The notes under the pieces are model-generated. The model saw nothing but the letters and a program-made list of their open reading frames with translations, was not told where the DNA came from and did no database searches. DNA of 64,000 bases from Panopea generosa. Its lineage: Eukaryota > Mollusca > Bivalvia > Adapedonta > Hiatellidae. The stretch covers positions 12,122,133-12,186,132 of the forward strand of contig CM055907.1 of assembly GCA_029582155.1 (NCBI GenBank), in the 5' to 3' direction. The position numbers were made by a program, and so were the translations under genes. Every line of letters begins with the position of its first letter. The first letter of the stretch is position 1. Shown here one piece after another: positions 1 to 64,000 of the stretch.

Positions 1-3000
1 CTGAAAAATGGTGGCAAAATGGAGGAACCAATGAATTGAAGTCGATCTTTGAAACGGCCTTTAATCTTCCTGGAAAAAAGGCCATCATTATAACTCTGAT
101 GCCAGGGCATTCATTTGTCATTCTTATTGACATTGTAAACAATCAAATTGTTTACAACTCGCACATCCATTACATGAACCAAGAGGAAACATTCCACCAT
201 GCTAAAGAGGCTGGGCGTGGTTCTATGGCAATCTTTTGTCCACACTCGCAATCCTTGTCTGAATATATCTTGACCAAGTACATCAAACTGATAAGATGTG
301 ATCCCTGCAAAGGAGAAGTTCTGCTAATTGTTAAAAAAAACTGTTAGATATTCCACAGGTTGTATATTCAAAGGATGCCATACAGCAATCAAAAAGACAA
401 CTTAAAAACTTGAACTTGACACAAGATGCAAAATGAGCATTGGCTGATAAAAATGACATGTGGTTTGACCAAAATGTCTGCATGACAATTTGGGAAGAGA
501 CTGTGCAGACTCATCTTAAAATAATGAACAACAAAAAACATCATCTTCAATCAAGGGTAAGATCCTTCGGCACTGTGCGTGCTGCAGATTATATAGAGAA
601 CAATCATTGTGTTAAGTACCAAAGCCTGGGGTATTTATGCAGATGCTTGTAAAACTGAGTACAAGGCTTTAAACTTTACAGAGGACAAAATTCCAGCATT
701 AAATTACCAGAGTGGTGTAGCTAGAGATTTTTTTTGTAACAACCTTCCAGTGATCATTGTTTACAAACCAAGTGAGAGAGGTCCTGTTTGTCACATAATT
801 AAATGGCTCAAAGATGTAGAATGGAAGAACCTTATTAAAGAACTGAGTTGGCCATCTGTTCAGAACAGTATGAAAACTTGGAAAAGTCTTGATTCTCTTA
901 TAGCCCCTGCTCTTAGCTTTGCAACTTCGGAAAGAGATCGCAGAATACTCAAATTCCTCCCGACTAAATTAGCAGGAGCAAGTTATCTATCAAAACACTG
1001 TTCAGTGAAATTTGACAAAAAAGGTTTGAAGATAAATGAAATTCAAATGAAAAATTCTTTAGAATGCTTCAGTAAAATAAAGGAGGCCTCAAATACAAGT
1101 TACCAATGTAAGAAAAATAAACTTCAGTTGGATGTCCGTCAGCCGGGATCTGGACGCTTGTCTCTTGCAGAAGAGTTCCCTGAGCTTGCCTCTTGCATGC
1201 TCATGTTATTTGATAGTAGTGGACAAGGGTTGCAATCACATCCTCGTCTCATCTGTGAAACACTGTTTCTTCAACACAAATCATGACTTGATATGCCACG
1301 TGCAGTTTCAATCTTGCAACAAGCATTTGGAATTCAAATTTCTTTGTCTGCAGCATACACATATAAAGAAAATTTTTGATCAAAGTCTATACAATCGAAG
1401 CGCCATCATGAAGGGAAAAACATCAATCCAGGCATAAGTCTCAAAAAGTCTACAAGAGACAAACATGATCAGTCTATCAATTCGCATTACGCTATGTGTG
1501 ACCTGCAACTGGCCTTGAATGAATTCTGTAGGAAAGGGAGTGTGCTTGCTAGAGATGATAAAGCTCTAGTCCACACTGATGTGGAAGTAGTGCAAAGACC
1601 ATCAAAGTCATGGACACGTATAAGTTACTCAGATCATGACTGGCAGAAAAGCACAGAACAAACTTTACAAATAACAACCTATCAATTTGTTAAAGTAGTG
1701 ACTATAGAAGAACCTGAAGTTGTGTCTTTCATTGGGTCAGTTGGAGTAACAAAAACGCGAGTGAAAGGCAGTGGGGTATCGCTAGCTAAAATGCATTACT
1801 TTGAGCCGTCTACTGCATTCAGACACACGAATGAATTACTGTTTATCATGTCTTTGGACCAGTATGAACATCACTTTCTGCTTGATTGGAATTTTATTTC
1901 AAAGCTGCTGGTAACAGTTGATGGAGGTAGAGATGAGTGCCCAAAGAATAAGGTCACAAAATTTTGCTCTGTTCTTTTGAGATGGGTTCTCGACTTTGAC
2001 AAATATAAATGTTTAAGTCTTGCTGAAGATGCCTCAAAGTACCATTCAGTAGAGCGTTTGCACTGTGCTGAGAATAGAGCATTAAGTCAGTGTGGAATCA
2101 TATCATCCAAGACTGTTCATGAAACGGATAAAAACGAAGATGGAAACTTCAGTCTTGAGAAATTCCATTCCAACATGTCAGCTGCCCAAGAGGAAGCTGT
2201 AAAACGTCTTGATGGTGTTCCTTATTCAGACAATAAAATAGACTCACTTGCTGCACCAAAGTCATCTGAATGGGTTTTTTACATGGAAAATGAAAAGAAA
2301 TGTTTTCTTCAGAATGACTCACCACGTCATCAGTTGGCTAACAACTTTGTTATAAAACCAAGTGGTCCTATTTGGAGAAAACTTTGCAGAAAGTAGTTTA
2401 ACTGAAGACAGAACAATAAGTGCATTCCATGTAAATATGTATGGTTTTGAGCCAAAGACTTCAGTACACACACACTATAGTTTTTCAACTTATAGACCAG
2501 ATGATGAATGGCTGGTGACCCAGTCAATAGGTATGAAATTCAGCCAATGATAAATGTATCCTTGCTTCCAGAATTTCACTATTTGTCCTATGATAAAACT
2601 TGATATCATTGAAACTGTTGAAAGAATGAATGGAACTTTACCAATGTGGGTTAAAACACCAAACTTCTTTCTACCATCAAGGAATATAAAACATTTGATG
2701 GAGAAGGAACCAGAAACCTTAAATAATGAAATAAGTAGTGTAGCAATTTAATAGGTGTCAGTGAAGAAGACATTATTGGCTATGTACATCAAATGAATGA
2801 GAAAGAAATGATAAAAAAGAAACGTAAGGAAACAATTGCTAAGTTTTGAGACTGTTCTTGGCAATGTTCAAGTTAAACATCTAAAACAACTCCTGCACAC
2901 TAAATTTAACATTCCGGAACATAAAGACATTTCTGGAAAAGCTGAAATACTCGTTCTTCTTGAAAAAGAGATTTTGAAAAGAAAACTGTCAGAACAAGAA

Positions 3001-3033
3001 TTAAAAACATTATTATCAGAATATCGTAATTAA
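1..3033 (+). pseudogene. Decayed transposase-like gene, truncated at left edge
   Basis: Six or more reading-frame fragments follow each other on the plus strand and read as one broken protein: 3-347 (open to the window edge), about 348-650, 609-1286, about 1296-2396, 2362-2550, 2554-2751 and 2836-3033. Disablements seen: stop at 345-347, TGA at 433-435, frameshift near 625, frameshift near 1285, TGA at 1377-1379, frameshift near 2390 and more near 2550 and 2835. Recognisable pieces are DVRQPGSGRLSLAEEFPEL, a later LARDDKALVHTD, VTVDGGRDE and KYHSVERL. Spacing of the Asp in LARDD, the Asp in VDGG and the Glu in SVER recalls a DDE-type nuclease, and similar proteins are, from memory, multicopy in mollusc genomes. 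That class assignment is inference. The start lies outside the window. No terminal repeats were found on the right side. Confidence 0.6.
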
Positions 3034-6000
3034 AAATGACACTTGGATTCTTACACAAACATTCAGATACAGGGGTCAGTAATGTGAATTAACCAGAGAT
3101 CAAACTGCTTTCTTAAAAAATCAAAGTAGTCTTGCACTGGAAGAGCAAATTTGATAGGAAGTTGCCCTTATCGGCCTCTTGTTTTGTTCCTACTGTAATT
3201 GTAGGGTTAATCTGAGTTTCAATTGTTCTTTGATTTTTTCCTGTGGTATTAAATATATATTTTATATTAAAACTGTTTGTATCTTTCAGTCGGCGTCATA
3301 GCTTTTCTTCAGTTTACCTTTCAGACATAAGTTTAATATTAATCAATAATAAAACCAAGTAACTGGGGTGAGCTTTCATAACCCAAATATATCTGAATCA
3401 ACACTGCTGCAGTTTAAATAACATACTAAAGCCATTGCAAATCTTCGCAGAAAACTGGCTTCTTTGAAGCTCACCTGAGCAAGGCTCAAGTTGAGCTATT
3501 ATGATTGCCCTGAGTTTTGTCACCCATTTCCATCCATTTGTGAACTTATTGTGTGCACTCTAACACCATTGTAACTGTTATAACCATATCTAGGACTAGT
3601 GCTTGACCTGACCAAATTTTGTAATTAGTGTCAGGGTTATGGCCCTTTAATTCTCAAACTTGACCTTGTATACATTAGCACTCGCAATTTTCATTTGGTC
3701 TGCACCAAATTGACGCATAAGTTATATAAACATAATATCTCGGTAAGTTTAGAACATAATTTCATTCTCTAAAGGACATAACAAAGCATTGCATTCAAGA
3801 GTTGTTGTGTAGAGTATTTTTTAAAAATCCAGGATAAATGTCCAACATTGTGTGAAAAATGTCCTTCAAGCATTTCTGGCTAGTGCACATCCATCTCGAT
3901 CATGTCTTTCACTATTGTTAATCAAATTTTGAAATAAATACTAGCATCACACATATATGCTATTGGCAAATGCTTGAAGGTCCCTTTTCACATGAATTTG
4001 AAAAAATAACTACTTCACTCAGTCCGTAACAAAATATTACAAAGAATTTATATAAACTTTTCTTATTCATTTCATCATGATGATATACAACTTAAACAAC
4101 AATACAGCATAAAAGAGAATACAAATGATTTCTTGCTCATTTATATAATGATCTCAAAAAGAAATGCTCAACTGTACTTTTAAATAACTAGTATAAAAAA
4201 AGTTGTAAAGTATAACATGGTATATATTGCATTAAAGAAGAATCAAAATTAAAACAAAATCATAAACGCACATGGATGCATGAAGATTAAAGTTAAGTAC
4301 ACTGTGGAAAATGTCATTATAGTGTGTCCACCTTTACAGTCTGTCACTGCTTCCAATCTGCGATACATGGAGCTGCAAAGTGCCTTGCAATTGTAACTAA
4401 CAACTAAGGGTCTGGTTGATTCTGACTTCACAGTTTACATGTCGTTATGAAACCTCATTTATATCACACAACCTAAGCTTGATCTGGGTATATCCGACAC
4501 TGTTTCAGTAGCATTTACACCTCAAACTAATCTCACAATGGTGGAAATGCCTATTAACTTCAGCCTGAGAAAGTCCACTTCCTAACAGTCCCAAAATACA
4601 CACATGATTCTCCAAACTAACCTTGGCATTTTGAATTTTAGAATTACATGTATTCAGCTTGTACAGTAAGTGGTCTTATGCATATACACAATGCATTTTA
4701 ACTGAACTGACCTCATAGTTAAAATCAAATGCTCAGCACAAGGAAACGGCATGCCAACCATATGGCTAAATTCATGGTTAACTGCACATTGTTGGACAAA
4801 TAACAAATCAGGATAAGATTATGGTGATCTATCAAATTATAGTTCATAATGTTAGGTAAAAAGATATTGCAATTTTTGAGTGGCGCGTTCAGTATAGTTC
4901 TTTTTCATATAAAACTAACACTTTTATAAAAAATGTACTGACAAAAGGTGACATTTATCCATATTTGCAATCTGGCATAGTTTTTCAGTCCATTATCATT
5001 TTAAATTTATATCAAAATGTTTTTTTCAGAATTGTAAGGCCTGATAAAAATTTTAAAAAATATAGAGAGGGAGGGTCCAATTTCAAAGTGCCTTCCATGG
5101 GTGGGTTGTATGTTTAAATGGAATAGCCCTAAAAGTAATAAATATGTCATTATTTTCAAAAAGAAGTGCATTTGTAGGGACATATTTTGTCTTTATAAAA
5201 ATGCCCTTTATTACAAAAACTCCCTGAAACAAAGTAGTAGTAGTCCTTACAAAATTGAAATATTAAGGAAAATTTGCTAAATATTTAAATTTTGAACCCC
5301 GTTTGACCCTTGTCACATGGTGTAAACAGCAACACTTGCTTGGAGATTTGTATAACCTACTTGTGAGGAGCCATGCAGTGTTTGATATTTCAGAGTTTTT
5401 CTTACATAATGAAGTAGGAACCAAACTCATACATTTGAAAACATATTCCAGTATTGTCTGGATCTACGTTTTGGTAAATGACTGTTTCTTTGATTAGGAA
5501 ATGAAAATTCACCTAGCCAAAACTGATGTTGAAATAAACGGACATGAAAACAATATCCATAACTGTTCTACAGGAATGTATTTATTTTCATGGTCATCAT
5601 CAACATCATAATCACATCATCATTTTCCCCATTTGTGCTTCTATTTTGTCCTGAATGCCATCTGACAACAAATTTTCCTTTATGTTCTGTGTCTAACTAT
5701 AGTTATTTTCATCAACATTAATTGACCAGTCTGGTGTAACTAAATGATCCTCAAAATCACACTCATTATAATTAAATACCGGTAAATGAAATAATATACA
5801 AAACTGTTCCCTCGACACTTTCAAAGTATTTCCAAGATTTTATTCAATTTGTAAGTTTTGCCAGGGAAATTGTGAACCTAAATGGAATGGGTCATTCTAT
5901 AATGTCACAGGGGTTTCTTTATTTTTCAATCATTGTATGTTTTGTCTCACAAATAATTGTTTGCCCTTTACTTGTGTCTAAGCAATTTATTTACAAGTAA

Positions 6001-6605
6001 TTACAACATGTATGCCCATTTGATATACGTACATAATAAATAAGATAAACTATTTTTCATAAATAACTTTTATTCTCTCTAGGTAAATAATGTACTAATC
6101 CATAGAACTTGACCCAAATAATTTCACTTTATCTCTTTGATCCTGACCAGAGATGTGTTATATGTAACCCAGCATGAAACTGTAAATTGGATGTACTTAA
6201 TTAGCAAATTTGTTTATTATGCATGCAGATAAGATGGTCATTGCAATCTATTTGAATGCTGTGTTTGTTGTAGTAAGTCTGGTGAAACCTTTATTGCAAT
6301 CCATAATACTGAGGAACCCGCACATACAATAAACATTGTTGTTTAAAACAACTTGCAACAGGCAGTATCTTCTATGGCTATGCTGGTAGCTACAGCTTAT
6401 GATGGACATGAGTATTATCAAATAACTGATGTGAAATTGTCGGCTGCCAGTGATAAGCCCCGCCTATAATGCGGTGTGTAGCATCTACCGGCGATGAGTC
6501 TTTAAGAAATGGAATTTTATTCTACGACTTTAGAGGTAATTGACCTTGAGTCGGCCTTGGGACACAGCATTTAACTGAAATTTATTATTGAATTTTTCTT
6601 TGCAG
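3034..6605. other. Non-coding stretch upstream of the first visible cyclin exon
   Basis: No convincing exon was found here on either strand. About 3465-3700 holds a fragment with a CTCACCTGAGC start and a later GTTATGGCCCTTTAA, a kind of interspersed repeat I associate with bivalve genomes. 5097-5129 matches 10571-10602 in inverted orientation (shared core ATGTTTAAATGGAA), so it is another dispersed repeat. The missing 5' exons of cyclin B3 could lie here unrecognised or to the left of the window. Confidence 0.5.
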
Positions 6606-6672
6606 CAGAACTGGTTCACTGGAAGACTTGCTGGCGACAGTTGAGGAAGAAAAGACAGAAAGTGTACCAGAG
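6606..6672 (+). CDS. CCNB3: cyclin B3 exon (first visible)
   Basis: Acceptor TTTCTTTGCAG before 6606 (6609 is an alternative), donor GTAACT after 6672. Encodes RTGSLEDLLATVEEEKTE and SVPE, an acidic linker in front of the cyclin box. Weakest of the exon calls because the linker is poorly conserved, but the frame and phase join perfectly to the next exon. Confidence 0.7.
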
Positions 6673-9600
6673 GTAACTTATGTTAATGTATCTTTTCTTA
6701 TGTTCAGTTCATACAATAAATATACTTATACATTTTTATATATACAAAGCCATATGAAAAGTGTCTTTAATACAGGAAAGTGCTTTGTAAACCCTTTTAT
6801 AATTATTTAAGTGATTGAGAGTGATTTGAATAAGCTTCTTTGGTCATTGGTGTAAAATAAAGTTTATGTTAAAATATAATATAAGAACATACTCTATCTC
6901 CACCCTTCTTTTCAAAGTTAAACTGAGCCAATGGCTGATCCGCCAACAGTTGGGTCTTGTTTCTATACAGGGGATTAAATATACATAAGAGGCCAGCAGG
7001 GGCCCAAAGAGGATTAATGGGAAGTTGCTCAAATCTTTTTTCAAAAACTGATAATCCAAATTTGTTCATATTTGGTGTAAATCATCTATTTGAACAAGGG
7101 TTTTAAAGGGGCTCTTTTTATTTTAGATTATTTTAAGTCCTTAATATGCTTAATCCATTTAACAACTTTAATATATTTAAACCATACCTAGTTTTTGTTA
7201 TTTTTTGTGGAGGAAGTTTTTATCTGTGTAGAATCATCCTCCTTCCGTAAGCAACTGGCAAACTTTCACACATAAAGTTTTTGAAATGAAAGTCATTAGA
7301 AGACAAACCCTTAGACCAAGGAAGATCGCCACCTTCTTAAAAAGTGGAGATTCTCCATATACTCAGCTGTTTTGGTGAGGTTCTCCATAGACTCAGCTGT
7401 CTAGGTGAGGTTCTCCATAGACTCAGCTGTCTTTGTGAGGTTCTCCATAGACTCAGCTGTCTTGTTGAGGGTTCTTCTTAGACTCAGCTATCTTGGTGAG
7501 GTTCTCCATAGACTCAGCTGTCTTGGTGAGGATTCTCCATAGACTCTGCTGTCTTGGTGAGGGTTCTCCATAGACTCAGCTGTCTTGGTGAGGGTTCTCT
7601 ATAGACTCAGTTGTCTAGGTGAGGGTTCTTTATAGACTCAGCTGTCTTGTTGAGGGTTCTCCATAGACTCAACTGTCTTGTTGAGGGTTCTCCATAGACT
7701 CAGCTGTCTTGTTGAGGGTTCTCCATAGACTCAGCTGTCTTGGTGAGGGTTCTCCATAGACTCAGCTGTCTTGGAGAGGGTTCTTCATAAACTCAGCTGT
7801 CTTGGTGAGGGTTCTCAATAGACTCAGCTGTCTTGGAGAGGGTATCATAAACTCAGCTGTCTTGGTGAGGGTTCTCAATAGACTCAGCTGTCTTGGTGAG
7901 GTTCTCCATAGACTCAGCTGTCTTGGTGAGGGTTCGTTATAGACTTAGCTGTCTTGGTGAGGGTTCTCCATATACTCAGCTGTCTTGGTGAGGGTTCTTC
8001 ATAGACTCAGCTGTCTTGGTGAGGGTTCTCCATATACTCAGCTGTCTTGGTGAGGGTTCTTCATAGACTCAGCTGTCTTGGTGAGGGTTCTCCATAGACT
8101 CAGCTGTCTTGATGAGGTTCTCCATAGACTCAGCTGTCTTGTTGAGGGTTCTCCATAGACTCAGCTGACTTGGTGAGGGTTCTCCATAGACTCAGCTGAC
8201 TTGGTGAGGGTTCTCCATAGACTCAGCTGACTTGTTGAGGGTTCTCCATAGACTCAGCTGACTTGGTGAGGGTTCTCCATAGAATCAGCTGTCTTGTTGA
8301 GGGTTCAAACTCATTTAATATTAAAGCATACCCTATGTTTGTATTCTGTTTTAAAAAAATGTGTATTCTGTTTAAATAGCCTTATGCTTAACTTATCAAA
8401 ATTTTGTTCAGGGGGTGGATGATGTGGATGCTGAAAACATGCCTGAAGTAGTCCAGGTGGCCCTGTATGTCAATGACATTTTCCACTACTACAAGGAACG
8501 AGAGGTAAATGTTCATATAATGTACAGAATATATTTGTTTTATAATATGTACTTATTCATGCTGTCCTTGTGCTCTTTGTTTTATACATCTGCATGCGCT
8601 ATATATACACATTTTCCACCTTGGACTTTACAACATCCTAGTCTAGTTAACTGATCTACCAGTTACTGGTCATGGTTGCATTTCACGAAAAAACTTACGA
8701 TAAAAATCAGTCATAAACGTTAAGTAAGTAATATTCATAATATTTTGCATAGTCATCCGCATGAATTTAATATTGTATTTCCAGAAAACATATGATTTTC
8801 TGAATTATTCAATTCAAAGTTAGGTTCATTTGGATTAATATATTAAATTTTATGAACGATATATTCTTTGCGTTTACGACCTATTTTTATCGTAAGTTGT
8901 TTTGTGAAATGCAACCCATATCTCTACAGGAGTATTGTGATTTAAAATTTTGCCAATTGTATGGCATTTTGGTCAGATTTTAAGGGATCACAACTGTTTT
9001 TAAGCGTCACAGTGTTTGTGTGTGTGTGGTGGAGGGGGAGTAACTTAGGGATCATGGCATGCCTTCGTCTTATTAACCTAGGGAAAGCCCTGTCATAGAA
9101 AGTTTTTACATGTTGTTATATTGTTGAATATATATGTTTCACATCTCTGCAACTTGTGATCAAGGGCCTTTGTACAGAAAAGTACAGCAGTGTTAATGGT
9201 ATTGCAATGATGAAAAGGCACGCCGGTATTAGAATTAAAGTTAGTAATGTTTATATAAACTCCTTTGTAGCTGATGTTCCACGTGGAACCATATCTTCCT
9301 CATCGCAAGATGATCACTGCCAGTATGCGTGCCATCTTGGTAGACTGGCTGGTAGAGGTTCAGGAAAATTTTGAGTTGAATCACGAGACCCTGTACCTGG
9401 CCGTGAAGTTGGTGGACATGTACGTGAGTCATAAAGACATCGCCAAGGAGATTCTACAACTGGTCGGAGCAGCAGCATTGCTTATAGCTTCCAAATTTGA
9501 TGTAACTACCATTTTATCATTTTAAATGAACTACTTCCGAATTAAAGCATCAAAATAGTATACGTAAATAATACACATTTCATTTATAGCTTTACTATGC

Positions 9601-12600
9601 ATTACATTTCATTTTGAGTTTTAAATATAATAGGCTTCTTTTTTACAGTACATGGATATTTAAAAAAATGTTGACGTTCTGACCATTTTGTTTTAAATGT
9701 TCATCTTAGGCGTCATCTAGAGATCACTGACCTCTCATCGCTAATTTGTAGGTTCAAGTCGCTCCAAAATTTGTGTGAGAAAGTTTGCCAGTTAGGCCGT
9801 CTTTTAAAACTCAAAATTGCAACAACCCAAACTTTTTTAATTGCCTTTCAAAGCACTTAATTTTTTTTCAAGATTTCTGTCTATTTTTCTTTAAAATTAC
9901 TGCAAAATCAAAATCTGGCAAAAAAATTCTTGGCTACATGTACCTACCTACCCACATGAAAAATACTGGGTCAGAGCACAGCAAACAAATATTTTTTTAA
10001 GGATGGCCTTACTTTCGGAAGAATGGTTCTACTCAGATTCAATCTGAGGTCTTCCTCCATCAATGATAACTAGATATACCATATATAACCTGAAAATGGC
10101 TTTAACCCCCTTAAAAAAAGAGAAGCATTTTCACTGTCACATGGCACAAAGCCCTTCCTGTCATTATTAATGACAGCCAATGGACACTGGCTTATCAGTC
10201 AAATCATCAAGTGCCAAGCATTTTTATGACCAAGATGCACATTCCTCTTTTTACATTATTTTGACCTTAACCCTTTACTCCATAGAAACGCGTTTTCCCG
10301 CACCAATCACAGAAGGCCTTTGAAAACAGTGCAGGAAGAGTTCAGATTGCTCGTAACAATCTGAACACTTCCTGCACTGTTTTCCACTCTGTCAGTTAAT
10401 ATAAACATAATTCACCCAATAATTTAAAATCATTCTATATTAGGTGTCCAAAGGCGTCTATGTTAGAGGTGTCCAAAGGCGTCTATATGAAGTAAAGGGT
10501 TAAGACACTGTGTCGGGAATAATCAATGTCTGAACAAGAATTAAATGTATACAAAGCATCACATTATCATGAGAGCTGTTCCATTTAAACATACATCCCA
10601 CCCATAGACTGCAAAATAATAAACTTCTAAATCCCGACTTTAAAAATAGATAGCATGCAAATACTTGTCAACTTTGTCATTGTACTCTTTTACGAATTCC
10701 ACATTATACAACCATTATGGTGGATCAAATCAAAATGAAATCATGACTCATAGATTTGTCACAAAATATGCTGTAATTTTTAACGGGAATTTTAATTTAA
10801 TGTTACATGAACACGTCCTTTTCAATTTAATTCATGGGTATTTATTTTTAACCAATCGCCCATTGAAATCATCGGTTAAATTCAGGTTTGGATCGATTGT
10901 TTTTCCAAATACATCGAACATCTGCCCCCTTGATCCCCGGTCTGATCTGTTGTTTTTCTCTTTCAATCTGTTGTATGATTTTAAAATGAAAACCCTGGGT
11001 ATTCCAATGCTCCAGATGAGCTTTTCTTTAAATGAGTATTTGACCCTTTTACCCTTTACTTCATATAGACGCCTTTGGACACTTCTAACATGAAAGCATT
11101 AATTCACCACTTATCAGCAATGGGTGAATTATGTTTATATTAACTGACAGAGTTACAAGCAATCTAAACTCTTCCTGCACTGTTTTCAATGACCTTCTGT
11201 GATTGGTGCGGGAAAACGCTTATCTATGGAGTAAAGGGTTGAATTAGTATGCAATGTTTATGTCCCTTTGATTGTTAAGATGATAGATTGTAGGAGATGT
11301 TGTTTTAAGTACATTAAAAAAAAATAAGCTTGAAGTAATGATTTCTTCAATCAAACATCTTAAGAAAGAAAATGATAATACTTTCTTAAGCATATATTTT
11401 CATTGACAGTTATTGTTTATAAAATAGATTGATATTTTTATTAATGATTTATTCACTGTTTTATACCAGTCTTATGTATGATATATTTTATGACTTTTAG
11501 GAGCGCTGTCCACCTCTTGTCGAAGATTTCCTCTACATTTGCGACGATGCATACAAAAGGCGTGAATTCTTGGCCATGGAACGAACAATTTTGAAGACCA
11601 TTGGGTTCGACCTTGGGATGCCATTATCCTACAGATTCCTTAGAAGATATGCAAAGGTGTGTGTCTGTTTATAACACAAATTGCGTTATGTCACATATCA
11701 ATAAAATCAACTATTTGATATTTGTATTGATTAAAAAAAAATCCAACAAGATCTTAAAAATTTCTGATTTGCATTCAATATTGCACATGTATGCAGTTGG
11801 GTAGTTTTAGAGATGAATGGATGAATGTCTCTAAAATGGGGTGGTAGTGCAGTGGATAGAGCGTTGGCTACTCATTCTAGAGGTTACTGGTGTGATGAGA
11901 TGTTTGGCCCAGTAACCCCTCTTAATTAACATTCAGTAATGGTTCTTACCAGGAAACGGACTCAAAAACGATTCATATCAGAGCCATAATATGGAGTCCG
12001 GGAATTTATGTTACATCACAAACCCTTTGGTGTCCTCTATTTTAATATTTAATTCTTGTTAAATTTTATGCTATTAGGTTACTACACTATTTAATGTTAG
12101 TTTCTTGCATCTATTAAGTCTACTTAAATGAATTACCAGGTTAAGTTTAATTGTTTCAAATGTAAAACTGGTTATTTAGTCCTATATTAAGCAATTAGTG
12201 CCAACGGTGGAAGTATGATGTAATGAGACACCAAGTATGATGTAACTGGACACAAAATGTGTAACAGGACACCAATATAGACCCCAATAAAAGACACCAA
12301 GTTACACCATTGCAGACTCAATGCATCTTTACAATTTGATTCAGGTGTTTCAACTACTGTCTTCATGCAAAAACAATCACAGGACATTTCTGTTAACAAT
12401 GTCTGACCAATCATAAACATTTAATTGAACTGGATTTTTGTGTTCATGAATAAATCGGGCACAGGTGTAACACTGGACACAGTGAAAATTGTGTCCTGAT
12501 TTCACTTGTTACACACAAACAATTTGAGAGTAAATTATACATCAAATATATATTTTAAAGTTCATTTTGTTCCCTTGTACTTTCAGACATCTTTATTGTT

Positions 12601-15600
12601 CAAACTCATTTCATTTTTACGGGTACAGCATGTCAATCACTGTTAACCATGAGATTATTGTTGTCAACGTAATACGATACACTACATCTGTCAGGCAGAA
12701 TTGAACAAAACCTTGTTACATAGAATTAATTATTCATTATGGTACTTGCATACATCACATATCATTTTGGTAATGCTTAAAAGCATTTTAAATGCATTTA
12801 AGAGACCGGGGAATAATCAAAACAATGTTGTCGTCGTAACTTTTTTTCGAAAACTGACCGTGTGTACATTGTCGTCCGCCATATATCGAGTTGATTCCTC
12901 AACCTTCTTTCTCGCTGCCAGCCATAGAACTGACTGGTATTGGTGTCGTAAACAGACTCAAGGTTTTTTAAAAGGTTACGTACGCGAATAACTTGGTAAT
13001 TTTTTCATTATGCTCAGATACTGTGACGTAACAAAAGAGGACACGTTTCTCGTAACCAATATGTTGGCTGTATGCAATATTAAAGTGGTGGTTTCTAGAA
13101 TGCCATGCATACGTCATTTTCATAGTACAATGTCGATCACTTAAAAACAACATGTGTACGAGATCGTCGATGTCAAGGTTGTAAGCTACAACACATTTTG
13201 TCATGACATAACTCTGAGGACACGATTGGTTACGCCACATTACAGAAAAATATTAAGTCAAATTCTCATATTTACGTCGCAAATAAAAAAACAGAAGTTA
13301 ATCAATTCATATAAAGAGGAAACTGAAGTTTATTTCAAAAAAAACACAAGCTGTTTTGGTTTAGAAGATTAGAGTAATACCGTGTTTAGTGCACACACAC
13401 ACGCAAATGAGCACCATGAAACCAAGAAATTACACAATAAAATAATGATTTAAGAGAAGTTTTAAGTTGTTAAAAAAGTACCCTACATGACAATTAAGAG
13501 AATTATTTGTTTTTAAAAGGTTCTGCAAATTACTTTAAATTATTATTATATACTTCTTCAGCTTATATTAATTTATGTAGAATTTGTGTGATGTAACGCA
13601 AATTCCCGGACTCCATATTATGACTCATAAGCACTGAGCTTTCTTCGCAATTGAGCTAAAATACAGTACAAAAAGAAATGTTTCGTAACTTGCAAGTAAT
13701 TGTAATATTTCAATACTGACTTCAAATGGATATTAAGACCAATTTGAAAGGCTAAGCACATATCTGTTGTAACATCACTTTCAATTTACAATGTCAAAAA
13801 GAAAAAGATGACGGATAACGTATTACCAACAAGTTATATGTCTATCTTCTTACAACAGTGTTGCCGTGCTTCAATGGAGACGCTCACTCTGGCCAGATAC
13901 ATCCTGGAAATGTCTCTGATGGAGTACGAGTTCATCAATAAAAAAGAGTCAGAAATGGCCTCTGCAGCTCTTTGTCTGGCACTGAGGATGAAGAAGGCAG
14001 GAGACTGGGTAAGTGTTCAGGAGTGATAGAGGACAACACATGCCAGAATTGGTGGGATTCACCATATTAAATATTTTATACATATATGAGAGTGGGGAGC
14101 ATAAATGTAATAAAACAGCTCTATGGTCCAACTATATTGAACATTTTCATTTTGGGGATGTATGGTGTCATGTGTCTGGGAAAGTTAATTTATTTTTAAG
14201 GTCAGGGAATTGTGTTAAGTGTCGGGGAAAATTTGATATTTAAGCAAATGTCCAGGAAATTTGAAAATATGGGTTGAAGGTCAAAGATTAGATGAAATCA
14301 GCATCAGCTATTGATAAACTCAGTGTAAAAGGTAGCTGTTAAAATATTTAAAAAGAAAAAGGTGGTAAGGGACGGATAAAAAGGTGGATGGAGGCCAACA
14401 ATTTAATTAAAATTTTAATAAGTTTTGGGATTTAACAAAATGTAAAAAAATATGTTTGCTGTGGAGTGTGGCATTGTTAGCAAAGTTCAGAAAGTTAATG
14501 TTTGAAATAATATTGAGATTTAAGCAAAGAAAGCCGTTGGATATGAAAGGAATACCTTTTACAAAAAAAATGCACTCGTGACTCGTTATAATGCAATGTC
14601 GAGATCCATGGAATGAAACTGCAATGTACGCGGATGAATTATAAATATCCCAAGGTGCAGTGTGCTACACACACTATTGGGCAATCCGGTCAAACTACCA
14701 TAAACAAATACATGACAATGTGTGATAAATATGGCAGACCAGTGTTTGTCAGCATGAATCTATTAACCGGGTGTTGTTTATAACAATAAGAAGTCAATCT
14801 GAATTATCAGCGTGTAATTGATGCTCAAATACATGGTCACAGTTTGGAAAAACGTAACAAACTCGCATACACATAGCGATTGCTGAGATTTTGGATCAGT
14901 TATTAAACTATGTTTTTAATGAATCTGGTTGAAAATATCAATTTTAAATTTGGGACCAGGACCCGAGTGTATATAAAATAAAAGGATAGAATTGCCGAGT
15001 CACATTATTAAACTATTCAAAGCAAAAGTTATAGTGTTGGAATATGTAAGTAATGGTATTTCCATCTGCAATGAAAATTTTTACAATGTTATAGACAAAG
15101 ACCCTGGAATACTACACTGGTTACAAAGAGAGTGCATTAATGCCGATCGCAAAGAAGTTGAACACATACATACAGTCATCTCCAAAACAGCTCACCACCA
15201 TCAAGTCCAAGTACTCCCACAAGTAAGTTTTGACAACCATCTGACCACATGAATGTAGTTTCAGCTTCTATCTGTTGTACATGGTTTGTAATTACTGTCT
15301 GCATTCTGTTGTTTTGCAAAAAGGTAATAAGAATCCATCATACAGGCACTTATTTATTGATTGCGATGAAAAAACGTTTTGGTCAAATGTTGTTTCAGTA
15401 TTCAAAACTATAGGTATCTCAAATAACGTTCAAATACTTAAAAACAAATAGATCTGACGGACTATATGCACATCAACATTATTTTCTCTCTAATAGTTTT
15501 CAGTATCTACAAGGCTTATTATGCAGGTGATTGTAGACAGAAACATGAAGACACTTTTAACATTTTCAAACACAAATTTTCAATGCTACAATCTTCATAC

Positions 15601-16687
15601 AAAAACAAAACATTAAACAAAATCGGAAAATTATCAAACGATTTGTAAGTATTCAATAATAATTTTGTTTGCTTACTTTACACTTGTGAACTAAACACCC
15701 TTATATTTGTAATATATTGTTGCATATTTTTGGTAGTGCTGTTGCTTTTAAGAAACAACAAGATGGAAATGAACATATTTATTTTTTCTCAAATAGTATA
15801 ATGTGCAAGGATTACATAAATTTATGTACTGTTCTTTTATATGTAAATAATGAATTTGTGTAAATAAACTTATACAAAAATAAAGGCTGGCCTGGTGTGT
15901 AGTAGTACAAATAGAAACATAGCTTAGAAACAAACAAAAAAATCCATCATGAGTACCAATATGCTTGTGGGATAGAAAAATCTCACCCAAGGTTGTCTGG
16001 GAAAGATACCACATTTTGTTTATTGTTAATTTCAAATCTAACGACAAGATGATTTTTGTTGTCACAGAAATTGGTGTTTTAATTCTTGTATACAATATTG
16101 TATTTATGACAAAGATTTACAAAATGTCTGATTGAATAATAAGTTCTTTCCTTTAAAATGCTATTGCAAGATTGAATTCATTATTTCATAGAATCTTCCA
16201 TGCAATTAGCAGTTTAATTAAAACAGTTTTGTGAAACCCCTATTGAAGAAACGATATTATTTATATGTATTAATTGGGCCCTATAAGCTCAGTCGATAAC
16301 ACGTTTGACTGTCAATCCAGGGGTCATAGGTTCAAATCCCCGCCCGGCAACAGTCTCCATGATGATTGCTATACAACATTGTGTCTCATTACCATTTGTT
16401 TTTTCACCGTGATTCAAGTTGGAAAGTTATCAGTTACTTGTTGAGATGGGGTGTGCTCGAGTAATGGTTAACCTCTTAGGATCCCAGGAAACAGTGGTTA
16501 GGTTAACTGATCGTCTGTTAGCCCTCGATGGTATAAAAATGACGCTAAATATTCAATCATTATATGTATTAATCATGTAATACTCTGATGTTGCTCAGAT
16601 TTTAAACATTGCCTCATTTTTGTTTTTTCCAGAGTATTTTATGAAGTTGCTAAGATACCAACGTTGTGTGATGCAGATTTTATATGA
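6606..16687 (+). CDS. CCNB3: G2/mitotic-specific cyclin B3 (5' end missing), seven exons
   Basis: Cyclin B3 activates a mitotic cyclin-dependent kinase and is needed for metaphase-anaphase progress, often in meiosis. Exons join as 6606-6672, 8412-8504, 9271-9501, 11501-11656, 13859-14008, 15095-15222 and 16633-16687, giving about 293 residues to a TGA at 16685-16687. All junctions have GT/AG and are phase 0 except the last, which splits a Lys codon. The product holds a full two-fold cyclin box: MRAILVDWLVEVQENFELN, then LYLAVKLVDMY, GAAALLIASKFD, ERCPPLVEDFLYICDDAY, LSYRFLRRYAK, TLARYILEMSLMEYEF and the C-terminal IKSKYSHKVFYEV. The DERCPP-DFLYICDDAY region and the SKYSHKVFxEVAK ending fit the B3 subclass rather than A or B1/B2. 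The N-terminal destruction box lies in exons not found in the window, so the start given is only the first visible exon. Confidence 0.93.
7351..8306 (+). repeat. ~31-bp minisatellite inside a cyclin B3 intron
   Basis: About 31 tandem copies of a 30-32-bp unit built on CCATAGACTCAGCTGTCTTG followed by GTGAGGGTTCT. Most units differ at one or two bases, and length variants drop one G or T. Each unit carries a CAGCTG E-box and a GGTGAGG that resembles a splice donor. It lies between the first two visible cyclin exons and ends about 105 bp upstream of the next exon. Confidence 0.95.
8412..8504 (+). CDS. CCNB3: cyclin B3 exon, start of cyclin box
   Basis: Acceptor TTTTGTTCAG, donor GTAAAT. 31 codons, phase 0 at both ends. 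Encodes GVDDVDAENMPEVVQ and VALYVNDIFHYYKERE, the helix leading into the N-terminal cyclin fold. Confidence 0.9.
8674..8916. mobile_element. MITE-like element with ~46-bp terminal inverted repeats
   Basis: The left end GGTTGCATTTCACGAAAAAA continues into CTTACGATAAAAAT. The right end read backwards gives GGTTGCATTTCACAAAACAA then CTTACGATAAAAAT. About 46 bp match with a handful of differences. The element is 243 bp, has no coding capacity and is flanked on both sides by CAT, possibly a 3-bp target duplication. It sits in a cyclin B3 intron. Confidence 0.8.
9271..9501 (+). CDS. CCNB3: cyclin B3 exon, core of N-terminal cyclin fold
   Basis: Acceptor CTCCTTTGTAG, donor GTAACT. 77 codons, phase 0 at both ends. 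Carries the signature MRAILVDWLVEV (the Arg and Asp are the conserved cyclin-box residues that contact each other) and ELNHETLYLAVKLVD. Confidence 0.95.
10267..10503 (+). mobile_element. TTAA-flanked MITE (piggyBac-like ends), copy 1
   Basis: Starts TTAA-CCCTTTACTCCATA and ends TATGAAGTAAAGGG-TTAA, so both ends have a TTAA and CCC/GGG termini in inverted orientation, as in piggyBac-superfamily elements. Non-coding. It contains a long internal hairpin (10328-10383). Superfamily assignment rests on TTAA plus CCC ends only. Confidence 0.75.
10328..10383. repeat. Internal ~25-bp-arm hairpin in the MITE
   Basis: AACAGTGCAGGAAG plus AGTTCAGATTG pairs with CAATCTGAACAC plus TTCCTGCACTGTT across a loop of about 7 bp. 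Copy 2 at 11048-11242 has only one arm, so the second arm is an inverted duplication specific to this copy. Confidence 0.8.
11048..11242 (-). mobile_element. Same MITE family, copy 2, inverted
   Basis: Reverse-orientation copy of 10267-10503. It begins TTTA-CCCTTTACTTCATA and ends GGAGTAAAGGG-TTGA, so each flank differs from TTAA by one base. Shares GTTTTCCCGCACCAATCACA and AAAGGCGTCTATATGAAGTA (as read on the minus strand). Lies 544 bp from copy 1 in the same cyclin intron. Confidence 0.75.
11501..11656 (+). CDS. CCNB3: cyclin B3 exon, end of first and start of second cyclin fold
   Basis: Acceptor TGACTTTTAG, donor GTGTGT (non-optimal but GT). 52 codons, phase 0. Encodes ERCPPLVEDFLYICDDAY then LSYRFLRRYAK. 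Confidence 0.93.
11838..11900 (+). repeat. tRNA-like SINE head fragment
   Basis: GTGCAGTGGATAGAGCGTTGG resembles a pol III A-box region of a tRNA. No clear matching B box or tail was identified, so this is a weak SINE-fragment call. Confidence 0.35.
11980..13626. mobile_element. Candidate 1.65-kb element with ~39-bp terminal inverted repeats
   Basis: CATAATATGGAGTCCGGGAA continuing to GTTACATCAC (11982-12020) is repeated in inverted orientation at 13585-13623 with about three mismatches. The interior has no transposase frame. A second inverted pair near 12466-12515 (GTGTAACACTGGACACA against TGTGTCC and TGTTACAC) lies inside. It could be one non-autonomous element or two independent short repeats in opposite directions. 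Confidence 0.5.
13859..14008 (+). CDS. CCNB3: cyclin B3 exon, second cyclin fold
   Basis: Acceptor TTCTTACAACAG, donor GTAAGT. 50 codons, phase 0. Encodes TLTLARYILEMSLMEYEF and ESEMASAALCLALRMKK, typical of the C-terminal cyclin helices. Confidence 0.93.
15095..15222 (+). CDS. CCNB3: cyclin B3 exon, end of second cyclin fold
   Basis: Acceptor AATGTTATAG, donor GTAAGT. 42 codons plus two bases. Encodes TKTLEYYTGYKESALMPIA and QLTTIKSKYSHK. It was found by continuing the cyclin frame, because a longer overlapping open frame in another phase hides it. Confidence 0.88.
16276..16560 (+). mobile_element. tRNA-derived SINE, family 1, full-length copy
   Basis: Head: TAAGCTCAGTCGATAACACG (A box) and GGTTCAAATCCCCGCCCGG (B box), tRNA-like. 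Body: a GATGGGGTGTGCTCGAG segment and GTTAGCCCTCGATGG. Tail: ATATTCAATCATT. The same body is at 22925-23110, 26428-26763, 36268-36305, 45600-45775 and 61550-61822. Lies in the last cyclin B3 intron. Confidence 0.8.
16633..16687 (+). CDS. CCNB3: cyclin B3 terminal exon
   Basis: Acceptor GTTTTTTCCAG. The first base completes the split Lys codon, followed by VFYEVAKIPTLCDADFI and TGA at 16685-16687. The short terminal exon matches the usual end of the family. Confidence 0.9.
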
Positions 16688-17710
16688 TACAAGTCCTGAT
16701 GGAGGTCGGACAGACTTGTGTTCAACACACCAATTGTGTTCAAAATTGATTTGTCGTGTGTTCATGATTATTAGGGCTTTGATGGGACAGAATATCTAAC
16801 ATGATACCAGTGCGCTGGGTAGGAAGTACATCAGTGGTACATTTACCAGTGGATGCTCCATTTTGTTTCGAAATATTTTGTCGGAGAACTGTGTTGATTG
16901 GTTGAGTATGGAGCTGGGAAGGCTGTACATAATTAAAGATTTATTAATTTATACACTTTGCATTAGGATTATTCTTTACAACTATCCCGGAGTTATTGGA
17001 ATAATGTTCATCAAGTATTTAAGTTGAAGAATCAGACCTCAGACACAAAACTTGAATGTACCTGTGAAATTAAAATAATATCAGTTTTGAATAATGTTAG
17101 TTTGGGTAAATCTATGCAGTTTAATATGACTTTTGGCATTATTTTGTTTGGGGTTGGGGAAGAAAAGTGATATACTGTGTTTAGTTGATTAGTTTATATA
17201 CCTGTTAACCATATTAAAATATGTTTGGTTTATTTCTGCACTTATATAGAGATCAAGATTAGATATCAATTTGGCAGATAAATATTTTTCAAAATTCAAT
17301 TTTATGAACGCTTACAATCCATAAAAGTCATAATATATGCAGACGGTTAGATATATTGTCTGAGGCTGAATGTATAATTAGATTAAAAAACAATGATGAG
17401 AAGCTGAATTTTTGTTATCTTTAACTTGAATGAATATTAAGTTCAATATGGGAAGGACACCATTTGGTGTTCATATGACATACCTGACAATTGAGAATCT
17501 GTATGAAGATTGATAATTATACAATAGCTAATCATGGTCCAGCAGAGTCTTGTTATTTTTATATACAGCTTTTACACTTTACATGTTTTGAATTAAATAT
17601 TTATTTTACTAGTACATTTTAGATATTGCTAACATAATGAGTATAAGATTGGAAAGACAAAGTGACGGTATGCAAGAGAAATAAAGTTAAAATAAAGGGT
17701 ATAATTTGAA

Positions 17711-17779
17711 CCCATAGGGCATCAAGATGATATGTGTATATGAAACATGAACACACATAGCTTCTTGATGCACTATGGG
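17711..17779. repeat. Long imperfect hairpin downstream of cyclin B3
   Basis: CCCATAGGGCATCAAGA pairs with TCTTGATGCACTATGGG (one mismatch). After a 4-base internal loop, ATGTGT pairs with ACACAT, leaving a terminal loop of about 19-20 bases. The shape resembles a small-RNA precursor, but nothing shows it is processed. Confidence 0.6.
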
Positions 17780-18399
17780 CTTGAATTGTTCGTTTCAGTT
17801 AAATTTTATTTTTGTTTCGTTCAAAAAGCACTGAAGTGGTTTAGTCAAGAGTGGCGAAGTCGTCAGTGAGTTTGCCAAGTTTCATTGCTCCTGATTAAAA
17901 TTCAATTGAATTTCACTGAAACCATCAATATTCGATCCAATTGGGACAATAAGGTACCAAGTGCCTTCTTATTTTATATACATTAAGTACAGTATTGCTC
18001 TAAAGGGGCAAATTTTCTAAATTAAATGATTGAAAATTAAACACCATTTACAGACACAAAGTTACATGTGAGGCCTTGTTGGAGTAGTTGTATGGTTGGT
18101 CCTAAACACCAGTGTCCAGTTTCACTAACACCTGTATGTTAACAAACTTTTTAAAAAGTAAGATTAAACATCCAGTGTTTTCCCTCACACTTGCAAATTG
18201 CGCATCATTTGTTTCCCATATGATGACAAATTATAGAGAGATTTAAGAATTTTAAGAGTCATTTGATAAAATAGTTTGACAAAAATTCAAAATTTGATAG
18301 TCCTGGAAAACCCTGAAAGTCAAGAGAGAGAAAATGGTTACAAAATTCATTCATCATTCCACAAATGATATCATGAGAAATTCACCCAAATTCTACGCT

Positions 18400-19080
18400 G
18401 ATGTTTTCTTGTTTGCTCAAAGGACAATCTAAGGCTTGCAAAGATGAGTGAAACGGACCCCAGATCTGTTATGATTAATATATTAATGCAGTTATATGCA
18501 GACAATATTATATACATTAAACTTACTTTAATAGTATATCTGACTGATCTACTTAATAGGTGAAACTGCAATTAGACACTGGGGTTCTCATGTAGAACAC
18601 ATTTAATATAAAATATGTATATTTTTAATCAGTATTTACTATAGCTTTTAGACACTAGAATATTTTATTGAAGTTAAAAAACAACATTACAACATTTTAG
18701 CCTCCATAGGGGTTTATTTTGTTTAGTTAAGTGTAAAAAGCAACATTTCCATTCCAAATCTAGGCATTGTCCAGATAATGAAGCAGGGCCCCAGATCTTG
18801 TTATTTTACCTTCATTATTATATTATTGCAATTATATGCAAACAATATGCTATACATTATCTGAATGATCAATATAAGCCTACACTTGTTTTGTGGTTTT
18901 CATGTAAAATACTTTTAATAATTATATTTATATTATTTTTTTAAATGTATTTACTATAAAAGCTTTTAGAAACTAGAATATTTTATTGAAATTTAAAAAA
19001 AAAAGCATTAAAACATTTTAGTCTCCATGAATTTTATTTTGTATTGAGAATGTGTTTAAAGCAACATTTCCATTCCAAGC
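18400..19080 (+). repeat. Diverged tandem duplication, two ~340-bp units
   Basis: Unit 1 is about 18400-18750 and unit 2 about 18755-19080. Shared stretches in order: CCCCAGATCT, CAGTTATATGCA / CAATTATATGCA, TAGAATATTTTATTGAA, CAACATTTCCATTCCAA. AT-rich, non-coding. Confidence 0.7.
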
Positions 19081-19446
19081 TATTAAAAAAATGAGTAGCA
19101 TTTTTATTGTTAAGTGTTACGAAATTAGACTTCTGAATTAAGCTTTTTTATATCTAGTCTTAAATTTAAAAAGAGCTTATGTATAATTTCTGAGCAAATG
19201 ATTTTGATATAATGAAAATTTAATATATATTAATTACCAAAGGTTGGTATAATACATTAATTCATTGTTGTAAATGTGCAGGTCCTGCAGTTTAGTACAG
19301 AACGATGTTTCAAAACGTGTTTTTAAAAATATAAGTTCTACATTGATTCGTGAAAATGCTTTTATATATCTGCATCTAAAGTTTTCCATCTGTAATCATC
19401 CTTACCAGTATGTGGAACTTATCATTGATAAAGTACAATAAATAAA

Positions 19447-22400
19447 AACTTTGGCGTCCAAACAAAGAAAAAAGAGACAAAGAAAATAAATAATAATAGC
19501 ATTAGTTAATTAAACTTATGTGTTATACAAGTAGATGGGAAATAGAGATATGCATTCTTAAAGGTAAATTAAATGACAGAAACAAAAAAATATTGAAATA
19601 GTTTGATTGTCTTGTGTTTTCATATTAAAGAGACATTGCTATTTTTGAATGTTTTAAACAAAATTTTAATGAAAAAAATCCTTTTTTTTTAATTTTCTAG
19701 CAAGGAGTCCCCAATAATTTTTCTGTTATTAGAAGAATTTTTTTTATAATTATTTTAATCTTGCTCTTTGTAATCCATGTTGCTTTGAATGACAAAAAAT
19801 GTACACATACCTCTCCGAAGCAGTAAAAGCACAATTTAAATCCGTGCATTTATTTGGGACTAAAATTTAAATATTAACATCAAACTTGCAAAATATAATT
19901 TACTTGTGTGCGAGATAAATAAGTAATTGAAGTTGTATTATGTGCAAATGTAGTATAATGGTAAAATGCAGGGTCGAGCGGATGGTGTGTCTGCTATGTA
20001 TACATGTATGTGTTATGAATATAAATGGTACGCTGAATAAATGTAGAGAGACGTTTTGTGTTGTTACAAGTGAAAATTTGTAAAAGTTTTACATTTTCTT
20101 GCAAATGTTGTCGGCTAATGAAGCAAAATTTCTCGACTGCAGTACAAAGAATTTTCAGATAAGAAGATTCATATGCAGAAGTTATTTGGTCAATTTGCAA
20201 ATATAACTGTAAATGCATGAATGAAGTGTGTGCAAGTAATATTAACATAAATATTAACATGTTCATGTATGTTTAAAAACTGTGTGCATGGCTTGATTTT
20301 TTAAAAGTTTGTGTAAAGTCTCTAAATGTTCTATCATCAACACCTCATAAAACTTTTACATTACATTATCACACCTCACAACAATGTATATAAACAATAT
20401 GCAGGATTCATTGTACATAATATTAACATAGAGATGTTCATCTGGATACGTGGACTGTACATAGTTACAACCAACCCTTGTATAGTGAGATAGTGTGCGC
20501 ATGATATAGAGTAGTGCCAGTTTTTAAGCCCTCGTCTAGCAGCTCATTTTAGATGTTTCTTTTTCTGTTCTTCAGTTTCATGTAAAAATATGTTCACTTT
20601 CCTGTAAAACTAAGGTCGACAATGATTAGAAATGGACAAAAGATTCTTTTATGTTTTATACCAACTTGATATTGTTAAAGGATGTCGATTTTTCGGTTTT
20701 AAATTTTGGTCAAACTGGTCAAAAGAATATCAGCAAAAATTATACATGCATATTTGATGGTACGTTAAACTACATGACTCTTGGATGTATGTTCTGTTTG
20801 GAGCATTTATAATATAAATATACACATCCGCGTAGCATTAATATTGGCTAGGTTTTACGGAGTTGTGAATGTTTTAATTGACTTAGAGCAAAATGTATTT
20901 AATAAAATACTATGTTGGGATATGGATCTACATACAGTTAAGGTTGGCAACCATGTAGGGTTATTCCAGATATTTGTTGTGTAAAAAAATAGTTTCGATA
21001 TATGATTAGTTTTATACATAATCAGTTTCCATTACATGGAATATTTTTAATGCAGTTTTTCCTCCATATACAAGAGTAATTACTTTCATATAAATTTTAA
21101 GTGTCAGAAATTTCATTTGTTTTGATGGTTTCAGTAATATTAGCAGATTACAAACACTAAAATCACATTTTCTTGCCTTTTTATTTTTTAAGTTTCTTAA
21201 GGATTTAGCTCAAAATTAACCAACAAATCCTGGTCGACACAAACATTGTTGTTTTTTGTTTTTTTAATCTTAAAAACATCAAAATAATTTTGGTTTTTAA
21301 AATTCTGTAAATTTTGAATAATAAATATATATTATAAATTCTGATGGAAATTTCGTTTTATTTAGTTTGCATAATCTCCAATATGACTGCTGTAAGCTAG
21401 TTTTTTTGAGGCGGGTGAAAGTAAAAAGGTTTTGTTTTTTTAAGCTAAATAACAAAAAGTTAAAGTGACACTAAATATTCAATTTTAAAAAATATTTAAT
21501 AATATAATATAAAAGGTACCTAAAACATCATTGTCTCAAACATCTTCAATCTTTAAAAACAGGTTTGTTTGGTTTTTTTTCAGCTGTTGATTCTAATGTG
21601 AACCTTATTTTAGTTTTTAAAGGGAATATGTCAGGATTTTTTAAAATTTCAAAAATGGCTAAAACATTTTTTCCCCAATATATTATGCCTGTGTCTACTT
21701 ACTGACACCAATTTGCCTAAAGGGTATTTAGTTATACATACTAAAAAAATATATTTAAAAGTGCTTTCCAAAACATTCGGATTGTATTTATTAATGGTAT
21801 TATGAGATGCTTTTTATTCATTTTGGAATTTTTTAATTTTTTTTTTAGACATTTATACCATTTTTCCAGAAATGCTCCCTTTAAATATATATTTTTGATC
21901 TACATGTTCTATAAACCCATTTATCATCTTTTCTTTCCATTTAAGTCAACTCTACCTATCCGTTTCTGTCCTTCTCTATCCCTTTACCATTACAGTCTTC
22001 ATCATTATGTATTTATGACATAGTTTTGTTGTAAAATAAATTTGATTTTAAAATATCTAAAGCTTTGTTGTGTGTTTTTCTCATGGGAATGTGTATTTAA
22101 CTGTAATTCATTCTGACACTGAACAGGTCATTCATTTGTATATGAGGGTCCTCTGTGGGCAAGTGATCCAAAATGTTGCCCCAAGAAATCTCACCAATAA
22201 GTCATGGGATTGGTCCAAACACTTTTTGTGAGAAAATTGGCAAAGTAACTTGATGAAGGATTGTGGTTCTTCTCAGATTTATGTACAGCATATGCACACT
22301 GAAAGTTAAAAGAAAGTATACATTTTGGTTTTTAAGATTTCATTATTGGCTAAGTTTATTCATGTGATGGAAAATGAACTGATTTTTTCTTATTATTTTG

Positions 22401-22924
22401 CTTTGAAATGAGTTAAATGTTTGTTTTTTGATTCAACAATATGATGAAATATAACTATACAAAATTTATATGCAATACTATTATTTTCCTTGACCTGTCG
22501 GCGTTTATAGATATGTATACTTTCTTTTTCCTTTCACTGTATATATTGTGTTTTCCCCCCACCCCTACAAAGAAAACTAAATTGCCATATTTGGACTATT
22601 AACTTGTAATGTGTGGTGATATATGCCGAGCAGTTACTACCAAAAGAGCATTAACTTATAAAATTAGCTATAAAATAATTACTGTGCAGTGTGGTATGTG
22701 TGGTCACCTACCAACAAATAAGCAATTAAACCTGGCCTTTCAACAACTCTTGTTAATGTTTACAAATGCAGGGAGATTTTGATTGGATTTTAACAAAAAT
22801 GCTCTTGAGCTGTTAACAACAGTAGCCATTTTCATTTGCCTGTTCAGAATGCTTCTGTAGCTAGAGGAAGTCTTTGATCATTTCATTTGACCATCTTCTG
22901 ACCGTAAAAGCTCTTATGTCTCTC
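19447..22924. other. Non-coding AT-rich stretch
   Basis: No gene, splice-linked exon or clear mobile element recognised on either strand. Open frames here are short and AT-driven. Confidence 0.5.
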
Positions 22925-23110
22925 AACATGGTTGATATACAACATTGCGTCTCATTATCATTCATCTCTTGCCGCTGATTCAAGTTGCTTGCGGAGATGG
23001 GGTGTGCTCGAGTTGTGGTTAACCTTCCAGGATTCAAGGAAAGATTGGTTAGGTTAACTGACAGTCTGTTAGCCCTAAATGATATAAAAGTGACTAAATA
23101 TTCAATCAAT
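22925..23110 (+). mobile_element. SINE family 1, 5'-truncated copy
   Basis: Starts within the body (GTTGATATACAACATTGCG), includes GAGATGGGGTGTGCTCGAG and GTTAGCCCTAAATGATATAA and ends in ATATTCAATCAATC. The tRNA head is missing. Confidence 0.75.
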
Positions 23111-23489
23111 CGAGTCTCTTCCAGTGGGACAGTAGCATTTTCGGGAGAATAAATCTTCACACTAAAAGTGCATAAAAATGGCAGGCAATGATGAAACTCG
23201 AGTAAATAAAGAAATGTATAATGTATGGATATGTATATTTGCTAAAAAAACATTAGTTTACAAAAGCAAAAGTTTTTTTCTTTGTTTAATGTAAAATTGT
23301 ACGTTAATGATTTGAAAGGTGCTGTTAACAAGACAACCATCAAACTGGGCTCAGTGCTGGTTAAATTTAATTTGATTACCTAATGGAAAATTATTTTTGT
23401 TTGTTAGCTCGATTATTCGTAGAATATGGGTGGAGTGGCTTTTGTGCTTGCCCCGGCGTCGGCGTTGGTATTTCAGGTTAAAGGTTTTT

Positions 23490-24110
23490 ATCATGTAAGA
23501 TATCTCTGCAACCACTCGTTCAATATGAATGAAACTTCATATGTGTTTTTGACATCGTCAATGGAAGACACAAGGACCAGAATCATAACTCTGTGTTTCC
23601 TTTTGGCAGAGTTATGGCCCTTTTTGTACTTAATTTTTTTATGTATTAGTTTTTTTATTAGGTTAGCTATCTATGCAACCACTCATTGATATGAATGAAC
23701 GTTTAGCAACATCAATGGAACACACAGGCAAGAACCATAACTGGGTTGCATTTTGGCACAGTTATGGCCCTTTTTGGACTTAATTTTTCAGGTTGAAGTT
23801 TTTAAACAGGTAAGAGATCTCTGCAACCACTTATTGGTATGAATGAACCTTCACGTGTGTTCAGCATCATGAGCAGAATGAACAAGGATAAGAACCATAA
23901 CTCTGTGTTGCATTTTGGCAGAATAATGGCCATTTTAGACTTAAAAAATTTGTTTTTTAGCAGGCATATATTTCATCAACCTAGCGTTGGATATGAATGA
24001 AACTTAAGATGTGTGTTCAGTATCGGCAATGGAACGCACAGAGACAATAACCAAAACTCTGGGTTTCCTTTTTACAGAGTTATGGCCCTTTTAGACATAG
24101 AAATTTAGTT
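23490..24110 (+). repeat. Degenerate ~150-bp tandem repeat, about four units
   Basis: Each unit runs CTCTGCAACCACT ... ATGAATGAAACTT ... CATAACTCTGTG ... AGTTATGGCCCTTTT. Units begin near 23500, 23660, 23815 and 23960. I associate GTTATGGCCCTTTT fragments with bivalve genomes. The 88-residue open frame at 23426-23689 is a by-product. Confidence 0.65.
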
Positions 24111-25177
24111 TTTTAGCAGGTTAAAGTTTGTAGTACAAAGCATTGAGCTTAGATGTTTGACAAATAGGGTCAGTTTTTCAGGTTTTTTTGTTTTTTTTAC
24201 AGGAGTATTTCAACTATAGATCCATTTTCATGAACTGATACAGAAATATTGCCCTCTGATGTGAAGTTAGTGGCCTATATTGTATATATATATATGTATA
24301 AAACTGAAAAACTTAGAATGTAAAAAGATATCCAGCATTGGTAAACTGTATGTGTTGGTACAAGACTATAGAACCATTAACAACAACTGGTATATTACCA
24401 TATGATATGAAGGTAGTGCATTATTGTATCTCATATGTAAACATTGATAAACTAATCTTGAAACAGAAGATCATCTCAACTATAGCTTACACTATATTTT
24501 AAATTCTGGTTGAAATTATTTCAGGTAATGTTTAATTTGTATATTAGCATCGCTTGACCAACTCATATTATTCTGACCATGCAATTGAAGTATTTCGGGT
24601 TATTATACGCACATGACGTGCCTTAAGTTAGGTATTGGCAAACCTACTGAGGTTGTTTGTTAGCAATGGTTAATGAATTTATTAAGCAATTTAAAGCTTA
24701 AAAGACAAATGTAACAAATGACAAATGCTGAATTAAATAATATTAAGGCAATACGGCCCATCCATTCACTTTGTTGTTTTCAAAAATACATAAGTGTTGA
24801 TAATGAAAATAAATAGTGTTGGTGAATTATTTTGCTAGACAAGCAATTAACTTAACCACCCCTAACTTTTAATTGTCTTCCATTTGGTACTTGTTTCCTG
24901 AAAAAGCTGTTGATTTAGAACAGCACGAAATAGTCGAGCGTGCTGTCCCGCCGACAGCTCTTGGTAATGTTTGTTGTCAGAATAATTAATGTCGTTAAAA
25001 TTGCCTTCGAAAAACAAAGTAGGTGGGATGCATATGTTTTTGTAGCTATCTATCTTCGAAAGAAACAACACTTCAGGAAGAGGAAGAAACACATATGTTC
25101 TTTGCATTTGATTAAGAAGTGGTTTATACAACTTCAGGTGTCATAAATACTCTACTGGGAAGAGATTAATATAACAG
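24111..25177. other. Non-coding stretch
   Basis: No supported gene. Overlapping opposite-strand frames of 68 and 89 codons at 24862-25146 have no family resemblance or splice context that I can recognise. Confidence 0.4.
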
Positions 25178-25243
25178 ACAATCAGAACATCGCATATTTC
25201 GAACGTTTACGGAAATTACCGAGCGATGTTCCGATTGTGAAAC
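25178..25243. repeat. Hairpin with 16-bp arms
   Basis: ACAATCAGAACATCGC pairs with GCGATGTTCCGATTGT with one mismatch across about 30 bases. No terminal or target duplication was seen. Confidence 0.55.
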
Positions 25244-26411
25244 GGGCTAATCGTCTTGATCATCATCGACACTTGCTTTTATAAAAGACAAACATCTTCG
25301 CTATTTGGGCAGAAAAATGTTTGAATCTTAAAATACGATTAGATTGACTGAGATAAACACTTTCATAATAGTTATGTTCACAACTAAAATTAGAAAAAAA
25401 ATATATATTTTATTCAGACAAAAGATTGCCGGTTGTTTGTTAAAAATTAAAAACAATCATGAAAGCGAAATATAAGTGGAATTCAATGATATCATCTGAT
25501 TATTTGAATTAACAAATCAAACACATTTTTCAGAACCTTAACAAGATTGTACCAAGAAGAAACTGTCAAAGACGTTTGTCTTTTAGAAATGCAAGAAAGA
25601 GTATAAACTCCAATATTTTGTAATATAAGGGAAATAAATCGTGTTTTTTTACTCAAATCGTATAACTGATTTATTTCCCATTCTGAACTATAAGAATTTC
25701 TCTTATACAATTTGTTGATATATAAAAGAAGTCTGAATATTAATTTCGCTCAATGTCAAGGTCACTGTTGCTAAGAATAGATGGTTTTAGGGTTCTGTTC
25801 AATGCTTGTTGATGAATTTTCATAAGTAAGTTTGTTTTATGAAAAAAGAAGCTTGGTATTACTTTTTATGTCAATGACTCAAGGTCGAGGTAACTGTAAC
25901 AAAAAACAGAAAATGTTTTTTGGTCAATAAATAGCGTGATTTCGCATTGAAATATGCTGAAGGCATTTCATAGCTAAGTTACTGAAAACAATTAACACAC
26001 CTTGTTATGTATGTATTACAATAAAAACATTCAGATGCTGCAAGGAGAGATCGTCGTGGTGTTGGACCCCTTTGTTTTAAGCTTTTTTTATATTAGAGTG
26101 TGGCAAAGTATGCCATGTGACAAAACAGCTTTTTAACACACTATCGTAGTTTTGTATGATTCAGTAAACATTTTATATACATGTTTATCACATAATTTGC
26201 GGTGTTGGAGTGTAATAAACCCGTATAATTCGGTTCCAGTATGTGAGATGCCGAACTACTTTTCGACTTGCCAGAATACATTAATTAATACAGAATATAT
26301 AAAATACGTCAAATTGACGTTATGTTCAGACGTTACGTCATACGACGACTGACTGAAACTTAATTGGCCGATTTAGTTTCGTTCATTATAGAGATGATAT
26401 GTTAAATATGT
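25244..26411. other. Non-coding stretch
   Basis: AT-rich. No gene or clear element recognised. Confidence 0.45.
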
Positions 26412-26436
26412 GACGATTGATTGGTTGATTGATTGG

Positions 26437-26491
<55 letters not shown>

Positions 26492-26763
26492 TTAAGCGTT
26501 ATTTTCATGCCATCGAGGGCTAACAGACGATCAGTTATCATAATCACTGTTTCCTGGGATCCTGAAAAGTTAAACAGTACTCGAGTACACCCCATCTCCG
26601 CAAGTAACTGATAATTTCCCCACTTGAATCAGCGGCGAGAGACGATTTATTGGACACCATGTCGTATATCAATCATCACGGAAAATGTTGCCGAGCGGGA
26701 ATTCAAACTCACGACTCCTGCATTGATAGTCAGACGTGTAACCGACTGAGCTAATCGAGCCCG
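26412..26763 (-). mobile_element. SINE family 1, near full-length, with (GATT)n tail
   Basis: On the minus strand the order is tRNA head (about 26763-26690, ATTAGCTCAGTCGG as read on minus), body, GTTAGCCCTCGATGGC and a long ATTCAATCAATCAATC tail seen on plus as 26412-26487. The tetranucleotide tail is the SINE 3' end. Confidence 0.85.
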
Positions 26764-28323
26764 GCGTTATGTGATGAAAACGATTAAATTCGTTGGAAAA
26801 AAAATATTTGTTTTATTAAAATCGTTGGCAAAAATAATATGCTGCTCGGTAGAGATAAATATAACATATTGTTGTCAACTTGTTTAATAAATTCATTTAT
26901 ATACATACTGAATCTGATGAGTAAATAGGGGCAATCAGTCTCCTCTTGTTTTAAACATTTGCTAACCTTCCCATATTTTAGGAATTAGCAAGTATTTCCC
27001 CTTCTGCAATATATTAACTTCCCTTTAAATCCATGTAGATCTGTTACGAGTATAAGTAGTATATTATATAAGCATATCGACAGCGGTTGGTAACTTTTGA
27101 AATACTAAGGTTGTTAGAAACCAACAAATGTGGCTAGCCGATTGTTAGCTTGTTGACTGCTCCGTACTTAAAATAGTAGTTAGTACTGTACATGCTGTCT
27201 AAAATAAACTCAAATGTCGTCTCCAAAACAAAGTTGAAACAAGTGATTCAGAAAGCACCATTGCTCACATTTGAATTTCTTCCAAGCAAATATTCGAGAC
27301 CAGTGTCTATCTTGGCCACGCGTCATTTCAAGCCAAGCTCGGGCGGAATGTCCAAAGTTGGCTTTTTTCAATGTTATTCTGAGTCGGACTCGAGTCGAAT
27401 GTTAGATTTGTAGTCTGCCAGCATTTTCTCCCAGAATTCATTGTGCTATGCTCTATTATCCTCGGTCAATGTTGGAAGTGTCTTGCAATATTTAACCTAC
27501 ACTTGAACACTCGTGCATCGAACATTATGACACGGCTATATTAACATATTCCATCTGGAATCTGTAGTGTATTTTTAAACATGCCTATTTACTTACATAT
27601 ACTTCCGTGCAAACTAGTCCGATGTATAAACCAAATTTAAAAATAATTATGAAAAAATGCTGATTTGTTATGATCTAAATAATGTTAAACTGTCATCTCA
27701 TGTCATCTCATGAGGAACAGGCGTATGGCAATGTACTTCCAGGCTCCAAAGACAATGCTGAAACTGAATATTAGGGGAGGGACGGCCCACTTGCAACCCA
27801 TCCCCCGGTGCCTACGCCTATGAGTTAATAAATTAACCGAAAACACGGTTTGCCCTCACTCACATATTGAAAATTTATTGAAAATCTATACACCCCAAAC
27901 ATGAAATCCTTAATCCGTCACTGTATACGATGTGTTACAGTTGTAAACCATGCTGCGAAATATTGATACTGTCGGCATGGTCATCGTTTTGTATAATAAA
28001 AGTAACGTAAGAAAATACATGCATGAACGCAGGCATACACCCAGTGGTGGAAAATGATAACGAATTTGAAATGTTCTTTCTTGCGTCTTCAGAACTCTTT
28101 CTCCGAGATCGTTATCCCATACATCACGAGCAGGTGAGGTGAGCTGAAATAGTATTGCTAGTCTTTATAATAACTACCATGTCCTGCATGTTTATTAGAA
28201 GCATTACGACTCGAGCGCAGTCCATGTTCTATTTAATTAATCGGTAAATTTAGACAAATTAGTAAGTAAACTGGTGTGAACTCTGAGGCTGCATCCCGGT
28301 CAACTCATTGAGATATTCGCGTA
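26764..28323. other. Upstream region of the transporter gene
   Basis: No gene assigned. A 73-codon ATG frame at 27192-27413 has no recognisable domain. The promoter of the transporter presumably lies in the last few hundred bases, but no convincing TATA or initiator was identified. Confidence 0.4.
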
Positions 28324-28531
28324 ATGGCGGCATTAGAAACGAGAGCTGCAGGTTCAGCTGCAAGAACGGTTAATGTTGCCCCTGGTGATGATACTGCTAA
28401 AGATGAAGACATGGTTCGGCCCAAGCCGCAGATTGGACTTCTTGGTGCTACAACATTCGGCATGGGCTGCATTATCGGCTCAGGGATATTTATTTCACCA
28501 AAAGGAGCTTTAAAGTACACGGGGTCTGTAG
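28324..28531 (+). CDS. transporter exon 1
   Basis: 69 codons plus one base. Hydrophilic N-terminus, then helix 1 with CIIGSGIFISPKGALKY. Donor GTAAGG at 28532. Confidence 0.9.
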
Positions 28532-30959
28532 GTAAGGCAATCGTTTTTTTTATCCCGGCATGCATTGCTTGAATTAATAAAGGTACGATCTAATAAACTT
28601 CAGTTTAGTTGTAGGTCAGTGTTCAATGTGGAGCGTGTGGTCCGGTGACCCAAGATCGGAGGGGGTAGGGGTTCGATCCTCCGCCGCAGCCATGTGTGGT
28701 GTCCTTGGGCAGACACCTTATCCGTAAATGCTTAGTACCGGTTCTATCCAGAAACATTTCGAGTGTGATTTGTCTAAATTTGTGCGATGAATACAATTAC
28801 CAGAGTAGTGCCTTTCCATTAAAATTTTATAAGATTCGAATAGAATAGAATAGAAACCATAAATGCCTTGTTGTGTTTATTTTTTTGTAAGGCAAATGTA
28901 CATTCCTAGTATCTCCATATGTGTTATACTCATTTGTGATTTGATAACCTTTATTTCACAAATTTACTGTTATTTGTCCAATATTATTTATTCGCGAAAT
29001 GTTGAATTCGTGACGTTCGAAAAGTGAAAACCGTCAGAAATGCATTTTTTTCGGATATTGTAAACATTCGGACAGTGAATAGCAAATTTGAATTCACGAG
29101 GGTTGAAATTAGCGAATAAAAGTGAAAAATAAAGCTGTTTCTCGCTAATAAAAAGTATTTTACAGCAATTTGACAAAGATATAAATACAGAAAACATGTA
29201 CATGGTATTCTGCTAAATACAAGTTTATCCCAGAACAGGATATTGCAAATCACCGAGGTAGTCTGATGAATTTAATCAAGCAATCAGAAACTTTATCAGA
29301 ATCGCGTTCAGTTTTTTTAAAAGACGTTTGTCTTCCAGCAAAGCAAACATCAAAGTTGATCAAGATAACACCTCATTTATCGTGTGAGCTATCTGCATGG
29401 GAGGCGTGTTTGTTTTCTTTTTTTATTCCCTTTATTTTTTTTTTTAATAATTCATTTTAAGGCTTTCAATGTATTAGACTGACCAACGGAAATTATTTTT
29501 ATGTAATCTTTCATTTCAAATAGTTATTTAGTTTTAAACATCCAGAGAGTTGATTAATGTAAAGTATTCGATCAGGTTGCGGATGGCATGCATTTCTTGT
29601 CTATAAAAAAGTAACCAAGAGAAACATTCGAATACATATTTTCTATCGTAAATTTCATCTTTACATTTGAAACACTGTTTTCTTTCAGGAATGAGCCTCG
29701 TGGTTTGGTCTGTATCCGGCATTATGACCATGGTGTTTGGCCTTGTATACGGCGAACTGGGCACGTTAGTACCGCATTCTGGTGGCGACTATACGTACAT
29801 TTACATGGGCATCGGTGCCGTTCCAGCCTTCCTGATCTTTTGGGCCCAACAACTGATTGGAAATTCGTCTGGATTGACTGTACTGTCATTGGTTTTCGCG
29901 GATTATTTTTGTACGCCAATATTTGGTTCTTGTGGTGCCCCTGACGGTTTACGTAAAACAATAGCTGCAGTCATGCTCACTACCTTGTGTATTACTAATA
30001 TAATTAGCGTCAAGATTGCAGAATCAACACAAATTATTTTTACTATAGCAAAGATATCAGCACTTGCGATTATTTCAGTTGGTGGTATAGTTGTTTTAGC
30101 TGAAGGAAGGACAGAGAACCTTCAAGACACGTTTGAAGGCTCGTCAACACGTGTCGATTCGTATGTACTGGCATTGTACAGTTGCATGTTTGCATACTCT
30201 GCAGCTCAGCGCATCAACGAAATAACCGAAGAACTCGTTGATCCGAAACGCAACATACCACGTGCCATTGTGATATCCGTTGCAGGCTCAACTGTGATAT
30301 ACATATTAGCGAATATATCGTACTTTGCTTTAATTTCAAAGTCGGAATTTTTAAAATCTTCGGCAGTTGCATACGACTGCGGACGTAAGGTAATAAAACC
30401 CGCCGCTATTATCATACCAATCAGCGTGATGTGTTCGGTGTTTGGAGCATCTAACGGACAGGGATTTGCAACTGGAAGAGTCGTGTTCGCGGCTGCGCGC
30501 AAGAACCAGTTTCCGGAAGTTTTCTCGTATCTCCACGCGAATACCGCAATTCCCGTGATTTCAATTATATCAACCCACGGTATAGCACTACTAATGCTTA
30601 TTCCCGGAGAAATAGAACCTCTCATAAACCTGCTCAGTTTCATAGGCTCCGTCGTCATCCTGTTAACGACAATTTCCCTCCTTAGGATACGATCAAAAGT
30701 GAAAATAGAGGATCAGGTATTCCGGACCCCTCTTGTTATACCATTGCTTTCCATTCTAATGTGTTTGTTTTTGATTATCGGTCCGTTCGTTTCGAGTCCT
30801 CGAATAGAATTGTTGTACGGCATCGCGATTCTGTTTGCGGGACTTGTGTTTTATGTGCCTTTTGTTTATTTTAAGTTGACTATTCCGGGGTTTGATCACG
30901 TGGTGATTTTTATCCAATTACTTTTCCAAATTTGTCCAACACCAAAAGTAGATTACTGA
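28324..30959 (+). CDS. SLC7-family amino-acid transporter (LAT / b0,+AT-like), two exons
   Basis: Join 28324-28531 and 29689-30959 (donor GTAAGG, acceptor TTCTTTCAG, split Gly codon), 492 residues. This is a plasma-membrane L-type amino-acid exchanger light chain of the APC superfamily with 12 expected membrane spans. Residues 52-56 are GSGIF, the unwound part of helix 1 that holds the substrate backbone. YGELGTLVPHSGGDYTYIY (90-108) is the LAT signature. Cys151, in FGSCGAPDG between helices 3 and 4, sits where family members form the disulfide with a heavy chain (rBAT/4F2hc). ITEELVDPKRNIPRAI (248-263) follows helix 6. ATG at 28324 is the first in frame and gives the usual hydrophilic N-terminus. 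Unusual points: helix 6 carries AYSAAQRIN where relatives have a Gly-Trp pair, and the whole body is one exon. Heavy-chain pairing is inferred. Exact paralogue uncertain. Confidence 0.9.
28625..28765 (+). mobile_element. SINE family 2 copy in transporter intron 1
   Basis: tRNA-like B box GGGGTTCGATCCTCCGCCGC, then CTTAGTACCGGTTCTATCCA. The same body is at 41170-41365 (plus) and 35050-35205, 35905-36035, 47585-47693 and 48262-48335 (minus). Confidence 0.7.
28766..29688 (+). other. Rest of transporter intron 1
   Basis: Non-coding intron sequence. No further exon or element recognised. Confidence 0.6.
29689..30959 (+). CDS. transporter exon 2 (helices 2-12)
   Basis: Acceptor AG at 29687-29688, TGA at 30957-30959. 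Carries all remaining membrane segments without interruption. Confidence 0.92.
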
Positions 30960-32423
30960 AGGCCGTCATGTGGTTTTGTATTCATGGTGTTTGACGAGAA
31001 CCAATTAAACAGTCATTAATCAGCACTGTGCGATGGAGAGTTCTTTTAAATGTAAATTCCATGTATTACTAATCGCCATGTCAACTGCTTTGTACCTCCA
31101 TCGTGCTTGGTTTTGGTTTACAAAGCAGCACATATGTGTCGTTGTGAACTTTAATAAGCAATGAATGGTTTGCATCAAATTTACCATTTTCCAAACAGTT
31201 TTCTTTCTTTTTTAATGATGTATATTAACCAGGTCAGCTTTACAGTCTAAGAAGACTCCTGACCTTTAACTGGAAGAAGAAGAAGATATTCAGTTATATT
31301 GTGTTTTTTTCCCCGTTATTTTAACAGAAAAAAAAGAAACAACCACAAAAATCAAATGTCATTGAATTCGAAGGAATGTCTTAAAATCTGAAATGTGTAT
31401 TTGCATTGGATCTAAAACAGGTGTACTATATTTTCTATTGCTTTCAGTTTGTTTTACAAATATGCCTCTTTCCTACATAAAGATGTTTTGATCTTGTGCA
31501 AACCATTTTCAAACACAATGTTTAGATTTGATTCTAAAGCAAAATTTAACAAACAGCCCAACAGCAAGTTTTGAAAGAAAAATAATAAGGTCTATATATT
31601 AAAGGGCAAGGTTGATTTTGGGACTTTTGATTTTTACATAGGAATTCTATGTGATAACAGATACATGTAGTTATCATTTTTTCATCTATAAGTTCTTCAC
31701 AGAATAAGTACATTGAAAATTTGAAAAGAAGTGACAGGTGAAATAAGATGAGCGTTTTTAATCCAATTATCTTTAAAGAACTCCATCTTCATAAATTATT
31801 ATGGTGAACGAATGAAACACAAACAAATCGTAGCGTATAATATTATAATCATGTTTTTATCACATATTTATTTCTAACAATAAAATAAAGTATAACACGG
31901 TATACAGTACTATAAAGTGTATAACAATAAAAAATAATGCTAAATATAAAAAAGGCCCTAGACAATTAAGATTTCTAGAATTCAATTAAACCTTGAATAT
32001 TTACATGTATGACGTCACACACAGACATATGGAAAGATATGTCGTTAATTAATAATATTGTTCAATGCAGCATGTGTTAATTACCTTTTAACCAATCCAT
32101 ATCTTACACGTATATTGCTATTATATGTGCCCAACAAACGATCAACAAATAACTGTTATGTGGCATCGAGACAGTTAGTGCGTGGAATATCAGTGGAATA
32201 TAGCCACAAACAATGTTTTGAATATTTAAGTTTCACTAAATGCAAATGTCTATGAAATATTTTTTTTCTAACAATAAAGTTCATTTATTTATTTGATATA
32301 TGTTTCTCTAATAATATTAATAACAATAATATTTTAAATCACAGTCTAGTTATAAAGTCACCTCTCTCTCTCTAATATTACATTTTTATTATTTTATCTA
32401 CAACTCAGCTAAATCGTCATTCA
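30960..32423. other. Convergent intergenic region
   Basis: 3' ends of the transporter (+) and LRR gene (-) face each other here. Possible signals: ATTAAA at 31004-31009 and AATAAA near 31880 for the transporter; TTTATT at 32385-32390 and 32284-32289 (AATAAA on minus) for the LRR gene. No gene seen. Confidence 0.5.
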
Positions 32424-34835
32424 CTAACCGGAAGCACTACCAGTCGGAATTGGTGGAGCAGATTTGGCGCCATTCTTCATTTTCAACTTTGGTGAATTTT
32501 TGCCTTTCTTTCTGCGTGCTTTCGGACTGACTTGTGTCTCGGATGTGACTGGCTTTGGGCGATCACGTGGTTGCCTTGTTTTTACGGACGACTGCTCTGC
32601 CATGCCGACGTTTGCTTTAGCCCGCAAATTCTCCCAAGCTTTGGGGAAACCTCGCGTAATCTTATTGGATGTTACATCTAACTCTTTTAGGTTTGGTATT
32701 TTGCATATACTCTCGGGCAGCACTTCGATGATGTTATCGGACAAATCGAGAACTTCGAGAGACTTGAGCTTGTCCATTTCTCCCGGAAGTGCAGTGAGGT
32801 CATTTCCGGCGGCTTTGAGTTCTCTCAACCTGTAAAGGTACGGAAAACCTATCGGCATTTCGTCTATATGGTTCTGACTCAGGTTCAGCACCAGTAGCGA
32901 TGCGAGGACATCGATCCTGTCAGTCGGGAATGTGAGGAGTTCATTATTGGATAAGTTCATGTCTGTGAGTTTGTTCAGACGACCAAAGTTCTCTGGAAGT
33001 AACTTCATTTTGTTGAAAGCCAGATTAAGCGTCTGCAGCGACATACACGAGAGCAGTGCCGGAGCAAATTCTTCTATATGGTTATCAGTCATGGACAGAT
33101 TCTGAAGCTTTGACATGACATTGATGTTTGTCGGAAGTGACGACATCTCGTTTTGGTTGGCTTCCAACGATTCAAGACCGCGTAACTTGCAGATGTTGTC
33201 TCCGAGGGATTTGAGACTGTTGTTTGACACGTTGAGGTGTTTAAGCATGCGCAAATTATAAACACTCGGTGGGATTTCGTCCAGTCCCAAATTGCACAGT
33301 TCCAATGACGTTAAGTTTCGCAGATGGTCCTTGTCGCCAATGACAACAAGAGCTGAGCGATGGTCGGTATGATTCACTGTGAGAGGGTTGTCTGACAGGT
33401 TCAGTTCACAGAGAGTCTTTGGTATATTGAGCTCAGTAAAACCGTTGCTAGAAATGTCAAGGACGCGAATCTGATAAAGAAAGTCAATAGAACGTGGCAT
33501 ACCTGCTATCTCGTTATGGCTCATTTTGAATTCTTCCAAATTCCTCAACTTTCTCAAATCTGGTGGTAGAGCAGTCAACTTGTTGTGAGATATATCCAAA
33601 TGAGTAAGCACTTGACCAACACCGATTGTGTCCGGAAGAGTGGTTAACTTGTTTTTGGCCACAAACAATCTTTTAAGAGTTTGGATATTGCCAACACAGT
33701 CTGGCAACACTTTTATTTTATTGTCGGAAACATTCAATGTTACCAAATTTTTCATGGTAGAGATCTCAAGTGGTATCACATCAATTTCATTTTTGGATAC
33801 ATTTAAATGTTCCAGAGATTTGAGAAACACAGAAAACTTCATAGAGTTCAGTTTGTTCTCAGATGCGTCCAATGTCTGCAGACAACTGCATTCCTTCAGT
33901 CCTTCCGGTAAGTACTCCAGCTGGTTTCCGGATATATCCAGCTCTCGCAGTTTCTTCAGCTTCTGAATATCGTCCGGAAGTACGGGCATTTCGTTGTGTC
34001 CCAGAAGCAATGTGTCGAGCGCTGGGCCCAGGTACCAGAGTTCCTCTGGTAGTTCTTTTATATTGTTGTGAGACAAATTGAAGTAATGTAAAAAGCGGAC
34101 TTTTCCTATTTGTGGCGGAAGTTCGTCAATGGAATTATGGGAAAGGTCGAGCCATGTCAGTCTTGTTAGCTTTTCTATGGATTCTGGCAGATGGCTGATT
34201 CCATTGTGAGACAGGTCCATTTTTTGGATGTTGGGTTTCTTTACGGTTGCCGGGGGCATGTCCGTAAGCTTGTTGTGAGACAGTATGATTGTGGCCGTCA
34301 GTTCGTAAACTCCTTTCTTGAACGATTTAATCTGGTTATAGGAAAGGTCAGCAAACAAAAGCGATGGGGATTTTCCTATGTTTTTCGGTAAGGCACGGAT
34401 TTTGTTGTTTGAGGCATAAAGCGTAGCCAAGCCTGTGGCTTTATGTATTGCTGGGGGCAACTTTTTTATGTTGTTGTTTGTAATGTCCAGGTATATCAGT
34501 TTTTTCAAACGCGATACAGAGCCAGGAAAGGCACCGAGGGCGTTGTTTCGAATGTTAATGTATTCGATGTTTTCAAGAGCTGCTACCGACTTCGGTAATC
34601 GTTTCAGTCTGTTGTTTTCACAATTGAGTTTTAGTGTTAATTCGCATAGCTCCTCGTTTGTCCAGACCTCAATGGGCAACGATTTCAAATTACACGTGCC
34701 GAATTTCAGATGGACCTTATTGTTTTCCAGCCGTTTGATGTGTTTCTTTAATGAGTCGTTGAGAGCGACGATCTTGCTGCCCGGACCCGTCGCCGGCGGC
34801 GGCTTATCGTCCTTCTTTTTACGCCGTGCACTCAT
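32424..34835 (-). CDS. Intronless leucine-rich-repeat protein, 803 residues
   Basis: A single open frame from ATG at 34835 to a stop at 32424. Residues about 45-735 are about 29 tandem ~23-residue LRRs of the LPxxI/LxxLDLSxNxL type (for example LTWLDLSHNSIDELPPQI), the kind found in SHOC2- and LRRD1-like intracellular proteins. There is no signal peptide, membrane segment or kinase/death domain. The N-terminus (MSARRKKKDDKPPPATG) and the last 66 residues are basic and disordered, with KARRKKGKNSPKLKMKNGAK. The ATG has A at -3. A gap in repeat regularity around residues 480-510 (NHTDHRSALVVIGDKDH) marks an insertion between repeats. Such proteins act as scaffolds; the partner is unknown. Absence of introns is striking for an LRR gene this long and could mean retroposition or an intron-poor lineage. 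Confidence 0.9.
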   Translation of the reverse strand: MSARRKKKDDKPPPATGPGSKIVALNDSLKKHIKRLENNKVHLKFGTCNLKSLPIEVWTNEELCELTLKLNCENNRLKRLPKSVAALENIEYINIRNNALGAFPGSVSRLKKLIYLDITNNNIKKLPPAIHKATGLATLYASNNKIRALPKNIGKSPSLLFADLSYNQIKSFKKGVYELTATIILSHNKLTDMPPATVKKPNIQKMDLSHNGISHLPESIEKLTRLTWLDLSHNSIDELPPQIGKVRFLHYFNLSHNNIKELPEELWYLGPALDTLLLGHNEMPVLPDDIQKLKKLRELDISGNQLEYLPEGLKECSCLQTLDASENKLNSMKFSVFLKSLEHLNVSKNEIDVIPLEISTMKNLVTLNVSDNKIKVLPDCVGNIQTLKRLFVAKNKLTTLPDTIGVGQVLTHLDISHNKLTALPPDLRKLRNLEEFKMSHNEIAGMPRSIDFLYQIRVLDISSNGFTELNIPKTLCELNLSDNPLTVNHTDHRSALVVIGDKDHLRNLTSLELCNLGLDEIPPSVYNLRMLKHLNVSNNSLKSLGDNICKLRGLESLEANQNEMSSLPTNINVMSKLQNLSMTDNHIEEFAPALLSCMSLQTLNLAFNKMKLLPENFGRLNKLTDMNLSNNELLTFPTDRIDVLASLLVLNLSQNHIDEMPIGFPYLYRLRELKAAGNDLTALPGEMDKLKSLEVLDLSDNIIEVLPESICKIPNLKELDVTSNKITRGFPKAWENLRAKANVGMAEQSSVKTRQPRDRPKPVTSETQVSPKARRKKGKNSPKLKMKNGAKSAPPIPTGSASG

Positions 34836-35049
34836 TTTGAGGACGACAGCTGTGGCTTGACACTAGACCCCTGATGTGACTTTCAGGTAACACTTGGCCT
34901 CATGTGACTGTTAGATAAGTGACACGTGCAGGACGTTATCTGTAAGTAGAGAAAACGAAATAGATAATGGTAAATTAACATTTCTGTAAGTAACCATGTG
35001 ATCATATACCATTCCATCTAGTGGTCGTGGACAAGCAATCAAATTACAA
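34836..35049 (-). other. 5' flank of the LRR gene
   Basis: Probable promoter/5' UTR on the minus strand. No clear core promoter motif identified. Confidence 0.35.
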
Positions 35050-35205
35050 ATTATACAAATCACACTCGGAAATATTCGTATTCCTGGGTAAAACCAGTAC
35101 TTGTCTTGCTCAAATACACCACACATAGCCGTGACGGAGGAACGAACCCATGACCTTCCGATTATGGATCCGATGTAGTGCCACTGGACGACGCTCTATC
35201 TCATG
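35050..35205 (-). mobile_element. SINE family 2, minus-strand copy
   Basis: TGGGTAAAACCAGTACTTG and GACGGAGGAACGAACCCATG are reverse complements of the family 2 body and B box. Confidence 0.65.
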
Positions 35206-35904
35206 ATCACGTACCACTCACCCCTGAGATCAAGGATTCGAGCCCAGTTCGGTACAAAACATGTGAGAACTAGCGTCAAAGATCAGTAGATTTTCTCATA
35301 TACATTTGCAGTTTTACATCAACCATGTCATAATCCGTACTTACGTTGAAAATGACGTTAAATTAAAGAACAGAGCAAGATAAGTTGGTCTACATGCAGA
35401 CTATCATCATTTGTAATTAGTAAACAAAGTGTTCTTTTCTACAAAATTCAATTCAATAAATAAACTGATGTAGTAAATTTTAAGACTGTACACGTAACTC
35501 TTTTTAAAATATTTACAGGTAATTCAAGTACCTTTGTCAAATGTTTACGGTCCTTTGTGTTGTTTACTTGGCTAAAATAAATACATTATACAACTGACTG
35601 TATAGCTAGTCGCCACATACACAGTGCATCCAATGTTGTGTAAATATTGTACTTAAAACATTGAAATATAATCCATTTGACTGATTGATCCACGGTAAAC
35701 ACATAATATGCGATACGTTAATCAAGTGTCGCAAACTGTGCACATTCAATCGATGTTTAACATATTTCTTAACTCCGGATAAAATTTAGCTTGGTTGAAC
35801 TTTATACATTTTACCCGACCGCATACATTACATAAGGCCAGAGAGAAACAAGTTAAACCTAAACTTCTTTATTTTACATCGATTGTAATGTTTTATTTAC
35901 AATT
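35206..35904. other. Non-coding stretch with a tRNA-like B-box fragment near 35230
   Basis: AAGGATTCGAGCCCAGTTCG at about 35232 resembles a B box; no full SINE recognised. The rest is anonymous AT-rich DNA. Confidence 0.35.
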
Positions 35905-36035
35905 TCAGACAAATCGCACTTGGTACCTGCGACAGCCAGTACTAAGTATATTAATGACACACCACAGATGACCGTGGCGGAGTATCGAACCCACAATTTT
36001 CTGATCCCGGGTTTAATGGTATACCACTTAACCAC
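35905..36035 (-). mobile_element. SINE family 2, diverged minus-strand copy
   Basis: CAAATCGCACTTGGTACC and GGCGGAGTATCGAACCCACA follow the family 2 order in reverse. Confidence 0.55.
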
Positions 36036-36267
36036 ATACATGTAACTAAGTGATTATTATAAGTGAATTTATATATTCACACCATTTAACTATAAACCCA
36101 TTAGCTTCATTAAGACATGTATGTTCCCCTTTGTAGTATATTATAGGTGCGTGTTTTACATGAAACGTTTGTCACTCAAATGTCAAGAATATAACACAGA
36201 TACATGCTCTGTAAAAAATATATTTAATCAATTCAATTTTATAAGGTAATTTGTTATACAAATCGAC

Positions 36268-36305
36268 TGTTAGCCCTCGATGGCAAAATAAATGACGCTA
36301 ACATT
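36268..36305 (+). mobile_element. SINE family 1 tail fragment
   Basis: CTGTTAGCCCTCGATGGC and AAATGACGCTAAC match the 3' part of family 1. Remainder missing. Confidence 0.6.
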
Positions 36306-37204
36306 TTCAAAAAAAAAACATCACAAACACACGTGTCATTGTCCAGTTAACAAATACTGTGCCAGTAGTCTCACTTTATTTAGCAACTATTTCCACAGCG
36401 GTAATTTTCGGTTGCCATCAGAATTTATTTTTGTCAAATGACCAAATTAATTTTGATTTTAAAAACATTATTTGTATAACTACTGGGCTCATTGCAGAAT
36501 GTCTCGAATACGCCATTTTCAACACATTGCTGAAATTAAATATGTCATCCAGTTTTATTGGTGGTTGAAGATCTTAGAACAAATCTGAGTAGAACCACCG
36601 ACCTTCAGCAAGTAACTGGGAACCATGTTTGGGCCGCGCTGAGCTCATACCCACGACCTCCGCGATGAGCGCATAGGACGTCGAGCAGAACCACTGCTGC
36701 GCAGCAGATTTCAAGACCAGAAAAATAGGTATTCTGCAGCCAATTCCATTGATTTATAAATTCCATACATGGATATTTTGTTAAGTATTCTATATTTCTT
36801 TTCATGTCCATAGCGACTACATCATCGTTGCTACATGACCGATCTTTCGCGCGATTTCTCTGTCTAATATAGATTTTCCCCTACAGTATATGTTGACACA
36901 GCCATAGAGTGCTTCTGATTATGAAATACAATAATAAATACGCTGTCATCGTACATTGTGCGAACCAGCGATGACACAAAATACTGTAGTTTGTAATTTG
37001 CAAGCCTGATATTGATCAATTTTAAAATCAATTATCAGATATATTTCTATTTACAAAACTTTTCATTTAGATTTACTTGTGTAAAATTTACTGAAACCGG
37101 GGACATGTTAATTAGATTAGAATAGATTCTAAAAACTTAAAAACTTGATCGTGTTATATAATTTTGAAATACTTCGATTCGTTTAAATATTTGAAGGTGA
37201 CATC
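36306..37204. other. Non-coding stretch
   Basis: Nothing recognised apart from short AT-rich open frames. Confidence 0.4.
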
Positions 37205-37412
37205 AAACCAAGCTCAATAAAACACGCTTATCAAACCAAGTTTATCAAAACGAACTTAACAAAGCAAGCTTTACAAAAAAAAAACCTTAACAAACCAAGC
37301 TTAACAAAAAAAATTAACAGAACAGACTTCACAAAACGGGCCTAACAAAACAATCTTAACAAAACGAACTCAACAAAACAGGCCTAACATAACAAGCATA
37401 ACAGAACAAGCT
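37205..37412 (+). repeat. Degenerate ~15-bp array
   Basis: Repeats of a loose ACAAAACAARCTTA unit, about 14 copies, many with base changes. Confidence 0.65.
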
Positions 37413-37435
37413 TGCTGTCATATTTTTATTATAAA

Positions 37436-38004
37436 CGACTATTGCATACTACAGACAATACTATCTGATTTAATGATACTTTAATATAAACAATTATTGC
37501 ATACAACAGACAAAACTATCTGATTTAATGATACTTTATTATTAACAATTATTGATACTTTAATATAAACAATTATTGCATACAACAGACAATACTATCT
37601 GATTTAACGATACTTTATAATTAACGATTTTTGCATACAACAGACAATACTATCTGATTTAATGATACTTTATTATTAACGATTATTGCATACAACAGAC
37701 AATACTATCTGAATTAATGATACTTTATTATTAACGATTATTGCATACAACAGACAATACTATCTGATTTAATGATACTTTATTATTAACGAGTATTGCA
37801 TACAACAGACAATACTATCTGATTTAATGATACTTTATTATAAACGATTATTACATACAACAGACAATACTCTCTGATTTAATGATACTTTATTATTAAC
37901 GATTATTGCATACAACAGACAATACTATCTGATTTAATGATACTTTATTATAAACGATTATTACATACAACAGACAATACTATCTGATGTAATGTTACTT
38001 TAGG
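37436..38004 (+). repeat. 55-bp minisatellite, about 10 copies
   Basis: Unit contains CTATCTGATTTAATGATACT then TTATTATTAACGATTATTGC. The CTG of CTATCTGATT falls at 37465, 37520, 37599, 37654, 37709, 37764, 37819, 37874, 37929 and 37984: exact 55-bp steps apart from one 79-bp step containing a partial extra unit. Confidence 0.9.
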
Positions 38005-38067
38005 AGCACAGCGCGCAATCAAAAACATAGCAAACCCAGCTTGCTGAGTCAGGCTGTTAAATACACA

Positions 38068-38758
38068 CAACAATGATGTATCAAGCCACACTAGCACCAA
38101 TTTGCACCAAGCCACACCGGCACAGGATTGTACCAAGCTCACCAGCATCGGTTTGTACCAAGCCACACCGGCTACGGATTGTACCAAGCTTCACCAGCAC
38201 CGGATTTTACCAAACCACACCGGCACCTGTTTGTACCAAGCTTCACCAGCAGCGGTTTGTACTAAGCCACACTAGCACCGGATTGTACTAAGTCACACCA
38301 GCACCGGTTTGTACCAAGCCACATCGGCACCGGATTGCACAAAGTCCCACCGGCACCGGATTTTACCAAGCCGCAATCGCAATGGTTTGTACCAAGCCAC
38401 ACGGGCATTGGTTAATTCCAAGCCACACTGGCACCGTTTTGTACCAAGCCGCACAGGCATCGGTTTGTACCAGGCCCCACCAGCACCAGTTTGTACCAAG
38501 CCAATGGTTTGTACCAAGCCGTTTTGTACTAAGCAACACCAGCACCGGATTGTACTAAGTCGCACCAGCACCTGATTGTACCAAGCCCCACAAGCACCGG
38601 TTTGTGACAAGCCCCACCAGCACCGGACTGTACCAAGCCGCATCAGCACTATTTTGTACCAAGCCACACCAGCACCGGTTTGTACCAAGCCCCACCAGCA
38701 CCGGTTTGTACCAAGCCCCACCAGCACCGGTTTGTACCAAGCCACATCAGCACCGCTT
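38068..38758 (+). repeat. 26-bp minisatellite, about 26 copies
   Basis: Unit CACCAGCACCGGTTTGTACC plus AAGCCA. 26 is not a multiple of 3, so three units make a 78-bp, 26-codon super-period, which is why both strands and several frames stay open for 60-160 codons. No gene is implied. Confidence 0.9.
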
Positions 38759-38995
38759 AAAGCGGTGTTTGCTTTCAAACAACATTAAATAATATCCACG
38801 TTTCCATACTATAGAATCAGAAATATTAGCCACACTAATTCAAAGTACGAGGCGACTGTTAACCGCAGCCTCACAGTACATAGGCTGCTGTTGTGATAGT
38901 CAGTAATATCTGACAAAGCTATGTTCCCTTGGAAACTCAGGACGTACACAAGAAATAACAAAGTACACGTATATATAACAGACAGACTGGATATT
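38759..38995. other. Non-coding spacer
   Basis: No feature recognised. Confidence 0.4.
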
Positions 38996-39256
38996 GTTAG
39001 GTAGAGCATGGGACTTCTAGGCTCGTGGTTGCGGGTTCGATTCAAGGGGATAGCATACTAAAAACTGTAATAGTCGCTCGGATTGGACTTTAAACCGAGG
39101 GTTAGTGTGACAGCGCTATACACCGAACACGCTAAAGAACCAGGGACAAGTAACGATGGGTTTCTATCTGTATTCTGTACATCCCCTGCAAACCTAAAAA
39201 GACTAACACTCTCCTGGGAGCTCACCCACATAGAAAAACCGGTTGCCATGTAAAAT
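38996..39256 (+). mobile_element. tRNA-derived SINE, family 4
   Basis: Head GGTAGAGCATGGGACTTCTA and B box GTTGCGGGTTCGATTCAAGG, then a body with CAGCGCTATACACCGAACAC. Only one copy seen in the window. Confidence 0.6.
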
Positions 39257-40284
39257 AAGCTTACATACAACAACATTGTTTGGTATTCGTATTTCGATAT
39301 TCAGCATACAACTAACCATAGCCTTCTGTGCTTTTTCAATTTGTAGAGCTGCATACCTAAATATCGAAAGACGAAAAAAAATTAACTCCTTGATTAAAAT
39401 AATATTTAAATGCAGATCGGTAAATTATTTATTATAGATAAGTACGTACCCTCTTAGTTGAGCATATCCTACACTGCGTCTCCTAAGGTTACTTGTGTAA
39501 AATCAATTAAAGGTCAAAGCTCAAACACTTTTACATATTTGATGTTGATTTAATTCGAAATGTAAATTTTACGATAAGCTAGAGTCAACACTCTTTGCCT
39601 GGCTACATCAGCTTATACGTGTATTTTGATATCAGAAATCAATAGCCGAATTTGATTTGGGAATGCCTATAGATCGATAGGTGATTACATTACATTAAAC
39701 ACAGTCGCAACCTGGCGTTCGTACTTTGTAAACTCAGGGTGTATTTAGTTATTTACACAACCCAAGGTAGGGTATATTATTTCAATACAAAGAATTAAAC
39801 TAAACAATCATGATAGGTTTGAATTTCAATAAAAGTTATAAAACGCCAGATTTTATTGCTTTTTCTATATTTTGAAGAAGTTTGATTTACCGATGTGAAT
39901 TGGAGAGGGTTATAACAAAAGTCCTTTTTCATAAGGCTTCATGTTTAAATCCTATAAATGTTTACAATGGAAAGGGTTACAGTTTAAAAAAATATAGATC
40001 TATATATTTGAACGTACTCTGGGTGTATTTCAATACATGTATTTATTGTTTGTGGGGTGGTGTTGTAAATGGTAGTTTGTGTATTATAAAGATTGAATAG
40101 ATTATACGTATAAAATAATTATTGCCGTATGCAATTGATATGCACTTTACTTTATCATGTTGGAATTTTATTGAAACGAAATTAATGTAAAATGTCACCT
40201 AGTATAGCCCTCGCGCTTAATATATCGATATTTTGTTTGTTTTCTTGGTCGTCGCCTTAAGAGCCTAAAAAGGAGAATTAGAGA
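39257..40284. other. Non-coding stretch
   Basis: No gene or element recognised. Confidence 0.4.
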
Positions 40285-40615
40285 GATATGTATACATATA
40301 CCAAACATATAGTATACATATATTATACATATATCATACATATATCATACATATATTATACATATATCATACATATAGTATTCATATAGCATACATATAG
40401 TATAAAAATATTATATATATCTGAAATGTTTTTTATTATTTAATCTCGTTTACTAATACATCATACATATAGCATACATATTTCATACATATGTCATACA
40501 TATATCATACATATAGTATACATATAGCATACATATAGTATACATATAGCATACATATATTATAAAAATATTATATATATCTGAAATGTTTTTTATTATT
40601 TAATCTCATTTACTA
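40285..40615 (+). repeat. AT-rich ~14-bp satellite in a duplicated block
   Basis: Repeats of CATACATATATCATA. A 50-bp spacer (TCTGAAATGTTTTTTATTAT and TTAATCTC) occurs twice, near 40402 and 40559, so the array plus spacer was duplicated as one ~157-bp block. Confidence 0.8.
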
Positions 40616-41169
40616 ACAATCATTGTAAACTAGACGTCGTTGCCTTAGTGATGATGACGTTTAATTAGTTCACCTGTTACACTACGACACTTCGGAGTAG
40701 CTTTGACGCTTAAAGATGCATCACCTGTAACTTTCTGCTCAGTAAATGTTAGTGAACAGGCCCCATTTGAAAATAATGGTTGATTCCGTCCTTGTAATTT
40801 ATCATATTTATGAAAAAAATTGTTAATACACAGGTCGACATTTACCGTTTTATTCGTCAATGATTAAACATAACCCGATACTGGCCAATGAGGAACTTTA
40901 TATCGCGCAGCGATTTAGTAACTGATCAACAAGATTTAATAAGTTTACAGAATGGAGACAAAATGTTATATAAGCTATTGAATAGAATTGTCATAATATA
41001 TGATATATAATATAAATGGCAGTTTTACCGCTAAGATCGAGACGATATCGGCGATATAGCGGAAGCCTCTTAAAAATGATTCGAGACAATTATTTGAACT
41101 ATTTAAATTACATTGATAGACTGAAGACAGACAGAACGTGGTTCATCTTTCGTTATTTAACCGAAAAGT
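40616..41169. other. Non-coding stretch
   Basis: No gene recognised; short frames only. Confidence 0.4.
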
Positions 41170-41365
41170 GTCGGTCGCACGGTTCAATGGTAGATGGCAT
41201 CGGACCTAGGATCGGAGGGACATAGGTTCGATCCTCCGCCACAGCTATGTGCGGTGCATCCGTTGAGTCAGACTTTTTATCCGCATATGCTTAGTACTGG
41301 TTCTACCCAGGAAGACATCGAGCGTGATTTGCCGACATTGTAATAACTTGTTTCACAAGCCATAG
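41170..41365 (+). mobile_element. SINE family 2, full-length plus copy
   Basis: Head GTTCAATGGTAGATGGCATC, B box AGGTTCGATCCTCCGCC, body CTTAGTACTGGTTCTACCCA, then ATCGAGCGTGATTTGCCG. Best-preserved copy of the family here. Confidence 0.75.
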
Positions 41366-42458
41366 TGCCACCATTGCAAAAAGGAAGTGCTTCCGTGGGG
41401 TAGTCGCATAATGGCGGTTATAAATAATCCTCAATTCTTCTTCTTTAAAAATGCATTTTCCTTATTTTAATGCTCATTTTTTTATTTGAATGGCACTATT
41501 GATGTATTTTGAACATTTTGATAGCATTGTCATGTTTGAATTGTGAATTTAGAAAAAAAAATGATGCTTGGAAATTGGGGTATGAATTCATGATTTCGGA
41601 AGTCTACTTTCACTTTGTCACCAGTGTACACACTGAGCAGAAAAAAATCTCTTATATGACACATGACCCCTACTTTTCTCATCATATTTTGATAGTGCAG
41701 AGGTTGACAAACAGTAAAATGTAGGTTTCACTTCTTTCATTTGGGACCCTCTATGAATGACAAGCCTTCAAACTTTTATTATTTACTATAGAATAAAGAA
41801 CAAAAATCAATGGTGGGGTTACACCACAATCGAGGTATAAAACAACCGGAAACTAACTCTAACGCTAACCTTCTTAGTTCCAATATTTAAGAGTCACATA
41901 CTACGCCATTATGTCGATGTTAAAAAACTGTTCGAAAACACGTATACTTAAGTTATATTAAGTTACAAATAGGGTATATTGATTTTTTAATTCACAAATC
42001 CATTAACAATATCAATTTAAGTATATGCAATTAAGAACCTAACTGGCCTACATTTATCTTAAATTAGGGCATCGTGTCTGGACACCAGATGATCCTGTAC
42101 TGGTGCCCAGTAGGTCGGACGTCTTCATTGATTGAACATTTTAGTTGAAACCTAATAATTCAGTCAAATTTAAGTAAAGATAATTAAGTCAATTAAGCAA
42201 ATTAACAATTATCGTTGTAAACAATAGACGTATCCATTAAGTATGACATTAATATCGTTGAAGTAGCAGACAGTTTTTGTGTGAAAAGTACAGAATATTC
42301 CAACCCGAATTACGGATACAACTTCTAAACATATGGTGATGTTCAGACATACAGTAGAGCTTCTCGACGGGACTGGACAAATAATTGGAGTTAAGGGTTT
42401 TTCGAGCCAAGTATTGGAAGTTTGGCTGTAGTGTTACCAACTGGTATATTCACTAGGG
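41366..42458. other. Non-coding stretch
   Basis: No gene or element recognised. Confidence 0.4.
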
Positions 42459-42459
42459 T

Positions 42460-42490
<31 letters not shown>

Positions 42491-42492
42491 GG
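42459..42492 (+). repeat. (TG)n followed by a 19-base G run
   Basis: GTGTGTGTGT runs into G19 at 42474-42492. Confidence 0.95.
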
Positions 42493-43994
42493 AGTGATAT
42501 GGAAGATGACATGGAGTCTAGACCCCCCAGTCCAACCTATCCAACAAAATTTCGCACTGACATCCCTCATCCTCTCCCACCCCCAGTCACTGGAATTCAA
42601 GGATCCGCCCATGTATCCGTAATATATTTGTTCAGTCTTTGTATGGATGTTTCGACTTTTTCGACAATGTTTCAGTTATATAACGGCGTTCCGCGCACCT
42701 AATCTTCGTCCTGGGACCCACTGGGCTGTTAACCAGTACAAGACAATGCAAACACGTAGCCATTTAAAATATTTGCACATGCCATATAGTTGAACATGTA
42801 TGCGTAAGGCATATGCACCCTTCGTGCGTACGTGCGTACGTGTGTCCGTCCCGTAATAATCATATCAGTTTCTTACAGCTTATATGATCGTTCTTAAAGT
42901 ATGTAATCATTATTTGAAGATGCCACGTTTCTATGGAGATAACCGGAATATTTTTACATGAGTTGTTCCCCTTTATGACTTGAGTTATTGCCCTTTACGA
43001 TTTAGTCAACCAAGCTGCAATATACGTGAACAAGGGCATAGGTGCTCTTCGGATAAGTGCTTGGTCGAGTAGTAGCTACATTATATTATTCCTTCATGGT
43101 AACCATGGAGAAGAAACAGTGACTATGATATATTTGGCAGTTTGTTTGCACGACTATAATTTGCACGATAATGTTGTTTATTAAAAGAAAAAAAAATATT
43201 ATCCCCGGTAAATATGTTATTTCACGGAAATATTCACGGCATATTGTGCATTCTAGTCGTGCATTAATTTCTTATTATGGTCCATTAATGTATATAATCA
43301 TTTAAACATAATTACGTGGTCTTTTTTGTTAAGTGGTCATAATGATAAAGTTCAGTTCAATTCATACTGAACTATGTTTCATCGTGCATTTTTATGGTGG
43401 AGTATTTCGCGCTTTTTGGGCAGTTCAGCGGCAGTGCCGGGATACAGTCAGAAATCTAGCATTGCTATTCCATATAAAAACACATTTATATTATATGCAA
43501 TAGTTATATAATCCTCATATGATAGTTATAAATCGCCTTAATGTTAAAGTTGGCAATTTAATCCAACATGTAAAGTTCATTTTGTAATACGTCTGTTTTC
43601 CCCGACAATAAGCGACAATAAACCTATAAATCCTTTAGGACAATGTTGATTTTTGACGGGGAACCAAACATGTATACCACGAAGGGAAGAGATAATGCGA
43701 TATCGAGCCGTCTCAAGATCTTTCAAAGGTCTCGTCTAGATAAACCGTACCGTGATAAGGCTCGTATGCGACACAAATTAATCTTACAGTACGGATTAAC
43801 GATACAAACTAACACTTCAGTATTAAAGGTCATACAGATTAGTGCATTATTAATAAACGTGCGAAATTAAAATAGCATATTTTTATATTTAAATAATTAT
43901 GTAATTATTCAGTTGCAAAAGAAAGTTTACGTTATCAAAATTCAAATGTTTTCTATTCTATCTTTAGTACATGTATACCCGGAGCATTATATTG
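42493..43994. other. Non-coding stretch
   Basis: No gene recognised. About 42575-42615 (CACTGGAATTCAAGGATCCG) resembles sequence next to the C run at 59030, suggesting a shared repeat. Confidence 0.4.
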
Positions 43995-44311
43995 TTATTG
44001 TTGTTGTTGTATGGTGTTTAGCGTCACTTTCAACACTTTCAGTCATGTTGCAACGGCGTCTACTTGAGACGGTATTCTGAGCGCTGCCACGCCGAGGTAT
44101 CCTGCCACATACACATGGTATGATACCCCACCCAGTCACATTATACTGACACCGAGCCGACCAGACCTATAACTATCCTCTAAATGCTCAGTACCAAGCG
44201 AAGAAGCTTCTAGTATCATTTTTCAAGTCTTAAGCATGACCCGGTCGGGTATCGAACCCATGACCTTTCGCATACAAGGCGGACACTCTACCACTTGACC
44301 ACTTGTGCAAC
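43995..44311 (-). mobile_element. tRNA(Ala)-like SINE, family 3, minus copy
   Basis: Starts with a (TTG)n tail, then TGGTGTTTAGCGTCACTTTC, and ends with the tRNA head: CATGACCCGGTCGGGTATCG, CGAACCCATGACCTTTCG and ACTCTACCACTTGACC, all reverse-complement of a tRNA. Same structure as 47956-48265 and 61828-62135. Confidence 0.8.
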
Positions 44312-44583
44312 TGTGTATATAAGTGATGCTTATAAGATAATGCATATGACTGGCTCGGACTAGTCTATTGGTCTCATATAGCAGTTCAATTCCATTCATT
44401 GGACACCAACCCAAACAAATATATGTATATATTTATCTATACAGTTCAGATGCATTTTGATTTCCTTCAAAGTTTCTTTCTGCAACTGAAGTAATGTTTA
44501 CTGAGTCATCGTTGTAAATAAAAAATCAGAAATTATAAAACATATGTGTTATAAGTTATAACTTACTAAGAGACATCTGTCGA

Positions 44584-44797
44584 AGAGACGTGTACGCCTC
44601 TGATGTTTATTAGAGTCTTACAAAGAGCCGCGTACGTCTCTGATATTACCGTAGACTTACAAAGAGGCTTGTACGTCTCTGATATTGCAGGTGACTTACA
44701 AAGAGACATGTACGTCTCTGATATAACCATAGACTTACAAAGAGACGTATACGTCTCTTATATTACAGTTGACTTACAAAGAGACGTGTACGTCTCT
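44584..44797. repeat. Array of six palindromes at 39-40-bp spacing
   Basis: Each unit has AGAGACGTGTACGTCTCT, an 8+8-bp palindrome with a 2-bp centre, starting at 44584, 44624, 44663, 44702, 44741 and 44780. After the first 40-bp step the period is exactly 39 bp, so a 13-residue frame (LQRDVYVSDITVD) stays open; this is a side effect of the period. Confidence 0.9.
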
Positions 44798-44830
44798 GAT
44801 ATCACCGGACACGTATATGGGAACGTGTGC

Positions 44831-45452
44831 GTATCCGACATTAAATTGAAGATACACGTACATAAATTACAGAGACGCAGACAGATGATAACATATTTTT
44901 AAAAAAATATAAAAAATAACAATTCTCGTTGATTGTACTGGACTTACCAAAAAGTGTTGCAATAACTCCCTCACTACATAAAGTTCCGCTTTTAAGTCGT
45001 TGTACTATCAGCGCTTTGTATCAAATATTGAATTAATCCACATTACTGACAGTTCTAGTTATTGGTATTTGGATTGCTAGTCCGTGTTTAGCGTGGTAGT
45101 ATAATGTTTCCAATTGTGAAATTAATAGATATATGCATTAAGTTGATATCAATGTAACAGTACGATTCGTGCCGCTTGTGTTATAACTGTGGACTGATCT
45201 TGGGCACGACGCCATATTGTTTGATCATGTGACCTTAGCGGCGTTTGTTTGTGGGCACCATGACAGCGCGTAAGGATGCACTAACATTTCATTTTGACAT
45301 TACCGTACTGTGTCAGTTAAAAAGCCAATACGGTTTATGATGTAGCATCATACGACAGGATACTCATGAGTGCAAAATATAGATTATGCTTTTTGTTTAT
45401 TTATAGAGATATCTCAGTTAATTATTCGTGGTAATTTCACTGTTCACTAAAA
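44831..45452. other. Non-coding stretch
   Basis: No gene or element recognised. Confidence 0.4.
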
Positions 45453-45496
45453 AAAAAATCTGTGAAATTAAAAAATGGTAATTTCACAGATTTTTT
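45453..45496. repeat. Perfect 18-bp-arm hairpin
   Basis: AAAAAATCTGTGAAATTA and TAATTTCACAGATTTTTT flank an 8-base loop. A third GGTAATTTCAC lies just upstream at 45430. Confidence 0.85.
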
Positions 45497-45599
45497 ATTG
45501 ATAAAAGGGAAAAAATAATGGTTTTGGCATGGATTTATATATCTCCATTCAATTCCTTTAGAGAAATATCAGTTAATATAAATTCACTCGCCAACACCA

Positions 45600-45775
45600 A
45601 TCTCCGAAAGTTACTGATAACGTTCCCACTTGAATCAACGGTGAGATACGAATGACAATGAGATGCAACGTCGTATTTCAATCATCATGGAGAATGTGGC
45701 AGGGCGTGGATTCGAACTCACGATCCCTGGATTGATAGTCAGACGCGCTACCGACTGAGCTAACCGGTTCCGCCT
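45600..45775 (-). mobile_element. SINE family 1, 3'-truncated minus copy
   Basis: CGAAAGTTACTGATAACG to the tRNA head with GGATTCGAACTCACGATCCC and ACCGACTGAGCTAACCGG. The tail half is missing. Confidence 0.75.
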
Positions 45776-46189
45776 CGTGAATATTGAAAATGACAGAAAA
45801 TTACTCGTGATTACACGGAAAGATTTTATTATATCATTTTGATAAACTGCTATAAATATATTTAAAATTAATCAATTCCACTGATTGGAAAATACTATTT
45901 TTCAGATGTCATATGGCAATTGAACTGAAATCTGAAAGGACGAAGCATATGTTTCATTCGTTGAAAGCAGATTAGTCTTGCGAGTAACTCCACGACTTTT
46001 CAATATTTGGTAAAGCAACCGTCAGTTTGAATACATGCCAGGCAACGGATAATGGTGTTCATCCATACATTTTCCGAAACGAGAATCATTTTAATATCTG
46101 CACTTATTTTAAAAACTAGTTACGAGTTGTTGTTGTTGTTTTTTTCTGTCAGCGTTGACTTAATCAACCCTTTTCATTAAAATCATTTT
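45776..46189. other. Non-coding stretch
   Basis: No feature recognised. Confidence 0.4.
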
Positions 46190-46380
46190 TCCTGCATTAC
46201 GCACGTTTAAAACGTGATTTCGGTCTATAACATTACACCTTCTTCATGTTCAATGCTTTTTATTTAAATGTTTAAACGTATGTTGTGTAGATATTATGCA
46301 AAAAGTTATAGTTTGGTTTAAAATAAAATACTCATAAAGAACTAATTGAATTACAACGGTGTTGCCTAATTAAAAGTATT
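46190..46380 (+). repeat. Dispersed segment shared with 61391-62210
   Basis: TGATTTCGGTCTAT and AAAGAACTAATTGAA recur at 61416 (TGATTTCGGTCTAT) and 62143 (AAAGAATTAATTGAA). Here no SINE lies between them, so this copy marks the empty site. Confidence 0.5.
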
Positions 46381-46568
46381 TCGGTATTAGTATAAAAGAA
46401 ATTGCGATAATCTGACATTTGATGGCCTTCTTTCATCATATTTATATAATTTCATATTGTAAATATCTCTTATATACAAATAGCTGGCTGAAGTATTATT
46501 ATTATGATATTTTTATTACTGTTTTTGTTTTTATTAATTGTGGTTATATTGCTATTGTATTGTTATAA

Positions 46569-47170
46569 TCGTCGTCGTTTTCGTTGTTGTCATCGTCGTC
46601 GTCGTAGACGTTGTCGTCGTAGACGTTGACGTCGTCATCGTCGTCGTTGTCATCGTCGTCGTTACCGTTGTCGTCGTTGTCCTCGTCGTCCTCGTCGTTG
46701 CCGTTCCCGTCGTCATTGTTTTCGTTGTCGTTTTTCGTTAGTGTCATAGTCGTCGGCGTTGTCGTTTTCGTTATTGTCGTCGTCGTTGCCATTGTCGTTG
46801 GAGTTGTCACTATCGTTATTGTCACTGTCGTTGTTGTCGTCGTTGTTGTCGTAGTTGTCGTTGTTGTCATCGTCGTTGTTGTTGTCGTCGTCGTTGCCAT
46901 TGTCGATGTAGTTGTCACTATCGTTATTGTCACTGTCGTTGTTGTTGTCGTTGTTGTCATCGTTGTCCTTGTCGTCGTCGTCGTCGTTGTCGTTGTAGTT
47001 GTCACTATCGTTATTGTCACTGTCGTTGTTGTTGTGATTGTTGTCGTTGGTGTCATCGTCGTCGTTGCCATTGCCGTTGTTGTCATCGTCGTCGCCGTCG
47101 TTGTCGTTGTAGTTGTCACTATCGTTATTGTCACTGTCGTTGTTGTTGTCATCGTCGTCGTTGTCTTTGT
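46569..47170 (+). repeat. GTC/GTT trinucleotide array with higher-order repeats
   Basis: About 600 bp of GTC, GTT and GTA triplets. GTTGTCACTATCGTTATTG plus TCACTGTCGTTGTT recurs at about 46803, 46910, 46997 and 47112, so blocks of 87-115 bp have been copied. Open frames of 167-213 codons on both strands are poly-Val/poly-Thr by-products. Confidence 0.95.
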
Positions 47171-47584
47171 TTTGAACAAATATTATAAATTCCCTACTAT
47201 TCATGTTGCTCCACACTCCAACACAAATATGCCCTCCCGTCCATATCCCTATAATGCTAAAACATAAATAAAAGAAAAATAATGTATATAAAATACCGTG
47301 TAGGGGGCCAACCGTTGAGAGCGTGTTTTTGTAACAAACTACGGTAGCTGATCTATGGCACGTCTATTTATCGCGGTTTTAATTTATACAGGGCTATTGA
47401 ATATGATAAAGACGGATCGAATGTATATTAAATACACGCACATATCAATGGCTTTAAATCAGAGTCGCTGTTGGGATATCCAGGTCAATGGTGTGTCTCA
47501 CGGAATACTAAATTCTGCTTAAGTCATACTTCGGTATGTGCAACGGTTGTATGTTTAACTGTTTAAACTTATTTATTTTTACTT
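47171..47584. other. Non-coding stretch
   Basis: No feature recognised. Confidence 0.4.
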
Positions 47585-47693
47585 CGATTGTGAAACAAGT
47601 TCTTAAAACTGAAGCAAATCACGCTCGAAGTCTTCCTGGGTAGAACCAGTACTTAAAAAGTATGGAAAAAAGTGTCTTGCTCAAGAACACCAC
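47585..47693 (-). mobile_element. SINE family 2, tail part of a minus copy
   Basis: GCAAATCACGCTCGAAGTC and CCTGGGTAGAACCAGTACTT match the family 2 tail in reverse. It ends in CAAGAACACCAC, which reappears at 48262. Confidence 0.65.
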
Positions 47694-47955
47694 TGATATG
47701 TATATTTTATTTTAACACGTGCTAAATGAATGAACCCGCGGCATGTGATTTAATAGTAAAGAAATAATGAAAACTGTCAAACATTTAAGCGAATCATTTT
47801 AACATAATGTAAAAACTTTCAATTAACTAAATATCTAATTATCAAAATCTGTGATACTAATATCATTTAAATGAAACGAAAACTCAGCGTAAAATAATCA
47901 AGCTCAATGACTATCTGTATGTATCCATTTATATCCCTTTTCTGTACATACAGAT

Positions 47956-48265
47956 CGCGGCGTGGTCTAGTGGTAGAGCGTCCGCTTCGCATGCGAAAGG
48001 TGGTGGGTTCAATCCCCGGCCGGGTCATACCAAACACTTTAAAATGGTACTAGAAACTTCCTCGCTTGACGCTCAGCATTTAGAGGAGAGTTCTAGGTCT
48101 GGTCGACCCGGTGTCAGTATAATGTGACTGGATGGGGTATCATATCATGTGTCTGCGGCATGATACTCCAGTGTGACAGCACTTAGAATATTGTCTCAAG
48201 TAGACACCGTCGCGATATGACTGAAAAATTGTTGAAAGCGGCGCTAAACACCATACAACAACAAG
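47956..48265 (+). mobile_element. tRNA(Ala)-like SINE, family 3, full-length plus copy
   Basis: Head GCGGCGTGGTCTAGTGGTAG (A box) and GGTGGGTTCAATCCCCGGCC (B box). The loop CTTCGCATG gives a CGC anticodon, alanine-like. The 240-bp body ends in GCGCTAAACACCATACAACA with a CAA tail. The extended body shows this is not a plain tRNA gene. Confidence 0.85.
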
Positions 48266-48335
48266 AACACCACACAAAGACGTGACGGAGGATCGAACCC
48301 ACGACCTTTCGATCATGGGTTCGGTGCAACGACTG
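48262..48335 (-). mobile_element. SINE family 2, head part of a minus copy
   Basis: CGTGACGGAGGATCGAACCC is the reverse-complement B box. It starts with CAAGAACACCAC, the same 12 bases that end the fragment at 47585-47693. Confidence 0.65.
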
Positions 48336-49689
48336 TAGACTTCAAGTTTTAAAAGAAACATTTATTTAAATGGTTTTACGCATTTTTAACACATTGCCCA
48401 TTCTATATTGAATGAATCTAAATCGCCGTCTTTTCGTTTAAAGAACAAACAACACAAAACGCAACAACTGGCATTTTTGTTTGGTATCAGGCTGGGTTCG
48501 AGCACACGACCGCAGGGTGAGAGGAAAATGATATTGAGGCCTTGTGAACAACACGGGCACATTGGGCCTTTAAAAAAATAGTTTTTTAAGTACTGAATTT
48601 AATTTTTGTTGCAATTGGGAAATTCAGCAAAGAGAAAAAATGGACCCTCTTGTTGTTAAAATCTCCTCAGTAGGCGAACTTTATCATAATTATCATGAGT
48701 CCATCTACTATCAAACTGAAAAATAAAACTTCTTATAACATGCACCACAAATTTATTCCTAATGAGTGAATAAAAATCACAAAAAAGTGCTATATCATAC
48801 CCACCGACTTTAAAAATCGTAATCCAAAAACTGTTGTTTGAACAGCGAGAACAAATATATAATGAAATATGTATCGGGCCTACCTCTTCATCTCGCGCAG
48901 TCTCACAATTACTCGAAGCGTTTCAGGAACTATCCCGCTAATGTCACCAGACCGCGTCTCCTGTCTCTTTAATTTCCGTTACCACAATGTAAACTTTATG
49001 CTTAGTTTGTCAGACGAATCAATCCGGTTGACACCGGCATGTTCGATTAGCGTCACAAGTTCAAGTCAATATTCTGCTAGAGACCGAATAACCATTAATA
49101 AATTCTAGTTACTGATTAACCTCTGCGATAACGTTGCGAATATCGTCAAAGAAAATGGGTCTGTAATCTGATTCTCTATGGTGGTGTGTTGGTGTCAAAA
49201 GAACAATTTCCATAATTCGGTATATACCGTAATATGCTATGTAAATAGTTAAAAACATGTCCGTGCTTTATCTCCGTGTTGATATTATTTCTGATCTCTT
49301 TGACTCATGGGGTTCGATTTTATGTTGTTCGAAAATTAGCCTGTTGATCGAACCCGGCTCAACTGATTGGATCCGTTAAATAGCAATTGTTACGAGCACG
49401 CTGACTGGCCAGTTGTTTCAGAGAAAGTTTCAATAACGTCACGGTTTAGTAAGTAATGAATTGCCATGAAATGTGGGACAGGCATAAAATTCCCTGCTTT
49501 TTCATTGGTGGTTAATATATCTGATTTGGGAGATATCAGGGTCTGTGATATCAGGTTCTGGGATATCAGGTTCTGGGATAGACTACTCGAGAATACAATA
49601 TCGCTAAGATCGGTGCTGGGGGCAATTCCTCTAATGAATAGACACTGTTCTGCGCTCTCATGTGACCCTTTTATCAGATATTATTGTCT
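48336..49689. other. Non-coding stretch
   Basis: No gene. A 15-bp GATATCAGGTTCTGG motif is repeated about three times near 49535-49580. Confidence 0.4.
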
Positions 49690-50345
49690 AGCACTTGGCA
49701 AATTGTTTCTATGGCAACAGAACAAATATTGAAAACTCACTCGTGTCAAAAAAACACTACTAGACCATTAGGTTGACATGCGTAAACATTATCGTTAAGT
49801 TATCTTGCACGGATTTTTAGTCATGCTCCGTGGAGAATTTGGTACGTTTGGCCTTTGTGTTTCCATGGTAACAGAACATATATTGAAAATGACAATTCCA
49901 TCATAGCAAAATGCACTATCAAATGTTGACCACTAGATTAACATGTGTGCAAGCGTTCGTGAAATTATCTTGAAGAGTTTTGAAGCTATAAGAATTTCGT
50001 AATTGGTTATAGTTTCCATGGTAGCAGAAAATGTATTAAAAAAGGAAAATTTCTTGATACAAAAAGGCACTACACTACTAAACCACGAGGTTGACATGTG
50101 TACACAATTTCGCGAATTTTCCTTGAAATGTTTTACAGTTTTGCTCCTGAAACAGTAAATTTTGTCAGTTTGGCTATTTGATTCCATGGTAACAGAAAAT
50201 ATAATGAAAATGTAAACTCCCTCATAGCAAATGACACTAGTAGACCACCAGGTTGATATGTGTTCAATGATTCGGGAGGTTCAAGCGGTTTTTGGAGCTT
50301 GACAAATGGACGCACGTACTGACATACGCACGACGGACGGAGACA
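49690..50345 (+). repeat. Degenerate ~160-bp tandem repeat, four units
   Basis: Each unit has CCATGGTAACAGAA, a run to ACTAGTAGACCACCAGGTTG, then ACATGTGT. Units begin near 49705, 49862, 50016 and 50186. The last ends in a GACGGACGGAGAC stretch. Confidence 0.7.
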
Positions 50346-51537
50346 TTCACACAAACAACTGCGTTTCAGGGATAATCACTTGTAACTAGTACATGTTGCT
50401 TTTTTCATATACATGTACATACAAATATGTGCCTTAGGTGAAAAAAAAACAACACCAAAATTAAAGCGTAATATCTCTGTGCTGTGAGGCAGACATTTTA
50501 CGACTCTTATTTACAACTTTCAATAATAAAATAGGTCACGTTTGCATGGGCATATTTATTTAGTTAATATTTAATGACAAGTTTCTGTACTGACAGCCAA
50601 TTTAATTGTTCGTATCTTTCGACATGATTATATTGGCCAATATTTGTTAATACTTTTATTATTAAATATTCAGCTAAGGAAAACAATAATTTCTATACGC
50701 ACCGCAAACGTTTAAAAAGCCGCGTGTTTGCTCAAGTTTACGCCACCGATACCTCAAATAATTTTAATTTAAATATGTTGACAGAAAAAATAGACTAGAC
50801 AACACTACCTCCGGATAAAAGGGTTCATTGCGAGAAAAGAACGCATTCAAGAAAAAAATATAGCAGACCAGGTTGTATCGAGTCTGTTCATGACGGGTAT
50901 TGAAACATGCCGGTATTGAACTCCCCCCCCCCCCCCCCCCCCCCCTGGCCTGGACACCGGCCCAAGTGGTGTTCTATTCTCGGACAACACGAAATCGAGC
51001 CCCTTGATTCCAAGGAATCAGAAATAATTCCAACGTTTAATGAGGGACACTTGCGGTCTCCAAAATGGACCATGTTTATTTTGTGTTTTTTCTCTTGCGA
51101 CATGATCACATCAACTCCTCCGTCCGCAGGACCAAGAGTAAGAGTGACCCGCACGGGCTTATGGCAATATATATTAGCAGGGTTTCTAAAATCATCAAAC
51201 TTTTGGAACTAAACTCAGAATTTGCGAATTTGAAATACTTTTTATAGCAAAATCTTTAGTTAAAATGAGTCGGGTTTTTTTTTTACATTTTCTGATGATG
51301 TGTCATTGATATTGTTTGTTTGTGTAGGGAAATATAAAGTATAATATAAAATAACAAAAATTCAGATTTCAGACTCAATATTTCGATGAATCTATGTTCA
51401 GCTGTTTTTACTATGCTGCAACACATGTATTCAAATTATGTTTGTATGCCACTACAGTTAGCGGAGTGTTATACCACAAAGGTCACGTGTGTTGGAACTG
51501 ACCAGCTGTTTTGTCGGATGAGATGTGGGTATACTGG
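50346..51537. other. Non-coding stretch with a 23-base C run
   Basis: C23 at 50923-50945. No supported gene; opposite-strand short frames at 50888-51247 are unsupported. Confidence 0.45.
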
Positions 51538-51682
51538 GCTGCGTTCAGCTCTCCGTTAACTTTTGCTGCCTGTTTCCCTAATAGTATCGCGTACTGCGTG
51601 CTAATTTAAGGTTGAACCAGTGTCCAGGAAAATATGTTAGCTGACGTTATCAAACGATTAACCGAACTGAACGCAACTCTGG
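51538..51682. mobile_element. MITE-like element with ~23-bp inverted ends
   Basis: GGCTGCGTTCAGCTCTCCGT faces GATTAACCGAACTGAACGCA in inverted orientation with several mismatches. About 145 bp, non-coding. Target duplication not clear. Confidence 0.5.
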
Positions 51683-52350
51683 TTTTATTTTTCTGAAGAA
51701 AATAGGTAGGTGGTGGGTGGGGGCTGGCGAAAAAGTACCACCAACAAAACTTCAAAATAGCTTTTTTACTAGTAGATGTTCATCTGTACAAAGAAAAACG
51801 CAGAAGAAAAGGTATGTATATTTGCATGTCATGACATGTGTGTGAACATGATTTCAAATGGACCAGTCTGTTAAAACATATATACAATAAATTAAAATAT
51901 CTACACTGCGTAAGCCTAACCGTCAGAAAGAACCAAACTGGTGGACAAAACTGAGGCAAACAAATAATTAATATTACACTGAAATCTATGTTTCGTCTAT
52001 TTTCATTCAATGTAATATTAAAAAAGATTTAGCCAGAAAAACAATATGCCATCGGTCTGCTCCTAACAAGAGAGTGACATGGTATGACTGTGATAATAAA
52101 TGCTCAAAGTGTGAGTGGTACAGGTAAGACGTGCGCCTGTCACTCGACAGGTCTAACGTTCGAGACTGCCTAGCGATATTTTTGTTGATAAATGTTTATA
52201 AACAAATTCAAGGTATTCGTATTATTATTTTTATCTTCATTTAAATAAAGTTATAAATGTATATACATTCACTTAAACATATTTTCTTTTTTTAATCTTA
52301 TTTGTGAAGGCAGCTGTCATCAAGGAGATTAAGTAAATAGTGGAAGTCAG
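51683..52350. other. Non-coding stretch with a tRNA-like fragment
   Basis: Near 52110-52175, GTGGTACAGGTAAGACGTGC and AACGTTCGAGACTGCC look like weak A and B boxes. A TAG at 52338 blocks the frame of the next gene upstream, so its earlier exons, if any, are unknown. Confidence 0.35.
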
Positions 52351-52873
52351 TGCACTTGTATCGCACAAGTAGAAATGGTTATCCTAAGTGTACAAGAGAC
52401 GTTGACCGCATCCTTCAAGATGGTACTGACCTGTTTTCATCAATATCAAGCCAGGGACACTACTTGCTTATTAACGAGTTACCTGCAACTGTACACATTG
52501 GAAACGATGTTTTAGAATTAAATTTGCGTGTGCCAAGAAGCGGGATGATGTCTCAAAGTACGAATGATTCTGAGTCACAGAGTTATAGCATCACGTCAGC
52601 TTTGCAGCAATGCTTCGGAGATTCGAGTGGAGCTTTCTTGACAATAGGAAATTCAGGGTCAACCATTGGAATCAAGCAAGTGGGTAACGGTGCCTTTATT
52701 GCTATGGATTCACATTGCCGAGATGATCAAGGCATGTGTTGGCCAGATTGAAAAGCTGTTGTCTTAAAATTATCGACATTAATAGATCTGTCTAATTATG
52801 TTAGAGATATGACGAAATTGATTTTAATGAACGATATGCAGTTTGAAGTAACACCGGTTTCTATCAGAAAAGG
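52351..52873 (+). pseudogene. First recognised segment: protease-like domain joined to the hAT gene
   Basis: Reads YLLINELPATVHIGND ... CFGDSSGAFLTIGN ... FIAMDSHCRDDQGMCWPD, TGA, then KAVVLKLSTLIDLSNYV in the same frame. The order Cys-rich strand, Asp-x-His (DSH at 52707-52715) and R-D recalls cysteine-protease-like domains seen in many mollusc proteins; the exact family is not assigned. The TGA at 52749-52751 replaces what is probably a Gly codon (GGA), a single-base change. It joins the zinc-finger exon through GTAAAT / TTTTTTCAG, a phase-2 junction. Confidence 0.6.
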
Positions 52874-52961
52874 GTAAATACTATAAGTCTTGTCATTTCT
52901 ATTAATTGTAAATGAGCTGATTTATTTATTTTCTCGGTAATAAATGTGACAGGAATATAAA

Positions 52962-52991
52962 TATATATATAATATAATATATATATATATA
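52962..52991 (+). repeat. (AT)n microsatellite
   Basis: Imperfect TATATA run in an intron of the hAT-like gene. Confidence 0.8.
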
Positions 52992-53363
52992 AGGAGACAC
53001 ATTACGAACAGTCTCAGACACACACACATACAGATTTACTGCGGGCGGCGGTGGGGCGTCGCCAAGGTCCATTGCATAGCACACAAGGGAGGCAACTTAC
53101 TGTACATCTAAATAAAGAAGTGTTCAACCTACGACATATGTTTATACAATTACACAATGACTCGCAAATGGTACAAGGCATATGCTAAATTAACATACAC
53201 ACACTAAATAACAATTATATCAGATCGGATCTAGATAGACACAGAGACACAGAAGTATGACGGATATTTTCAGACGCAATGAATAAAGAATTAAAATATT
53301 ACGTTATTTATATATAAAGATTATGTATTACTTATACTTTATCACTTGACTATATTTTTTCAG

Positions 53364-53475
53364 TTCGGATGGTAGCGATGCAACTAGCACTGACAAGGTT
53401 ACAGTTGAAACTTGCGAAGATCTATATGACCTGCCAGGACAAAGTGGAAACTTGGATGATACGGGGAATCAAGAG
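53364..53475 (+). pseudogene. Linker exon of the hAT-like gene
   Basis: GSDGSDATSTDKVTVETCED ... DDTGNQE. Open, phase-matched on both sides. Confidence 0.6.
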
Positions 53476-55811
53476 GTAAAGAAGCTACAACAATTCCGTC
53501 CATTCATATTGGAGATATCAATTTGACTAGTTTAATGATTTCCGAAGTTTGATAAAAGTATTTTATAGTTGAAAAACAAAAATATCTATCATAATGATAT
53601 GTATGTAGAGTCAACCTCTACAATGATATTTCAGGGAATACGTGATGATCAACAACATGGGGTTCAAACTTCATCTCTGGATATAAAGAATTATGACCCG
53701 AAGAATGCTTCAGATGCAGAAAAGTATAGGCTCGTTCAAGAGAGCGAACTAGTGATTAATTTCACATTTCCGGCAAGACTATACAAAGGCAAACGAAAGA
53801 AGTCCAGACTAATGAAACGATTTTGTATCAGGGAATGGTTTACGAGATTCACATTCATATCATACTCAAAACTTGATGATGGGTTATACTGTTCAACTTG
53901 CCTGTTATTTCCAGACACAGCGCACAGACGTTGTAATAAGTTCATCACTGAACCTTTCTCCAACTGGAAGGATGCAGCAGACGATATGACGAGCCATTCG
54001 GCGCCGTTGCACCACCAAGATTTAATGACAAGATTTAAATGCTTTAAGACGACGTTCACACACCCTTCAACTAGAATCGACGTAACGATGACAAGTGAAA
54101 ATGAAGCAAAGATCGATCGCACATAATCGAAGAATACTGCAATCTATATTACATACCTTAGTGTTTTGTGGCAGACAGGGAATAGCATTTAGATCACATC
54201 GTGATAATGATTCATCATGTGACAGCAGTCTTAATATGTGTAAATTTAACTTATAAAATTTCGAGTAAATGCAGGTGACAAAGTGCAAGAAGAACACATG
54301 AACACATGCGCCAAAAATGCATTATACATTTCCAAAACATCACGTATGAGTTCTTGCTTTGTGCTAAACAGTATATACAAAACACAATTGTAGAAGAGGT
54401 CAAAGTCCGAGACATTGGTCCTTTCTTTGGATATCAGTGTGATGAAGTAACAGACAGCAGCCACTGGGAACAACTAGGTCTTGTCCTTAGTTACAGTACT
54501 ACAGGTGGAAAACCAGTTGAACTATTGTTGGAGCTTATTGCTTGCAACGAAATAACTGGTGAAGCAATTCGCAATAACATTATAACTTCGTTAACAAATG
54601 TAGGCCTCGATACTCAACTTTGCCGATCTCAGACAATGGACGGCGCCGGTAATATGGCAGGGAAGAATCTTGGCTGTACTGCGACGTTCGAAAGACACTC
54701 ACCGAGGGCAGTTTAACACTACTGTTCAAGTCACGACCTTAATTTGGTATTATGCAAAAGTTGCCAGGTGAAGGAAGTTCACATCATGCTGGATGCTCTT
54801 AAACAACTGGGGTTATTTTTAAGTATTCTCCGAAACGAGGCAGGTGACTTGAAGAAGCAATTGATGAGGTAAATAAGAAAAAGGAATGCAGCCAACAAGT
54901 TAAGAAGAATAAGTTCAAACTGTTTTGTGAGACAAGATGGGTCGAAAAGCATACATGTCTGGACGATTTCCAGGAAATGTATGAAGCGCTTTTAATATGC
55001 TTTGATACCATATCTGTTGTCGAGCGGGGTTGGGACACAAAGGCAGTAATGGATGCCAATGGGCTCTTAAAACGTATAACGGATGCCAGTTTCATTATAT
55101 GTTTTCAAACAGTTCATACTTATTCCGGGTACTTCATTGGATTGAGTAGAAAGCTCCAAGGCTCTTCACTTGATGTAATTCAGGCATATGATATGGTAGA
55201 GAATGTCAAAACTGTCATAACTGAAGCAAGAAACGATGAAAGTAAATATGATAAAGTGTATACAAAGGCCAAAGAAATGCCTGACGTTGCAAACATGTCA
55301 TCTCTTGAGCCACCTAGGCGATGTGGAAGGCAGACACAAAGAAATAACGCCCCTTCATCTACCCCAGAAGAATATTATAAGCGAGCAATATACTTATCTT
55401 TTGTGGATTTCTTAGTCATTCAAGTCAGTATGAGGTTTGGGAGTTTGTCAAAACATGTAGTTCGGGCCCTTTGTATCATACCAAAGAATCATGATTTGAT
55501 CAACGAAAAAAACATTGATGCAATTATTGAGTACTATGTGGAAGACATGCCTGCACCAACAACTTTCCAACAGGTACTGACGTTGTGGAAACACTTATGG
55601 AATGGTCGAGAAGAAAAGCCATCAACGATCCAGGAAACACTTTCTAGTGAAAGAACATGCAGGTTGATGTACCCAAATATATTTATTTCTGCTGACGTCG
55701 GTAACGTCAAGTAGCGTAGAAAGAGCAAACTCGTCGTTGAAGTACATAAAGAACAAATTAAGAAGTACTATGGGAGAAGATCGCTTCAATGCACTCGTGT
55801 TTATGTATGTT

Positions 55812-58800
55812 CATAAAGACATACCCATTGTCATAGACTCTACTGTACATAAAGACATACCCATTGTCATAGACTCAACTGTACATAAAGACATACCCAT
55901 TGTCATAGACTCTACTGTAGATAAAGACATACCAATTGTCATAGACTCAACTGTACATAAAGACATACCCATTGTCATATACTCTACTGTACATAATGAC
56001 ATACCCATTGTCATAGACTCAACTGTACATAAAGACATACCCATTGTCATAGACTCTACTGTAGATAAAGACATACCCATCGTCATAGACTCTACTGTAC
56101 ATAAAGACATACCCATTATCATAGACTCTACTGTAGATAAAGACATACCCATTGTCATAGACTCTACTGTACATAAAGACATACCCATTGTCATAGACTC
56201 AACTGTACATAAAGACATACCCATTGTCATAAGACTCTACTGTAGATAAAGACATACCATTGTCATAGACTCTACTGAAGATAAAGAAATACCCATTGTC
56301 ATAGACTCTACTGTAGATAAAGACATACCCATTGTCATAGACTCTACTGTAGATAAAGACATACCCATTGTCATAGACTCAATTGTAGATAAAGACATAC
56401 CCATTGTCATAGACTCAACTGTAGATAAAGACATACCCATTGTCATAGACTCTACTGTAGATAAAGACATACCCATTGTCATAGACTCAACTGTAGATAA
56501 AGACATACCCATTGTCCTAGACTCTGCTGTAGATAAAGACATACCCATTGTCATAGACTCAACTGTAGATAAAGACATACCCATTGTCATATACTCTACT
56601 GTACATAAAGACATACCCATTGTCATAGACTCAACTGTAGATAAAGACATACCCATTGTCATAGACTCAACTGTAGATAAAGACATACCCATTGTCATAG
56701 ACTCTACTGTAGATAAAGACATACCCATTGTCATAGACTCTACTGAAGATAATGACATACCAATTGTCATTGACTCAACTGTAGATAAAGACATACCCAT
56801 TGTCATAGACTCTACTGTACATAAATACATACCCATTGTCATAGACTCTACTGTAGATAAAGACATACCAATTGTCATAGACTCAACTGTAGATAAAGAC
56901 ATATCCATTGTCATATACTCTACTGTACATAAAGGCATACCCATTGTCATAGACTCAACTGTAGATAAAGAAAAACCCATTGTCATAGACTCAACTGTAG
57001 ATAAAGACATACCCATTGTCATAGACTTTACAGTAGATAAAGACATACCGATTGTCATAGACTCTACTGTAGATAAAGACATACCCATTGTCATAGACTC
57101 AACTGTAGATAAAGACATACCCATTGTCATAGACTCTACTGTACATAAAGACATACCCATTGTCATAGACTCAACTGTAGATAAAGACATACCCATTGTC
57201 ATAGACTCAACTGTACTTAACGACATACCCATTGTCATAGACTCTACTGTAGATAAAGACATACCCATTGTCATAGACACTACTGTAGATAAAGACATAC
57301 CCATTGTCATAGACCCTACTGTTCATAAAGACATACCCATTGTCATAGACTCTACTGTACATAAAGACATACCCATTGTCATACACTCTACTGTAGATAA
57401 AGACATACCCATTGTCATAGACTTTATTGTAGATAAAGACATACCCATTGTCATAGACTCTACTGTAGATAAAGACATACCCATTGTCATAGACTCTACT
57501 GTACATAAAGACATACCCATTGTCATAGACTCTACTGTAGATAATGACATACCGATTGTCATAGACTCAACTGTACATAAAGACATACCCATTGTCATAG
57601 ACTCTACTGTACATAAAGACATACCCATTGTCATAGACTCTACTGTAGATAAAGAAATACCCATTGTCATAGACTCTACTGTAGATAAAGACATACCCAT
57701 TGTCATATACTCTACTGTACTGAAAGACATACCCATTGTCATAGACTCTACTGTAGATAAAGACATACCCATTGTCATAGACTCAACTGTTGATAAAGAC
57801 ATACCCATTGTCATAGACTCTACAGTAGATAAAGACATACCCATTGTCATAGACTCTACTGTAGATAAAGACATACCCATTGTCATAGATTCAACTGTAG
57901 ATAAAGACATACCCATTGTCATAGACTCTACTGTACATAAAGACATACCCATTGTCATAGACTCAACTGTAGATAAAAACATACCCATTGTCATAGACTC
58001 TACTGTAGATAAAGACATACCCATTGTCATAGACTCAACTGTAGATAAAGACATACCCATTGTCATAGACTTTTCTGTAGATAAAGACATACCCATTGTC
58101 ATAGACTCTACTGTAGATAAAGACATACCCATTGTCATAGACTCAACTGTACATAAAAACATACCCATTGTCATAGATTCAACTGTAGATAAAGACATAC
58201 CCATTGTCATAGACTCTACTGTAGATAAAGACATACCCATTGTCATAGACTCTGTTGTAAATATGTATGTACATAACGACATACCCATTGTCATAGACTC
58301 TGTTGTAAATATGTATGTACATAACAACATACCCATTGACATAGACTCTACTGTACATAAAGACATACCCATTGTCATAGACTCTGCTGTACATAAAGAC
58401 ATACCCATTGTCATAGACTCTACTGTAGATAAAGACATACCCATTGTCATAGACTCAACTGTAGATAAAGACATACCTATTGTCATAGACTCTGTTGTGA
58501 ATATGTATGTACATAATGACATACCCATTGTCATAAACTCTATTGTAGATATGTATGTACACAAAGACATACCCATTGACATAGACTCTGTTGTAGATAT
58601 GTATGTACATAAAGACATACCCATTGACATAGACTCTGTTGTAGATATGTATGTACATTAAGACATACCCATTGACAAAGACTCTATTGTAGATATGTAT
58701 GTACATAAAGACATACCAATTGTCATACACTCTATTGTAGATACGCATGTACATAAAGACGTACCCATTGACATAGACTCTGTTGTAGATATGTATGTAC

Positions 58801-58892
58801 ATAAAGACATACCCATTGACATAGACTCTATTGTAGATATGTATGTACATAAAGACTTACCCATTGTCATAGACTCTATTGTAGATATGTAT
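55812..58892 (+). repeat. In-frame 12/16-codon array inside the hAT C-terminus, about 82 copies
   Basis: 72 units of 36 bp and 10 of 48 bp. The 36-bp unit encodes HKDIPIVIDSTV or DKDIPIVIDSTV; the 48-bp unit encodes DMYVHKDIPIDIDSVV. 68 short units run from 55812 to 58259, two long units follow (58260-58355), then four short and eight long. The frame is held throughout, apart from a compensated +1/-1 pair near 56231 and 56257 and one nonsense (AAA to TAA) at 58659-58661. Minus-strand open frames of 357 and 435 codons through the array are by-products. Confidence 0.93.
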
Positions 58893-58943
58893 GTCAGAAG
58901 ACATCCAAAGAAGATGGTTCTGTTAAATCCCTTATCAGCATGA
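58893..58943 (+). pseudogene. Terminal codons of the hAT-like protein after the array
   Basis: VRRHPKKMVLLNPLSA then TGA at 58941-58943. This is the normal C-terminal end of the family, still in frame with 55737-55811. Confidence 0.75.
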
Positions 58944-59029
58944 AATACTGACTGAGAAGTTACTTGTACACATCTAATCGGAATACTTGTATTAAGCATT
59001 CCCATGGAAAATCCTATGTTCAATCTGCG

Positions 59030-59049
59030 CCCCCCCCCCCCCCCCCCCC
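59030..59049 (+). repeat. 20-base C run
   Basis: C20 followed by ACTAACATCAATTCCTGGAT, similar to sequence near the G19 at 42474. Confidence 0.95.
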
Positions 59050-60639
59050 ACTAACATCAATTCCTGGATCTGCACCTGAATATGACGTTATTTTGAGACG
59101 TATGATGATTCAGTTACGGAAAATTATGCCCGATTTTGTTTTTCTCGTTCTTTATAGTGATAGAAGTGATATGAGACATTAATGTTAAAAACAACAACAT
59201 TTTTCTGGGTTATGTAATAAAAAGAATCTTACATGTGTAAGGCAAAACTAATAAAATACTCGTTAGAGCCTCGCATAATGTAGCTTTGCCACCTTATTGA
59301 GACAGACATTCAAAGATTAATGAAATAATTACTAAATTAGTAATGGAATTCAGCCGTGTATATTGACTTCCAGATCTCTGTAATTAAGCCACTGGCACCA
59401 CACAAGAAATCTCAAAGAAAAATTCTAAATAATTTATACCAATTATTATATTTCTGTCCATTTCCACTAGTGACTTCGAACTGAATTTAAAGGGTTGTTG
59501 TATTTTGTGCGTGGGTGTGTATGTTGGTGCCTGTGTTTTTATTTTTCTACAAAGCAATCTTATTATATTACAATGTCATATTGATGTTAGTTGATCTTTC
59601 ACACGAAGAATCATCAATCGAATTGATATCTCTGTCAACCACGACGAATTCTTATCTCGATTGTTTAAAAAAATAAATTTTGATTTGATTTCACGGATTA
59701 AGGAGATCCCGTATTGATCGCCATCTATTGCGGATTCCAATCTCCGAATAACAATATCTCCACGAAACGGAAACATCACGCAGGTATTCATAAATCATGA
59801 ACGCCATTGTTAGAGATGGAAATATGATATGAATAAAAATCAGAAACACCCCAGCGAGATATGAATAAAATATAGACTTCGCATCATGCAAGACAGAAAA
59901 TTGTATGGAAATCAATCAAATCCACTTAATACGGTCATGTAATAGTAGAACCAATGTGTGCATATGGCTGGAGATTATCTAGAACCTAGTATTCAAATTA
60001 CTGAACTAAACGCTTATTCCTTTCTTCTATATCTTTAGTATTTTATATCTTTTTCTAGTACGCATATCTAATACAGCTATAGCCCTTTATATATTTCTCT
60101 TTATATGTGTACCTGATTTGTATTATTATTTTCAAATTATATTCTATCCTCCTTTTTTTTTTAGTAATTATCAAGTTTGATTGATCAGCGTATCAATGTA
60201 GATGTAGAACTACTAGTCTAGTATAGTATAAAAAAACAACATAATATTACAGTAATAGCTGTACTATATACCATAATCATATATAACTTATAAGAAATTG
60301 TTAGGTATCGTCCGTTAGTATTTACCTGGCATGAATATATACATGATTTTTCCGTGTACATCTGTAAATTTCAGTATTTTCGGTGTCCGAACGTATATAG
60401 TGATATCACTGGATAGTACTGTTAATAAGCCGGTACTAATACACTATAATATCGGCAGCACACCGCATTTACGAATAGTTGTACGGAGAAAGCGTAATCG
60501 CTCGAGCATATTGGCGAAGATTAATGAGTGCCAGGTAAACTCTAACCCAAAATAAGAAACTATTGAAATATTTAATACAAAAACAAAAATACTCAAAAAA
60601 AAAAAGAGACTGATAAACAGGTTACTATAGTAACGGAGA
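59050..60639. other. Non-coding stretch
   Basis: No gene recognised. Short overlapping frames near 59576-59915 are unsupported. Confidence 0.4.
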
Positions 60640-60730
60640 TAGCGGTGTCGATCACGTGGTTCATTGTGTTATCGTATAATTACTACACCGCTAACTCAGA
60701 GGTTGTGGAGTCGAGCCAAGCTCGATCCAA
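60640..60730 (+). repeat. tRNA-like SINE fragment
   Basis: TAGCGGTGTCGATCACGTGG and GAGGTTGTGGAGTCGAGCCA resemble weak A and B boxes. No body match seen. Confidence 0.35.
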
Positions 60731-61390
60731 AATAAAAAAAAATATGTGAGACAGTCTGACAGTTAATTGCGGAAGGCCAGTGGTCCACTCCGATTCATTC
60801 CTCCACCAGTAAAACTGGAAATGCCATAAATAACCTGAATTGTGTTGAACATGACATTACACCCATTCAAATGATAAGTGCAAACCAGTGTGTTGAATTA
60901 ATAACCAGGACAATACATAAGAGCAATTATAACAAACTTTGAGAGTGACAATAAACAATAAAATGCAGTGGAGAAGTGTTTTAACATTGTATGTATAATA
61001 AAATAGGGTTTTAAAATATTTATAGAACATAACAACAACAGTGTAAAATTATACTTGTAATAACTGCCATGACGGTGTCAAGGACATTCTGTGGTAGTGC
61101 AATAGTACTAACCATATTAAATCTACATAAAACATGAATTACGACAGGACCTACAGAGGCAACGTGTAGCTTATATGGAATAGTTTCCCATATTTCCCAT
61201 ATCAGGCTCCGGTTTCACCAACATATGCCTAAATACTTAACTCTTAGAAAAGCAACTATGCGATCATGATTTTACACTGGTTCCAGTAAAACTGCATATT
61301 ATTTCATTGATATTGATTATATTATAGATAAATTACCAGTCAAAACCTAGTTATGCTTAGTAAAACTGAAGAACATTTATTGAATTTCTC
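60731..61390. other. Non-coding stretch
   Basis: No feature recognised. Confidence 0.4.
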
Positions 61391-61540
61391 TTTTTAGTTC
61401 AGCGCACGTGCAAAACATGATTTCGGTCTATTAAGTCAGATCTTTTTCATGGTACAATAATTTGATTTTAAAATTTGTTGAGCGTAGATTTTATGCGATA
61501 GAATTTAACAGCAATAAAAAAGCATCTATTTAAAATTGAT

Positions 61541-61822
61541 TGATTGATTGAATATTAAGCGTCATTGTTATGCCATCGAGGGCTAGCAGACGATCAGTTA
61601 ACCTAACCACTGTTTCCTGGGAGCCTGGAAGGTGAACCAATACTCAAGCACACCCCAACTCCGCAAGTAACTGATAACTTTTCCACTTGAATCAGCGGTG
61701 AGAGACGAATTATGAGACGCAATGACGTATATCAAACATCACGGAGATTGTGGCCGAGCGGGCATTCGAACTCAAGCCTCCTGGATTGACAGTCAGACAC
61801 GCTAATGACAGCTAATCGGACT
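61541..61822 (-). mobile_element. SINE family 1, minus copy
   Basis: (TTGA)n tail, then TGCCATCGAGGGCTAGCAG, the body, and the tRNA head ending GACAGCTAATCGGAC. Followed directly by a family 3 SINE. Confidence 0.8.
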
Positions 61823-61827
61823 GTTGT

Positions 61828-62135
61828 TGCTGTATGGTATTTACTGTCGCTTTGAACAATTGTTAAGTCATATCACGACTGTGTCAGCTTGAGACAGTAT
61901 TATAAACTCTGCCACACTGAAATATCATGCCGCACAGACATATGGTATGATACCTCATTCAGTCACAGTATAGTGGCAACGGACCGACCAGACATAGAAC
62001 TATCCCCAAAATGCTGAGCGCCAGACAAGGAAGATTTTAGTACCGTTTTTCAAGTCTTTGGTATGACCCGGTTGGGGATCAAACCCACGACCTTCCACAT
62101 GCGAGACGGACCCTTAACCATTAGACACCCGCTGT
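61828..62135 (-). mobile_element. SINE family 3, minus copy
   Basis: GTTGCTGTATGGTATTTACT to the head TGACCCGGTTGGGGATC and TAACCATTAGACACCC. Together with the preceding SINE it splits a segment that is continuous at 46190-46380. Confidence 0.75.
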
Positions 62136-63217
62136 GGTAAACAAAGAATTAATTGAACTATTAAACGGTTGCGTAATAAAAATCATTCGTTGTGCAAAAA
62201 TCAACTGAAAATGTAAATTTGACTTACTTTTACAACTCCATTAAGACACTCCTATCAAGCTTTCTTCGCGAAAGCCGTCTTCATGGGAGATTGCTATTAA
62301 CGTTTTGACACCGTGGTTACGTCGTCGACGTCAAAACGTCACTTCCGGTAAAGTTAAGAGTCGACGGTACGCAAGACCACTGTTTTTTCTGTTGTATCTT
62401 TTGAAGCGTTTTCAGGAAAAAATTGTATTGCTTCTTTTTTCATTATTTTTTTCATTTCTTGTATTTTGCCAATAAGGGAAATAACTCAAAATTTACAAAT
62501 GCATATAGTATAAACAAAAGCATCCTCCCTTGGAGTGAATTTGCTATACTGTACCGATTATGATGACTTGACGTCCCTGACTGTGCTACCCAGAACAATT
62601 ATGTACATAAATCAAAAGGCAGACTATAATCTAAGGAATTTCAAAGAGATGTGTTCTTAAATTGACCCAATACACTCAGGTATTCAAACTTAGTTAATAA
62701 ATAAAAATGGCGATATCGGTCCAGCGTCGACGTTGTTTTATTAACAGGGACGTAGATTGGTGCGGTTAAATATTTTATAAAACTTTTAATTTTGTATGCT
62801 TAAAACGAGAAGCGCCAGCGGCGGCAGTCCAGTACCAATTACAAATGCCGATAACGTCTGGATTTAAGATACCGGTAATAATAAAACAAAACAAGTTTTA
62901 AATTTCTTGGTGCACCATGCCGCACCCTTGTCTATGTCCGACTTGCATGTTTGGTTGATTTCGTGAGACCACTTCCCAAGAAACACTGGAACGCATGCAC
63001 GGCAATAGATCAATACACATTCAAGATTGGGTGATCTTTTTCAGATGGTTTGTGAGGAATGCAATTTATGTAAATTTATGTATAGATAGGAACGCACAAA
63101 AGCATGTTTGGACGACTCTCGTATAGATAACAGTTGTATGATAATGTCAAGTGAATGATAAAACTGTAAGATGCATTTGTGGATCTAGAGAGAGGAGGGA
63201 GTGTGGGTGTAAATAGG
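62136..63217. other. Non-coding stretch, locally CpG-richer near 62260-62380
   Basis: ACTTCCGG and several CG-containing palindromes occur near 62290-62370. A promoter is possible but nothing supports it further. A 20-codon ATG frame near 62707 is not enough for a gene call. Confidence 0.35.
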
Positions 63218-63394
63218 CAGGGGCGTAGCTTGGTAAATTTAAAAATGCAGGCCTGTATTTTTTATGGGGGTTCTAGCCTCCCTCAAATATTTGGCCAATG
63301 GGTACAATCTCAGAGGTTTTGTGTGTATTTTTTCTTCAAGTTGTAAAAATATCTTGGGGTAAAAGTACAGTGCCTACGTGTAGCTACGCCGGTG
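63218..63394. mobile_element. MITE-like element with 13-bp inverted ends
   Basis: CAGGGGCGTAGCT at the left and AGCTACGCCGGTG at the right, about 177 bp. CAGGGGCG ends recall hAT non-autonomous elements. Target duplication not clear. Confidence 0.45.
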
Positions 63395-63936
63395 GTAGGG
63401 GAAGTGTGTGCGTGCGTGCGTGCGTATGGCGGTGGGGGTTGCGAATCACAATCTATGATTCCTGAAACACTGCTTACCTATTTTGACCCATATGTTTACG
63501 TTTTAACTATGTTGGACTCCCGCTCTCAACCACCCAAGCTGAAATTGGTGAACTGCACCCGACTTATATTCCCGGGTATGCCATGTCATATGGGTTAAGA
63601 GCTTTTGAGACATAACCTCGTCAGAACTGATTATCATACTGGAAGTTCGCAAGTGCACATATATTTATAGTATTAATGACATGGTGTCTTTCTAGATAAA
63701 AATGGACATTTTTTATATTAAAATTCGTTTTGGACACTTTTTATTTGTTGGTTTATGGATCAGTGTCATATTTTTTCAATTTGCGATTACTATTTTTAAA
63801 ATTTACAACTTTAAACCCATTTATTCTGCCAGTGATATATCAACTAGACTTTATATACAGATTAATAACACCGTGACACAACCAAAACGATACAACTCAA
63901 GTTTATTTTTATGGTGACGAACATCCAAAACTAAAA
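63395..63936. other. Non-coding stretch with a (TGCG)n run
   Basis: GTGCGTGCGTGCGTGCG at 63407-63424. The rest is anonymous. Confidence 0.4.
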
Positions 63937-64000
63937 ACAAGAGGCCCAAATAGGCCTTAGTCGCTCATCTGTTACTTCTTTTCAAATTTTGAGAATTATC
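63937..64000 (+). repeat. Start of a bivalve-type interspersed repeat, cut by the window edge
   Basis: ACAAGAGGCCCAAATAGGCC then CTCATCTGTTA. I know similar fragments from bivalve genomes, and about 3465 may belong to the same group. Confidence 0.45.

Follow-up and report, generated by a model that had tools for sequence, protein, structure and literature searches.

A 16-codon end segment of a hAT-type transposase gene, probably copied 82-fold by ordinary slips in DNA copying, with sister copies that suggest how repeat arrays begin

In Panopea generosa, a 48-bp segment (16 codons) close to the 3′ end of a hAT-type transposase gene stands 82 times head to tail in the stretch of DNA analyzed here (64,000 nucleotides, called the window), and the copying probably went through ordinary slips of DNA copying. 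We hold with considerable confidence that the array is a neutral minisatellite that grew from this segment in the four steps set out below. Sister copies of the element, with one, four and 16 units of the segment, suggest how repeat arrays begin. What is unusual is the size of the unit and of the array, and the survival of states with 1, 4, 16 and 82 units within one transposition burst.

The array and its host element

The element, the recognizable pieces of its gene and the parts of the array are as follows.

51737..59078, + strand: fragment of a hAT-type DNA transposon with the 3′ end ...GATCTGCACCTG, delimited by DNA alignment to relatives
54279..54713, + strand: DUF4371-like transposase piece, in the frame of the array (Pfam E 3.8e-7, 30.7 bits vs. 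a cut-off of 32.1)
54848..55711, + strand: transposase piece, an open stretch of 288 aa in a frame other than the array's (at least 135 scored genome matches)
55698..55802, + strand: C-terminal hAT dimerization piece around SSVERANSSLKYIKNKLRSTMGEDRFNALVF (weak Pfam match, E 0.025, 14.8 bits vs. a cut-off of 21.4)
55803..58886, + strand: tandem array of 82 units, from TRF and fuzzy cutting
55818..58229, + strand: 36-bp part of the array, units 1-67 in the core register GACATACCC..., including one unit of 37 and one of 35 bp
58230..58886, + strand: 3′ edge of the array, with units at first mixed and then all of 48 bp, the ancestral form; the 48-bp unit also occurs in the relatives C18 and C12a
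58887..58943, + strand: remainder of the gene downstream of the array, translating to MYVRRHPKKMVLLNPLSA-stop, single in relatives

Fuzzy cutting divides the 3084 bp of the array into 82 head-to-tail units: 69 of 36 bp (DIPIVIDSTVDK), 11 of 48 bp (MYVHKDIPIDIDSIVD-like), one of 37 and one of 35 bp. A preliminary description of this DNA had claimed about 82 copies of a 16-codon segment, and the count agrees; the peptides that it gave for the flanks are likewise recovered by translation. In the core register the 36-bp form comprises units 1-67 and 70-73, and the 48-bp form units 68, 69 and 74-82. TRF reports the region as 73.8 copies of 36 bp (55813-58493) and 15.1 copies of 48 bp (58220-58894). 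Chance is ruled out as the source of the array, since the 69 36-bp units show a mean mutual identity of 93.6%. No higher-order repeat emerged when units were compared at lags of 1-20: identities were 0.929-0.942, and shuffling gave a mean of 0.936 (sd 0.0025), with lag 6 (0.942) high and lag 18 (0.929) low, each by about 2.6 sd.

The same description held that the flanking frame is kept. In overall register this is so, as the frame upstream of the array agrees with that downstream, but inside the array the frame is broken by a +1/-1 pair at about 56230-56260, and TAA stops stand in frame at 56247 and 58659, ahead of the final TGA at 58941.

That the length of the array is an artefact of assembly appears very improbable. 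Long arrays can be mis-sized, but the units here differ from one another and are interspersed, no N is seen in the stretch, and two further loci carry shorter arrays. The existence of the array in the window is safe, and 82 units is its length as assembled.

The window holds other tandem arrays at 7351-8306, 37425-38002, 38077-38755 and 46569-47171 (units of 31, 55 and 26 bp, and TCGTCG-like units), and the summed TRF rows cover about 7.6 kb of its 64 kb, the hAT array included.

In hAT transposases a DUF4371 domain is paired with a C-terminal Dimer_Tnp_hAT domain. The two corresponding pieces in the window both score under the Pfam cut-offs, the first slightly, while two distantly related copies of the gene exceed the cut-off for each domain (L047, DUF4371 1.9e-19 and Dimer_Tnp_hAT 2.6e-8; L038, 7.8e-12 and 2.4e-8). 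On these domain matches the element is likely a member of the hAT superfamily, as had been proposed. These two relatives have open frames of 708 and 560 codons and carry the corresponding tail once (by eye). Many more distant transposase relatives are present in the genome (L047 and L038 among them), some with open frames of 500-1000 codons.

The 3′ end, ...GCACCTG, is recognizable in all but one of the 11 loci with alignment in the 3′ region (10 of 11, the window included); the exception is C1. Alignment to relatives begins at 51737-51756 in five of them. A counterpart of the 3′ end was sought as a 5′ terminal repeat in seven copies and was absent at up to two mismatches; a look-alike seen by eye in C12a, CAAGGGCGGATACAG, fails this threshold. 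The 8 bp past the 3′ end, taken as a possible target-site duplication, do not recur exactly anywhere within 51001-53600, and the search found no 5′ end of the element.

As the preliminary description had it, the element is dead. Every close copy matching the main transposase piece carries a stop in one or more of its matched parts, the open piece of the window excepted, and the transposase pieces of the window lie in differing frames.

Two further observations concern the element outside the repeat. Its 5′ half (51756-53587) is conserved between copies and contains an open stretch of 136 codons (52341-52751) with no Pfam match above cut-off; the element may carry a second gene here. A long C homopolymer (59029-59049) lies just inside the 3′ end, and several relatives have C-rich tracts at the corresponding place.

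Relatives with one, four and 16 units, and the proposed birth of the array

The relatives were compared within one genome of 1.47 Gb, in which genome-search counts for element and unit are lower bounds. Besides the window, 11 family loci were extracted and oriented, and one of the 12 matches (C12:13110328) was left out of the comparison. The C-terminal segment is kept in 10 of the 11; C5 is without alignment in the C-terminal part. It is present as 16 units of about 48 bp in C18 and as four units, one of them lengthened to 60 bp, in C12a. It is single in the close relatives C12b, C12c, C9, C10, C7a, C7b and C1, and it occurs once in the distant relative C4 (about 69% identical). When C12b/C12c and C7a/C7b are counted once each, their flanks being duplicated too, and C5 and C4 are set aside, eight independent insertions keep the segment, the window included: five have it singly and three have 4, 16 and 82 units. 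At the threshold used, the 3′ flanks of the window copy, C18 and C12a show no mutual similarity. C12b and C12c (L015 and L020) are a duplicated pair of copies whose 5′ half runs in the opposite orientation to the 3′ end of the element.

A comparison of unit copy number among hAT relatives in the genome, as suggested earlier, thus finds 1, 4, 16 or 82 units at the homologous site, and the relatives that carry the segment once speak for the earlier proposal of an array born in place from 16 codons. A functional copy with the same long array was not among them: the other arrays have 16 and four units and lie in copies with stops.

All 71 matches found to the 36-bp form are at the window locus; the unit overall has at least 107 matches, and the reversed control gave none in either search. 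Among the unit matches listed, all are in ten family loci. Three arrays were found, with 82, 16 and 4 units, and all are inside the element. Minisatellites consist of head-to-tail units of roughly 10-100 bp. Their arrays run up to about 100 copies (PMC6947457), and 82 units of 36/48 bp fit both in unit size and in copy number. Classical satellite DNA, with very long arrays at many loci, was considered and rejected, given these three arrays inside the element. The earlier suggestion of satellite birth is supported for one locus but overstated in its noun: because the 36-bp form is found at one locus, minisatellite is the better fit.

A rival account is capture, in which the element would have taken up a satellite that was already there, as has been suggested for miDNA4, a MITE of Xenopus. 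In its favor, tandem arrays are numerous at the six array-hit loci examined, and two of the element's relatives are situated within or next to arrays of this kind. Against capture, the unit belongs to the gene itself, being its C-terminal segment, and is single in relatives, and the unit matches listed all fall within the family, with no free array outside the element. We consider capture extremely unlikely.

Weak matches of the array to other arrays in the genome (67–72% identity) were also rejected as kin; TRF at four loci (L011-L014) reports arrays whose units, of 33, 34, 38 and 37 bp among others, differ in sequence from the present one. The C18 copy lies between two blocks of a similar but different minisatellite (L009 1-437 and 5555-7883, unit GGTATTGTATAACGC...), and next to the C12a copy stands yet another with a TAAGAATGTCATACACTGTTG-like unit (L010 2275-4463). 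It is as if these two elements had inserted into existing arrays.

In C12b and C12c, which represent one duplicated pair, the single segment is bounded by two copies of TATGTATG, 8 bp long and exactly 48 bp apart. Slippage between short repeats requires a direct repeat of 5–10 bp flanking a single-copy unit, and such a repeat is present here; the single-copy state in C12b/C12c is the progenitor that the short-repeat slippage model predicts. C1 keeps 7 bp of the repeat at 48 bp, and C10 has all 8 bp of the pair at a spacing of 40 after a loss of 8 bp between ACATA copies (by eye). No such pair borders the segment in C9, C7a and C7b, where it was lost or never present. At random segment borders in two element copies (C9 and C10), identity of at least 8 bp arises in about 0.03%. 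Two counterweights should be noted. Direct repeats of 8 bp are about as common in C9 (14) as in shuffles (mean 11.8), so that the repeat explains the borders and not why this site was struck; and the exact repeat of 8 bp spaced at 48 bp occurs in just two of the seven single-copy loci, which are one duplicated pair.

Other small changes in the segment conform to the same pattern. In C12a 12 bp are duplicated between GACATA copies, by eye a second slip of the same type. The change from 48 to 36 bp removed 12 bp between GTAGAT and GTACAT, and each of the two joined forms is frequent: 46 of the 69 36-bp units have G at that site, and 23 have C.

The following series would account for the array. 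In a first step, slippage or unequal exchange between the two TATGTATG copies would have duplicated the segment in a progenitor of the kind observed. Next, as the shared variants described below suggest, a short array may already have been in the element when it inserted at more than one place. In the window copy, loss of 12 bp between the two near-repeats would then have produced the 36-bp unit, the product that is seen. Finally, slippage or unequal exchange would have spread this unit to about 70 copies here, in keeping with the pattern of the array, and left the more diverged 48-bp units at its 3′ edge. Such growth would require no protein function.

The divergence of the units bears on the last step. 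Within the window the 36-bp units differ by 6.4% in mean pairwise comparison against 8.8% for the 48-bp edge units, and this greater likeness fits a later spread of the 36-bp form. A stronger claim, that the 36-bp growth is younger than the insertion, was given up: it came from a first figure of 2.1% (two common sites omitted) against a branch of 4.3% for the window copy, and it fails like for like, as the 36-bp units and those of C18 differ by 3.9 and 4.0% from consensus and by 6.4 and 6.7% pairwise. By this measure the 36-bp part is no younger than the C18 array. Over the first 33 bp, differences within the arrays are 6.7% (36-bp part of the window) and 6.3% (C18), and between the two they reach 14.3%; over the same length the C12a units are nearly as near to C18 as to one another.

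Neutral growth, and one birth or several

Among the 69 36-bp units 31 different variants occur, of which 23 are nonsynonymous and 8 synonymous, against a neutral expectation of about 75:24 (percent); with 31 variants power is limited and weak selection could be missed. In the flanking gene, changes private to one copy fall evenly on codon positions 1/2/3 (main transposase piece, 45/50/47; DUF4371 piece, 32/27/22; first piece, 27/30/28). From these two patterns in the sequence we favor neutral growth over selected protein change, the side to which the preliminary description leaned while leaving the question open.

It is highly unlikely that the repeat reflects selection on the protein or its domestication, as in a new repeat protein. 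Such a reading could draw on unit lengths that are multiples of 3, on an open stretch of 803 aa and on an AlphaFold2 model that gives a 240-aa piece a repeated beta structure with high confidence (mean pLDDT 88.9). The variants, few as 31 are for such a purpose, nevertheless show the pattern expected without selection, and no purifying selection on the encoded repeat was detected in them; the array contains in-frame stops and the frameshift pair, and the upstream gene pieces are in different frames. As to the model, the antisense translation scores higher (pLDDT 91.9), and a beta-solenoid-like structure was dropped on this control. Confident but unrealistic beta-solenoids for repeats are described as a fault of AlphaFold2 (PMC11795689). 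A Pfam match of the array to LED_rpt (2.8e-5, 24 bits vs. a cut-off of 59) was set aside as fortuitous, the query being repetitive.

Neutral growth leaves the number of births to be considered. The flank tree is star-like, with inner branches that are short and mostly weakly supported, as after a burst, and the three array carriers form no supported clade; forcing them into one is disfavored, not rejected, by the AU test (p-AU 0.07). (C4 was excluded from the branch-length trees and the AU test; the variant tables exclude the 60-bp unit of C12a, the 49-bp unit of C18, and the 37-bp, 35-bp and last 48-bp units of the window.)

C12a and C18 share four of the five variants in the C12a array (p = 5e-4) and, judged by eye at the two variant sites that are commonest, open with the same two unit types in the same order. 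Together with their dissimilar flanks, this indicates that an element carrying a short array probably moved by transposition; gene conversion or recurrent change could also account for the sharing. Six flank variants are private to C12a and C18, and these add little, since other pairs share as many (C5 and the window, 10; C18 and C9, 6). For the kinship of the window copy to the other arrays the evidence is mixed: its 36-bp units have three of three variants in common with C12a (p 0.02) and five of 10 with C18 (p 0.13), and its 48-bp units one of five with C12a (p 0.45) and three of 16 with C18 (p 0.25).

It is possible, if on the whole doubtful, that the three arrays were born independently, the duplication-prone TATGTATG pair having given rise to duplications on two or three occasions in separate insertions. 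The star-like tree with its AU result, the few variants that the 48-bp units of the window share, the half shared by its 36-bp units with C18 and the unexceptional number of flank variants in C12a and C18 all point that way; the array variants and unit order common to C12a and C18, and the complete sharing between C12a and the 36-bp units of the window, point the other way. On present sequence comparisons we judge the chances about even that the transposon carried a young, unstable array in its transposase gene and so seeded minisatellites of four, 16 and 82 units on three chromosomes. If it did, either the transposase tolerated insertions of 16 residues behind the dimerization region or another copy supplied the transposase.

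Comparison with known systems

Transposon-derived minisatellites, and their birth between short direct repeats, are already known (PMC6947457, PMC3389668). Birth by slippage between short flanking repeats was put forward by Haber and Louis (1998) and by Taylor and Breden (2000), as cited there. The present case agrees with such minisatellites in the direct repeat of 5–10 bp that flanks the unit and in later growth by slippage, conversion or unequal exchange; it differs in that the single-copy state and arrays of four and 16 units survive in one genome, inside a transposase gene.

Human minisatellites derived from Alu (Jurka and Gentles; PMC3389668) likewise arose from a transposon segment amplified between short direct repeats. 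Alu is a non-coding SINE, whereas here the source is a coding part of a DNA transposon.

Among DNA transposons, the Xenopus miDNA4, a Tc1/mariner MITE with an internal satellite (Scalvenzi and Pollet; PMC12628747), also has one monomer or a variable array inside the copies of one transposon, with flanking microhomology of at least 5 bp. It is a MITE with a captured repeat, whereas the unit here is the element's own coding segment. Tetris, a foldback transposon of Drosophila virilis, similarly supplies an emerging satellite (PMC4079207), from foldback element repeats rather than from a transposase C-terminus.

In the open-licence literature no report was found of a long repeat array within the transposase gene of a hAT element, and the nearest case is hobo, a Drosophila hAT element with variable tandem TPE repeats (3, 5 or 7) in its transposase frame (PMC4807377, which also cites work tying hobo repeat number to activity). 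In both, tandem repeats of variable number lie in the frame of a hAT transposase and are carried by transposition. The hobo unit has three residues (Thr-Pro-Glu), few copies and live elements; here the units are of 16 and 12 codons, number up to 82, and stand in dead elements. If the transposon did carry a young array, coding transposons would be both birthplace and vehicle of minisatellites, with the TPE repeats of hobo as a small-scale precedent.

In closing, the first duplication of a minisatellite usually has to be inferred because its single-copy ancestor is usually lost. Here a transposition burst provided several copies of the starting segment at nearly one time, and the states with 1, 4, 16 and 82 units amount to a natural replicate experiment on birth, growth and change of register (48 to 36 bp). 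Extended to other transposon families of this repeat-rich genome, such a comparison could estimate the rates at which minisatellites are born.
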